A DNA stretch of 64,000 nt. It comes from Phallus indusiatus. Lineage: Eukaryota > Basidiomycota > Agaricomycetes > Phallales > Phallaceae. Within the stretch, counting starts at the first letter, position 1, and the number at the start of each line of letters is the position of its first letter. The DNA is taken from the NCBI GenBank assembly GCA_027605045.1, contig JAQFWX010000042.1, positions 1-64,000 on the forward strand, read 5' to 3'. Made by a program: the position numbers and the translations under genes. Of the stretch, positions 1 through 64,000 are shown in pieces. The notes under the pieces are model-generated. The model was not told the DNA's origin and ran no database searches. It saw nothing but the letters and a program-made list of their open reading frames with translations.

Positions 1-176
1 CCATGCAGTGGTTTGAGGAGGAAGCGCCGATTCCTAACTCAGGGTCCTTAACACAAAACTTGGAAGCCGATTGTGTACTGAACGGATGTCCGACAAATAA
101 AGGTAGCTGATTTTCAATAAAAGATGATACCTCTTCATCGTGTCGTTGGTATGCGTCGACGCAAATGACTTCTGGA
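1..176 (-). CDS. 3' part of an unrecognised gene running off the left edge
   Basis: On the minus strand a plausible acceptor (polypyrimidine then TTTTTAG, at 177-178) is followed by 58 codons without a stop up to the window edge. The peptide is well composed (motifs such as VICVDAYQRHDEEVSSF and NQLPLFVGHPFSTQSASKF) and does not look like random translation. I do not recognise the family. The upstream exon on this strand could not be placed with confidence, so both ends are open. It could also be a gene fragment. Confidence 0.4.
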
Positions 177-558
177 CTAAAAATGAGAATGAGATGCAGA
201 ACTTCGCTTTGTATAGTAAACATTCAATGATTGAGACAAAGCTTAATTGTCCGTTATAAACAAACATCACTGAAAGCAAATGATGCGATATTCAAGCAAT
301 AAAACACGATGGAGGAATTTAATCATACAAGACGATGTATACTTTTAACGTAAAAACGTATAGATGCGAGGAGTGGTGAGTTTGGTTGTTGAGAGTGAAC
401 AGGTGAACAAAAACGGGTCTGTTGATGAAAAAGCCCAAATGTCTCGTTATAAGTTGTTATTATGCGTCCTATAATAAATAGTTAGTCCTGCAAGCCCGAA
501 GCATCCCATATGTTCGAGAGAATACGCACGCATAGACAACGTCGCAATGAAACGGCAA
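177..558. other. AT-rich stretch, no gene seen
   Basis: It probably contains the intron and upstream exon(s) of the partial gene at the left edge and the 3' untranslated region of the small minus-strand gene that follows. No repeat, RNA gene or convincing open frame was seen. Confidence 0.3.
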
Positions 559-859
559 TTAGATATCTGCAACCATTGATTCTCCAAACGTCCTCATTAC
601 GGCAATTCCACCGAAGAATAGCACTGCACTAGTCAGGATATTCAGATTTCCAGGTAACTTGTCGATAGAGAAGACCTAGAAACAAAGAAAATATGAGCAT
701 TAAGATCTTCCGGATTTATTGGAGTTTAAGACGTACTTGTTCCCGGAGGAAGCGTTGGAATCGGGATTCATTTGGATCAACAGCCTGACGACCCGGAGTT
801 CCATATGAAGGTGGTAGATAAGAAGGACCCGAATTCGGCGGGGCTGAGCGACGTGCCAT
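559..859 (-). CDS. Small single-span membrane protein, Tom6-like
   Basis: Two exons (859-737 and 675-559) joined across a 61-nt GTACGT...CTAG intron encode 79 residues, too short to stand out as single open frames. The N-terminal half is Pro/Ser/Gly-rich (start MARRSAPPNSG), then comes an amphipathic stretch SRFQRFLREQVFS, and the C-terminal half holds one hydrophobic helix (NILTSAVLFFGGIAVM) before a short tail. The layout and the SRFQ-F motif resemble fungal Tom6, the small outer-membrane subunit that stabilises the TOM translocase, but the similarity is weak and judged by eye. Seen: splice sites, frame continuity, membrane helix. Inferred: mitochondrial outer-membrane role. It diverges from the FAD monooxygenase gene 331 bp away. 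Another tail-anchored mitochondrial protein is possible. Confidence 0.55.
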
Positions 860-1190
860 AAGGAGGTTAACGGTACAGAAGGAGGCGAGAGGAATAAAAA
901 TTTGGCGGCGCCTGTTTCCGTGACTTGCGCGTCACAACTGCCTTACTGCCGACGGCATCGGTGCCTGCCGTAATTCTGAGTCTGACGTATGGTTGACGCC
1001 GCGGAGCTTACGACGTCGTTGTGAGGTTATTGATGAGCTGACGCGTTGTGAAGGCAGCAGTGCGAGGTTTTGATTTGCTCGATATAATCAATGTAATAGG
1101 TTGCAAAGGGTTTTTACATGTGAAGGTATAAATTACCTTCTTTTGAGGTCCTTTTGGAGCATCCGAGTCTGCTTAACATTCAACGCGGCA
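860..1190. promoter_or_regulatory. Divergent intergenic region, probable shared promoter
   Basis: These 331 bp separate the start codons of the Tom6-like gene (minus) and the FAD monooxygenase (plus), so both promoters must lie here. The sequence is GC-rich in its first half (dyads around 955-1010) and carries no obvious TATA box for either gene. Confidence 0.4.
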
Positions 1191-2468
1191 ATGTCTCTTC
1201 GTATCGCTATCATTGGGGGTAAGTCTTGCCCTAACATGTTTCTTTGTCTATTTCTCATTCGACACATTGTCAGGTGGACCTGGTGGAACAACCCTCGCCC
1301 GTCTACTCCAAATTAATAACGTCTCATGTACCATCTTTGACCTCGACAACTCGGCGCTAGCTCGTTCTCAAGGAGGAAGTCTCGACCTTCACCCAGAATC
1401 GGGTCAAAAGGCTCTCAAAGAAGCAGGCTTATTCGACGAGTTCGCTAAGTATGCCCGTGCAGAAGGTTCAGCTTTGCGACTTTTAAGTCCAGCTGGAGAC
1501 GTTCTTTTGGATGCTAAAGGGGACGGACCGCGTGCAGATATGCGACCTGAGATTGATAGACGCGAACTTCGAGACTTGCTTATCAAGTCATTGGAACCAG
1601 ACACCATAAAGTGGGAGAAAAAGCTTGTCAATGTCGAAATTAAATCGGATAACAAATTTGACCTCTACTTCGGTGATGGAACTATTGAACAGAACTTTGA
1701 CGTGGTTGTTGGCGCGGACGGAGCATGGAGCAAAGTGCGCAACGCTCTCTCTGACGGCAAACCTTTCTATTCCGGCATATACGGGCTCGAAACTCGTATT
1801 GAGGACGTGAACAATCGGTTCCCGGAGACTGGTGAATTGATTGGAGATGGAACGTGTTTCTATCTCCATGCGGGAAGAGCTATAATGGCACAGCGTAACG
1901 GAGATGGGTCAGCCCGGATATACGGGATGCTTCGTGCTCCCGAGGACTGGAGAGTTAGTTCAGGGATTGACTGGTCAGATCGCGGTGCTGCGGTGGAGAC
2001 CTATCTGAAACAATACTTTGACAATTGGGACGAACGAGGTAAAACTTGGATGAGGATTGGGGATGATATTCTTCAACGCCCGTTGTATATGCTGCCTATA
2101 GGTTTTAAATGGTCTTCGAAACCAGGGTAAGTTAATCCTCGACCATGGTTTAGTGTATGTTATATCGAATTCTTCTTAGTATAACTTTACTCGGAGATGC
2201 AGCTCACTTGATGACACCATTCGCTGGAGTGGGCGTCAACCTCGCCATGGCAGACGCTCTCGATCTTTCTAAAGCAATAATATCAGCTGCTCGAGACGAA
2301 ATTTCACTGTCAACGGCAACTGAACAATACGAAACGATCATGTTCGAACGAGCCGAGGCAAATGCGCAGAAAACGATGAATAATTTGAACCTCATGTTCG
2401 GCGGGGATTCAGCCCAGAAAATTGCTGATACGTTTAAAGAAATTATGTCGGGAGGCAGGAATCCTTGA
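1191..2468 (+). CDS. FAD-dependent monooxygenase (TetX/salicylate-hydroxylase type)
   Basis: Three exons (1191-1218, 1274-2126, 2180-2468) give 389 residues. The first intron (55 nt) splits the dinucleotide-binding motif: exon 1 ends MSLRIAIIG and the join restores the GxGxxG fold, followed by GPGGTTLARLL. About residue 165 is the second FAD/NADPH motif, VVGADGAWSKVRNAL; near residue 300 is the ribityl-binding GD motif, GDAAHLMTPFAGVGVN. This order and length match the group A (PF01494) flavoprotein hydroxylases, which use NAD(P)H and oxygen to hydroxylate aromatic or polyketide substrates, as the TetX and salicylate-hydroxylase relatives do. No signal peptide or membrane anchor is seen, so a cytosolic enzyme is expected. 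The substrate cannot be told. Starting at 1191 keeps the nucleotide-binding strand at the extreme N-terminus, as usual for the family. The gene looks intact. Confidence 0.9.
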
Positions 2469-2545
2469 GATAATTGGCGAAGGGAATTTGGTAGATACAT
2501 GCATGTAAACACTCTTTTCATTGAACGAGAATAAAACTCCACCGC

Positions 2546-3906
2546 TTAATCTTGCACAATCCCACTCACTTCATCGTCCGATTCGTACTCTCCCCGCTCG
2601 TCAGCCCCACCCGCTGTGGTGCGTCTGCTTTCGCTCGGGTCTTCCTCGCCAGCTGCGCCGGTGTCTTTTCTTTCACTATCGGCCGCCTGGGATTTCCTTC
2701 CAATCTTTCTGTTGATCAACAGGTTTAGATCGGAGCGGAACATTTTCTGGTGGAACTCTGTAAGCGCTCGTATGTCATCTGCAATGATTTGCATCATCAT
2801 TTGCCGCTGCTTTTCTCCGTGTAAATCAATTAACGTCATGCAAGTTTGCATGATGAGCGGTGTGGCCATCTTAATGCCTTCCGCGATACCCACACTGATC
2901 GCCTTAGTCAGCTTTTCAAAATAGTCCGACGTCATTTCCGGTAATGTGAAATCGGTGTCTGGGATTTTATTGTTTGCGGGCAGCGTTCCGTTGTCATCGT
3001 CGTCCGAAGCGTCGTCAACAATAGGGTCAGAAATTTCCTTCGTTTTTAGGTTAAGGTGTCCATCTACGAATATGACCCCGTTGTCATTGTTGTCCGAAGC
3101 ATCGTCAACAATAGGGTCAGAAGATCCCTTCGTTTTTGCCTTGACTCCAGCCCTCGCTTCTGTCTTCACCTCTGACTTCGAATTCACCTCAGTTTCTTCG
3201 ACCAATTTCACTTTTTCATCGACCTTTTCAGGTTTCTTCATTGCAAAGTGAGAGCAGCCGGCTTTGGCGCGTTTGCATTCTCGGCAGACGGGCTGGTGTG
3301 CGGAATTGCCCACTTGGTCGCGGCAGTCCTTCTTCAGACGAACACATCTGTCGCAAGGTGGGTCGCGTAGTGTCTGCACTTGGATTGATGAAGGGCCGGC
3401 GTCGTGGTTGGGTTCTTCACTGGTCGCCTTGCGAGCAATCTTCTTGGGTGGGGATGCAGCGGACTCCATGCCATCTGATCCTTCGTCGTCGTCCATTTCG
3501 TCGCGCGAATGTTTTGTGGACTTGGCTGGGGCTTGGGGGGTTGACTTCAGTATCGGTCTCGGTTTTGGTTTTGGTTTTGGTTTTGGTTTTGGTTTTGGTT
3601 TCGCTTCTGGTTTCTGTTTCTGTTTCTCCCTTTCCTTTCTCTCTTTCTCTTTCTGCCTCTCCTTCTCTTTCTGCCTCTCCCTCTTGCAACCGCTCTCATC
3701 AATTCATTTTTTCCATCCTCATGCGCTTTTTCGTACAAATTTCGAAATTGTTCGAAGAGTTCGGGACTGGTGTAATCTGGGTTAATAACTGGCACGGGCA
3801 CATTGACGTCCTCGTGGTCCTCAAGTAAACAAGTTTGCTGGTGTTTCACCGCCCAGTTCACACGCGAAAGGGATGGGGAGTTGGGGGAAGACGACATCCG
3901 TAACAA
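2546..3906 (-). CDS. Zn2Cys6-like zinc-cluster protein with an apparent frameshift
   Basis: Two minus-strand open frames belong to one protein. The N-terminal frame (3906 or 3897 to about 3700) has an acidic/aromatic module containing INPDYTSPELFEQFRNLYEK. The C-terminal frame (from about 3700 down to 2546) has a highly charged Lys/Glu/Gln stretch, a Lys-Pro repeat, then the cluster CDRCVRLKKDC ... CRECKRAKAGC, i.e. C-x2-C-x6-C twice, followed by acidic segments and a helical C-terminus. Such clusters bind two zinc ions and usually DNA. The frames are out of register: near 3690-3700 the reading passes from frame one to frame two with no convincing intron, so one base appears gained or two lost. 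In this copy the protein would end at about 3547 unless the shift is a sequencing error. Agaricomycete genomes hold many such genes of unknown role. Confidence 0.6.
3561..3601. repeat. Hexanucleotide microsatellite (GGTTTT)n
   Basis: Nearly seven tandem GGTTTT units inside the zinc-cluster gene, read on the minus strand as a Lys-Pro repeat in the intended frame. The unit is a multiple of three, so length changes do not shift the frame. The repeat sits within a wider purine/pyrimidine-biased coding stretch (about 3540-3690). Confidence 0.9.
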
Positions 3907-4297
3907 CAGTGTTGATAAGTGGCGCGAAATTTGAGAAAATTACTATGTAGGGCGGACTTTGGGCTAATAAAATGTATATAAAAGCCCGCTTAAGTAGCTT
4001 GGTCAGCAGCATCAACAGACGCACAGACGTGTCGTCCTCCACCCTACAAAAAACATTGTTTATTACAGAAATTCCTAAGATGAATGCAGTATGTAGAGCC
4101 GGGAGGTAACACCATCACAAGGCCTGGTCTCGAGCCTATTCTGGTAATTGGGGCATGAACCTGCAGCTTCCGCATTCAAGTTGTTTCGAATAATATTTAC
4201 TTCTAGAAATCACTTCTTCTTCATGAATTGTCTGCCATAGTTGTTGACTAAAGGTAGGAGTGATATACACCAACTGCTTCTCGAATAAACCGAACAG
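3907..4297. other. Intergenic, TATA-like motif only
   Basis: Lies between the 5' end of the zinc-cluster gene and the 3' end of the P450 gene, both on the minus strand. A TATATAAAAG-type motif at about 3975-3984 is the only landmark; its minus-strand reading could serve the zinc-cluster gene. No coding segment seen. Confidence 0.4.
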
Positions 4298-6271
4298 TCA
4301 AAGCTCCCTTTGTTTCATCTTTACCGGCAACTTCCCCGTCACGATGAGAACGTGATCCTTCATGTCTCGTGTCCACTGCGACGGATCATATCCATCTTCG
4401 AACCAGAAGTCGAAGTTATAAACTAGCATCGCTGTGATGTACCTCAATTCGGAAAGAGCAAGCGATTTACCAATGCAGTTTGCTGGGCCGTGAGAGAATG
4501 GAATATAGGCCAGCCGATTTAATACCACCTCGCTGCTCCGAGTGTACCATCTCTCCGGCCAGAATTCGTCTGGTTTCGGGTAGAAGTAGCGAGGGTCGCG
4601 ATGTATCGCGTACGGGGGAACAAATACAGCCGTTTCTTCGGGGAGAAACCTGTGTAAACATATGAGAGATGCATCAACACAAAAAGAAAGCTGTTTGTCT
4701 TATACATGTCTCCTACTACTTTACCCCCACTGTTCTTCGCCGGAGCCCTTTGCAAACCACTTGCGAGTGGAGGTTGCAAACGTAAAGCTTCGTTGCTGAA
4801 AAAATGATCAGTCTGTGTGCGACATTGTCATGATTTATCGGAGACTGGGTTCACTGACATGATTGCATTTAACAGCTGTAGATCGGCTAGCATATCCAGT
4901 CGTATAGGGGCATCCTCTGATGGGGGGAAAGTCGCGTCGAGCTCCTTACGCAGACGTCGAAGGTATTCAGGATATTGGAGTAAGTAATACATTATCCCAG
5001 AAAGCGCCGTTGAGCTCGTATCGGACCCCGCGAGGATAGCAATACCCACATTTGAAATGACCACCTGTGTTGGTGGTTTATCATCGTCTATATTCATACT
5101 AGCAGCCTTGAACATAATTAATTGAGTAAAAAAGAGATAGGAGCATTGAAGTACCAAATGATAGAATAAATCTTTCTTTCCAGTTACTTTTGAAATCCGT
5201 TTGTGAGCTTGTGTGATCGCAAATTTGGCAAACGCTCCCAGTTGTTTGTTCATGAAAGGAATGGAACGGAAAAATGTCGAAGCCCAGGGAATCATTTGTG
5301 TAATCGTTGGTATTCTGGTGCGAAAATATTATTTATTAGTTTAATTGAAATTTAACGAGACGAACTCGTTTGAAGCCTTCAAGCTCTGTATAATCCCCTC
5401 TGTATCACCATTGCGCACGAATCCAAAACTCTCTCCGAAACTGAGGTGCCAGCATAAGAAGCTGAAGTTATTGATATACCCAAATTTATAATTTACTTAC
5501 GCTAAGTCTCCCATAAAATCAAAACTAATAGATGTGAGCTGAAAGTCTGAATAATTAAGAAGGAGCGAGGCAGACCTCCAGCGACCAATATAGTCCGCGA
5601 TATCAACATGTCCCAATTTATCTGAGGAACCATGACAAACGCCTTTCAAATGCTCAATCAGCTCAATCCCACTTGCAAGAAGCGACTCTTCGTAATCCTG
5701 TAAAGGACCTGGTGCAAATGCTCGATTCCATTGCTTACGAAGTTGTGCGTGAATATTGATGCATATTGATGTCGCGAACACGGATGAGACTGTGACTGGA
5801 CTGATTTTGTTTGTGCGCAACGTATATTTTTCCATCCCACACTAAATATGTACAAATACCTTCAGTTACTGGATTAAGAAAGAGCGTTTGGTAAGAAAGC
5901 GCACTTGGTCCTCGAGGCATACCCTGTTGACCCAAGATATCGGGTAGAAGTTTGGCTTCTATTATGGACAAATCGTTCGGTCCTGCAAAATCGTATGATA
6001 AGATGAAAATTATGTAAGGAAAAACAAACAACGCCATACCAACTCGAATGACTGGACCATATATTTTGTGTAGTTTATCAAAGTACATATGGACATCCCC
6101 TCTGTACGAAACCCAGGCCAACCAGATATTCGATGTCTTGCAGACAATCGGTCCCGGAATTCTCGCCAAAGGGTGAAACGGCGAGACACGATAGAGCAAG
6201 ATCGAGAATAGCACGAAACACATGAAAAAGAGCAGATGTAAGGGTACATTCGCCCAAGGTGACGGAAGCAT
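4298..6271 (-). CDS. Cytochrome P450 monooxygenase
   Basis: A multi-exon minus-strand gene carrying all P450 landmarks. It has an N-terminal membrane anchor (LHLLFFMCFVLFSILLYRV), a proline hinge with PGP, the C-helix KQWNRAFAPG, a helix segment FDFMGDLA reached after a 51-nt intron, the oxygen-binding I-helix AILAGSDTSSTAL, the K-helix EALRL (ExxR), the PERW motif and the heme-cysteine signature PFSHGPANCIGKSLA. The Arg usual two residues before the heme cysteine is Ala, which occurs in several basidiomycete P450 clans. It is expected at the ER membrane, needing a P450 reductase. About eight introns of 48-65 nt were traced, with exon 1 ending at 6040. A 10-bp tandem duplication (5751-5770) sits just before the C-helix, where the best homologous frame changes, so this allele may be damaged. 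The substrate and CYP family are not known. Confidence 0.85.
5751..5770. repeat. 10-bp tandem duplication inside the P450 gene
   Basis: Two adjacent 10-mers, GAATATTGAT and GCATATTGAT, differ at one base. They lie in the coding region just N-terminal to the C-helix, and a 10-bp gain would shift the frame by one. Confidence 0.75.
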
Positions 6272-7297
6272 CTTCAGTGCCGTCGCGCCAGGTGCAATTG
6301 AAAAGACAGCAATACGAACGAGACAACTCGTAATATCCGGAGGTTCATACTTTCGAAACCATGCATGTGCAATCTTGAAAGGGTTTTTTTTTCCGAGTCG
6401 CGATGTTTAGCGCTGAAGTTTTTCTCGGAGGGAGAAAGAAGTTTTGAGAAACTCACTATTGCACTTGAAAGATCCACAAATAAAACCGCTTGCAAAGGCG
6501 TAGTAGCGACTTGCCAGGGATATAACATTAGTGTGAAGGATAAGGAAGAGGTGCGTGGCCATTCTGTCGCCCGTTAGGCATTTACGGGATATTACGAAGG
6601 AGAAGAGCTCTTGCCTTAAATTTAGCGCTTTCTTAGGATTGGCCGCCAGTCGGTCCGGGCCTGATGCATTGATGCCTCATGCACAGACTCTGTAGTGACA
6701 CATTCTGATTCTGAGACAATAAATAAATAATTATACAGTTTTTGACATAATTAGGAACTTCACAACACAACAAAAGCCTTACACCAACCAAATTTTGCGT
6801 CGCTTTAGAAGCAACGCGCGAGAGATGATCGATGGAGGCATAAGAAGCTGAGAAAAAAATTGTCTACATAATACAATAGCATTTCAATTTTACGCGTCCT
6901 ATCAAAAAAAAGTGTGCACACAAGCAACTTTCGTGACCATAGACCTTTTCTGTCATTCTTAACTGCTAAAAAATAATGGATACATACGGTGCGTGTCTAG
7001 TGACGCATTTCAAGTTGAAAAGAATAACACTTGACAGAACCTTTGGGCAAAACGATGGAACATTTCATGGACTTAGACGACGATACTAAAGCTACATAAA
7101 CAGAATTTTATCCTGTCGAATAACATTTTATTTTAGTGTTCTCATTGGTATTGTAGGCATCATCATGATCAGCTCACTTTTGATATTTTATCGTATGTCA
7201 TGCACTGAGCATTCTTTTCATCTGATTGAATACTGTGTTATTTTCATGCTATAGATATGTATGGGCTCGTATAGACAATACCTAGATGTGAGACTTG
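6272..7297. other. Intergenic, no gene seen
   Basis: Holds the P450 promoter (minus strand) and the 3' flank of DUF6535 copy 1. It is mostly AT-rich. I found no splice-consistent coding exons, RNA gene or repeat with target duplications. Confidence 0.5.
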
Positions 7298-10200
7298 TCA
7301 AGCCTCGTTTTCATTGAATTTCTGAGGCTGTCCACGCTCTTCAGAATCGTGGTTCAAGTTTGTTGTTTCAGTGCGTTGATTTTCGACACTCGGCGGGTGT
7401 TGAGAACGTTGAGAGGCCAGACCGAAACATTGCCTAAACTTGCGTGCGACTTTTTCGAGCTCCTGACGAAGGTCTGTATTTTCTTCGGAATGTGCCTCTG
7501 AAACCATAATACCGTGAAGTTGATGTAACTTTGACCGACAAGGCTCTGAATTGGAGCAACATTCTGCTGGTGTGTGAACCAAAAGGAGTCCCCCTAGTTC
7601 CACCAGCACGGACGAGTTGTAGAGAACGGTAGACGGAGCAAGTCCATCTAGGCCCACAAGCGCCACACAGAGATACAATAGACCACCACACAAGTCGTCT
7701 TGTGCGATATGATCAATATACCGGACATCTTTGAAGTTTTGAAGAAATGTCAAAAAACGGGACACAGCCTCGGCGGGATCATTCGAGGAGTTGATGCATC
7801 GATACAGACCGTCGTGATTCTGAGGCATGAGAAGCAGTGTGAATATGGGAAACCTGCTCAGGCTGTGCCCAGAGATAAGTAATCTGACGTCGTGCGAACA
7901 CCATTGATATATGGAAGAGGGGTCGCTGAACTCGAGTTGGTAAAAGCGCTCAACCCAGTTATCCTTCTTCTTGCCGGAACTCCAAATCAGAGACAGGGAG
8001 TCAAATACTTTCGATCTGACGGTATCCGTCATAGATTCACTCCAAAATGCATCCACGCAGCAAATATATTCGAAGAAGAAGAGGTAGTCCTCGTGTGAGA
8101 AATGATAAGTTGGATATGAAAGCCATTGATGTAAGCTGTTAAACATATCAGACAACAACTTTTGCTTCTGTTCTTCGTCGGCAATGAGCGATCGCGGGGA
8201 AGTAAGGTTCCGATAGATGAAGGCAACGAGGAGATAATGTTTCCTAGGGTAATTGTCTTCTGAGGAGGAATAGTGAGGGCTGCCAGTAGAAAAGTAACGG
8301 AACAGGTAGTCAAATTTCCATTTTGCCGGCTCGCCGGGATTTTTGAGAACGGTCTGGAAATGTGCGGTCTCTGTGCCATTTGTGGTGCTCCGGGTGTTCC
8401 AGTCAAATATGTTACGTATTCCGGAAGTGATGATATGTCTAGCCACCTCATCATCTTCCGACGCCCTTGCGAGGAAACAGTGCCACATGGTCAGCGGAAG
8501 CTTGAAGTCGTCTTTGATAGCGTCCTTAAGAATTTCGACATAATTGGCACTGATTACATTTTCGGTAATTCGGGAATAATTTTTATATTCCACTTCATCC
8601 ATTTGTTTTCTAAACTCCGTATCAGCCATAGACGGAAGTAGAGACCAGTAGTTGCACTCCCGGGACAAGAGATCAATACACAATCCATGACGAATATCCA
8701 CCACGCTTGTTTCACCGACTTCCAAAATCCTCCAAAAACTGTTCAAGGTGTCGGATTCGAATTTCTGTGCAATATTTGGATGCATAAATGAACACCGTGC
8801 GATAATCCGGTGAACATTTGTAGCAGAGAAGGTTTCATTGAGCCAAGAAAGTGCGTCCGAGTCGAGAGGAGCGGCATTTGCAACAGCCTGTTTTATCTTC
8901 TCCTCCCTCCAGTTGGTGAATTTCGGAATGGTAGAAGCGAAGCGCTTGAAGGGTTCCAGCGCACGACGATGAAAATTGAAATGACGATCCATAAGCCTTT
9001 TTATCACAAAACCATCTCCAAGCAGAGTGAGAGTCAAGAGGACAGTTACCAACGCAGACCTGCCATGAGAGATATATATAACAATACATATGAAATTTAC
9101 AACCCAAATAGAACAGAGGAAAAGGAGAAGACATTTCTGGAAAAAGTTCCATTTCGAGATTATCCTGGCCATCTTCGAACAAACCTCCGGGTCTAATTGT
9201 GAACTCGGGTATACTCTGTCGATTATACGTAGAATTTTTGATACCGGGTTAGTGACCCTCGGCAAAAAAAAGAACAGTACACCGATATAGATCGTAAGCG
9301 ACGTTACATATGGGCATCCCGGATATCGAACAGGTAGTATCACAGACACAAAATATAAAACGTATGTGACTCCGGTAATAGCGACGATCGCCCGAGCGAC
9401 TTGAACATCCAATGGAAACAGAAGTATGATTATGCCTGTCAGGAACATACCGACAGCAATATGCAAAAGAATCGGCAGGAGATCAACGATGGCACCGACT
9501 TTCCACGACTCAAACCCTTGAAACCGAAATTGTCTTGCTCTCGCCTTTTCGCGCGGTGTTCCGGAGATAGAAGACAGGTAATAATAAAGCCATTGTTTGG
9601 AAAGGACAGCGAACAGCGCAGTAGACAACGTAAGTGCCAAACTAGTGAACCACAGGCCATTTACGAGTTGCGCATTTGCCGATGGTATGAACGGAGATGT
9701 AGGGGTTAGTATCGAACTAGGAACATTATTAATCGGTGTTCCACTGAATTGGGCTCGAAGTAATTTGTTTGTTTCGAACAACAAGGATGCAGAAACTTGG
9801 GTATTATCCTGCTGAAGGCTTTGCGAAGCCTGGGAAACGAATGTTGCGACAACACTGGAGAAAAGACCAGCCTACAAAACAGCAAACTTTAGCGATCATA
9901 GCCACATAAGACGGTCATTCAACGTACAAATACGAGAAGAACATCTGCTGTCTCTTTCCAACCTTCCGCTCTTTCACGATCATAAGCCTCAGCTTCGTCA
10001 AGGTAGGTCGACCAAACTCGAGCACTGGGACCAAGCTCTTCTCCGGGACGATCTGCAGGATACTTCTGTTCATAATCAAATCGATTATTTACTTGATGTT
10101 CCACAATTAGCGAGTACGATATAATCACGTCAGTTTTTACTCACCGTTATTGGATTCGGTTCTGGTTAGTCCAAAAAGCTTTTTGCGCAAGGTCCTGATT

Positions 10201-10533
10201 TCTTCATCATTGTTAGAGGCTGGTTTAGGCTTATTATCTAGAAAATGCACGTTATTATAAGCTGTTTGTTTTTAAAGACAAAAAGAAAATCTTACCCGGT
10301 AGATCGCGAGTGAGAATCCGTAGGAGTTGAAGCTGCAGCAGAGTTTCATTTAAACCTGTTTCGGATTGTGCTTTTTGTTCATTTGGAGATGTGGCTGCAG
10401 GCGACCTTTCGTCTTCGGTAATTTCCTGTACACCCAGAACCGATGAAGGCTCATTCTCGATTTCACCCTGATTGCTCAGGAGTGCCGGCTGCGCTGTATT
10501 TTCGTTCAAATTACTAGTAGCTGTTTCAGACAT
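7298..10533 (-). CDS. DUF6535-type membrane protein, copy 1
   Basis: Four exons: 10533-10296, a short one with IRTLRKKLFGL, one with NRFDYEQKYPADRPGEE ... WKETADVLLVF, and a long last exon 9871-7298. After a variable, acidic N-terminus comes the conserved module: a first helix after ADVLLVF, then NGLWFTSLALTLSTALFAV, LLPILLHIAVGMFLTGIII and TGVTYVLYFVSVILPV, i.e. four membrane segments with the family signature KQWLYYYLSS. About 650 mostly soluble, helical residues follow. I recognise this as the agaricomycete DUF6535 family, whose function is unknown. Compared with copies 2-4 it ends early: the donor that normally leads to a small C-terminal tail exon has been lost (the codon is followed by GC rather than GT) and it stops two codons on. 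No disruption was seen in the main frame. Confidence 0.85.
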
Positions 10534-10982
10534 AGTTTGTCAGATTGCGATGTAATGATGGCGAGATACAGTGATTCTGTTGATATAACGTTCAGGGAGG
10601 ATCAAGATGTAGGACAGAAGAAAAGCGTCACCAATACCCTTCGTATATTTATGGATTCGCATGGATCACAGCTTTTAGGAACGTGAATAGGCTGAGGTTG
10701 AATCTGCTTCCATTTTGGCGTTTGGGGACTGTATGGTGGCAATACAGGCGGGTCGAAGGTACCTGAATCGGATAACAACATATTTATTGACGCTTGAGTG
10801 GGTACATTCGAGTTCACCAAACTTTCCGACATTGACCAAGTCGGTTCAACGAGATTCGTGCTTAACAGAGCGGATGTACAATAGTAGACCTACGCCCATC
10901 GTGCATACGACGTTGTACGACTCGCCGCACTAATTATGACTAAAGGAATGAAACCATTGATTTCCCATCACAGGGGCCAGCC
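10534..10982. other. Intergenic, no gene seen
   Basis: This gap lies between the start of DUF6535 copy 1 and the stop codon of the F-box gene, both on the minus strand. It must hold the promoter of copy 1 and the 3' flank of the F-box gene. Open frames here (10602-10832 minus, 10715-10933 plus) are short and without recognisable motifs. Confidence 0.5.
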
Positions 10983-12435
10983 TCAAAAGAAGTTTCCCCA
11001 CCCATACGGACGTTCACCCAAGTGAGATTCCGGGACGACATGATATCCAACATAATTTCCACTTGAATCTCTATCAATTTCAATGCTATCTTTGAGCCCT
11101 TGAATATACCGGAGTGTTTCAATCTCTGAAAACTCCTGTAGTATTTCTTTGGGGTCAAAGGCAAGGTATAAATGTGTGAGTCTCGGTATACTAAGAACTG
11201 GTAACGCTACCAGAGATAGCCCCTAGCGAGAATGGTTAAAAAATATCAGACAGGGAATAAAAACTAAAGGCCTACTGATGTTCTGCCAATGACTTGTAGT
11301 TTTTGCAACTTAGGAACATTTATTGGAGAAAAGCTTCGGAGGAGAGATTCGTCCGAGGCTAGAACAAGTTGCAAACTCTCGAGATTATCCATTCTAGCCG
11401 CGAAATCAAACATTCGGACAGCAACTCGACAGTGCACAAGACCGGACAGCGCGGACTTGGGAAGGTAGGAAGATAAAGTGGGATCCGCAAGGTGAGCGTC
11501 CCATGAAAAAGAACGCAACATGGGTAGAGAAGCATCGAGAAGAGAGGGTAATGAGCAGCTTGCATCCATGAGAAGGCATTCAAGACTGGGGTGTCGCTGA
11601 AAGAAATCGGAGGGGATTGGCTGGGCCCTGGCACCCAGCAGCGACAGACGTCGAAACTTTTTCCAGTTTGCTTGATGGAAAAGTAAAGGACAAGAATAAG
11701 CACGGATATCATGTAAAGATAGACACAAATCCTCAAGGTTTGGACACGCGGCGATAAGCATCCTTTCAGCTGATTCACACATGTGAGACAGACGAACTTG
11801 TGTGAGATTGGACAGTTGCCATACCTGTCAGCTTAATGAGCACCGAGGAACAAACGAGGATAAAAGGTGAAAAAACAAACGGGAAGAGAATTCAAAAAAT
11901 CTTTGATTTCATGTTGACTATTTTGCCGCAAGAGGAACATGAAATCAACTGTCAAGCTACGTAAACATATAGCTCGGTCCGCTAATACACGTGAGATGTC
12001 GAGCACGTTAGAAAACCCTTTGCGCCGGCTCTCAAAGCCCCAGCTGAAACCAAATCTTTCTAGGGCGGTCATGTGCCAAAGGGATTTGAGGAGCGCTGGC
12101 ATGACAATAAGATCAAACGGAGTAACATCATCCTCCCGTTTTGCCAGTATTGAAGACCATTTCGGAGAGTATCCATGATCAGGAAGACTGTAACGTTCGT
12201 CCAAGGAAACCAAAGACCGAATGCCTCTGGCGCAACGAGGGCTAGCAGCCAGTTGTTCCCAGAATTTTGTTCCCTGGCCACCGCAACGGATGTGACGATA
12301 GGGGAGATGATATGGGATGATGAATGAGCTGAAAAGTTTCGAGACCAGCGCCAAGGAGAGTAAATCACGAGGTGATGGGATACAATAAACCACCTCCTCC
12401 CAGAGTTCAATAGGCAATGTCTCAATTACTGACAT
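10983..12435 (-). CDS. F-box/LRR-like protein
   Basis: Three exons. The first opens MSVIETLPIELWEEVVYCI and continues with LSLALVSKLFSSFIIPYHL, a canonical N-terminal F-box (LP-E-W-I ... L-VSK-F) expected to bind Skp1 in an SCF ubiquitin ligase. The remainder consists of irregular leucine-rich repeats such as LTQVRLSHM, CPNLEDLCLSLHDI and MDNLESLQLVL, the substrate-recognition part. The introns run from GTTTGT to CTGACAG (ending just before codon VWQLS) and from GTAGGC to CGCTAG near 11270. The C-terminus ends ERPYGWGNFF at a TGA. Length is about 450 residues, ordinary for this very large agaricomycete family. The target is unknown and the gene looks intact. Confidence 0.8.
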
Positions 12436-14967
12436 TGGTAGTACTGGAAAGAGAGTGTGAATGTGTGGGAGTGTGACGAATGGCGGTGATTCACCGTGGC
12501 GCTCAGTGGGGCGACAATCATCTGGCGTGGGCGGATGTACAATGATTTTGGGCGGTTGAGGCGATAAAGAACGTTTTGGAGAATGGATGACTTTCTGGAA
12601 ATGTCTTGTCTGCGCCCAATGGACTGAGTGAATCCGCCCACATGTCTTTGAAGAATTTGATTAGGGGCAGGCGATACAGACGTGCCAGGTGTAATAATCT
12701 TGAGTTTGGATCCTGTGCTTGCCATCCGTGTGCGATTATCCATTTCAACTTGCGGATGAAATTCATCGATGTCTCTGCATCAGCACATGTTCACCGCGTC
12801 GCGATCACGATTCCTTCCGCATCCTAAAGACACGTCATTCGCTTGGAAGGTGTACAACGACTTGATACAGCCGACACAATTAGTCCCATTCTTAATCTAA
12901 CATCTATTCCCTGCGCAAGTAAAATAATATGGTTTCACTAGGGACAGCATAAAATATCTAATCAGTAATTCGAAACGAGAGATAGCCAAAAAGCTGATGA
13001 GAAGATATAGATTGCAGAACCAGTGGGGAGTAAAGGTCTTAGGTATCCTTCGTCAAAAGCTTTACCAGCGAGAAGTCTGAGAAAGAAAACCAGAAAGACT
13101 TGGGGTGCTGCCTATCCACACTATTTCGGAAGGGGTATGGTTGTCGAGAGTCTGTTTAGGGACACTGGCACCCGGCAGCTAGCGAACACCGAACAAGCAC
13201 CGAAGGGCAAACGCATACTCGAGTATTTCATTTTCATCGGTGACTGAAGTTAGAATTATTCTTAAAGTTAGCAAAGTTTGAATTGATAGAGAAGCTGCAG
13301 AGCTTAAGCACCACATTGCAGTTTGGATGAAGTGCGAACTGAGGATTGTATCATGTGACATTGAATTACGTAAAGATGTAACATGTCTCCTTGATTGCGT
13401 TCATCCCAAATTCACTCTCCTTCTCAACACCTTCTCTGCTGAAATCAACCAACGCGAACCCGTCAATAGATATAGTAGAAAGGCCTGAAAATCAATACAT
13501 GCGTGTTCCTCCATTTATCTCATGTCTTGCGTAAGCCATGGGTGTCGTGATCTCGGACTACGTGATTTGATCACTTCTCTCTGATTGTCAAAGACCAGTC
13601 AAGAGCTTCAGTTGAAATTTCATCAATCCTGGCAAGAAGCAGTCGATTCGGTGGTAGAGCGTCAGAGATTGTTATTGGCAAAAACGAAAATTGACTTGCA
13701 GACTTTTTAGTCTGTTTAATCCAATTATCAAGGTTTTTTTCGTATTGTACTTTTGAAACTTTTTTCATTGTCTTTATTTCACCGTTCCCTGTTGCTCACA
13801 TGATCCGCAGCGACACCAACTCAGTTCATGGCCACTCTAATGGCAGGTGCTATAAACGGACTTCAGAGGATGCACGAAATCATTTGGTCTCGAACTCTCG
13901 ATGTACGTTGTACGCCTTAGCTTTAAAAGTTATTGAATCCGCTTCAGACGTGTGTAGAATTTGGTGGGCGTAGCCAGAGAGCTAATCTAAAGATTCAGTT
14001 CCGGAACCATCACTATATTTGCGATTGATGGACGAAGAACTACGCCAGTTAACCGATATACACACCTTATATAACGTCAAAACGGGAGGTCATGGGACGC
14101 TGCCTGCTGCTCATGGTCAAATGCCCCTGTCTATTGGGTGAATGATTATGAGCCGAATCGCTATATATGGCCACCGGGTGAAATTCACCAAAAAGCATCA
14201 ATGTGCCACGGCTTGCGCAGCTTGTCAGATATAGATAAAGACCGCTCTCAGTGGTCTTTATTCTTATCCGTCTCGGGAGTAATACTTTCCCCAAACGCAC
14301 GGCGAGGTCCTTCAAAATGCTGCGGGGTACCGTTACTGCCATACATTAACTAAAATATACAGACTTCATCTGGCAAAGAGCGACCAGTCACATTTTTTTT
14401 TTCAATCTTTGGTAGCGGCGAAAACTTTATTCGACTCGGTTGTAGAACTCAGCGAGCCTAAAAAGGAACGTATATGGACGGAAGGCCATTAATCCAAAGC
14501 CCTTGAGAACACGCAGAGCCGATTCTGATACATAATCAATTGCAATTATATTTTACCAGAAACGGATGGGCAGCGTGGAACTTGAAAGTGATGAAGAGAC
14601 ATCGATTGTGTTCAGTTACGTAAAACCGGCCGAGTCCCGATGTGCCGCGCAGGGTGGAAGCACGTGAAATGACGAGCCTCTCCTACTCCCGGACGCGCTG
14701 AGGTCTTCTGATACGTATGGTGCCTTTTCCTTCTATCACCCTGGTTGATTCAAGCCTTCGTATGTACATGGATGTTCTTTTCACGGGACCTTTTCTCTGC
14801 TTATTCATCCCAAGTTTTCGTCTGATAGAACAATCAATTCGTTTACCTAATGAATTGACAGTGCTTTCATATATATAAGAAGCACAAGCACAAGGGAAAA
14901 TGGTTTGTCAAGTCATCTCCACCTGACGTATCCCCTTTCTGTATAGTAACGAACCAGTCCAGCAGCC
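12436..14967. other. Long intergenic region, one hairpin, no supported gene
   Basis: It contains the F-box promoter and the aquaglyceroporin promoter. Small open frames exist (e.g. 13571-13768 minus, 65 codons, composition plausible but unrecognised), without splice partners. A perfect 9-bp inverted repeat, ATAAAGACC / GGTCTTTAT, with a 9-nt loop lies at 14235-14261. No transposon ends were detected. Confidence 0.4.
14870..14878 (+). promoter_or_regulatory. TATA box of the aquaglyceroporin gene
   Basis: TATATATAA lies about 90 bp upstream of the start codon at 14968, at a normal fungal distance. Confidence 0.5.
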
Positions 14968-16494
14968 ATGTCCAGCGACAACATGAATGAGAAAGGTAGT
15001 CATGAATTTCACGAAGCTGTCTCTACTATTGGTGGTCCTAGTCCCCAGGGGTTGGCGGATATCAGAACTATAAAGGAGTTGACAGAACATTATACCAAGT
15101 TTCCTAATTCTTGGTCTCGTGTTCGGTACCGTTTCAGAGAGTTCTTCGCGGAATTCTTTGGTACTATGATGCTAATTTTGTTCGGTGATGGTGTTGTTTG
15201 TCAAGTGAGAAGTCGTCATTCTATCTATTTACTGGTGGGAATTCAACGATAGGTATCTTTTCCATCCTAGGTTGTGCTTAGTGGAAGCACAAAAGTCGCT
15301 CCTTCGCAGAAAGGCGTTCGTGCTTCGCATATTTACTGAACTTCTGTCTTGATTGTTCATTTTAGGATTATAACTCAATTGCATTTTGCTGGGGTATCGG
15401 TGTCGCAGTTGGCGTTTGGGTAGCCGGTGGTATCTCCGGAGGTCATTTGAATCCCGCTGTGCGTATGGGTAGTAAAAACACTGTGCTCGGCACTAACCCC
15501 TCAATGCTTTCAGGTTACTTTGGCTCTCGCCGTCACGAGAAGATTTCCCTGGAAGAAAGTGCCGGTATACATTCTTGCACAGTTTTTGGGTGCTTTCCTC
15601 GGAGCAGCTATCCTCTACGCAAACTACTTTCATGCCATCAATGCTTTCGAAGGTCAGGGTGTTCGTACAATCTCTGGCACCGCCGGATTGTTTGCCACGT
15701 ATGCAGTGCGTATATTGGACAATTATTCAATTTTAGTCCTTCATTCAAACCCTCTGTATTTTCACCAGCTGAGTTACCTGCCAAATTGTACGTTGAAGGT
15801 AATTTACCGAAGCAATATTATCCCTCATAAAGTTTCTAGCGGCTGCTTGGTTCGATGAATTTTTGGGAGCTGCCATCCTCCTTATCGGTGTCCTTGCTAT
15901 CACCGACCAAGTACGTTCCTGTCCTCGTCTGTATTCTATCAGCTTTACTAAATCATTACTGTAGAAAAACCTTTCTCCAACTCCTGGTCTTCTCCCCGTA
16001 GCATTATTCCTTCTCGTCACCGGTATTGGAATGGCTTTCGGTGTACAAACTGGTAAATTCTATGATGAGATTTTCAAAAATCTCTCTTTGACGTTCGAAA
16101 TAGGCTATGCGATTAATCCGGCTCGTGACTTTGGTCCCCGAGTTTTAACTGCAATGGCGGGTTATGGAAAAGGAGGTAAGCATAGAATCAATCCTTTTCC
16201 ATGAGTCGTTTACAAAACATTTATCTTAGTATTCACATTCCGCGACCAGTATTGGCTTTGGTGTCCCATCGTAAGTTTTGATCCCGCACTTCCCGCTCCA
16301 TAAATGCATATGAATTCCCCATTTAGATTGCTCCTTTCGCTGGAGGTGTCATCGGAGCTTTGGTATATGACGTTTTCTTATTCGTCGGGGGCGACAGCAT
16401 AATCAACACTCCAAATGCGGACGCCAAAGCGCACCACATAAGGGCGGAACAAGCTGCCCGACGTGGCTACCCTAACGCAATCGAAGATGTATAA
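14968..16494 (+). CDS. Aquaglyceroporin (MIP family)
   Basis: At least eight exons reconstruct a full major-intrinsic-protein channel: an N-terminal cytosolic tail, [20 protein letters not shown] (helix 1), [20 protein letters not shown] followed by the first NPA half-helix, [20 protein letters not shown], a helix containing [37 protein letters not shown], then [14 protein letters not shown] with the second NPA and the following Asp typical of glycerol-conducting members, and a last helix [18 protein letters not shown]. An intron with donor GTACGT before the WFDEF exon restores the frame cleanly. It is expected in the plasma membrane, passing glycerol and possibly water or small polyols. A TATA box lies about 90 bp upstream. 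No damage seen. Confidence 0.9.
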
Positions 16495-17789
16495 TCATAT
16501 TCAGTCTCTCGCATTTATTGTTAGATACACTTTTGCATACTTCCTGGTTTATCCCCTTGTCCTGGCATTCTATTCTCCAATAGCATTCACGATCACCTCA
16601 ACTTGAACTCAAGGTCTTGTTCGCTGTTTATAAAAATTACTATAGGTGTACTAGTATTATCACAGACAGTCCGCCACGTCATTTTCCCTCTTTCATCTTC
16701 TATTTGCATTAAAATTAGGTTGGGCATACGAGTAGTCTATCTTATGCATTAATCTAACATGTACACTACGATTTCATGCCATTCACCCCTTTTACAAGTC
16801 CGTGATTCCGAATCCGAATTCGAGTCTATGAGGATTAAGTCAAGATCTCGAATTCCTCCGTGTGAACTCCTGTGTCAGCATATGAGAAGCTGAGCATTAT
16901 TAGAATACCTTCTCGCCAATTTGGTCAGGTGCGTAGTAGATTTAATAGTTCATGCGGGGGCGAAGGTGGGGAGTAAAGCGATGCTAATCTCACGCTTTCG
17001 GAATCCGGATTCCGATCGGCTGATAATTCGCTACTTTGATTTCACCTGTCATGCGAATCATGTGGCGTCTTAGAACATCGAACTTCTTAATGCCTCCCCG
17101 TGCCAGTTTAATCATATAAGAACCCCATTTCAATATTCCTTCTGATGGATTAGAATGGGAAAAGCCGCGGTGTTAAAGGCCGTTGATATTCACTTCTTAT
17201 ACGCCAAAATTCGGCCTCAAGTTCTCCTGTTGAGCGGTCATACAAATACAATACAAAGTGACATAAAACACATAGATACTAAAAGGTTGAAATCCACACG
17301 AACGTTCGGGTTCATGAACACCTCGGAAGGCATCCGGCACTGGCGAACGATAAGAAATACTGACGTCGACTGCTATTTTTTTTTGGACTTGACTTTGTCG
17401 ATATCGGGTTTTGTGATTACACCGCGCTTCGTGCGCATGGTTATATCCCAATCTGCAAGTGCAAGTATGGTCAAATGGGTTACGAGACTAGTCAAACAGT
17501 CTTCACTGATCATGAACCGCCTATTTTGTTCTCTCATCTTTCCCACTTTCTTTCCAAAACTCGGGGCACCGCAATAATGATACGACAACAACACCACCTA
17601 AGCCTATGTTATGTACAGGCCATATAAGTTTACCCTGTCCGTCAGGTGTGTCGAAAAGGCCGGGTGCTTGCAATGGTCCCGCCTAGTTCGGGAGTTGATC
17701 TAGAAGAGAATAGAGAGGAAGATTAGTTATCCATCACTACAAAAGACAATTAATAATAACATACTAATGATATAAAGTGCGTTGCTAAT
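16495..17789. other. Intergenic, no gene seen
   Basis: 3' flanks of the aquaglyceroporin gene and of the thiolase pseudogene (convergent). An open frame at 17155-17577 plus has no recognisable features. Short near-palindromes built on GGAATCC/GGATTCC occur around 16805 and 17000. Confidence 0.4.
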
Positions 17790-19169
17790 CCACTTGCACC
17801 GAGAGGATGACCTTTCGCTTCAAGTCCACCACTTGGGTTTATGACCCATTTTCCACCATACTATGAACAAAAGATCAGATTAAACAAACACACATAAAGC
17901 ACGACATACGGTGCTATCTCCTTCAACAAGTTTGTGCGCTTCTCCTTTCTTGCAAAGTCCAAGAGCGTCGTAGGTTATGAGCTGAAGAAGATCCAGGATG
18001 AGCACATGGGACAGGAGACTTGAAGCTACACAGACCATCGCTGGCACCAAAACAGTCACGCTATTCAATACGCCTACTTGATCTCGTCCTTCGCCAGGTT
18101 TAAATCCAGCTTGAGCGAACGCTTCATCGGCGGCCCGTTTACTCATACTGTAGCCAACCAAGTCCATCGAACTCTTGCTTTCGTATGTATTCGCTTCATC
18201 TGTGACAAGAGTCTAAAGAGACATATTCAATAAGGTCTACCAGCCATGTAAGTATGTTGCACCTACCTGCGTAACAATAGAATCACAAACTTCTCAGAAG
18301 CAACAGTACAACACTCAACACCATCCGAAGTAGGAGAACACGCGAACTTGGTAAGCTATCTGTTAATCTTCGGAGCAGCCAAAGCCTGCTCCTCAGTCCA
18401 CCCATCTCTGAACTAAGAATAAGGGTTCTTAACAGAGTGCTTGTAATTCTTCGCCGCGATTTCCGCTAAATGGTTGACATTCGCTCCTGGATATTTGCCA
18501 AAATACTCTTGAGCAGCGTTGGCGAAATGACAGGCTGTCGATGGACCGTGGTTAACGCCTATGAGTGTTGTTTCTTCGAATGTTGTAGCGATTGTATGGA
18601 GAGGAATCATTGGATTAGGATGATCGGGAAAGTTTGTACCCAATGATCCGGGACGCATGCGTTCAAAACCTAGAGCTAACGCACATTGTGCAGCTCCTGA
18701 TTTGACCCATATATTAGCGTTCAAAAGTGCGGTTGACCCTGTAGAACAATTCTAGGACAAGGCACGCGTGTCGGTGCAATGCTTCAGCTTAAGTAGGGTG
18801 TCCACGTACATTGCTCACATTCGTAATTGGGATACCTGCCTGTTATTCCTAGATTATACAAAGCCCTTTTACCAGACGTAGAATCATCATAACACTAGAA
18901 TTGTCATCAGTTCATTCGACCGCAAACACCGGTTCAATCAGAAAGAGTGAAGAACGCACGAAACCAACGAACGCAACCTCGATATCGCCATACGTTATTC
19001 CAGCATCTAACAATGCTTTCGTAGCCGCTTCTAAACCCATCTGCAAAGGCAAGTTATTTCGTCTTGTTGCGTTAAACAGAACAGAGTAGGAACTCACGTC
19101 CTCCGTTGTCCTTGTTCCTCTCGGCTTCATGAAAGCGGTAGAACTAACTTAGATGATGAATGTCCTCAT
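17790..19169 (-). pseudogene. SCP-x-type thiolase (acetyl-CoA acyltransferase), degenerate
   Basis: On the minus strand the order of a sterol-carrier-protein-x thiolase is readable: KPRGTRTTED, MGLEAATKALLDAGITYGDI, the catalytic-cysteine motif NCSTGSTALLNANIWVKSG, ALALGFERMRPGSLGTNFPD, INHGP-like VNHGPSTACHFANAA, GYSMSKRAADEAFAQAGF, LITYDALGLCKKGEAHKLVE and the C-terminal active-site motif [14 protein letters not shown]. Intron borders are partly kept. The frame is broken several times: a TAA six codons after the start (19149-19151), a one-base shift before the cysteine exon, a TAG after NPYS (18413-18415), a TAG at 18356-18358, and a scrambled segment before LITYDALGLC. The active relatives are peroxisomal thiolases of beta-oxidation. 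This copy cannot make the enzyme. Confidence 0.85.
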
Positions 19170-20656
19170 TTTGGGAACTTGCTTGGTAGAAGTTTGTTGC
19201 GCCATGTTGAAGTAAGAAGAAGTCTTGGTAGTAGTACGATGCAAGGTATGTGTTTAGCAATAGACTACCGGCCGCCGTGTCCTTACCGGCGCTTACCATG
19301 TTTGTGAGCCCAATGTTTGGACCAGCTTGTATCCTCTTCTGATTCATATTACCCAGTTAAACACTTTGCATTACACTTGCGAGGGCCTCACATGAATTGC
19401 GCCAGCTTTGCATCAGGCTTCCATAGGGTTGTCAGATTGTGCCCGAAGCGTTCGTATAAGGTACATATGTGAGCCATAAATCAGGGTGTTTAAGCATTAT
19501 CGACAAGGTATGAGGCCTATTCATGATAATTCATATACCAGCTTACACATAGCGTGTATTGTCATGATCAGGTATGGCGCAATTTTGATTCCGACCAGAG
19601 AATACTAGCTGAGCATGATCATTATATCTGCGTTATCAACAACAAGAATATTATTCATCTTCAAGATCAGTTTCTGGCTCCAAATCATGTTTACACCTGC
19701 TGCCGCGTGATACCTCAGACTTTACAGATTCTGAGCTATCTTTGGAAACCGGCGCGTTCTTTGTGGTCGAGAACTGAGTTGAGTGCCAAGATCATTGCTG
19801 CCACCGCTATGTGCCGAAGGTTCGTTGACTAGTTCAAGTGTTGATTCGGGTTCTGGTTCAAGTACTGGTTCAAGTATTTGCTCAAGTACGGGCTCAGGCT
19901 CAAGCACAGGAAAGGTTTGCATTTTGAGATTAAGCGCACGGAAGAGTTGAGGAGTCCTTAAGAAAGCTGAATATCAAATTGATAGTATGTCAAACAATAC
20001 AAAAAACATACTAATTGACACGTTGACGGACCGACTGTTGGCGTTGACAGAGCCTGCAGCTGCCGACGCTTATATCCCCTGAACTTTGGTCTTATAGTAC
20101 TCCGGCCCGGCGTGCAGAAAGTTCTGATATGCTTTGCAGTTTTTTGAATGCCGTGTATAGGCCCAGCGCGTCGGTGCCTGGTGGCCACAAATGCATTGAT
20201 CCATGAGGGTGGATGGTTCGCCGGCGGTAAGTCAATGGTTGATGTTAGAGTCAAAAGTAGCATGCGAGAACGGATAGGCATATGCAATAACATAGGTGAC
20301 ATGTTATTCAAGCAATTTAGTTTACAAAAAAGGAAGTAGCTATATGCATGCTTAGTCACGATGCGGAAATCATGTAAGTAATTGAGCAGCTCACATAAAT
20401 AGGATCTCCTGACATTTTTTCCTTCCCCCTTTCTTCATACCTTCTACCACGCAATGTCCTGCATCTCCGTCCACAGAATCCCACCGCCATCCATCATCGG
20501 ACGATGAGTGCATGATAGTTGGACGCAAGAAAAGTAATAAGAGTAACGGTTGTGTTCAAAACTCACCCAGACACAGAAAGTCCCCGGACCAGCCATGGCG
20601 CGACTGGGGACGACAATACTATCGACTAATCGACCCATTCACTGTACCGGAGAAAC
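19170..20656. other. Intergenic; Glu/Pro-coding low-complexity patch
   Basis: Between the thiolase pseudogene and the DUF6698-type remnant. A minus-strand frame at 19722-19922 reads repeated LEPEP units (imperfect repeats of GTTCAAGTA/CTGGTTCAAG at about 19835-19905) and ends SSRPQRTRRFPKI. It may be a gene remnant, but no family could be named. Nothing else was supported. Confidence 0.3.
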
Positions 20657-21463
20657 TTGTCAGCATATGATTTGAAACTATCAATCCTGCAGCTTCAGAA
20701 AGACATAAGAAAACGTGAGTACCACACTTCGTCGTTCAGCAATATCTTCACTCACTTGTCCAAGGCACGCGCACATTGCTCGCTCGTACGAGTTACTTGT
20801 ACAACATATTCCATATTCCCGCTTTCGGTGAAGAAAATAACTCGACGCATATGGCAGAGGTTACCAAAGAGGTATATGCGCCTTTTTGAAAAGAAACCCT
20901 ACTGATTGTCATCAGATCCAGAAAGGACAGGAAAGCGCATTTCAAACTGACACAAACCACATGAAAACGAACATTATCTCTATGATTGACAAGATATACC
21001 CAGAGGTTGCCATGGCGATAAAATTGTCGGCACGAATGAAGAAGACCGTGACGCATGGATTCGCAAACGATATTACAGGGATGCTGTTGTGTCCAGTGAA
21101 TTGGAACTGGGAAGACGATGAGTACGTAAAGTATTTTTCAAAATAACGCTGTTCAATTGCCTCCACAGTATAAAAAACAAATTATGCACACAACCCAAAT
21201 CATGCTCTGAAAAAGCATGGCCACGGTTCTTGTACCCAAAAGAGTCGGAACCCGACCATAACGACCTTATTAGTGTCGAGTTGTTCAAAGGAGAGCTTTT
21301 AGTACTGGTACGACGTCTCTATTCCAAGCGACCACCGACTTTGATCGCATACAATAAGCTTAAAAACATATTTTTACGGCCCCCTCCGAGCCCTCAGCCT
21401 GGCGTACACCATCCACCGAGCCTTTTATCCCCAAGAAATGCAACGCTGGGTTGGCTAATATGA
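20657..21463 (+). pseudogene. DUF6698-type gene, truncated
   Basis: The clear part is two exons joined by a 47-nt intron (21122-21168): the first ends KTVTHGFANDITGMLLCPV plus a WEDD motif, the second contains KAWPRFLYPKESEPD and VELFKGELLVLVRRLYSKR. This order (HGFA..TG.LLCP, W..FLY, LF.GELLV....) matches my recollection of the agaricomycete DUF6698 domain, of unknown function, common near transposons. The conserved second half (the helical segment after the FTSPSSA-like site) is missing: the frame runs into Pro-rich sequence and stops at 21463. An upstream exon containing YDLKLSILQLQKDIRK may belong to it. I consider it a remnant rather than a working gene. Confidence 0.55.
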
Positions 21464-24026
21464 CTCGGGTCACGAGCAGGTCGCTGGTATAATCATGATG
21501 TTGCAGCCCAGATGCATGCAACCTTCAAACTTCAAAGCGGTAGCGACGATGGGTTTGATGATGCGTACAACACACGTTGGTAGGTTCGCGTCGCGCTCTC
21601 CTCAGACAGAATACAGGTACGGGAATGAGTTCATCATTTGCAAGTTTTTTTGGGGCTTTGCTCGAATATTTTGAATCCTCAGACGCGAGTGCTCTTTTTT
21701 ATTTTTGACGGGCGCTGACACTGGAGGGTCGTGTTTCCTAGTCTTTTTTCACAATCATGACTCAGACCTGACCAGCTGACACGGAAAAAAGCGATGTAAA
21801 ATATCAAAAAATGATGAAACGGGAGTGGCAATGTTGGAGCGTACAATTGTATGATGTCTGAGCTCAAGACAGGTGTCATTGTCCGTACTACGCAGCATGA
21901 TACTGCCAGGTGGAGTCTATTAGGAGGCAAGGTGCCAACGGCAGCTCGAACGAGATAAGTGTGGGATTAATACAAGCGGGCCCGCAAACTTGAATGTTGT
22001 CAACGAAGTAAGATCGGATGCAAGTTGAGGGTGTATAGCGTTAAGATGCTACAGAAGAAAACATAGAACACAATGCCTTGTTTGGTGTAACCAAAGCGAC
22101 GTTATGGGAATGATCAAGATCTGTGCCAAATTCAAAGGTTTCAAACTCTTCAAGTGTGAGAAGACAATAATATCATCATGTCGATGACGACGAAACTGTG
22201 ACGTTTTTTGTTTGTAGAGGAAAAAAAAATAAACGTTCCAGTTGTCTACGAAACCTGCTTTGTTTTGTTTTCTTAGCCATTTTCCCTTTTGAAAAGCGGC
22301 GTCGTCGGACTCTGAGTCATAATCCGTCATGGCCTAACAATATTATGAGCTCGTAGCGCTATGAGGCGGGAATGGACGAGACAACACCTGAAAATAATTT
22401 CCTAAGCTTTGTCTTTTAATCGTCTCTGAGTCGTGTATACTATAAGTACCGAGACACTCCCAAATTCGTTCTGAATCATTGCTAATTGTCGCAAAAACCG
22501 GAAGGGGTTTATATACTTGACGCAACGTTAAATCTGTATTTATTATTCAATTTCACTTCCTGTGCAATTTATTTTCGGGCCCTTTCTCCAGTTAATGTCC
22601 TGCAACTTCGTTTGAGTTGTGATTGGTTAAAATTCATTCATCGGTTAATCACTGGGCAACTCGTACAGCGTAAAAAAGAGGATGGTCCGTGCGCGAGATC
22701 AGGTTTCTATATAAACTCGGGACTTGGCTTCATTCTCCATCCTCCCCCCACTCATAGTAGTAAGTACGGTGGTAGTGGTCTTGTAAGTAACACTGTAGTT
22801 TATTATAGTGTTAGTCTAATAGTAGATAGTAGTCTATTAGTAGTTGTCTAGTGTACTACTTATATTTGTGGCGTAGCGTAAACTATTGATACGTGCGCCT
22901 CAGGAGCGAACAGGAAAGGGAATCAGCGAATGTGTGCTCAGGAGGGAAACATTGTTGTTGTATTTGTAAGATAAAGGAAGGTTTTTATATACATGATTTG
23001 TGAGTTTCCGGGAATATGGAATGGTGCTAGTATGCAATTTAAAAAGAATAGAAAACGTGAAAAAGTTAAGTGCAAAAGGTACGAGTAATTAATATTTGCA
23101 AAAGATTGACGGACTGGCGCATATACCGAGCGCTGACTAATCTCCGCATAGCCTGTTTGCGCAAGCAACACTATAGACTATGTACACTGATTTTTTAAAG
23201 ACTACTTTAACTTGTGATCTTAATACTGGAAAGGATAAAACCAAAAAAAAAGAAGATAGATATGATATTGCATAAAAAAACGGTTGACTTGTGATTTATC
23301 AACACGGCTTGTGGTAAATGAGAGCCTTGAATTGTAAATAATCCATTATAACACCCCTCCGGGGCCTTTCAGTTTAATTTTGGTAAATAAACCTCTTTCG
23401 GTTTTTGCGACAATTATTTTTATATACTTTTGTCTTTAATATAATCTAACTAGTCTGGAAGAGGTTAGACCTTGTGCATAGACTATGATATATATTCAAT
23501 ATAATTTCTTGAAGACTAGTCTCGAACCTGTGAGCTTGAATTAAGAGAACAAAGAAGTTTTCAGGTGTATAAACCTGTACCATGTACTAAGTACATGGCA
23601 CACGCTGCAATTTCCTCCGGTTGGCTTGCTTCTGTGTGGAAGCTCTCTCATCAACTGAATGGACGATTAAATGCCTTGGCACATTAACACACGGTATCGT
23701 ATAGTTGAACTTCTCAATCCTTAACCAAATTCGGCTGTTAAATCTTGAGCTTCAATTCGACGAAGGGGTCGCCGGAGTCCAGCTCAGCTGTTAGAGCCTG
23801 TTATCAGTGCCAGGCCTCGGCACCGACTCGTACTCTCTCACGATGATCGATTGAGTTTCAATTCGAAAAAGCGGCTTGGTACGAACTGTCTAAGTGTATT
23901 ATTTTAGCGAGTCTTCTGGTCTCTTTATATACTCATACATATGCCCCATTCCAACTCTTGATCGAATGGAGTTCTTTCAATTTGCACGCTCAACGTTCAA
24001 TTCCGAGGATATAAGGATCTGTTATG
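21464..24026. other. Long AT-rich intergenic region, no supported gene
   Basis: No coding exons with matching splice sites were found. A minus-strand start at 22330 (MTDYDSESDDAAFQKGKWL) resembles a protein N-terminus but has no continuation I could support. At 22750-22870 there is a TAGTAGT-rich low-complexity patch. Contains the promoter of the MFS gene at its right end. Confidence 0.4.
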
Positions 24027-24033
24027 TATATAA
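24027..24033 (+). promoter_or_regulatory. TATA box of the MFS transporter gene
   Basis: TATATAA lies 82 bp upstream of the ATG at 24109. Confidence 0.45.
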
Positions 24034-24108
24034 CAAACACCACAAATCCTCCTCTTAGTCGTGTCATTTTCTACCCCAGGAGGTTTTGCTACCGCTTGTT
24101 ATTTGACA

Positions 24109-26267
24109 ATGTCTGAAGAACTCAAAAAAATTATCCCAGACCTAGCTGAAAATTTATCCAACGCGAATATGTCAAAGCTGGAGACCACAGATGAAGTATT
24201 ACCGGCGCAAGATTTCGAACGCGGTTTCCGCTTTTGGATCGCCATGTCTTGCATAATGATAAGCACCTTTCTAGCTGCTATTGACACGGTAAAATATTAG
24301 TTTTCATAGGCGCGTTGTGTCTATCTCTCACATTCTTAATCTTATAGACCGCCGTATCCACTGCCTTACCTACTATTGTCGCTTCACTTCACGGAGAGCA
24401 GTTTTCTTGGGTTGGGTCTGCGTATACACTAGCATCTGCGGCTACTATTCCATTTACTGGGAACTTGGCCAATTTTTTCGGACGACGTTCAGTGTTGCTG
24501 GGCTGTCTCCTCTTATTTGCGGCCGGGAGTGCGATCTGCGGTGGCACGCAGTCTTTGAATATGCTCATCGCCGGACGAAGTTAGTTTCTTTTTTTTACCG
24601 AAGAAATAACTTAATATGATCATCATCAGCATTGCAAGGTGCAGGTGCAGGTGGTATTTTCACCGCGACTGAAATGATCCTCTCGGATATGATTCCACTT
24701 CGCGCGAGAGGAAACTATCGAGGAATGATCGGTCTTGTTTGGGCAGTTGCATCCTGCATAGGCCCTCAAATAGTATGTTAATTTTTTTTTCCCTTGTCGG
24801 TTTTCTTAAATCGATCTAGGGAGGTACATTTGCATCAAGAAAAGATTGGACATGGCGTGGTTTATTCTGTGCTTAACAATTTTTCAAAACTTACATACAA
24901 AGAATAATACTGACGATAGTTCAGATTTCAATCTGCCTTTGACAGGGATTGCTATACTTTTCTGCGTGTTCTGTCTGGATTTGAAGGTGCCAGAGCTTAC
25001 CGTCTCACAGAAGCTTCGTCAGATTGATTGGATGTACGTTCCACGTCAACTCCTTTTTTTCTGCTTTTCGATGACAATCAACACAGAGGAAATCTTCTTA
25101 TCACTGCTTCGGTGACATCTACACTAATAGGATTAACTTGGGGAGGTGTCCAGTTCTCTTGGTCTTCGGCACGTGTTTTGGTCCCTTTGATTCTTGGAAT
25201 TTTCGGGATTTTCGCTTGGGTTCTATACGAGATCTTCATGGCCAAGCAACCATTCCTAATATCACGACTGTTTACCAACCGAACTACCGTTAGCGGGTAA
25301 GTGACAAAACCTTCATATTTCGCCTTTGTTTTGAAAATTCGCTCTCTTAAGCTATCTCGGCACGTCAATCCACGGTATTATTGTATCCGCAATAATATGT
25401 AAGCTGCCCAGAAAGTAATATTCATATTCGCTAACATTGATTTCCTAGATTATTTCCCTGTCTATTTTCAGGCTTGTAAAGGAGCTTCGCCCATCCGAAG
25501 TGGTGCAAACGTCCTTCCTTTTAGTTTTTCTATTGCTCCAATGGCTATTGTCGCTGGGTTGACTGCGGCTGCGACGAAAAAATACCGCGTTCAGAATGTA
25601 GTCGCCTGGTGTTTTATTATATTTGGTTTAGGACTAGACACGACTCTTCATGCTACAAGCGCCGTCCGGAACTGGGTTGGTTTTGAATTACTTTCTGGGA
25701 TTGGTTTGGGCCTCTTGGTATGTTTTTTTTTCTCTGTCAGAAGATACAATATGATGTAGCATCTTTATTAAGTTTACCGCTACTGCGTTTCCCGTTCTTT
25801 CCCCCCTTCCGGTCTCAGACAACGGCACGGCCTTGGCAATATTTATATTCTTCCGGTCCTTCTTCCAGGTAAAGACTATACTCCGCCGATTTCTTAGCTA
25901 TTTGTTCACGGTAAATTAACTTATCTAGGCGTGGGGTATAACCATCGGCGGCACCGTCCTACAAAACCAGCTTAAGACTCGTCTTCCTCAAGCGTTCGTC
26001 CAAAATCTCTCAAGTGGCATCGACTTAGCCTATTCTGCCATTCCTCAAATTTCGAGCTTGCCTGATGATCTACGACTCGAGGTACAAACCGCTTTTGCAA
26101 AATCTCTCAGAATGTTGTGGTTTGTTCTGTTGGGTATATCTGTTTTAGGATTGCTCAGTTCGTTGATGATGAAAGATATTGAGCTGCATGATAAGAAGGA
26201 TGAGCGATGGGGAATGAAAGAAGCTGCTCCCTCGAAAAAGCCCGATGGTGGTGCTCAGAATGTTTGA
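24109..26267 (+). CDS. Major facilitator superfamily transporter (drug/proton antiporter type)
   Basis: About nine exons with short introns give a protein of some 540-560 residues with a hydrophilic N-terminus and 12-14 membrane helices. Recognisable segments are FWIAMSCIMISTFLAAIDT with the following ALPTIVASLHG (motif D1-like), the motif A region GNLANFFGRRSVLLG, the ALQGAGAGGIFTATEMI helix (motif B/C region with RG at RARGNYRG), GLVWAVASCIGPQ then GGTF, and a late helix GFELLSGIGLGLL. The pattern fits the DHA2-like H+ antiporters that export toxic or secondary metabolites at the plasma membrane; substrate unknown. I start at 24109 because the longer upstream frame begins with GTG. One donor (GTGCTT, after TTATTCT) is weak but restores YFNLPLTG. 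The C-terminus is Lys-rich. The gene looks intact. Confidence 0.85.
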
Positions 26268-28397
26268 TCTGATGTTTTGGTGTGCGCGCAATAGGAGCAG
26301 TCAGAGATTGGAGGGAAACCAAATGATAGAGTGTGTTGGAAAAAGAAAAAAAGTCGAGTAGAGTGAAGATATGTATTAGTAGGGTGTATTTGAATAGAGA
26401 GATATTTTATAAGTTTGAGCGTGCACAGTAAAATGAGGAAAACTTGGATGATATGTATTTTCGTGAGCTAGCAGCACAGGATAAATAGCGAATTCTTGAC
26501 ATGTGGAAAAGATAAGAGTAAAGCAAGACAAAGAAAAGAGACAAAGAAAGAACTACACAACCTTTTGAACTGAACGAAACGAATCGGGGAGTGCCATTTG
26601 CTGTGGAGTCCATCGTCAAAGCGTCAAAAGAGATTGAAAAAAAGTGGAGCACATGAGCCAAAATTGCAAAGATCGCGCAGCGCCTGAAAGTTTATTGGTC
26701 GTTCAATAGCTGTTCTATGATATCATAGTACAGTTTTCTGCGCTGAGGTTTAGGATTAGGAGGAGAAGAAAGAGAGTCATTTTCTCTTTGCTGTGCGCGC
26801 TATATTTAAACAAATCGAGCGTCAGAAACAAGTCAAATAAGAATGAATTGTTCGGTAGGCAAGGCGATGATAATTGCTGTGCTACGTACTTACAGTAATA
26901 TAGGCATGCATGCACGTATTGTACCCGCCCTCCGATTTGACAAAGCAGCTAAAGAAGCAATCAAACTACGTCATAATGTACATGGTGATGATGGATCAGA
27001 ATGCATCTCGGTGGAGCGTCCTTCGATAGATAACCTGTGCGCTATATGATATTGATTGTATTGAGACCTGATTTGCTAGAGAGAAAATGACGTCGGTGCT
27101 ACAATTCAGCCTATCAAATGTGAGAACACCTCCTTTAGGTGATTAAGTTTCGCCATTTAATTGCAAAAAGGAAGTCTTTTTTTTTATTATTATACAAAGT
27201 TGACACTAGCATGGCCACACTTGCTCAGTAAGGCATAACACGTGATGACGTGTGAGCTACGGTACCTGTTGAGATGGAGGATACAAAAGGCGTCTCGAGA
27301 GGAATTGGGCTACTGCTGCACAGTCTGCGTAGTTGAGCTAGAATGGATCCATTGCCAGTGAACATTTTGCGAACCTGCAGTTGTTGAGAGCGGTTGGGCC
27401 ACGGTGATCAAACATTGGATTGCGGAATCGGAAGAAGTGGAGCAGAAGGACGAAACACACTCAGAACGTTGCCAGGAGTCGTGAGTACCATGATTTATAT
27501 AATGAAATTAAGGTTAAATAAATTACTACTGACTCTGTTGAGAACAAGAACGGAACAGAGTGAGGCAACGTGACGCGCGAGGTGTGACATCATAAGAAAT
27601 GATCGGAGCTCTAATCCAATTGTGCAACACACACCGTTTGACGCCCGCAGACGCGGACCGGGACTCCAGCCGAGTGGAGACGTTTCAAGCTCCAGACGGG
27701 CTTGTTTAACCGGAAAGAGAAAAAATTAATGGTGACTCTTTTTTGTTGAGAAGACGAATTTCTGGTTGGACTTTGTGATCATCCAAGTGCAGCGCGGTGA
27801 GATGTACACACTTGCAATAGAAGCGTTCTAGCTGGCTATATACATATAAACGGCGGTGGCTCCACACTGGCAGGGGGGAAAAACATCCGGGAAACAGGTT
27901 GTCGTTATTATTATGTTGTGCATTGTTTATTATTACATATTTATTATTAGGTTACCCGAATTTTTTAATTATTATTCTCTGTGCATGTGTGGACATCGCT
28001 CTGCCTTGTGTGTTAAGCAGCTAAACCCGAGTAAGTGTCTCGCTCACTCTCGCCATTGTCACCGCCGTATTCTTTTTTTTTTTTCTTTTTTTCCTTCTTC
28101 CTGTCTTTTTCTGGTTTCTGTATTTTGCTTGTCTTTGCAGTGCACCAGTCAATCTTCCCCACAAATCTCCTCCTTTCCCGGGAGAGTCTCATGCTCTGTT
28201 TAGCCACTTCATCCCGGCTGTCCTCAATTTCACCTAATAAACAAACGTTATCTCGCTACCTCTTCTTCTTCTTTTTATCTCAACATCTGCCGTAAAGCAG
28301 CAGAATAGAAAACAGGCGGAAAATAGGAAGACAAGAAAAAGAAAATACGATTCTATCCCATCGACCAGCCAGAACTCTCCGACGGCGGTGGCCTGAC
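26268..28397. other. Intergenic, no gene seen
   Basis: 3' flank of the MFS gene and promoter of the CS-phosphoesterase gene. It holds poly-T/pyrimidine tracts near 28070-28110, typical of Agaricomycete core promoters. Open frames are short and unrecognised. Confidence 0.45.
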
Positions 28398-29926
28398 ATG
28401 TTTCCTATCCGGCATGTTTGGTATCAATCACAAAACGAAGTCGTCGTCGATCTACTCGTCAAACGTGTCAGACAGAAAGACATGTCTTCATTCATGAATT
28501 CAAGATCGGTATGTCCCACCTCTTCTTCTCATTTCACGTTCCGTACATCCATACATCCATACATCCACGCATCCCAAACACGCACCCCGCCACCTAAATC
28601 CTCATTCAACATCAACTTCCACTTGCGCTAATTCATTTTATCCTAGTTCTCAGTCGACTTTCGTACACCCGATGGTTCACGACGTTCGTTTGGATTCGAC
28701 CCCCTTCAGCACGATATCGTCCCCGACAAATCCACGGTTGCCGTCCTACCCACCCGCATCGAAATCCGCGTCCGCAAAAAAGAGCCAGGTATCAAATGGA
28801 CAAGTATAGAAGCGAAAGATGATGTGGCTGAAGAGAAAGCTAAGGCAGCTCAAGAAGCTTACATCGAGGAATTAAATGGTGTGTGCTCAATTTCATTCCA
28901 TCATCATCCAATTCCCCCATCCCCTCCCATCCACACACAAAACTTTGTCTCCCCTTTTCACCGTTGTTTCTTCTTTATCACTTTGGGACTGATTCGGTCT
29001 TTTTTTCTTTGTAAACTGATATTCTCAGAGGGTGCATGTGATGGTCCAGTACTGATACAAGTCATGAGCGATCTCCATCTTGAGTTCCACCTCCGCCCAT
29101 CAACAGGCCACTCAGGCCCAGGATACCAAGTCTTTGACTTCCCAGCCGCAGCTCCCAATCTCGCTTTGCTCGGAAACATCGGTCTCACAACTCAAGCAGG
29201 CTTATTCGACTTTTTTTATCGACAGTTGGCACGATTTGAGAGGATATTTTTTGTATTGGGCAATCATGAGGGATACAACACAACATACGTGCGTGTTACT
29301 ACCAACTGTTCTCACAACGTTTTATATCAACTTTTACATCTTAGCCAACCGCCCGAGAACGAATCTACGAATTCATACGTTTCTTACACGATAAACGTAC
29401 AGCAGGCGAAAAACTAGGAGAATTCATCTTTCTCGACCGGACGCGGTACGACCTCTCAGAGCACGTCACCATCCTGGGCTGCACGCTCTGGTCATACGTC
29501 CCATCATCGCACGCCGTCGAAATCATGCGCGCGGGGCTTAACGATTTCAGACGGGTGGACAACTGGTCCCCGGAGGACTACCGCTCCGCGCATCTTAAAG
29601 ACGTCGAATGGCTCAACGAAACGTGTCGCAACTTGCGCGAGAACGAACCTCTCCGTCGGGTGTGTGTTTTTACGCATCATGGTCCGACGACGAAAGGAAC
29701 GTTGAAGCCTGATGTGGAGAATACGGAGCTGAGTTGTGCGTTTGTGACGGAGATGAGTCTGCAGCCGTGTTGGGGAAAGCCTGTCAAGATGTGGGCGTAT
29801 GGACATACACAGCGTTGTGTGGACTTTTTGAGAGATGGGGTGAGGGTTGTGAGTAATCAGAGGGGGAACGAAGGATTTGAGGCTGCTAAGAGCACGTTTC
29901 AGCCTGCGAAGGTTGTTACTATCTGA
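28398..29926 (+). CDS. CS-domain protein spliced in frame to a metallophosphoesterase
   Basis: Four exons: 28398-28508, 28647-28878, 29029-29288, 29345-29926. Residues 1 to about 110 form a CS (p23/SGT1-like) domain: RHVWYQSQNEVVVDLLVKRV, then FSVDFRTPDGSRRSFGFDP and IEIRVRKKEPGIKW; such domains bind Hsp90. A phase-1 intron of 150 nt joins this to a calcineurin-like phosphoesterase with VMSDLHLEF, VLGNHEGY, a THHGPT loop and a C-terminal AYGHTQRC. Two usual metal ligands differ: the family's GD motif reads LLGNIG, and the second His of GHTH is Gln. The frame is open throughout. Either this is one fusion protein, or two genes share the segment and transcription starts inside the second or third exon. 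If the substitutions are real, catalysis is doubtful. No CHORD or TPR region was found upstream. Confidence 0.7.
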
Positions 29927-32900
29927 GCGAACGATCCTATCCTGTTCTTCCCCCCTTACTCTCCCATTGTGTTGGGGATCGCTTTTCTCTTCGTTCTTTT
30001 TCTCTTCTCGTCGATCTCGCATCCATCTACATGGGAGGACGCGTGCGTGTCCTTATCCCACCATCACCACCATTCACTATCGCTGCTTCTGCTATCCATC
30101 CCTTAACGGGAATCCCAATTTCATATGATAAACTCTTATCTTCTTCATCTATCACTCTATAACGATATTTAATGCAGATTTCTCTCCTCTCCTCTTTCTC
30201 TTTCTTTTTTTCTTCTCATATCGCATTCAATCCACAGACGAACGGAGAAGAAAGGACACGGGTTTCTTCACTCTTTCCGTTTCTGCTTTCGCTCCCTAGC
30301 TCTGACTACTTCTGACTTTTTCCCTTCTCCTTCTATCTGTTTGTATCGTTCTATAACTATGCTCTTTTTCATCTTTCCTTTCTTTCTCTCTTCTTCCTTC
30401 CTTCTCCTGGTTCCTGGTCCTGTTCAGTCCTTCCAACATAACTGCCCTTGTAGGGATGTAAATGTAAAATAGTTGGAGGCTACACGGGGTCAGTTCCACC
30501 ACCATTTCTCTTTCTTTCTTTCTTCTTTCTTTTTGTTTTCTGTTGCAATTTACCTTCCTTTCGTTTTAACTTTATGTACTATCCCTTCATCGATCTCATT
30601 CACGAAACCACAACACGTTACACCTTGTCTCTTATCCTCAATCCATCCACCGCACTTTGTATATCCCGCACCCACACACACGCTATACACATTACCTACC
30701 TTTCAATGCTTCTTTAAGCACCATCCTTTTAACGATTCTTGTCGCTTGATCCACTTCGCTCGCTTGCTCCAATCTTCCAGTCCTCTCCCCCCTGCTGTCT
30801 GTCCTCTTTTCTCGGAGTTTCCGAAATCGTACTTACCTTAATCGAATCGATTATCTGATATCATCAATCTATCTACAATTCTGTACATCATCCAACCCCA
30901 TTTTCAAATTCCAATTCTTTCACTTTTTATGACAGTCATGCATAGGACTTTGGATGTGCATGTGAACATGAGATTTTGTTGCGCGGGTTTCCCAAGTGCG
31001 ACCCTAGGTTTGGTGTGCAGGTGTGCGCCCCGGTTTCGGAAGTTCTTCTTCAGTAAGTAAGCTCTTAGAGTGGCGGTTACTGCTGGTGGAGCTGCAAGCA
31101 CGCCAGCACCTCCATTTTTTTTTTTTTGCGTTCAGGTTATCATCAAGTTATCATACGCGTGTTAATACTAGTCATCTGCCCCATGGGGTATTAGTAGTAT
31201 TAACACCATGGCAATTAGATTCCACACATGTACGTACATCGTAATCTTGTTCTCGTTGTACATCTCGATTCTCACCTAGGGACCTAGGGACTGATTGGGC
31301 TTATCGTGATCGATATCAGCGCTGGCTATGTACACATGCATCAGGGAAAACTTTCACTGTGGAAGAACTTTATGTAACATGTTTTTACAATAATAACTCC
31401 TTTACTTAGACTGTTGCTCCACGGCGCGGTACTATTACGGTATTTAGTACACTAATTGCGTGCCCTTTTGATTTCATTTTTATTTTTTTCTTCTCTGATA
31501 CAAGTGGCGTGTTTACAAATGTCATATGCACATAGTTTGTATTGAACCCGAGCTGTGTACATTGCCAATTGCGAGATAAATGACTGCCGTAGCTGTGTAT
31601 CCAGTGGCACATGTCCGGCCGAGGCATATGTGTAGTACATATTGTACAGTATACTGTGAACGTTCCGATCGAGATACGAATTGATTGGCCTCTCTTCTTA
31701 TTATAGCACCGATTATTCTTCACGTAAATATAAAATGCAAATCGGTAAAGAGTATCCACTAGCCTCGTTCCACACGCCGGATGGAGGGGCAGCGTTCAAG
31801 TTGAGCCGCTTGATTAGTCATGCGAGTCTTGGTCTCCGTCATGAAATAGATTCCATCCTCATTCTCACACAATCCTCTGAATCGCACGCGTGTAAATCAA
31901 CTTTCTTATCTATCTAATTAGAAGAAGCCCCATTTTACACTTCCTTCGCAAAGTGTTGTTCTGTTGAATCGCATTGGGCTTACGAATTGTTGTCAATCTG
32001 ATTTCTTTCACGTACTTTTCAAATCTCCAAGTGACTCAAAAACATTTAGGCTGGTCACCAAGCGCAATTCCTCAAGCTATCAGTAAATGCTGGACTCTGT
32101 TCAAACATTCTAATGGCTATAGCTCTTCACAAAAAAAACATTCTCGGAGCGTGTCAGTCGTGACGCGTGACAAAACTCGGAAACCGCCGGTCGAGGAACT
32201 CGGCCCGTCACCGCGTCGGCGGCGGCGGCCGGTTATTCAATAACCGACCAACCTTTCCTCCTACCATTCACCATTACACGGTTTACCCCCCATCTTCTCT
32301 ACAAAATAAAATATTTTCTATTCCATTCCAATCTCCCTCAACTACGTGCTACTAGTGAACTGCAATTCGACTATCTCATAGACCGTGATAGACATAGCTT
32401 CAAGAGACGGATCTTTCACAGCTTTACGTTGATTGGCGTAACGTATTGTGAAGTCGATGAGAGTTCCAACCGGACAAGTAGTACTCAGCCCAATTGATCG
32501 TTGAGGCAGGTTGTCGAGGCGAGCGGACTGCGGAACTTTGTTGATGTTAAAGGTGATCTTCTCTCCGGCAGTTCATATTTACTACTTTCCTTCACAAAAC
32601 ACCCGCCGAGATGACTTCATCGGTAGTACAAAAACGGTAGGTTTCCGCGCTTAAAGCTGTCTCGATGGGAGCAAGAATTCGATGTATCGCGCAAGAGGCA
32701 GAACGAGAAGCTGCAACCACCGGAGCTCGACCTATTTTGTCTTAGAGGAAGCGCGAGCTCGTCAACTAATTTGATTTTCATTGGTCTACACGTATTCATA
32801 ATCGTTACGGCGGCATCCACCTTAGGCAGTCTTGCCTTGGATGCCAACCACTCCCCACTGTTTCTTCGACTTCAAAATTCCTTTAATCAATTTTAATACT

Positions 32901-33381
32901 ACTGTAAATCCGGATGGGAAATAGAGACCTTAATAGATGTGGAATATGCAATAGGTCTATGCCCTGTATTCATAAAGCTGTCCACGATTTGATGAGATAG
33001 GTCGGGCCTTGAGGTGAGTTTTTGTGCGCCACCCGCTTACATCTGATTTTGATCAGCGCTCGTGTCTAGATTGGATCGCTTGTGGAAATCCTGACGTCGA
33101 CTGAGTCTGTATGCGGTACCGCCTTCATGATCAACCAGTTCATGATGGGTGGTCCCACGATGTCAAATAGTTTTTTTTTTCGCGACTTTATCCAATGAAT
33201 TGGAGTGGTAGTATTATATTATGATCAGTGTGCACTGCTGAACATTGCATCAAATCCGAAGCCCGAGTGCGCGCTATCGTTCAACTTTTCTCTCCCACAT
33301 CTGACTCTAATTCTTACCAGCATCGATATTCAAAGTCATAACCATCGTCTAAATAACTGTTGTTCGCTATTAACTCCAATC
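29927..33381. other. Long intergenic region with pyrimidine-rich tracts
   Basis: The first kilobase (29940-30850) is strongly C/T-rich, resembling untranslated and promoter sequence. Apart from the unrecognised minus-strand segment at 32342-32572, I found no exons, RNA genes or bounded transposons. A minus-strand frame at 32617-32847 may be linked to that segment but no splice path was convincing. A GGC repeat patch lies at 32215-32232. Confidence 0.4.
32342..32572 (-). other. Unrecognised coding-like segment
   Basis: On the minus strand 76 codons are open between an upstream TGA and a TAG. The peptide has natural composition (AGEKITFNINKVPQSARL, STTCPVGTLIDFTIRYANQ, MSITVYEIVELQF), unlike the surrounding sequence. 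No start codon or splice partner was fixed. It may be the last exon of a gene or a fossil. Confidence 0.3.
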
Positions 33382-36300
33382 ATGTCTGAAACCAGTAGTT
33401 TATCCGAGAGCCGAGCGCAGTTCAAGTCTACCATCGACGCTGGCACTGATAGAAACTTCCCAAGTGTCATCTTGCAGCAGTCCTGTGGCACCGGCAGCCA
33501 ACGCGACGAATCTCCCGGCGCTGAGGAAGACTTTCTTTATCTTAACGCAACGCCTCGAGACGTACATTATCCCACATCTTTCAACGAAAAAAAGGTGACA
33601 GGGTTTGAAACCCTGAAAGATAGTGGCAAAATCTCGAATGATGCATCTCTGGAGATTTTACAAGTCTTTTTCAACGAGTTTCTTGGTGATACTATCCTCT
33701 TTGTCATTTAATGTGAATAACCCCGGCTGATATATGCATTATCAAGGAATTACACCCAAACCATCATCATCTGATTATTCTGAAGAGCTCAAAGCTTTGC
33801 GCAGAAGATTTTTTGGGTTGACTAAAGCTCCTCCTCCCGAAACCAAAACCAGTCGTGAGCCTATAGCTTGTTTATTTTGTCACCCCAGGCTAATGCGTAT
33901 CAGCGAACAACCGATTTGATTACGAGCACAAATATCCTAGGGATAGGCCTGGAGAAGAAACCGAAGGCAACGCTCGTATCTGGTTGACCTATCTTGACGA
34001 AGCTGAAACGTTCGATCGTGAGAAGGTAGACGGATGGAAAGAGACAGTAGATGTTCTGCTGGTCTTTGTAAGTAAAAAATTTATCGGGAACATAACTTAA
34101 GAAAGCTAAGTCTTTGGTGTTTGGCAGGCCGCTCTCTTCTCTGGTGTCATAACGACATTCATCTCCCAAACAAGTTTGGTCACGCTTCAGAAGGACAATA
34201 CCGCAGTCACCGCATCCTTATTGTCCGAAATCACTCAAGTACTCCGAGCACAATTTAACGGAATTTCAATAAATTCTGTTCCCAACTCGACATTGACACC
34301 TACTTCACCTTTTACACCGTCAACGAATGCGTTTTGGGTGAATGGTTTATGGTTTACGAGTCTGGCTATCACCTTGTCCGCCGCCCTCTTCGCTGTCCTT
34401 GCAAAACAATGGCTTCATTACTATCTTTCTGCTATCCCCGGAACGGCGAAAGAAAAGACAAGGGCCAGGCAATTGCGATTCCAAGGTTTTGAATTGTGGA
34501 AAGTCGGTGCCATTATCGGTCTTCTCCCAATCCTCTTGCATCTTGCGGTAGGGATGTTCCTCGCTGGTATTGGCGTACTACTATTTCCACTGGATATCAA
34601 AGTCGCCTGGACGATGGTCATTCTTACCGGGATCACCTACTTCTTGTACTTTATTTCTGTGATACTGCCTATTGTGTATCCAGAATGCCCGTATACGAGC
34701 TCGCTGACAATCTACACCGGTGTTCTATTTTTTTTCTTGCGAGGGATCGCTCGTTGGATTAGCTTGGTCTCAAAAAAGGTTTTCCGTTACTCCGAATGGA
34801 AGTATCAATTGCGAAATACACTGTCGACTTTTAAATCGGTACTAAATCGGTTCTTGCAATCTATTCGGGCTGTTCTTTGGCAGTACTTCTACAGTATTGT
34901 CCCACATGCGTCCCTCTACGCTTTAGCTGACCACATGCACGCTTTTACCGCTGGTTTCAAACGTCTCGGCTCTATTGAAAAATTCCCCAAATTTACCAAT
35001 TGGAGAGAAGAAAATATAAAGAAAGCTGTCAAGGATGCGACTTCGCTGGATTTCGAAGCACTCCATTGGCTTCATGCAACTTCTTTTAATACGAGCGTTC
35101 GTCGGATTATTGCGCGATGTATATCTGCGCATACTGATATCAGTCAGCAATTCGAACCCGACGTCATTAGGAACCTCGGACAGACCCTGAAAGTCAACGA
35201 GGCGAATGTTACGGATCTGCGTTATGCTTTATGCTTAGATCTCCTAGCCGACGAATGCGAACACTGGTACCTCCTTCGGTCGATGCCTAATGCCACGGAG
35301 CCAACCCAGCCGGAAGAAATAGAGCACACGAATTATTCCCGTATCCTGCAAGATGTCATCTCGAATGAATATCACCAAATTCTTGAAGATGCCTCCAGGG
35401 ATGATACGCTCAAGTTTCCATTGGCCATGTGGCATTGTATTTTCAAAAATGCGGCGGTTGAAAATACAGTGGTCGTGCGTATACTTACCTCCGAGCCAAA
35501 CGGTCTCTTCGAATGGTCGTTCAACCCCGCGCACAAGCTCACATATAACACGGATGTTGTATCCTTCAAGGACCCAAAACTGGGACGATGGAAATTTGCC
35601 TACCTTCTTCGTTATTTCAGTCCTGGTCATAGCAACCCTGACTATTCGTCAGAACGCAAGTCCTTTGAAACATATTATCACCTCCTCGTTTCAATCTACC
35701 GTAATTTCACCGCCGATAGCCCGCGACCGCTCATCGCTGACAAAACACAGAGGCAAAAGGCATTGCACCATTTGTTTGACACCTTTTGCGATTGGCTTTA
35801 TTTCTCTGATCAACCTATCTCACCCGAACAGAGTCTTACCTTCTTCGCTGATATTTTCTGCGTGGATGCGTTTTGGAGTGAGGCTCTGACGGATTGGACC
35901 AGACATAGGATAGCAGGGTGCCTGGGTTCGGTTTGGAGCTTGATGGATGCGGACGAGGCCAAACACTTTCTTTTCATGGAATGTCGCGACCTCACGCCGT
36001 TGTATCAATGGTGTTCCCGAAGCCTCCACCCAAATCTTACAAGCTCAACAACTTTCATATTCGCACTGTTGCTTATGCCGCAGAACCGTACATATTTATA
36101 CACAACCCTCTCGAACGACTCTGACGCCGTATCCCACTTCTCAAGATGTTTTCAAAACCTGAGAAGTTGTTACAGTTTCCGTAGCGCGAGAAAATACCTG
36201 TTTCCAAATCTAGTCGATCTTTTCAGGTCTGTGGACCCGAAGGCACCTTTGTTTAACGTTTTCTATAGCTGGTCCGTGATCTTGCAAGTCTGGAAGTTCC

Positions 36301-36757
36301 TCGCGTTCAAGGAGCCGTATCTTCGAAGTTTCCTCCTCGTTCTCAAATCGAAGCTTGACCAACAGAAGCTGTTCGAGCTTCATGCCACCATGAATGAACA
36401 AGCACAATCTGACGTCGTTCGCGAGGCTCTCGAATTGTCTGCATACGAGTTTGGTGAAATTATAGGCGCAGTGTCTCAGCTACGACCTGAGCCCACCGAT
36501 TCTGAACAGCTTGCACCTGAACATGTGGCAGACAACTCGAATTTGGATCACGATATTGAAGAGCGCGCTGAAGTTTCCGATGTGAAAAAGGTATTTTGAC
36601 AATTTTTGATTCATATTAGTACTGCTAAAGCATATATTCACAGAGCAAAGGTTTTGGCTCCGTGATTGAGCGGATGAAAAAAGCGTTCGAATTCGTGTGG
36701 CCAAAAGCGGCTTTCACGTTAGTGAACTCCGACGTGGATATGACTGATTTGAACTGA
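33382..36757 (+). CDS. DUF6535-type membrane protein, copy 2
   Basis: Exon 1 starts MSETSSLSESRAQF and ends inside NEFLG at a GTGATA donor; exon 2 carries ITPKPSSSDYSEELKALRRRF; exon 3 carries NRFDYEHKYPRDRPGEE ... DGWKETVDVLLVF; the long exon begins with ALFSGVITTFISQ and runs to a GTATTT donor near 36590; the last exon encodes KGFGSVIERMKKAFEFVWPK and ends DVDMTDLN at TGA 36755-36757. The four-helix module is complete (NGLWFTSLAITLSAALFAV, LLPILLHLAVGMFLAGIGV, TGITYFLYFISVILPI). Everything is in frame across the GT-AG introns. It is the upstream member of a tandem pair with copy 3, about 580 bp apart, same strand. The function of the family is unknown; the helices suggest an integral membrane protein. 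Confidence 0.85.
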
Positions 36758-37341
36758 GTTCGATTCTCAACTCGTTCTTCTCGAGAAATCGGCGTGGAAT
36801 TTAGCTTGGACTATACATAGATGAGACACTGGACTCAGTAGGACACTGTTTTTTGACTGCGTTGGTATCAGTGTTATCAACAGACACTCAAATAGACTTT
36901 AGTAGTGGCATCGATTGGTACACGATTCAGTATAAAACATTTGACTGAATCATGATACACAATTATCGGCTAATCTCCAAACCTAATCATATCAAAGAAG
37001 CAGCTTGCCCTAGTAGCGGTACCTAAACGGCCTGAAACACGAGTGTTATCACATGAACTGACGGCGGTGAGACCTAAACTCGCCCCTATTCTCAATGCCA
37101 CCAATTAGATGAGTATTATCAATCACTCCCACTCCGATGTTGATATGACTTCTCTTCGATGTCACATTATCTGTTTTAGAATGATAGGTGTAATGATGAA
37201 CACCTCTCCTTGGAACGATATCAAAAGAAGTACTGGCCTAGCATGTCCCTTTCAAGCACCTTCAAGTTTTTGTCTCCGCAACACCTCTTCGTTTTTACCT
37301 GCTCATATCGCTAAACACTTCTCATTCCACTACGATTGAAT
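36758..37341. other. Spacer between tandem DUF6535 copies
   Basis: No gene seen. It ends in the promoter and leader of copy 3. Confidence 0.5.
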
Positions 37342-40300
37342 ATGTCTAAAGCAGCTGCCTCCCCCGAGAAAAGAGTGCGGTTTAAATTTTCGGACGATGG
37401 TGTCATTGATATGGGTGCTGAAGTCGATTCTGAAAACACCCGACCGCCATGCACATGTACGGCAACGTCTTTGAATAAGGAGGATGAAAGGGCCCAGATT
37501 CAACGCGGGGACCAGGAAGATGAAAACAAAAGATCGAATGATGCCTATGGAGAGCTTTTACAGGTCTTTTTTCGTGATATTCTTGGTGAGAGGTTTGTTC
37601 CCTTGTATGCCAACGTCCATGGCTTATATATGTTCTGAAGGTATTACACCAAAACCGACATCTGATTACACTGAGGAAATCAAGACATTGCGCAAAAGAT
37701 TTTTCGGGATGGCCAAAGATTTATCATCTGAAGCTGGGTGTGAGTGCTGTGACTTAATTGAATTGGGACCTAGGACGTAATATATAAATAGCGAATAGTC
37801 GATGCGATTATGAACAGAAGTATCCCAGGGATCGACCTGGAAAGGAGGGAGCCGACAACGCTCGAGTTTGGTTCACCTACCTTGATGAAGCTGAAACTTT
37901 TGACCGAGAGAGAATAGAAGGGTGGAAAGAGACAGCAGATGTTCTCCTAGTTTTTGTAAGTGTCATTGTTCATATGTAGATGACGATAGAAACTTAGTAC
38001 TCAAATTGTTCTGAATCGTCACTGGCAGGCTGGTCTTTTCTCTGGAGTTATAACAACATTCGTCTCCCAGGCTTCTCAAAGTCTTCAGCGAGATAACACT
38101 CAAGTTTCTGCATCTCTGTTATTCGAGATAGCCCAAGTACTACGCGCTCAATCTAACGGAACACCAATAAATACGATCCCCAGTTCGACGTTGACGCCTA
38201 CTTCACCGTTCACACCGTCGACGAATGCTTTTTTGGTGAACGGTCTGTGGTTTACTAGTCTAGCTATTACCTTGTCTACCGCGCTATTTGCCGTCCTCGC
38301 TAAACAGTGGCTCTATTATTATATATCTTCTATCACTGGAACGGCGAACGAAAAAGTGAGGGCCAGGCAGCTGCGATTCAAAGGGTTTGAGTTGTGGAAA
38401 GTCGGTGCCATTGTTGACCTCCTTCCCATCCTGCTACATCTTGCTGTCGGCATCTTCCTTACGGGTATTATCTTACTATTGTTTCCATTGGATATTTGCG
38501 TGGCGCGGATCATCATCGTCATAACCTGCATCACTTATTTCCTATATTTTGTCTCTGTGATACTACCTATTCGATATCCGGAGTGCCCGTATACGACTTC
38601 GTTGACAATTTACGTCGGTATTTTGGTCTTTTTCTTTAGAGCCATCCTCCATTGGCTTAAGAAACCTTTCGTAAACGTATTTCAACTCACTTGGACAAGG
38701 ATCAATTCCGAAGCTCAGCATACTATTCGATGTCTCCTTCGCTATGTCCAGGGTGTCTTCCGATATGCATTCAATTTTGTTTTCGACTTAATTGATTCTG
38801 TGGGTAGAGGTTTTCGGGAGTTCCGAGACACAATATTTACAGAAAAATCCCCCCGGATCACAAATTGGAGAGAAGAGAATATAAAGAAAACCATCAAAGA
38901 TGCGACTTTCCTCGACTTTGAAGCACTCGATTGGCTCTATGCGACTTCCCCAAATAGAAGTATTCATCGAATTATTGCACGATATGTAGCTGTGAATCCG
39001 AACATTGGTCGACATTTCAAAATCGACATTGTCAACAATCTTTGGCGAGCACTCAAAGTCAATAGCAGTAACATTATAGATTTGCGCTACGGTTTGTGTC
39101 TGGATTCCCTAACTCATGACACCTATCACTGGCGCATACTCCGGTCTATTCCTCATGTGGAAGACAGTCAACTGGAAGAAGAAGAATATCAAAAATACTC
39201 GCTTATCGCGGATAGCGTAATATATAGGAATTATGGATTAATCTTGGAAAAAGCTATTGAAGGCGATTTCAAGCTTCCACCGGTCATGTGGCGGTATTTT
39301 CTTGAAAAAGCAGCAGTCAACGACACAGTCGATGAAACAATCGCTGCGCATATCCTCACCTCCGAGAAAACCGGTCTATTCGAATGGGACTTCACGAGCA
39401 ACACAAACGTCGTATCTTTGAACAGTAAAGTACTGGGATGGTGGAAATTTGTCTACATCAACGGCTATTTCTGTGGCGATAGTATCTGCTCAAGTTCAAG
39501 TTTGAACTATCCCTCTGGATCGGAAGATGGCCCATCGTTCGAATCATGTTATCTCCTGCTTATATCTGTCTATCGCAACCTCACCTCCGATCAACCGCTC
39601 ATTACCGACAAAATAAAGAGGCAGGAGGCCTTGTTGAATCTGCTTAGTGACTTCAGAGACTGGCTTCGTTCTTCTCGTCGGTCCGTCTCATCTGAGCAGA
39701 ACCTTGGCTTGTTCATTGATGTTTGCTGCACGAATGCATTTTGGGGCGAATCCATGACGGATTTGGCCAGACGCGTCGCAGTATCGTGTTTGTGTAGGAT
39801 CTGGATGGACGTCGACGTCGCGGACCGCTTTCCTTTCACGGAATGCCACGACCTTTCTCCCGTATACCAATGGTGCTCGCGAGATTTTGGCGACTCGGAT
39901 CTCTCAGAATTTACACACGCTATATACACGTTGCTGTTTATGCCACAGAACCGCAAAGGTCTATGCGAAATCCTCTCAAATGATCCAAAGGCCGTACCCC
40001 ACCTTTTGCGATGTTTTCGGAATTTAACGAATCGATTTCATTCTCATAGTACAAAAAAAATACATATATCGGAACTTAATGATCCTCTTGAAGTCTGTGG
40101 ATTCGAAGGCGCCTTTATTCCCCATTCTCTATGACGCATCCGTGCTTGTGCAAGTATGGAAGTTCCTCAGGTTTCACGAGGTGAACGCAAAAAATTTTCT
40201 TCTCCTCGTGAGATCAAAGCTGGACGAGGACATACTGATGGAAGTATATTTCGCCATGAAAAAACAAGCACAGCCCGGGAACATTTGCCAACCTCCCGAA

Positions 40301-40571
40301 CCCTACAATATTGTAGATTATATAGGTCACCCGCGTTTTGGGTCGACTCCAGAACCGTCTGCACATCAGCGAACATGCAGCTTGAAGGATCATGATACTG
40401 AAGAACGCGCCCAGATGCCTGACAACGCGAACGAGGTGATCTTACAATTTTTTTTCATCTGTTCCTCTGTTGATAATACGCTTGAATCCACAGGACAAAG
40501 TGTGTCGGGAGATGGCCGAATGGACGAAAGATACATTCGGATCCGTTTGGTCAAAATCATCTGTCGATTAA
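37342..40571 (+). pseudogene. DUF6535-type membrane protein, copy 3, frameshifted
   Basis: Same exon plan as copy 2: exon 1 from MSKAAASPEKRVRF to the GTGAGA donor, then ITPKPTSDYTEEIKTLRKRF, NSRCDYEQKYPRDRPG ... GWKETADVLLVF, and the long exon with AGLFSGVITTFVSQASQSL and intact four-helix module (NGLWFTSLAITLSTALFAV, LLPILLHLAVGIFLTGIIL). Near 40080 the frame breaks: comparison with copies 2 and 4 shows one extra base in GATCCTC (40080-40086), so the main frame ends at 40134 while the homologous sequence (SVDSKAPLFPILYDASVLVQ) continues in another frame. The tail exon (MAEWTKDTFGSVWSKSSVD, stop 40569-40571) is still present with usable splice sites. The break is therefore recent or a sequencing error; a truncated protein retaining the membrane module would still be made. 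Confidence 0.75.
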
Positions 40572-41064
40572 ACCCAAAGCAAAACTTGTATTTCAAATGA
40601 AACTTCGTTTTCTCACACTTGTAAAGGTAAATGGGATATATGATCACTACCCCATAATAACGGTGACGATGGCATATAATATGGAAACACGATTAGTTTC
40701 AAAATCGGAATGTTTTCGTAGGAATTTGTGTACAAGAGTATGTTTTTTTATTAACTTGAGTTTCGAGGACTTAGTCCCACCACCGCGTTTCTCGTACCGC
40801 CAACCGCGTTCTCAAAGATATGAATACATGTCAAATGGTTCTACTTCCTTATGTATTGTTTGAATCTTGGTCGCACCACTTAAATAAAACACCTTCTCTA
40901 GAAAAATTACACTTTAGGTGTCGTGATTCATTAACATTGGTCATTTAGAATAGACATTTTTTAGTACAACAACGACATCCTTCTGAACAAATTGACAAGC
41001 TGCCATGATAGCAACAATCTATCGCAGTAGAAATTACTACCCTCTTTTCCATTTACAAACCATG
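40572..41064. other. Intergenic, no gene seen
   Basis: AT-rich 3' flank of DUF6535 copy 3 leading into the helicase pseudogene. No features supported. Confidence 0.4.
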
Positions 41065-41887
41065 CTTACGGGAGACTCACTTCGCCAAATCTTAACCGAA
41101 CGAGTGAGGAGAATATTTAAAATCCCTCATATTTATGATTGCCCGTGGCAATTCTCCGCATGCAAATCAATACTAGAAAAAAAGATACAATAGTGTCAAT
41201 ACCAACTGACGGAGAACTCTAGCCTTCTACTCATCATTGTTAACAAAATGAATGCCCGAATATGTTTCCACCTTTCCGAGTATTATCTTGATCATTTCTC
41301 CGTTAGTTGAATTAATGAAAAAGTATGTAGGTACGTTGGTGATCTTCCATCTCAATACAAATGATCTCAATACAAATGCTAACTTGCTAACCTGCTTTAG
41401 GCCGCTGCACTATGTTCCAAAAAAATCCCAGCTGTGGTTATGTATATACGGTGAAACCACTAGGTTAAACGCCGATGTTTTTTCCAGGTATGTTTGAATG
41501 TATATCAGCTTGGATTGACTTGATTAGTTTAGGAATTCGGCAAGGGAAAATTTCGTGTTGGTTTTATCTCACCTGAATTAGCCAAAAATCCACGAAGTCA
41601 TGAAAAGGTGTTCCAGGCACCCACAATTAAAAAAAACCTGCTATCAGTTGGCTTTGGTGAAGCGCATACTATAATTGAATGTGGAGACACTTTTACTAGG
41701 GACGTACGGGGATGTCGGAAGCATAATCTGAGGGCGTGTGCCAGCTGGGATTCCTGTTTTACATAATTGCATCTGCAACATTAGCATCTATACTTCTAAA
41801 GGAACTCAAACAATGATTCGAGATCACCAAAAATGCCCGCGACTTTAATGCACCTCAATGACGGGGGAGTGAATCCCTTTACATAAA
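41065..41887 (+). pseudogene. RecQ-type DNA helicase fragment, degenerate
   Basis: Scattered over three frames are the helicase motifs in order: LTERVRRIFKIPHIYDCPWQ (N-terminal Q-like region), VSIPTDGEL where the Walker A GGGKT should be, LIISPLVELMKK (motif Ia), YGETTRLNADVFS, GKGKFRVGFISPELAKNP (motif Ib), LLSVGFGEAHTIIECGD in place of the DEAH box VDEAH-, VPAGIPVLH (motif III region) and MPATLMHLNDGG. At least three frame changes and several stop codons (e.g. after EKKIQ and before GRVPAG) are present and Walker A is destroyed. It is a fossil of an ATP-dependent 3'-5' helicase gene, the C-terminal half missing. Related RecQ-like copies are numerous in agaricomycetes and some may be transposon-borne; I cannot say which. 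Confidence 0.7.
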
Positions 41888-42193
41888 GTACTTCTCCCCG
41901 GTGATTATGGATTCGCCTATGTTGGTGAACGGTTACTGCTGGTAAAAGGTACGCTTATGGATTGTGTTTATTTACGAAAGGTCAAGCTGCCTATTCTATT
42001 GATTAGTATTGTATATGGGGCAAGAAAGGCAAGAAACAATCGTGCCAAGAGGATGGAGCTGGAGATGGAGAAAAAGAGGTAGGAGAAGATAATGAAGACG
42101 AAGAAATATAAAGGGTTCTGACATTAAAATACCATGGATATATAAAAATCCCTAAGCTTCAAGCTTCAAGTCTTCAACACAGCTCAACACATG

Positions 42194-42936
42194 TAGTGAT
42201 GCCGAAGTTCGGTTCGGGAACCGTTTTGAACCCGAACCGAACCCGAACCGACCCCTGGTTCGGCTTATGTAAGCCGAACTGAACCGAACCCGAACTAGTA
42301 GTTCAGGTTCAGGTTCGACCATGAGGAAATTAGGGTGAACCAGTTCGAACCGTGACGAACCGTCACACAATGTCACATAGTGTCACTGGTGTCACCAATC
42401 ACCTAAGTGCTAACTCAATGTGAATTTTGTCATGATTTTTTTTTTATTTTGGCTCTGGAGAGCTCAAAAATTGCCCAAAATGGAAATAAAAAAATATGCC
42501 AAGAATATTTTTTGAATATCTACGAGATAAGTTGGGCGCCTAAATAAGCGCCCGTATTACAAATCACCTAAATCTTCGAAATTTCGAAAATTTAAACTGA
42601 ACTGAACCAAATTGGACCTAGGCTACACTAAAATAGTTTATTTATAAATCTAACACAGAGAATACATCTAAATTATAGGAATAATATAGGTTTGGTTCAG
42701 GTTCTGGACCTGAACCGAACCTGAACCGAACCTGAACCGAATTCGAACCAAGGAAAATAACTTCAAATTTTCAGAATGGGAAAAATCAGGTTCTGAACCG
42801 GTTCGAACTCCGAACCGAACCCGAACCGGGGTTCAGCTTACATAATCTGAACCGAACCGAACCGAACATTTGGTTCGGGTTCAGGTTCGCCAAAAAAGGG
42901 GGGTGAACCGAACCGAACCGAACTTCGGCATCACTA
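42194..42936. mobile_element. Non-autonomous hAT-type element (MITE), 743 bp
   Basis: The ends are perfect inverted repeats over 24 bp, beginning TAGTGATGCCGAAGTTCGGT on each strand, and are flanked by identical 8-bp direct repeats AACACATG (42186-42193 and 42937-42944), the target duplication size of hAT transposons. The interior has no coding capacity and consists largely of GAACC/GGTTC heptamers in both orientations around an AT-rich centre (42420-42690), so either strand can fold on itself. A full-length hAT transposase elsewhere in the genome would have moved it. Confidence 0.85.
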
Positions 42937-43620
42937 AACACATGCATATTTTATCCCAGTCATCGGCCGTGGGAAAGTAGGGGTCTAGTGTCATGATCCG
43001 ATTCATGACATCACTTCCGGTAACGTTACGTAATCCATATCCGATCATTTACCGTTCATCTCCGTAATCTTATCTCGCTTACGTCACTCACAATAAGACC
43101 TTCGCGCTCAGTCATCTCAATCAACCTCGCAATTCGAATAGAGACGTACCCGTCTCTCTTAACTCCTGGAACACCCGCGGAAAGGCCTTTCTAGAATATT
43201 CCACGCACGTTCCGGTTATGAGATCATAGATGACGAACGTAGGTCCATGTATGCACAGCTCTCATCCCTGCACACCTCATGTTCATCACATGAGAGATCA
43301 TACCCTGCATATATTGATGTAACTTACGAATCTCACGACTTGTTTGTATTTCTCAAGTTCGGAATCTATTTCGAACTGAGCTAGAATTATTTATCTGACG
43401 TGTATATAAACCCTAGCATACACGTAGATAGTTCTTCAGACTTAATATCGAACGTAGTTCGATATCTCTATAACAACTCTCCTTCTCTATTCTATTCATC
43501 ATTGAACGTCGAGATCACTCTTCGAGACTTGCAGCGACGGAAGCCATCCGTCGTTGCCGAGAGCTACATCTTGAAGCTTTCTTCATTATTGTCGAGCTTG
43601 ATATCATTCAATACTGTCAG

Positions 43621-43959
43621 GGTACGCTACCACCGTCTCTCATTTTTCTATTTATTATCATCGGCATCACTTCATTTCCATTCCATTTACTATTTCCGTA
43701 TTTTACTTTTATCTTCCGTTCCCTTGTTCAGTCTCTATTTCGCATTCTCTACTTGCGCGCGTCGCGCGCTCGTACCCGGCGTGATGCCCGTGACATCACG
43801 TCGCTTAGGCTCGGTTCGGGCGCCTAGCACTTAGCTGTGTCAGGGCCGCACACCGCGTTATTGTTTTTCATGTATATAGTCGCTGCCCCTAGAGTGAGGG
43901 TCCCTAAGCTTGTTCTCTTAGGATCCCCTCCCTCTAGTGTGAGCTGAGTAGCCCTAACA
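43621..43959 (+). repeat. Sub-repeat A inside the LTR-like element
   Basis: Begins GGTACGCTA and ends with the conserved block CTAAGCTTGTTCTCTTAGG ... CTGAGTAGCCCTAACA. A diverged second copy is at 44051-44344. The middle is T-rich. Confidence 0.6.
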
Positions 43960-44050
43960 AATACGAGATACAGCTCGCGGCTCTCGAAGCTCGGAACGCA
44001 CACATCCGTAACGTCCTTGACGAACTCGACGCTCGTGACGAACGTGTCAC

Positions 44051-44344
44051 GGTACGCTAGCGCCTCGCTCGGTTATTCGATCTTTTCGATTTCTTTCGGT
44101 TTCATTTCGCACTTCGATTTCCTTCACTTTCCGTATCTTACCGTTTCCACTATTTTTGTCGTTTTCTCGATTTCTCGATTTCTTCGATTTACTCCGATTT
44201 CTGTTTCTATCTCCTCGGATCCCATGGGGATCAGTCGGGCGCCTCGTACTCTGTATTTATATGCGTTTTCCCTAGAGGGGGATACCTAAGCTTGTTCTCT
44301 TAGGTTTTCCCTCCTCTAGGTGTGTGCCCTGAGTCGCCCTAACA
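44051..44344 (+). repeat. Sub-repeat B inside the LTR-like element
   Basis: Begins GGTACGCTA and ends CTAAGCTTGTTCTCTTAGG ... CTGAGTCGCCCTAACA followed by G, so it could be read as a GT...AG intron. It is related to sub-repeat A at both ends. The 90-nt segment between the copies is open in one frame and reads as a charged helix (LAALEARNAHIRNVLDELDA). Confidence 0.6.
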
Positions 44345-44509
44345 GAACGTCAGGACAAATCCTGAAGAAGACTGTCGTGGCACAATCTCTTATAGATTGA
44401 GGCCAAGTCCTGACTGCCGTCGACCAACGGTGACGGTTATTGATATTCTATTCAGCGACTAAAATACATTATAGTATCTGTTACCGTTCCCGGATATCGG
44501 TACTTGACA

Positions 44510-45359
44510 TCTAGCCTCGGCACGGCAAAAGAAAATGATCGTGTTGATGTACGACTTATACAGTTACATGTACAGACGTAAGTTCAGACCAACACCTGCG
44601 TTGAATGTGCGTTAATAACACTCAGCTTTCCTCAAATTACGATTTAATCTATTCTCTTTCGTACATCGCGGACATTATCTGTACTGTCCTGTTCTATGTT
44701 CATCTACACAGACCCATTGGCGTGACATCCTCACCCTACCGCCCGAGAGACGAAATGGAGTTGCGATGATACAACAACACGAAAGGGAACTTGAAACTTT
44801 CCAGGAACGTATTGACAACATTGCAGACTGCGTCTAACAACCTCTAGCGAACCAATCCCACGGAACACCAATCAACCCGACAGCCGTTCTTCCTTGTTGC
44901 TCATGTTGGTTGGACCTCTCGGACACGTGTGTCCCTGTTTGCGGAAAGCAGACTGAACGAATATCATGTGATTGTATTGAATTTCGTTCCCCTTCTGCCG
45001 TCGGCTGAAGAGGCGTTGTCATTTGTTCTTTTCTTCAACAGGAAATGATTTACTATCAAATGGCTCTTTGCTCCGTTCTCACGACTGTGATATTCTTTTT
45101 CCTACGCGACGGCTATGGTACTTGTGAAGAGCCTAGCTTTCCAATCCATTCAACCCAAAATGTTACCCGGACGCGTATGTGCCGTAATTTTCCCCATAAC
45201 CCTCATGTGCATGACTGCGTAAAGAAAGGCTCCTTTTACACTCATACACACGCTTCTTAAACTTCAAACGTGCGTAGAAAGTTAAAGTTTAAGCAGTTTA
45301 TCGTGTATAAAGTACTCACTGACGTCAAGAGTATTATTCGGTTGAGCTCAAATTGCGCG
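44510..45359. other. Intergenic with one short coding-like segment
   Basis: At 44712-44837 a plausible acceptor (CTACACAG) is followed by 41 codons and TAA with a natural helical peptide (THWRDILTLPPERRNG, QQHERELETFQERIDNI). No upstream exon could be joined in frame, so it is noted but not called a gene. The rest is the promoter region of the sphingomyelinase-type gene. Confidence 0.35.
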
Positions 45360-48300
45360 ATGTGGATGAAGAACAAACACTTTTGGTTTCATAAACCATC
45401 CGCAAGTCTTTACCTCATAATTGCGGGGATTCATGCTGCTTCAGCGTTTGCCAGTGGCTCGACGATACAGACGGTTCAAGCTCCTACGTCCACGTCCGTA
45501 TTCTTTGCTACTCCTCCGGCGTCCTTAAACGTCCCCGCCGACTTTACCGCGGGCGTGTTCTTTTCAACGGACTTCTTGAAGGACTTTTTTTCGGGTTTTG
45601 AGCCCACTCAAACCTCGGTTGAACCCCAGCCTAAAATCACCGACCCTGTTGTCTGTCCAAACTTTCTACTACTATGGAACTTTCCGCCTCCTAACTTACA
45701 TTTGTCTAGGGGCATACTGTGTTTCCCATTGATCTGACCAATCCAGACACTATCCCAACCGCTAATCTCGAAGATCCCGTAGTCTTTCCCCCATCCCTTC
45801 TCACAAATTCGGGCATTGTCGTGCCGCCAACAGCCAATCTATCAACGCCTGGTTCAATCGCGCTCAGGAATCAGGTTTTCGAACAGATCATTCAAATCTT
45901 GGAAAATACCTCTGGTGCATTTACTTCTAGCTGTGGACAATGCATTGCCGGCTTGTCGGCAATAAAGCAACTTGCGTTGGCCGCTCCTTGGGAGGTACCA
46001 CCTTTGCTCATTCAGATTTGCAATCTCGCCTCCGGCAGTCTCGAGGGTAAATAACACATTCATTGTAAAACAACGCTTATTATTAATATGTTTCAATACT
46101 GTAGGCATGGGAAGCTGCGAGCAAGAATTCAGCGCTAATTCCAATGGAGATATAGCTGCACAGGTGTTGGCGAACTCAGATATAACAGGTTTAGACGGTC
46201 AAGCACGTTTGTTTTTATTTGATCCGGTTATCATTTGTGACCTCTTTTTTCCAATACAGTATATGTGCAGTCAAAGTTTCAATCCTCTCGGTAAAACTTG
46301 CCCACAGCCTCCGCCGACCGATTTGACAGAACTTTTGACGACGTGGTTCGCGAAGCCAAAACCTGCGAATGCGGTTTCTCCCCCACCCAGTGGGAAGAAG
46401 GCAATACGCGTGGTTCATTTGAGTGATTTGTAAGTAAAAGCGAAATATCAATTTCGCGTGTTGATGGTGATAATCGCGGTATGCTAATGTTTTGTTATTC
46501 TTTCAAAGTCACATTGATCCCCGTATGTACACCTCACCATCGTATCACGGCTTTGAAGATTGATTCTGTCATACGTATTACCCTGGGAACACAGGTTATA
46601 CAATTGGGACAGAAGCGAATTGTGACCAATCGCTGTGTTGCCGTCCAGGAACATTCACGTACGTGAAAAGAGAATAAGAATAGGTTTTGAACAATGAGAT
46701 TTACAGATTCTTTTCTTCCTTTCATTAGAACGCAGGTACCGCCTGGTCAGCTGCTACTTCCGGCTCCAAGGTTCGGAGCGTTATTGTGCGATACTCCATG
46801 GCTGCTTGCGAACGCCGTTATGCATGCTATCGGACCTCTCACGGGAGTTAATCCGGAAAACAGTACCGGTAAGCTTAATTTCTTTACCTCATAACTTTAC
46901 GCAAAAATAAAATATTACGAATCTAACATGTAAATTCTTATTAGTATCCGAAAGGCCTGTTTCTTTTACTATTTTCACTGGAGATCTAGTTTCGCACGAT
47001 GGCGACAATCAGCTGAGCCGCTCTTATGTGGAATACGCTGAGAGCGCTACTTTTGAGCTATTCAAGGAGTATTTGGGTGGTGGTCCCGTATATGCCGCTT
47101 TGGTAGCGTTTATTTTATATCACTTCGGTTTTCTCGGTTTATCCGTGTTGACGCTGTGTTTTAGGGAAACCATGACACTTGGCCACAGGCATTCGATGCA
47201 CCCCATAGTCTTCAGCCTGAACAGCTCGCTAACCAATTTGAATGGGCATATGCTCATCTGGCAGAGTACGTCATTATGACTGAGGCAATAATTTCCACTC
47301 GACAACTTGAAATATTTAGTTTATGGGAAGCGGAAGGGTGGATCTCGAGTCAAGTTGCAGCCGTATCCAGAGCGACGTGAGCATTTCAAAACGAATCCTC
47401 ATATTTTTACATTTGGAACTGAACCCTTTTAGATATGCTGCGTACTCCACGATCACCCCTTTTGGTCTTAAAGTGATTACGTGCGTAGCATTGACAGTTT
47501 CTGTACTGCACCACGATCTTTAAATGTGTTTGATGAAGTCTTAACACCGACTTTTGGTACAATTCGAAGTGAGTCTCTCTGTTTTTTTATGTATTATCAA
47601 CTTGTAACACATGTCCGTAGCCTGTTCAAGTAAGTTTGATGCATGGCCACCAGCATATACTCATTGTCATAATCTTCCTTTTCAAAGCTACATCAACGTA
47701 ATATGCTTTAATTTCACCTATTCGTTCCCATATTCAATGTCCTTCAAATTTAGATGTCAAATCCGGACAATAGCGGTATGCTTAGGTTCTTGACCGATGA
47801 ATTACAGGCAGCGGAAGATGCAGGTCAACGGGTTTGGATTCTGGGGCACGTTCTACCAGGTATGAATATACTATAACGCAAATATTCACTATCTGACCTT
47901 CTTCTACAGGATGGGATGGTACAGCTGCTCTCCCTAACCCATCTAATTTGTTTTATCAAATCGTTGACCGCTTTTCGCCCCATGTCATCGCGAACATCTT
48001 CATGGGCCACATCCACGATGAAGTCCGATACATTTATTATGCGTAAGCGTGACAAAACATTCGATTGATCTTTATTGATTAGTATGATAGGAATAATGCG
48101 ACGGTTATGAATGCTAATACGGCATTGACAACTACATGGGTTGGACCATCTGTTACACCACTGACTGGGTTGAATTCTGGTAGGTCAACCCTTTCTTTAA
48201 TTATTCTTGTTTTCCGAACTGATGCACCGTGTCAAGGTTTCAGCATGTATGAAGTTGACCCAGTCACATTCGAGTAAGATACCTTTTATTAGGTTTATCT

Positions 48301-48933
48301 ACCTCGTCTCTTAACGCATATGGAATTACAGCGTTATGGAAGCGTATACATGGTTCTCCAACGTTAGCACTTTTGCTGAGGTAGATCAACAAGGCGCATT
48401 TGGCGCATCGTGAGTCAACTTTGATAACTTCGCTTTAAAGAATACTCGTTCATTTGATTATTTGAAGGTATCACTTTGAGTATAGCACTCGTGAAACTTT
48501 CGGCGTGGGTTTTGATTGGCCGTCTACTGCACCTTTGAGTAAGTAATGTATATTATTGAAACTTGAATAATTCACGGTTATAACTCGTGTGTAGATGCAA
48601 CTTGGTGGCATCTCGTAACTGAGAGTAAGTAGCCGTGACAGGATGCTTAGACATCTACTGAAGTGTGGGACAAATAAACTTCTCTTGACAGGCATGGAAC
48701 AGAACTCGAGTCTTGTGGAAATATTTACGTTGAACCAAGGCCGTCATTCCGTTCTCACACAAAATGTGCGTATATTCAAATGGATCTCGTTTTCATTCTT
48801 ACTTTTGTTTGATGTTTCACTAAACAATTCATAGTGCACTTCGGCGATTTGTCAAGAGGCGAAAATTTGTTATCTTCGCAGTGGGTCTGCGCCCGTTGCG
48901 GGCCCGTGTCCACCAGGTTTTGGTGCCGTTTAG
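45360..48933 (+). CDS. Acid sphingomyelinase-type phosphodiesterase, secreted
   Basis: About sixteen exons reconstruct a complete protein of the acid sphingomyelinase family. The N-terminus has a hydrophobic signal (LYLIIAGIHAASAFA). A saposin-B-like part follows (SSCGQCIAGLSAIKQLA, QICNLASGS, CEQEFS). The calcineurin-like domain carries VVHLSD + HIDP + RYTIGTEANC (first metal site), CDTPW, FTGDLVSHDGDNQLSR (GD motif), VYAALGNHD (split by an intron), LNTDFWYNS, VWILGHVLPGWDG and IFMGHIHDE (final His motif). It ends with a cysteine-containing tail, CTSAICQEAKICY. The family hydrolyses sphingomyelin-like phosphodiesters in lysosome/vacuole or outside the cell; fungal substrates are uncertain. 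All motifs are intact and every exon join keeps frame. I begin at 45360, the first ATG that leaves the signal peptide at the N-terminus. A distal LTR-like element ends about 850 bp upstream. Confidence 0.9.
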
Positions 48934-49242
48934 AAGAAATAGGTTACTACTATCGAATTGATTAAATATTAGTAGTTCATAAACAGTAACTACATTTATA
49001 AATAACCAAAGTCATTCATAATGTGGGTTATGGGATCGCTTTACTGAGCGCTTGAGTAAATGATGACGTTGACGTCCGCGCCATGTGTTCGGATCCTGAG
49101 TTTACTTTCCCTCCTTCCATTATGATATTCTTTTCCAGATTTTTGATTGGTTTTCTGGTGTTTAAGCGCGTTCCACGATCCATAGGCTACCAAGCTCGAA
49201 CACCCAGCTTGGTCAGCAGTAACCATACCAGGAACCTGGCTA

Positions 49243-49278
49243 TAACAGCGGCAACTCGGCAACAGTTTGCCGCTGTTA
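49243..49278. repeat. Perfect 12-bp inverted repeat (hairpin)
   Basis: Arms TAACAGCGGCAA and TTGCCGCTGTTA around a 12-nt loop. Function unknown; could be a transposon scar or a structured 3' end. Confidence 0.6.
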
Positions 49279-49674
49279 CCGTTATGTCACAGTATATTTC
49301 ATTATTATTTTATTTATAATTATAATGATAATAATTCAAATAATAAGGTATGAGATCATTTTATGAGAATAAAGCTATGAATTTTTTATTTAAGACTATA
49401 ATTCTTATGCAGTATGTCTATACATTCGAAAAATCAAACTCAATCTTCTAGTGCGTTCATACCTCAGTGGTATATGTGTCACATGTTAGGCTCATCTTTT
49501 TGTGACCCAGGGGTTCAATTCTCCTCAAGGCCTGTTTTTTTTTCAGGTATAAAGACCTCAAAAGAGCGCTTATTATTGTTCAAGGTATTGTATTTTCCAC
49601 TTGTGGGTCTCTTGGCATTGGATTATATATTAAAAAATCAGAAGCATGGCTTTGTGCAGTAAAAGCAAAAATAA

Positions 49675-49745
49675 ACATCCACCGGGGTTCGAACCCAAGG
49701 GCCTCCTCCCTCTCAAAGGCGCCTAGACCGCTAGGCCATACGGCA
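49675..49745 (-). pseudogene. tRNA-like remnant with A and B boxes
   Basis: On the minus strand, TGGCCTAGCGG matches the pol III A box and GGGTTCGAACCC the B box, spaced as in a tRNA of about 70 nt. The D arm pairs, and GAG could be an anticodon, but the anticodon stem is mismatched and the 3' acceptor strand does not pair with the 5' GCCGTAT end. Best read as a decayed tRNA or the head of a SINE. Confidence 0.5.
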
Positions 49746-50177
49746 CACATGCTCTATACCCATCCGTGACATTCATATGCTGTTAATCCTCAAATAGAGC
49801 TTGGGAGTAAGGGGGATTAGAAGTGATTAAATTTTCTCTAATTCATTTCATATTCAAATTGTGCAAATAATTAATATTTCGCACATATTTCTTCCATCGC
49901 CAGGCTGGCGGAATGGGCGCCTCTGAGTTTGTCTGCCGAACAGCCGCTGAGTCAGCTGGGTGTTCGAGCTGTTATTCCCGATCCATATGGTCAACAATGT
50001 TTATTCAATGAATCAAGTATCATATTCACACGCTCATTTGAAGAATGTAGTGGTGCGACGCCTTCTAGGTTGCAGAATATTGATGGCCGTGGCATATGTA
50101 CAAAGCCAGTCTTCAAACTTTCGTTCTTCTCCTCTTTCCCATAACAATCTCTCATTCTATCACAGTAGAGTCTACCT

Positions 50178-53100
50178 ATGTCTGACGCTGATAGTCTAAC
50201 CGAGTCCAGCAGGGCACAGTTCCAAACTCTAAACGACGGTGGGAAAAGCTCGAGCTTGAACATCACCTTGCAGGAATCTTGTAGAAACCATGGCGGCTCT
50301 GCTCCCAGTGGCGCTGAAGACAAGAGTACAACGCCACTCGTCGTACATCCTGAAGTGCCTTATATCGCAGGAGAAGCAGAAACCATTACGAAAGACAACC
50401 ATAGTGAAAGTGCGAACGATGCCTCCTTGAAGCTTTTACAGGTCATTTTCCGCGAGTTTTTTGGTGATTCTTCTTTGTTTGTGCTTGTGGCATGGACACG
50501 CACCTTATATCTTTCCAAGGTATCACACCCAAACCATCATCCGACTACACTGAAGAAATACAGGCATTTCGCAAGAGATTTTTCGGGTTGGCGAAAGGCT
50601 CTTCGTCCGAAAGTAGCTGTAAGTGTGGTTCCATGTACTCAAACACCTTGGTTAATTTCTTTTAGCAAATAATCGATATGATTACGAGCAAAAATACCCA
50701 AGAGATCCACCGGGGAAAGAAGCGGCCGGAGACGCTCGTGTCTGGCTAACCTACCTTGATGAAGCTGAAATTTTTGATCGCGAGAAGGTAGAAGGATGGA
50801 AAGAGACGGCGGACGTTCTCCTTGTTTTTGTGAGGAAAAACGTGTTTTTTGTTTTGCATAAGATGTTTTGCTGATATTGACATACTAGGCTGGTCTCTTT
50901 TCTGGCGTTATAACGACATTTGTTTCGCAGGCCTCTCAAAACCTTCAGCAAGATAATACTCAAGTGTCTGCATCTTTATTATTCGAAATAGCCCAGATAT
51001 TACGAGCACAATCTGATGGAACACCAATCAATAGCATTCCCAAATCAACATTGACGCCCGTTTCGCCATTCTCGCCGTCGACGAACGCGTTCTTGGTGAA
51101 CGGTCTGTGGTTTACTAGTTTAGCAATCACATTGTCCGCCGCCCTATTTGCCGTCCTCGCCAAACAATGGCTTTATTATTATCTGTCTTCTATCACGGGA
51201 ACCGCTCATGAAAAAGCAAGGGCTAGACAGTTACGGTTTAATGGTTTTGAATTGTGGAAAGTCGGGGCCATTATCGATCTCCTCCCTATCCTCTTACATC
51301 TTGCTGTCGGTTTCTTCCTTACGGGCATCATCATACTACTGTTTCCACTGGATGGTCATGTCGCTTGGATCATCTTCGTGATTACGGGTATCACGTATCT
51401 TCTATATTTCGTTTCCGTGATATTGCCGATTCGATATCCGGAATGTCCTTATACGACTTCCTTGACGATTTACCTCGGTGTTCTTTTCTTTTCATTACGA
51501 ACAATTTTTCGCCGTGCCGGCATGACTTTGAGAAATGTTACTCGGATGGTAGGAAGACCCAGAACCTTACACTATATTCACTGTCTCCTTCGTCACATTT
51601 CCAATGCTGTTCGCCACGCATTCTCCTCCATATCCGAGCTAGCTGGCGTGGCTTGTCGTGGCTTGCAAAAGTTACGAGACACAATTTTCGCCCAGGAATT
51701 ACCCAAATCTACGAATTGGAGAGAAGAGAGTATAAAGAGAGCAACAGAAAATATGGCTCTCCTTGATTTCGAGGCACTCGATCGACTTTACACCATTTCA
51801 CCCAACAGGAGTGTTCATCGAATTATCGCACGGTGTATAGCTGTGCACCCAAGTATCGGTCAGGAATTTGGGTTCCATTTTTGTGAAAATATCTTGAGGA
51901 CTTTGGATGTCAGCGAAACGAATATGTCGGATTTGCGCTATGGACTGTGCTTGGATATTCAGACTATTGGGGACAAGCACTGGCGTTTATTCCGATCCAT
52001 TACCAATGTGGACGAAAGCCAACTAGAAGATACGGAGTATCAAAGTTATTCCCGAATTGCCAACAATGTACTGGGCGGAAATTATCGTCAAATCATGACG
52101 GATGTCCTCAACCATGATCTCAAACTCCCACTGGTTATGTGGCGGCATCTATTTAAGAAGGTCCCACGGAATGCTACAGTGGCAGCGCATATAGTTATGC
52201 ATGGGCAAAATGACTTATTTGATTGGAAGTCTGCATGCACCACGCGTGTTATATTCTTCCATAATACAGAATTGGGACGATGGAAATTTGATTACCTTTT
52301 CCGTTACTTTTTCGATGATACCGAACCTGATTATTCCCCAGAAAAGGCTTTTGAAACACGTTATCTCCTGCTCATCACCATCTACCATAACCTTACATCC
52401 AATCAACCTCTCGTTCTTGATAAGGTACATAGGGAAAATACCTTGCTTCGCTTGTTTCGCAACTTCAGGATCAAGACTGATTCTCCTAACCAAACCATTT
52501 TTCCTGAGAACTACTTTACCTTCTTCAGAGGCGTTTTCTGCGTGGATGCGTTCTGGAGTGAGTCCATGACACACGGTGCCAGAATTATGGCGACAGTGCG
52601 TCTGGACAATATTTGGGACTACGCAGGCACCGACATGGTTAACTGCTTCCGCTTCGCGGAGAACTACGACCTTGCGTCCGTGTATGAATGGTGTTCCGGC
52701 GATCTTGATATCGGTCTCTTGTTGTACACAACACCCATATTTACACTGTTGTTCATGCCACAAAATCGCGATAGTCTGTGTACCACCCTTTTGAACGATC
52801 CGAACGCAGTACATAATCTCGCGAATTGTTTTCGGAATCTGGGGAATTGTCATAACTCCCGTGGCGCAAGAACACACATGCTCTACCCAAATCTCATGGG
52901 TCTCTTCAAATACGTGAAGCCAGAAACGCCTTTTTTCAACATTCTCTATAGCTCGTCTGTACTTGTACAAGCTTGGAAGCTCCTGGTGTTTCGGGAAATG
53001 GATTCAAAAAATTTTCTTCTTGTCATTAAATCGAAGGTCGACCAAGAGAGGTTAACGAATCTCCATGCCGCTATGACTGACCAGATACGATCTTCCGAAG

Positions 53101-53398
53101 ACTCATACATGCGTCTAGCCCTCGAAAAGTCCGCACGCGAGTTCGAAAGGATTACGAATTTGTCCCATTTACAAGCCAAGTCCTCCACCGCAAATTCTAT
53201 GCCTGAGCATGCAACGGACAAGAATCTTGATATTGAAGAGCGTGCCCAAGAGGTTATTGCGAACGAGGTAATTTTCCTAATGTTCAATTTGAATATCATA
53301 ATAATTTAATATATCCACAGTGTGAAAATTCTCACAGATCCATAATCCACCGGATAAAAAAGAGTGTTTGGCCAAAGACATCCGTAATTAACAAATAG
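50178..53398 (+). CDS. DUF6535-type membrane protein, copy 4
   Basis: Exon 1 starts MSDADSLTESSRAQF and ends at EFFG with a GTGATT donor; further exons carry ITPKPSSDYTEEIQAFRKRF, NNRYDYEQKYPRDPPGKEA with GWKETADVLLVF, and the long exon with AGLFSGVITTFVSQASQNL and the complete four-helix module (NGLWFTSLAITLSAALFAV, LLPILLHLAVGFFLTGIII, TGITYLLYFVSVILPI). The main frame reaches an AACGAG-GTAATT donor near 53267, and the tail exon reads HRSIIHRIKKSVWPKTSV before TAG 53396-53398. It is intact, on the same strand as copies 2 and 3, and closest to copy 3 in the N-terminal exons. Its leader exon resembles copy 2 (S-L-ES-RAQF). Confidence 0.85.
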
Positions 53399-54939
53399 AC
53401 GATCAACAATCGGGAAAATGGATGGATAGTGCTTTGGATGTTCGTTTCTTTATTTGTATGTTATGAAGTATTGGGATAGACAGGGACAGACTCTTCCGGA
53501 AATTCAAGTAGCATTCCGAAGCCGATCGATCAAAAGACTTCTGTTTCTTGAAAAATGATAAGGTATATTCAATATCGTGCCAAAAGGGCAATTATATGCC
53601 ATAATAATTAGCTACAAAAGTGAAAAAGACAGCCTGACAGCGTCTTAACTAGACATCACTGTCGTTAGATGAATGAAGGCGATCGCCGTCTTCTCTCTGA
53701 TATATTGGTGTTGGAATTTGTAGTGTCGGACTCAAGTCGGACTACGCATAGTACTAAAGACTTGAAAATTGAACGGGTTGTAACGGGTTGTCTCCACTAT
53801 CTCGTGTCTCTCCATCCTACATCTCCATCCTCCATACTAATTCCAACAAGATATACACATCAACCATATATTTGTGCACTGAAGGTCAGGTTTTGCGATA
53901 CCTCATTGACATGTATTACTTCATCCTAAAAACGTTCATCTCATATCTTTATCCTGTCAATTTCAAAAACCCTTGACGACGAAATTATTTATATACGGCG
54001 GTAAAGACCATACTGTACTGTACTAAGGGCTCGGATTGATCGATCTCAGTACGAGAAACTTCCAAAATTCCGAGGATATCGATTATAACATGACACCGCT
54101 TTTGAGTTACTACCTTTTCAGCAAAATGCTCTCTTCGAGGGTAAGGCTACTATCGGTCTGTGGATTAAGCTACGATCCTTCTTCAACCAGAACTTTAATT
54201 GCCTCGTCTTAGTGTACGTTTTACAATTTTCTACTGAGTAAGAGACAATGTCGACTAATGCCTTTAATTTACTAACAGTACCCCAGACTGCTCAAGGGCC
54301 AGTGTATAAATTATTAACTACTTTCAGGTACGTTTTCTCTCTTGAATCCCATTCCATCCCATCAACATAATGTTAAATATACTAGATGGCCGATAAAGTA
54401 ACAAAATCGCTCATCACCCACGTCACCACGGGCACACCTGGCAGAAGTTCGCCAACCCGGTTGCAAAACTGTTTATCCCAAGACGTCCGCTGAACAGGAA
54501 AGATTCGGTATTAGTTTTGATTAAGACAGAGTGTCAGTTACCAAGAGAATGTTAAAACCGGTGGCGAACAATGGTGGACCGAGCCAGCAAGACAACTTGA
54601 AGTGCACTGACGCAGTTATGGCGACAGTTTTGGCGCAACTATGGAGCAAGTTAAGGAGGCCCTTGAGGTAATTAGCAGGGAGGATCTCAAGGATTCCCGA
54701 TGATCGTGAAGTGTCTTCTTCCCTAATCTCACTCGCCGCTTTTAACTCAATAATGCTGTTAGTTATCACATCAACTTATGTACTTGTATTTTGATCGAGA
54801 TCGACTACACCTTGCTCGCTTGAAATCTGAAATTTTACATTGATAAATATCTACCTACAACAGCGTCGGAAGATTTCGCTTTTCATGTCTCTTTCGGCAG
54901 CCAGCGCGAGTCGACCGGGGAATATTGTGGAGTCTTCAG
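53399..54939. other. Intergenic; possible unplaced exons
   Basis: A plus-strand stretch at 54122-54211 reads QNALFEGKATIGLWIKLRSF and another at 54279-54328 reads VPQTAQGPVYKLLTTF; both look like protein and could be upstream exons of the gene ending at 55463, but no phase-consistent join was found. Nothing else was supported. Confidence 0.3.
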
Positions 54940-55463
54940 CATACAGAGGGAGTAAACTGTAACGAATGCTTGAAGTACAAGGTATATATGAAAACATTTA
55001 CATTCTATAAACAGTCAAATTACTCATCGCTCCTATTCGCAGCACGTGGAATGGTTCATTGTTCCGCGCGACACTGCCAACTCGCCATACCCAACCCTTG
55101 TTCTTAAAATTCATTACGATCTGTATAAAGGGAAGAGGAACAACGGACGAGATGTGTGAGTGAGAGAACTTTCTTTCACCCCTTCTTTTTTTATTTTCTT
55201 TCGATTTTACCTTTTACTAGTGTGCAATTTGTGCTTCAGCTAGAGCCGATCAACAATGCAGGAGCATGTCCAGTCGTGCACCTTCTCGCTATGGCTCTGG
55301 AGGACCAAATATTCGAGGCTATTCAAAATTTGGACGACCTATGGCTCCTGATGATCAACACTACCGAGAGAGTTCGTTTAGGTATCAAACTCGACAAAGG
55401 CAACCTCTCCATTCTAATGTCACTCATGCCCCATTCTCGGGTCATGATCTCTCCTACCCGTAG
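54940..55463 (+). CDS. 3' exons of an unrecognised cysteine-containing protein
   Basis: Three segments stay in frame across two GT-AG introns (54982-55042 and 55154-55220): 54940-54981, 55043-55153 and 55221-55463 with TAG. The first ends VNCNECLKYK, the second reads HVEWFIVPRDTANSPYPTLV then a basic stretch, and the third opens CAICASARADQQC and continues as a low-complexity Arg/Ser/Gly/Gln tail (SSRAPSRYGSGG, YRESSFRYQTRQRQ). The CxxC pairs could bind zinc and the tail resembles RNA-binding disordered regions, but I do not recognise the family. The 5' end is not established. The retrotransposon begins 74 bp after its stop codon. Confidence 0.45.
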
Positions 55464-55537
55464 CACCTACCACTGACCAGTGTTACATAGATGCAAAATA
55501 GAATAATGTCCCACGACTTTCCTTGAGCGTCCCTGCG

Positions 55538-55678
55538 GTAGGGACGGTGCCGAGACGGCACCACCGTCCTGCAGAGCGCAGAGAGCGCTAGAGGCACTCA
55601 CGGTTCTTCCAGACCACCATCATCACACTAGATAGTTCACATTCACTCGCATTAGACATCCATCCATCTTTTTGCTTT
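55538..55678 (+). repeat. Split direct repeat A1 (left end)
   Basis: 141 bp, identical to A2 at 60062-60202. Its first 30 bases can fold: GGACGG pairs with CCGTCC and TGCCG with CGGCA around an AGA loop. Confidence 0.95.
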
Positions 55679-55710
55679 ATCATCCCTTTCTTTAGTTTTT
55701 CTTCCTGAAT

Positions 55711-57140
55711 ATGATCTCCAACACGAAAGAGTCCGATCTAGTCAATATCTTGTCTGAAGGTGTGCACGGCGCCAGTGGAAACAACCCGTCGATCTCATCG
55801 GCGGCCTGCTCTACAGGCCCGCCGCACGCCTCATCAGCACCCAGTGTGACGAACGCTGAATCGGGATCGGGAGCAGGGCACCAAGACAACCTGGGCCGCG
55901 CCCCGTCTCACACTCCCTCAGCTACGGGCCAGCCGTCTCAAGCCAACTCTGGCTTGAGTTGTCAACAGCTGTTTACCCCGAGTGGCTTGCCTGAAGTTAT
56001 GCGTCTAGTGTCTGAATCTTCTAAAGAAGATGAAAAGAAATATGTGCTGCCCGCGGCGATCCCGGGTTTCCACATAAGTGCCACCCAGATCCGTAAGTCT
56101 TATTTCTCATTAAAGCCCCAGTTGGGGTTCACCTTTGAGCAAATCGCTACCCGGTGTAGCGTCAGGCTAGTTGGCCGTGAAATGGACAGTGGTCATCATT
56201 TTAATTTCATGCCCGCGCTAACCCCAGTTGGGGAGTGGCATCATGGACAGGGCCATGGAGAGCCGTCCTTCTTTTCTCTTCTGAATCCTTCCTTTCCAAA
56301 TTCCCTCGTAATTTGCATGAAGGGTGCTAATCTGCCCTTTCCCTTCCCCCTTCAGTTATCTCCCATAAGATCCAAGACCTGTTCCGCAGAGGGCGTTTTG
56401 TGGGATACTCTAAGCTTGTACCCAGCAACAGCTTCGCACCAGAGAATGATGACCAGGACTTCGTGATTAATGCTCAGGGCGGCTTGACTGAGAAAGCGCC
56501 CGATCTCTCGAAAGAATACGACATCAACCCCCTGGACTGGATCAATGCAGCCAGAACAGCCGTGGACTGGGTGCGAACTTATCACGGAGAAGAGAGAGCA
56601 GCGGCTCTGCAGAAACATCATGCCTACGTCCTAGCCACCGGACAAGAGCACACATGGAGAATCGCATTGGAATACGATGTCAGGCAGCGCCAGTTATCGG
56701 CACTATATCACCAGCATGACCTTGGCACAGCAGACGAGAGTGCACTGACTCGAATTACCACCAAGAAAGCGGCAGCCCTAACTGTGTCGGATCCCTCCCC
56801 ACGCACTCCTTCCAAACGCAAAGCATCGGAAGCAGCAACCCCAGAGAGATCAAAACGCTCTCGCTCAGAGAGGGTCCGTTGTTTTCGCTGTGGCAGACCC
56901 GACCACTTGCCTGCACGGTGTCAAGCTGAGAAGACCATCGCCGGAAAAACCCCCTTTCGTCTCACACCCTCGCCGAAGAATGAACATGCCCTCTCTTCCC
57001 CAGACGGCAAGCGCCTGTGCACCAACTGGGCCAGATTCGGTGACTGTCGACTCAGTACAAACTGCTCCTTTCTTCATGCCTGCAGCCTCTGCGGTGACAA
57101 CACCCACGGAAATAGTAGCTGTCCAGCCATCAGATCCTAG
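55711..57140 (+). CDS. Retrotransposon Gag-like protein, spliced, three zinc motifs
   Basis: Two exons, 55711-56092 and 56356-57140, joined by a 263-nt intron with a consensus GTAAGT donor and CTTCAG acceptor, give 388 residues. The N-terminal third is Ser/Gly/Ala-rich and disordered. After the join comes a helical region (HKIQDLFRRGRFVGYSKLV, DINPLDWINAARTAVDWV). A basic segment (SKRKASEAATPERSKRSR-like) precedes three zinc motifs: CFRCGRPDHLPARC (CCHC, C-x2-C-x4-H-x4-C), a C-x8-C-x5-C-x3-H motif at about residues 345-364 (CCCH type) and CSLCGDNTHGNSSC (CCHC). Gag packages the element RNA; the basic tail and knuckles fit that role. Its stop overlaps the region where the next frame of RT begins. 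Without the splice, the upstream frame would end in unrelated sequence at 56466. Confidence 0.8.
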
Positions 57141-57283
57141 GCGGGTGGTGACCCCCTTGGATCATACTAAGGTAGAGGCAGCCTTACGTAAATACAATAT
57201 TTATGACGCCTTCACACACATTGTGGAGGGTCTGGTACATGGCTTCGATGTGGGTGTACGGGATCATCCGACACGCACCTTAA

Positions 57284-58771
57284 TCTTTCGAAAATCACAA
57301 ATCATCTTCACTCGACCCCGATTTCATCACTACATACATTCAGAAAGAGCAAGCGGCCGGCCGCTACTCCATAGCCTATTCTACAGAGGAGCTGGAATCC
57401 ATAATCGGTCCATTTCGGACTTCCCCCTTGGGTCTAGTGCCCAAACCAGGATCCGACTCGTTTCGCATGATCCAGGACTTATCCTTCCCACGGAAAGATT
57501 CTCTCCACCTTTCTGTCAATGCTGGGGTGAATTCCGACGACTTCCCAACAGCGTGGGGCACCTTCACCATAGCAGCCGATCTCATTCTGAGCTTACCACC
57601 AGGTGCTCGTGCTGCAACTTTCGACATCTCAGCAGCGTACCGGATCACACCCGTGAGACCAGACCAACAAGCATCCTTGTGCATCCAATGGGAAGGAAAA
57701 GTATATGTAGACAGAGCAGTGATGTTTGGCCTAGCCTCAAGCGCCGGAGTTTTCGGGTCCATAGCAGACATGCTGGTAGCACTCTATCAAGCCGGGGGTT
57801 GGCCACATGTCATAAAGTGGGTGGACGATTTCTTCGTGATACAGTTACCGGGAGAATCATGGTCAGAAGAGGAGTTCATGGCCTTCACAGGGAAGTTAGG
57901 GGTCCCATGGAGCCCGACAAAGATCCGCCCGCTATCCACACGCCAGAAGTACATAGGTTTCATTTGGGACCTGGATTCAAAGTCAGTAGCGCTCCCAGCG
58001 GACAAGTTAGCGGCTGTCATGGACATGCTGCACTCATGGATAGATCCAAGCCCACCGGTGTCAGCAAAAGGAGCAGCGTCATTCCACGGCAAACTGGTTC
58101 ACATATCCTCCATTTTCTCCTTAATTCGCCCATTCCTGAGGGGACTGGCCCTTTTCGCAGCTTCCTTTGCAGCAGCCTACATCAAGAAGTCACCATCAGC
58201 AGCTGTGAAAGCGGACCTGTCGTGGGTGAGATTCATCATCCAAGCATCTCCCAAGTCGCTCCCCTTGCAACAATCAAACCCAATCGATGTACAATGGTGG
58301 GGGGATGCGAGCTCCTCATTCGGTGTCGGCGTGGTCGTTTCCGGAGTCTGGGATGTGTGGCAGTGGACCGACAGCACAATCATCGGTCCGGGTCGCCAAT
58401 ACGACATTGGCTGGGCCGAAGCTGTAGCAGTAGAGCTGGGTCTGCGCCTGGTGCTACACCTGAACCTACCGACAGTCCAACCAGGTGTCACTGTACTTGT
58501 GCGCTCCGACAACAAAGGGGTAGTGGGTGCTGTCAATCGTGGCAGGTCACGAAATGCTCACACGAATCGGATACTCAAGGAGATTTACAAAATCCTGGCA
58601 GCATCACAAATCAAACTATCCCCCACCTACGTGCAGTCTGGCATCAACCGTGCAGACAGTCTTTCGAGAGGCCAGGTAGCCGACTTCCTATCTGCTGGAG
58701 GCGCCTTGCATCGCAGTTCAGTTCCTTTGCCGGACCACCTCCTTGGGCTCTTAACCCCGTGGTCTGGGTGA
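57284..58771 (+). CDS. Reverse transcriptase-RNase H of the Ngaro-type element
   Basis: The RT frame carries GPFRTSPLGLVPKPGSDSF and MIQDLSFPRKDSLHLSV (fingers), ATFDISAAYRITPVRP (first catalytic Asp), MFGLASSAGVFG, the polymerase box IKWVDDFFVI (VDD variant of YxDD) and QKYIGFIWDL. The RNase H domain follows with VQWWGDASSSFGVGVVV (Asp), AEAVAVELGLRL (Glu), VRSDNKGVVGAV (Asp) and INRADSLSRGQ (Asp). The conserved N-terminal RT segment (HTKVEAALRKYNIYDAF, VEGLVHGFDVGVRDHPTR) lies just upstream but in the preceding frame, so a +1 shift is needed between 57284 and 57293, around TTTCGAAAA. The first ATG in this frame is 57428. The frame stops with TGA at 58769-58771, overlapping the recombinase start. 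Confidence 0.9.
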   Translation, partial: SFENHKSSSLDPDFITTYIQKEQAAGRYSIAYSTEELESIIGPFRTSPLGLVPKPGSDSFRMIQDLSFPRKDSLHLSVNAGVNSDDFPTAWGTFTIAADLILSLPPGARAATFDISAAYRITPVRPDQQASLCIQWEGKVYVDRAVMFGLASSAGVFGSIADMLVALYQAGGWPHVIKWVDDFFVIQLPGESWSEEEFMAFTGKLGVPWSPTKIRPLSTRQKYIGFIWDLDSKSVALPADKLAAVMDMLHSWIDPSPPVSAKGAASFHGKLVHISSIFSLIRPFLRGLALFAASFAAAYIKKSPSAAVKADLSWVRFIIQASPKSLPLQQSNPIDVQWWGDASSSFGVGVVVSGVWDVWQWTDSTIIGPGRQYDIGWAEAVAVELGLRLVLHLNLPTVQPGVTVLVRSDNKGVVGAVNRGRSRNAHTNRILKEIYKILAASQIKLSPTYVQSGINRADSLSRGQVADFLSAGGALHRSSVPLPDHLLGLLTPWSG

Positions 58772-59910
58772 TGCAACCACAGGCACCCGTTCGTCGCAGG
58801 CTGCCCCTGTCACAGCTCCGTCCGAAGTGCAGAGCTGATGAAAGACTTTTCTGCTGGCGCGGAGTCAACACACCACCAGCATCGACGATTGACGATCTTC
58901 TCATCCATACCCTCGCTGCTATAGCTTCTAGGGCCTCATTGCGGAGCCCAGATAGCTATGGGGCTGGGCTACGCAAGTTTCACATTTTCTGCGACCTTTT
59001 CAGCATTGCCGAAGCTCAGAGATTACCAGCGTCTTTCGAGGTCCTCCATTCCTTTGCCCTTTGGGCCACGGCAGTACCTGAGTTCATACCGGCCAGTGAG
59101 ATGCAACATCACCCGCTGGAGCCGGTTGCGGTAGATACAGCTCGCAAATACCTGTCTGCCGTGCGTGCATGGCACCTAGCGCAAGGCTGGCCTTCACCTC
59201 TATCTGACGAAACTTGGTGCCGCATCAATTGGTCCCTGCGTGGCCTGGCCAACCTGCAAGGGGAAGGGCGTCGCAAGCCTCCTCGTCCCCCTGTCACCCT
59301 GTCAATGCTCCGTCAGCTGAAGCAGGCGTTGTGTCTCGACTCACCTTTCGATGCCTGCGTTTGGGCAGCAGCCTCCTGTGCCTTCTGGGGGCTGATGCGT
59401 TTCGGAGAGGTGACGGTCCCATCGAGGAAGGCCTTTTCGGGCTCAAGACATTTGAAACGGGCCGATGTCTTCCTACTGCAGGATGACAAGGGGCGCCCCG
59501 TCATGAAGCTGTGGCTGCCGTCTGCGAAGACAGCAAAGCCAGGGGAGTCACAGGCTGTGGTGGTAGTGGGCCAACGGGAGACGTGCCCGTTAGAAGCAAT
59601 CAAGCACCTGTTCCAGTTGGTGCCAGCGGAACCGACGGACCCATTATTCAGCTGGAGGGATGCACGGAGGGCGATAAGACTACTCACCAAAGACGCAGCA
59701 CTGCGGCGAATCAAGCAGGCCTTGTCAGCAGAGGGCAAAGGCCTTGTCTTTGGGCACTCGTTCAGGATCGGGGGAGCATCATTCTTTCTGGCTCAAGGGG
59801 TCAACCCAGAGATAGTCCGCCTAGCTGGAAGGTGGAAATCCCTATCGTACCAGACATACGTGAGGGCGTTTGAACAGATAGCGCCCCAGCACCTGAGCAA
59901 CATGGAGTAG
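58771..59910 (+). CDS. Tyrosine recombinase of the Ngaro-type element
   Basis: A 379-residue protein starting at the ATG of a TGATG overlap with the RT stop codon. The N-terminal core-binding helices (SPDSYGAGLRKFHIFCDLF, VAVDTARKYLSAVRAWHLA) are followed by the catalytic domain: Arg in FWGLMRFGEVTVPSR, the HxxR box GHSFRIGGASFFLAQG, the His/Trp position in LAGRWKSLSYQ and the nucleophile Tyr in SYQTYVRAFE. All R-H-R-Y residues are present, so the enzyme should be active. It would recombine the circular element copy, probably at the A/B repeat junction, into the genome. The same frame is open far upstream (to 56890) across the RT gene, but that stretch lacks recombinase homology. Confidence 0.92.
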   Translation: MQPQAPVRRRLPLSQLRPKCRADERLFCWRGVNTPPASTIDDLLIHTLAAIASRASLRSPDSYGAGLRKFHIFCDLFSIAEAQRLPASFEVLHSFALWATAVPEFIPASEMQHHPLEPVAVDTARKYLSAVRAWHLAQGWPSPLSDETWCRINWSLRGLANLQGEGRRKPPRPPVTLSMLRQLKQALCLDSPFDACVWAAASCAFWGLMRFGEVTVPSRKAFSGSRHLKRADVFLLQDDKGRPVMKLWLPSAKTAKPGESQAVVVVGQRETCPLEAIKHLFQLVPAEPTDPLFSWRDARRAIRLLTKDAALRRIKQALSAEGKGLVFGHSFRIGGASFFLAQGVNPEIVRLAGRWKSLSYQTYVRAFEQIAPQHLSNME

Positions 59911-59940
59911 AGATAGGCAGCCGGATCATGTGGTTGGGGG

Positions 59941-59961
59941 GCAACGGTGGTCCACCGTTGC
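59941..59961. repeat. Perfect hairpin just before B1
   Basis: GCAACGGTGG and CCACCGTTGC are separated by one T. It lies 30 nt after the recombinase stop and 9 nt before B1; likely a structured RNA 3' end or a recombination landmark. Confidence 0.7.
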
Positions 59962-59970
59962 GGGTGGGCT

Positions 59971-60061
59971 GGCGGTCGTCTGTCCTGCGTACCGAGCTCC
60001 GCTCGTTCCCCAACCTCATACGGCTGCCAGTTCCAGAGAGAGAGAGCAAGACGAAGCAGGA
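59971..60061 (+). repeat. Split direct repeat B1
   Basis: 91 bp, identical to B2 at 60346-60436. It abuts A2 directly at 60061/60062, creating the B-A junction expected at the recombination site. Confidence 0.93.
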
Positions 60062-60202
60062 GTAGGGACGGTGCCGAGACGGCACCACCGTCCTGCAGAG
60101 CGCAGAGAGCGCTAGAGGCACTCACGGTTCTTCCAGACCACCATCATCACACTAGATAGTTCACATTCACTCGCATTAGACATCCATCCATCTTTTTGCT
60201 TT
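60062..60202 (+). repeat. Split direct repeat A2
   Basis: 141 bp, identical to A1 including the terminal foldback. Confidence 0.95.
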
Positions 60203-60345
60203 CCCACCCTTCCCATCCCAGTGCACATAGTTTATTCAGTTTCATATCTCCATCAGTAGTCTACAGCTGGCTAATATACATTCTCAAGCGTTATTGCGTC
60301 CCTCTGGTAGGCAACCGAATCGTAGGACAAGGAGCCCGCCCACCC

Positions 60346-60436
60346 GGCGGTCGTCTGTCCTGCGTACCGAGCTCCGCTCGTTCCCCAACCTCATACGGCT
60401 GCCAGTTCCAGAGAGAGAGAGCAAGACGAAGCAGGA
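60346..60436 (+). repeat. Split direct repeat B2 (right end)
   Basis: 91 bp, identical to B1, ending GAAGCAGGA at the right boundary of the element; 143 bp separate it from A2. Confidence 0.93.
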
Positions 60437-61100
60437 ATGTCCGTACCCGTCCTGTGACAGCCGTAAGGGCTCGTAAGGGTCCCGCACTTGAGCTGTGTCC
60501 GTCCCTGAGTTTAGCCATTACGGTCTCAATTTCCCGAACCGTTTCTGTCACTTCACAGAGTGCATTTTAGAAACAGTACTATCGTACATAAATGTATAAT
60601 TTTTTTGTGAAACTAAAATGAGCAGCCGGGTGCTGCAGCCCCCGCTTGGCCCCCGCTAGTTTTGCGATGAGCGCTTATGTGAGATCTAAGCGAGTTTGGG
60701 CAAACTTGCTCAAAAACGTGAAGTCCCTGTTAATAGACGCCGATGAACTGAGACGCGTCATCGATGTTCTAAGAGCACCATCAGGCACCATCCCATCATC
60801 TTTGAAGATTATTAACTCTGTAATCAATTTTATTTCAAACATATTTAAAATTAAAAACTTTTTAATCTTTTGACCTTGAAAATTGCATTTGTAGAAGAAG
60901 GTGAATTGAAAGTTGGGACTGTGAAAGACAATTCCAGCACAGATCAGACTCCGCGGGACACTTGTTATTATGGCATGCTACATAGATAGCACAGCGCTTA
61001 AAGTGAAGGGGTGACTAAGAATTAAATTATGTAATAAAAAATCTTCTCTTGTCTGACCCTTTTCTTCTACAAGGCTACATGAAACGTCTTCACTGTTTAC
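60437..61100. other. Intergenic, no gene seen
   Basis: Right flank of the retrotransposon and promoter region of the AIM9-like gene. A short open frame (60646-60873) has no recognisable features. Confidence 0.45.
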
Positions 61101-62977
61101 ATGTGCTGTGCGAGGCTTGTTTTTCCTTTACTTCCAGTGCGCTATCCGCGTACTTTCTACTCGCTGATTTTACCGTCTAACTCGACTCGGACTTGCCGGC
61201 GGCTGCTACGTCGTGCATTTGCAAGCGTGTCAAATTATCCTATAAACTTTCTTGATGATTACTTCAATTATTCATCAGGACGCTGGCTGTAAAGTCTTAT
61301 ACATCTTTTTTCCCTGTTGTCTAATATGTCTAATTGATGATATCCAGCGTCAACAATGATCTTCGCCTCAAAGAACGCAGACGTGAGTTCGACATTAATG
61401 AGCTTTGTTGACTTGCGGCGCAGTCTGTTGGTCGAAGTCATCAAGACATCGCCACCTTCACGAAACTTGCAGAGGGTGGATGTAATCGGACTTTTCTTAT
61501 TACCATGCATGACGGCTTTGAAATGGTAGCCCGCATCCCATACCCCGTTACACCCCCCAAGTTTTATGCTATCGCCAGTGAAGTGGCCACAATGCGCTTC
61601 CTTCGTTCCTCTGGGTTTCCTGTTCCCGAAGTTTACAATTACTCTCCCTTCTCGGACAATTCCGCGAAGACAGAATATATATTCATGGAGTTTATAAGAG
61701 GTACGAAGCTCAGCGACATGCGGCTGACGAAAGAGGATATCCACTCGGTCTTAAGTCAGCTTACTGAACTCGAGTCTCGCATGATGTCGATTTCTTTCCC
61801 GGCTGGTGGGAGCCTCTACTATGCCGCTGATTTGGAGAAGGTGACAAAGAGGACGGGTATCCCGCTCAATGACGAGCGGTTCTGTGTCGGTCCAGATGTT
61901 AGGGTGATTATGTGGTACGGGAGGAGATCTCAGCTCGACGTAAATAGGGGACCGTGTACGTTCCTTTTCTTTCCTTTTTTGAGAACTTATTTCTCGAATC
62001 GATACATTTTAGACGAAAACATGGAGGAAGCGCTCATGGCACCAGCTCTCAAAGAACTGGAGTATCTGAAACAGTTTGGTCGACCGCTGCTACCATTTCA
62101 ACGTGAAAGAAGAGAGTCTTACGATTACAAGGAGCAGTCCCCGTTGGACCACGTCCAGAATCTTAAACGCTACCTTCTCATCGCGTCCTCGCTCGTCCCC
62201 AGGAACACAGCTCTTCATCAGTTCTGTATCCGCCATCCCTATCTCCAGATGAGCAACATTATCGTGTCGGAGTCGTCAAACTCCGAATCTCACAGGGTGA
62301 AAATTGTGGGACTGCTTGACTGGCAACACGCTTCGATCCTACCCGCGTTTCTCCTCGCCGGTATACCGGATCGCTTGCAGAACTACGATGACCCAGTCTC
62401 CGAGGCTCTCATCCCTCCCTCGTTGCCGGAAAATTTAAAAGAGCTGGATCGATCTGAACTGAGTGTTGTTATGGAACTCCATGTCCGCCGTCTCGTCCAC
62501 TTTTACTACGTCAAGAGCACGGAGGAGTACAATAAGCTTCATCATGATGCGTTGTCCGACCCTGGGTCTATGTTCATGAGCGACCTGTTCGACCGAGCCG
62601 GTTGGCCCTGGGAAGGTGAAACTCACGAGCTGAAGGCCTTTTTAATAGCGGCAGCAGAAATTTGGTGGAAAAAGAGTCGTGTAGGGGAGAAAGGGGATGT
62701 GCGGTGTCCAATCGCGTTTGATCCCGAGGACATACGCCAGACAAAAGAGCTGAGCGCAAGGTTGAAAGTAGCTGACGAGAATTTTGAGAGGTGCCGCAGC
62801 ATTATTGGATTTGAGACCGTGGAGACTTGGGTTTTCAACGAAAACTACGAAAGGGCCTCTGAGCTTGCTAGGCTGATGAAGGCGAAGGTGTTGACCGCGA
62901 TCCCGGAGAAGGAAGTCCGGGCTAAGGTTGAGGCGAATTGGTTCTTGGACGATATGGACGAAACGCCTTACATGTAA
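61101..62977 (+). CDS. AIM9-like mitochondrial phosphotransferase-family protein, probably damaged
   Basis: Exon 1 (61101-61288) gives an Arg-rich, acid-free leader (YPRTFYSLILPSNSTRTCRR) and the family motif DDYFNYSSGRWL. After a GTAAAG...CCAG intron come VNNDLRLKERRREFDINEL and an in-frame TGA at 61409-61411, then in the same frame AAQSVG, FTKLAEGGCNRTFLITM, MVARIPYPVT, SEVATMRFLRSSGFPVPEVY, FMEFIRGTKLSD and, after an intron near 61959-62011, a long C-terminal part with KIVGLLDWQHA. This is the aminoglycoside-phosphotransferase/AIM9 fold, located in mitochondria in yeast. The catalytic HPDL is HPYL here (RHPYLQMSN), so the catalytic base is gone. The frame from ATG 61505 onward is intact, so a shortened protein could be made. 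It may be a pseudogene or a pseudokinase with a sequence error at the TGA. Confidence 0.7.
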
Positions 62978-64000
62978 TGAAAATTAGATCTACTGAAAAG
63001 TATTTTACAGCGGAGTTTTGTTGTTATTTTGTTGTGCTTTTTATACATTGACCTCTTTGCTGGCAATGCCACTGTATGCCAGCGCGCGGTTTATTCTTCA
63101 GGACGTCTTACGCTCGACGCGGAACGAAACGGAAGGGACTCCTGTTCGAGCCTCATGTATAGGTAAATAACGCCACATAGGTTATGCATTATGATTGCCG
63201 CTAATTGACATTCCCTATGATTTACAAGTTCTGAATCATCAAGAATATTTACAATGTGGATTAATCATCGGCCCACATGCCCATTTCAAATTGTTTCATC
63301 CATGGCGCGTTTCGAATTTGCTAGGAATATATAAAATCCAATTCTTCTCAAAATCAGTGGCACTTCCGGCAATCTTTGAAAAAAAAAGTCAATGGGCACT
63401 CCAATTATTCTATGACGATTTTATGATAATCAACGACGATGTCATTAAGAAGACGGAAGACATGTCATGAAAATCTTCAGCGCGTACTTCAGCAAACTTC
63501 AAATTCATATATTCAGTATCAATAACGAGTGACTTCTTTTGATCTGATGTGCCAGGGATGTTTCATGCTCCGGCCGTTCCATCTGTGAGCCAGTCAAGTT
63601 GCGAGCTTAACGAAGATCTGTAGTATCCATGGTCAAAACCAAAGACTAAAACCAAAAAATAAAACTTTATCGTCAGTATCTGCTTGGTTATTTCTCCGAT
63701 TTGCTGTGTTGAAGATTTCATCACGCAGGCACATTTGGGGTATGTGCATCCTCTCCGTTACATAACTTAAGCTCTGACATATGGAATGTTGCACTGGCAC
63801 CCTGAGTCTGAGTCCCTGACCGGTACGTACCATCATATCGCATCCTCTGACTCACATACATAAAAGAAGGCGATCACTTCAAGTTATACTTTGACGATTT
63901 GACGTCGTTATCAATCTGAATGTATAGGGTTTATATGGGGAAAGGTGTTCTTTTAATTTGTTACCAAGTATGTCAGATACAATTACAAGGGAGACTCTCT
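62978..64000. other. Right-end intergenic sequence, no supported gene
   Basis: A plus-strand frame at about 63195-63470 without an ATG start is open for 91 codons but not recognisable. No repeats or RNA genes were identified up to the window edge. Confidence 0.4.

What the first reader, a model, noticed from the sequence alone, without database searches (positions are those of the whole stretch)
55538..60436. Complete, apparently young Ngaro/PAT-type YR retrotransposon with perfect split direct repeats
The order A1(141) - gag - RT/RH - YR - B1(91)A2(141) - B2(91) is exactly the split-direct-repeat architecture. By eye both repeat pairs are identical and the RT, RNase H and recombinase catalytic residues are all present. 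Such intact copies are informative about active DIRS-order elements in fungi. A foldback at the start of A and a perfect hairpin 9 nt before B1 may be recognition or RNA-end structures.
Basis: partly seen in the sequence, partly recalled or inferred. Interest (0 to 1): 0.8.

Follow-up and report, generated by a model that had tools for sequence, protein, structure and literature searches.

The report
Fungal jumping gene with overlapping genes
This is a complete copy of a known kind of fungal retrotransposon (Ngaro) that inserts itself with a Cre-like recombinase; its less usual feature is that the reverse transcriptase gene appears to be written inside a second, stop-free reading frame that leads to the recombinase, with a likely ribosome slip site between the two.

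Summary
Confirmed to the base: A1 55538-55678 = A2 60062-60202 (141 nt), B1 59971-60061 = B2 60346-60436 (91 nt), both 100%, B1 abutting A2. Predicted folds match retroviral/Ty3 RT-RNase H and Cre. No methyltransferase: Ngaro, not PAT. It is the only RT copy found in the 67 Mb genome; 11 other loci carry solo A-spacer-B units. At 7 of 9 loci tested an empty site exists, and each insertion is exact, without duplication or loss.

"All present" needs qualifying. Gag needs a predicted 263-nt intron removed. RT's leader lies in frame 1; the switch to frame 2 falls on UUU_CGA, a known +1 frameshift motif, and a relative (P0096) switches at the same codon. Frame 1 stays open through all 494 RT codons into the recombinase, although synonymous shuffles give 13.6 +/- 3.0 stops (minimum 3). 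I read this as selected overlap: unshifted ribosomes reach the recombinase, shifted ones make RT. ORF overlap is known in DIRS1-like and some Ngaro elements. No relative's DNA could be read. New variant of a known kind.

The parts
55538..55678 (+). A1 repeat (141 nt); begins at the foot of a foldback
   Evidence: identical to A2; fold
55711..56092 (+). gag exon 1 (frame 1), predicted
   Evidence: open frame; splice check
56093..56355 (+). predicted gag intron, 263 nt: GTAAGT donor, CTAATC branch-like site at 56327, pyrimidine tract, CAG
   Evidence: phase is kept and the joined frame is open for 388 codons; not tested by RNA
56356..57137 (+). gag exon 2 (frame 0): CCHC-like knuckle and CCCH zinc finger; two in-frame UUU_CGN at 56883 and 56955
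   Evidence: Pfam zf-CCCH 1e-5 (above its cut-off), zf-CCHC 0.26 (below); motif count
56782..59907 (+). frame 1, open for 1042 codons: overlap with gag, pol N-terminal leader (GFDVGV..TLIF), whole RT-RH region in the other frame, then recombinase
57286..57291 (+). UUU_CGA in frame 1: proposed +1 frameshift site from leader to RT
   Evidence: motif described in PMC5052127
57284..58768 (+). reverse transcriptase - RNase H (frame 2); in-frame TAA just upstream at 57281-57283
58771..59907 (+). tyrosine recombinase (frame 1); its ATG overlaps the RT stop as TGATG
59941..59961 (+). hairpin, 9-bp stem and 3-nt loop, 9 nt before B1
59971..60061 (+). B1 repeat (91 nt)
   Evidence: identical to B2
60062..60202 (+). 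A2 repeat (141 nt), abuts B1
60203..60345 (+). spacer between A2 and B2 (143 nt), kept in solo units
60346..60436 (+). B2 repeat (91 nt), right end of element

Best explanation
A Ngaro-type tyrosine-recombinase retrotransposon of an agaricomycete-like fungus (identity about 0.95 likely). Inferred cycle: RNA is copied by RT into a circle with a B.A junction, and the Cre-like recombinase joins that junction to a target with no duplication and no loss (outcome shown at 7 loci; circle inferred). Later recombination between A1 and A2 leaves solo A-spacer-B units (inferred). Expression (inferred from sequence): spliced gag; a +1 step from gag into frame 1; at UUU_CGA ribosomes either stay in frame 1, which is kept free of stops through the whole RT gene and ends as the recombinase, or slip +1 into frame 2 and make RT-RNase H. 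Selection on the overlapping open frame about 0.8 likely; programmed slip at UUU_CGA about 0.55.
Against: No DNA of any relative could be fetched, so conservation of the open frame is untested and that of UUU_CGN rests on this element plus one relative's protein (P0096, a long branch in the tree). The frame-1 reading of RT found no homologue among 4837 candidates. TpA avoidance across codons explains part of the stop depletion: T before AT codons is also 0/39, though no stop results. Of 120 listed RT rows (one is the window's own), 31 have leader and RT in one frame, 33 begin near this place without the leader in the same frame, 56 could not be read; the first two groups do not obviously need this slip. 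Other UUU_CGN occur in frame 1 (57619, 57751, 58153). Measured slip at UUU_CGN in one system is only about 1-2% (quoted in PMC5052127). A TGATG stop-start overlap offers another way to express the recombinase. No RNA or protein data.
Confidence: 0.6

Rival explanations
1. An ordinary Ngaro copy whose RT frame was broken by a recent small change or an assembly error; the recombinase frame overlaps RT as in DIRS1-like elements and starts internally. The copy would be unable to make RT now.
For: 31 of the 64 readable relatives have leader and RT in one frame; single-copy RT; after the TAA at 57281 the RT frame has no Met before residue 62.
Against: The break falls exactly on a known +1 slip motif; the relative P0096 switches at the same codon (17 of 19). 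The stop-free frame 1 does not by itself decide between this rival and the slip.
Confidence: 0.27
2. RT is made by internal initiation or re-initiation (ATG at 57239 or 57248) with the TAA at 57281 passed by readthrough; the open frame 1 only protects unshifted ribosomes or the RNA from premature termination.
For: 33 of the 64 readable relatives begin near this place without the leader in the same frame, read here as a start in the shifted frame (protein evidence only); the window's tree neighbour P0024 is one of them (SH-aLRT 92, quick tree).
Against: The leader that resembles relatives is in frame 1, not frame 2; TAA interrupts the ATG route here.
Confidence: 0.1
3. Solo A-spacer-B units are mini-elements moved in trans by the recombinase, not leftovers of A1 x A2 recombination.
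For: Solo units and the full element have the same two ends, and solo loci show exact empty sites.
Against: Recombination leftovers give exactly the same anatomy; PMC8547959 proposes recombination for its isolated AB repeats.
Confidence: 0.2
4. PAT-type element as offered in the title.
For: Split direct repeats and a zinc-finger gag.
Against: No methyltransferase match at E up to 1 and no room for one between RNase H and recombinase.
Confidence: 0.02

Closest known systems
Ngaro retrotransposons of Agaricomycotina (PMC3783388: abstract, sections 3, 12, 13, 15, 18 and passages seen)
   Same: A-pol-B-A-B repeats, gag, RT-RH, YR, no methyltransferase; YR in the same or another frame than RT, and YR ORF may overlap others
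   Different: In what I read, no full-length stop-free overlap and no slip site is described
Ngaro-like elements of Xenopus (PMC9210276, passages seen)
   Same: Split direct repeats; [quoted passage not shown]
   Different: Extra SGNH hydrolase ORF; extent of overlap and any slip site not given in what I read
DIRS1-like retrotransposons (PMC3266345, passages seen)
   Same: Considerable pol/YR overlap, catalytic YR domain in the non-overlapping 3' end; long ORF overlap in half of 28 elements including the five from fungi; no target duplication
   Different: Inverted terminal repeats and internal complementary regions, methyltransferase; recombination with a target identical to the 3-bp junction, not seen here. 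[quoted passage not shown]
Ngaro of Cafeteria burkhardae with isolated AB repeats (PMC8547959, section 11 and passages seen)
   Same: A1-[ORFs]-B1A2B2 and solo AB repeats
   Different: Four other types; reading frames and empty sites not described in what I read
UUU_CGN +1 frameshifting of plant amalgaviruses and influenza PA-X (PMC5052127, passages seen)
   Same: UUU_CGA fits the motif: tRNA-Phe can re-pair from UUU to UUC; the paper also names a yeast amalga-like virus
   Different: There in RNA viruses; here proposed for a YR retrotransposon

Membership tests
Ngaro | Split direct repeats A1 ... B1A2 ... B2 | tested here: met
Ngaro | RT and RNase H | tested here: met
   fold and conserved columns; Pfam itself gives only RVT_3 0.065, below its cut-off
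Ngaro | Tyrosine recombinase | tested here: met
   Cre fold; R210, K253, H329, R332, W355, Y360/Y363 invariant or nearly so; no Pfam match in the window protein
Ngaro | No methyltransferase | tested here: met
   no match at E up to 1 in five stretches; 2 nt between the last RT codon and the YR ATG
Ngaro | No target-site duplication | tested here: met
   7 of 9 loci have an empty site, all 7 exact
Ngaro | RT/YR phylogenetic place with Ngaro | tested here: inconclusive
   nearest relatives are agaricomycete or unnamed proteins; no DIRS, PAT or Repbase references held
PAT | Methyltransferase domain | tested here: not met
DIRS1-like | Inverted terminal repeats with internal complementary region | tested here: not met
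   one search lists no such inverted pair
DIRS1-like | Long pol/YR overlap (shared feature, not sufficient) | tested here: met
UUU_CGN +1 frameshift elements | UUU_CGN in zero frame at the only possible switch point | tested here: met
UUU_CGN +1 frameshift elements | Frameshift product observed | not testable with these tools
   needs a reporter or ribosome profiling

The most novel reading that the evidence does not exclude
A retrotransposon that decides between copying and inserting by one ribosomal slip: the same RNA stretch encodes RT-RNase H in one frame and, in a stop-free second frame kept open by selection, a bridge to the recombinase; UUU_CGA sets the ratio of the two enzymes. In addition it integrates with next to no base shared between element ends and target (5 of 7 sites share none, 2 share one), unlike the 3-bp rule of DIRS1, which would fit a blunt or single-strand (integron-like) exchange at the A foldback.
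Probability: 0.4. Interest if true: 0.72.

Novelty: new variant of a known kind. Interest (0 to 1): 0.5.

Why it matters
How tyrosine-recombinase retrotransposons express RT and recombinase from overlapping frames, and how they insert without target duplication, is poorly known. This element offers a concrete 6-nt slip site, a measurable overlapping frame and seven insertion sites with exact empty counterparts, so both questions become directly testable with reporters and with relatives' DNA.

Tried and rejected
Relatives' DNA: viral contigs scanned twice (25 and 60 pattern matches, none confirmed) and genome contigs once (67, none). A search for proteins resembling the frame-1 reading of RT (residues 196-660) scored none of 4837 candidates at E up to 10. 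Five of 119 recombinase relatives are 500 aa or longer and run 162-271 residues upstream of the RxFxWxG motif; for two of them (P0194, P0215) this stretch resembles the window's frame 1. They are the longest of 119, so this is weak support. Rfam (gathering threshold) and tRNA scans of the window were empty. Pfam, NCBIfam and PDB sequence searches did not recognise the recombinase, the reason for folding it. TpA avoidance as the whole cause of the stop-free frame was tested and rejected. The idea that RT starts at an ATG here was weakened by the TAA at 57281. Two of nine loci (L012, L017) gave no empty site. Literature: the nine answered searches listed no paper on ribosomal frameshifting in Ngaro; none of the 20 listed of 40 papers held both words. 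The review PMC5009743 has no hit for DIRS, Ngaro or tyrosine recombinase in the held first 300,000 characters. Papers that I recall as central (Goodwin and Poulter 2001 and 2004, Poulter and Butler 2015) I did not see, so prior description is not excluded.
Full report
Observation. Repeat finding and direct comparison confirm every coordinate of the finding: A1 and A2 are 141 identical bases, B1 and B2 are 91 identical bases, B1 abuts A2, and identity stops at each boundary. The A2-B2 spacer is 143 nt. The foldback at the start of A and the hairpin before B1 are real.

What it encodes. Gag starts at 55711 in frame 1 and continues in frame 0 after a predicted intron (56093-56355: GTAAGT, CTAATC at 56327, pyrimidine tract, CAG; the phase fits and 388 codons are open); it ends with a CCHC-like knuckle and a CCCH finger. 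RT-RNase H is in frame 2 (57284-58768), the recombinase in frame 1 (58771-59907). Sequence libraries barely recognise the two enzymes, but AlphaFold models (mean pLDDT 87.8 and 80.4) match MMLV/XMRV/Ty3 RT and Cre, and residues that I recognise as catalytic sit in conserved columns of 42-sequence alignments. DUF6535 genes in the window fit such a host (the range of that family is recalled).

Copies. The internal region and RT are found once in the 67.2 Mb genome (with a diverged relative again finds only this RT); a second recombinase trace on C129 is a short degraded piece. The A2-spacer-B2 part occurs elsewhere: of 19 loci fetched, 14 align over the whole length to a solo unit (five of these served as references, and one, L025, aligns at only 72%), at 11 distinct insertion loci after merging pairs with alike flanks; 5 match only in part. 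The nearest is 99.5% identical. Isolated AB repeats have been reported for Ngaro in a flagellate and explained by recombination (PMC8547959).

Insertion. The window element lies in a repeat whose empty copy on C111 joins the two flanks directly. Of eight solo loci whose joined flanks were searched (of 19 fetched; one of each duplicate pair, clear ends), six had a copy elsewhere that runs through the junction, four of them over nearly all 220 nt, L014 and L019 with only 22 and 33 nt right of the junction. At all seven sites the best fit is zero duplication and zero loss (0-3 mismatches in 30 nt). For L014, L015, L016, L019 and L020 I moved the first element base by 1-3 nt from the first estimate to agree with the empty site. 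At these seven sites the element begins with G and ends with CAGGA. Five share no base with the element ends, two share one. That speaks against a DDE-integrase or target-primed insertion with duplication, and differs from the 3-bp identity described for DIRS1-like elements (PMC3266345). Which exchange gives this outcome is not shown; a circle with a B.A junction is inferred.

Frames. Frame 2 is closed by TAA at 57281-57283, and conserved RT residues begin at 57287, so a ribosome coming from the leader must change frame within about nine bases. The leader GFDVGV...TRTLIF is in frame 1 and resembles relatives in which leader and RT are in one frame. The switch codon pair is TTT CGA, i.e. UUU_CGA, the +1 motif described for amalgaviruses and influenza PA-X, where tRNA-Phe slips from UUU to UUC; the efficiency quoted there is low, about 1-2% (PMC5052127). 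There are 13 TTTCGN in 55711-59907, four of them in frame 1, so a chance hit in the two or three possible codons is of the order of 1% (my estimate). A relative, P0096, has a gene model that runs straight on at the same codon; its +1 reading can encode the RT start at 17 of 19 fixed positions, against a mean of 4.9 and maximum of 12 for 20,000 shuffled peptides and 1 of 19 for the -1 reading, and a Phe at that place forces TTT_CGN. Of the 120 listed RT rows (one is the window's own), 31 have leader and RT in one frame, 33 begin near this place without the leader in the same frame (label off/short; I read them as starting at an ATG in the shifted frame, from protein alone), 56 could not be read. 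On a quick tree 32 of the 33 group together (support 94) while the 33rd, P0024, pairs with the window (SH-aLRT 92).

The overlapping frame. Frame 1 runs open from 56782 to 59907. In the RT part this is 494 codons without a stop. Shuffling synonymous codons gives 13.7 +/- 3.0 stops in 20,000 trials (minimum 3) and 13.6 +/- 3.0 in 10,000. Gag and recombinase regions show no such depletion. Part of the effect is a general lack of T before A across codons (T before AT codons, where no stop results, is also 0/39); keeping junction dinucleotides roughly fixed still gives 8.1 +/- 2.3 (minimum 1 in 455 samples of one chain), and T before GA codons, which is free of that bias, is 0/42 against 31/126 (p 5.7e-5) with 8/29 in gag exon 2 and 8/32 in YR. 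Selection to keep this frame open is the simplest reading. [quoted passage not shown] but overlap of all ORFs is reported for Xenopus Ngaro (PMC9210276) and frequent overlap for YR elements generally (PMC6681497). So overlap as such is not new; its full length here, its measured freedom from stops and the slip site are what I did not find described.

Mechanism. Shown by sequence: anatomy, exact insertions, solo units, open overlapping frame, position of UUU_CGA. Inferred: RNA to circle to recombinase integration; gag to frame 1 by +1 (two in-frame UUU_CGN at 56883 and 56955 are candidates); unshifted ribosomes make a leader-bridge-recombinase product, shifted ones RT-RNase H. The main rival is a freshly broken RT frame in an otherwise ordinary element; the open frame alone does not decide between the two.

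Verdict. The finding is right in what it saw. As a Ngaro it is ordinary; the overlapping frame with a slip site at the only possible place makes it a new variant worth testing.

Noticed in passing
window 7301-9871 (-), 34110-36596, 37990-40131, 50889-53306 (+): Four related genes of about 714-857 codons with DUF6535 (E 1.7e-42 to 7.5e-44), one inverted: a local gene family.
   Followed up: partly
window 61412-62974 (+): Open frame with an APH phosphotransferase-family match (2.2e-8) right of the element.
   Followed up: no
window 55490-55537 and 60437-60963: The Ngaro sits inside an older dispersed repeat (copies on C111, C112, C1 and others), which is not seen in a similar segment on C195.
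   Followed up: partly
window 59962-59969 and 60338-60345: GGGTGGGC just before B1 and its reverse complement GCCCACCC just before B2; the latter is kept in solo families L014, L016 and L019 but not in L017. In RNA the two could pair across B1-A2-spacer.
   Followed up: no
window 56883 and 56955: Two UUU_CGN in gag frame 0 inside its overlap with frame 1: candidate gag to frame 1 slip sites.
   Followed up: no
L012/L013, L017/L018, L021/L022, L023/L025, L027/L028: Solo or partial loci in pairs with 97.7-99.9% alike flanks over about 2.9-5.8 kb: segmental duplications or unmerged haplotypes in the assembly.
   Followed up: no
L050 (C129), about 1682-1846 on the minus strand: Short degraded recombinase remnant, 44% over 55 residues.
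   Followed up: partly
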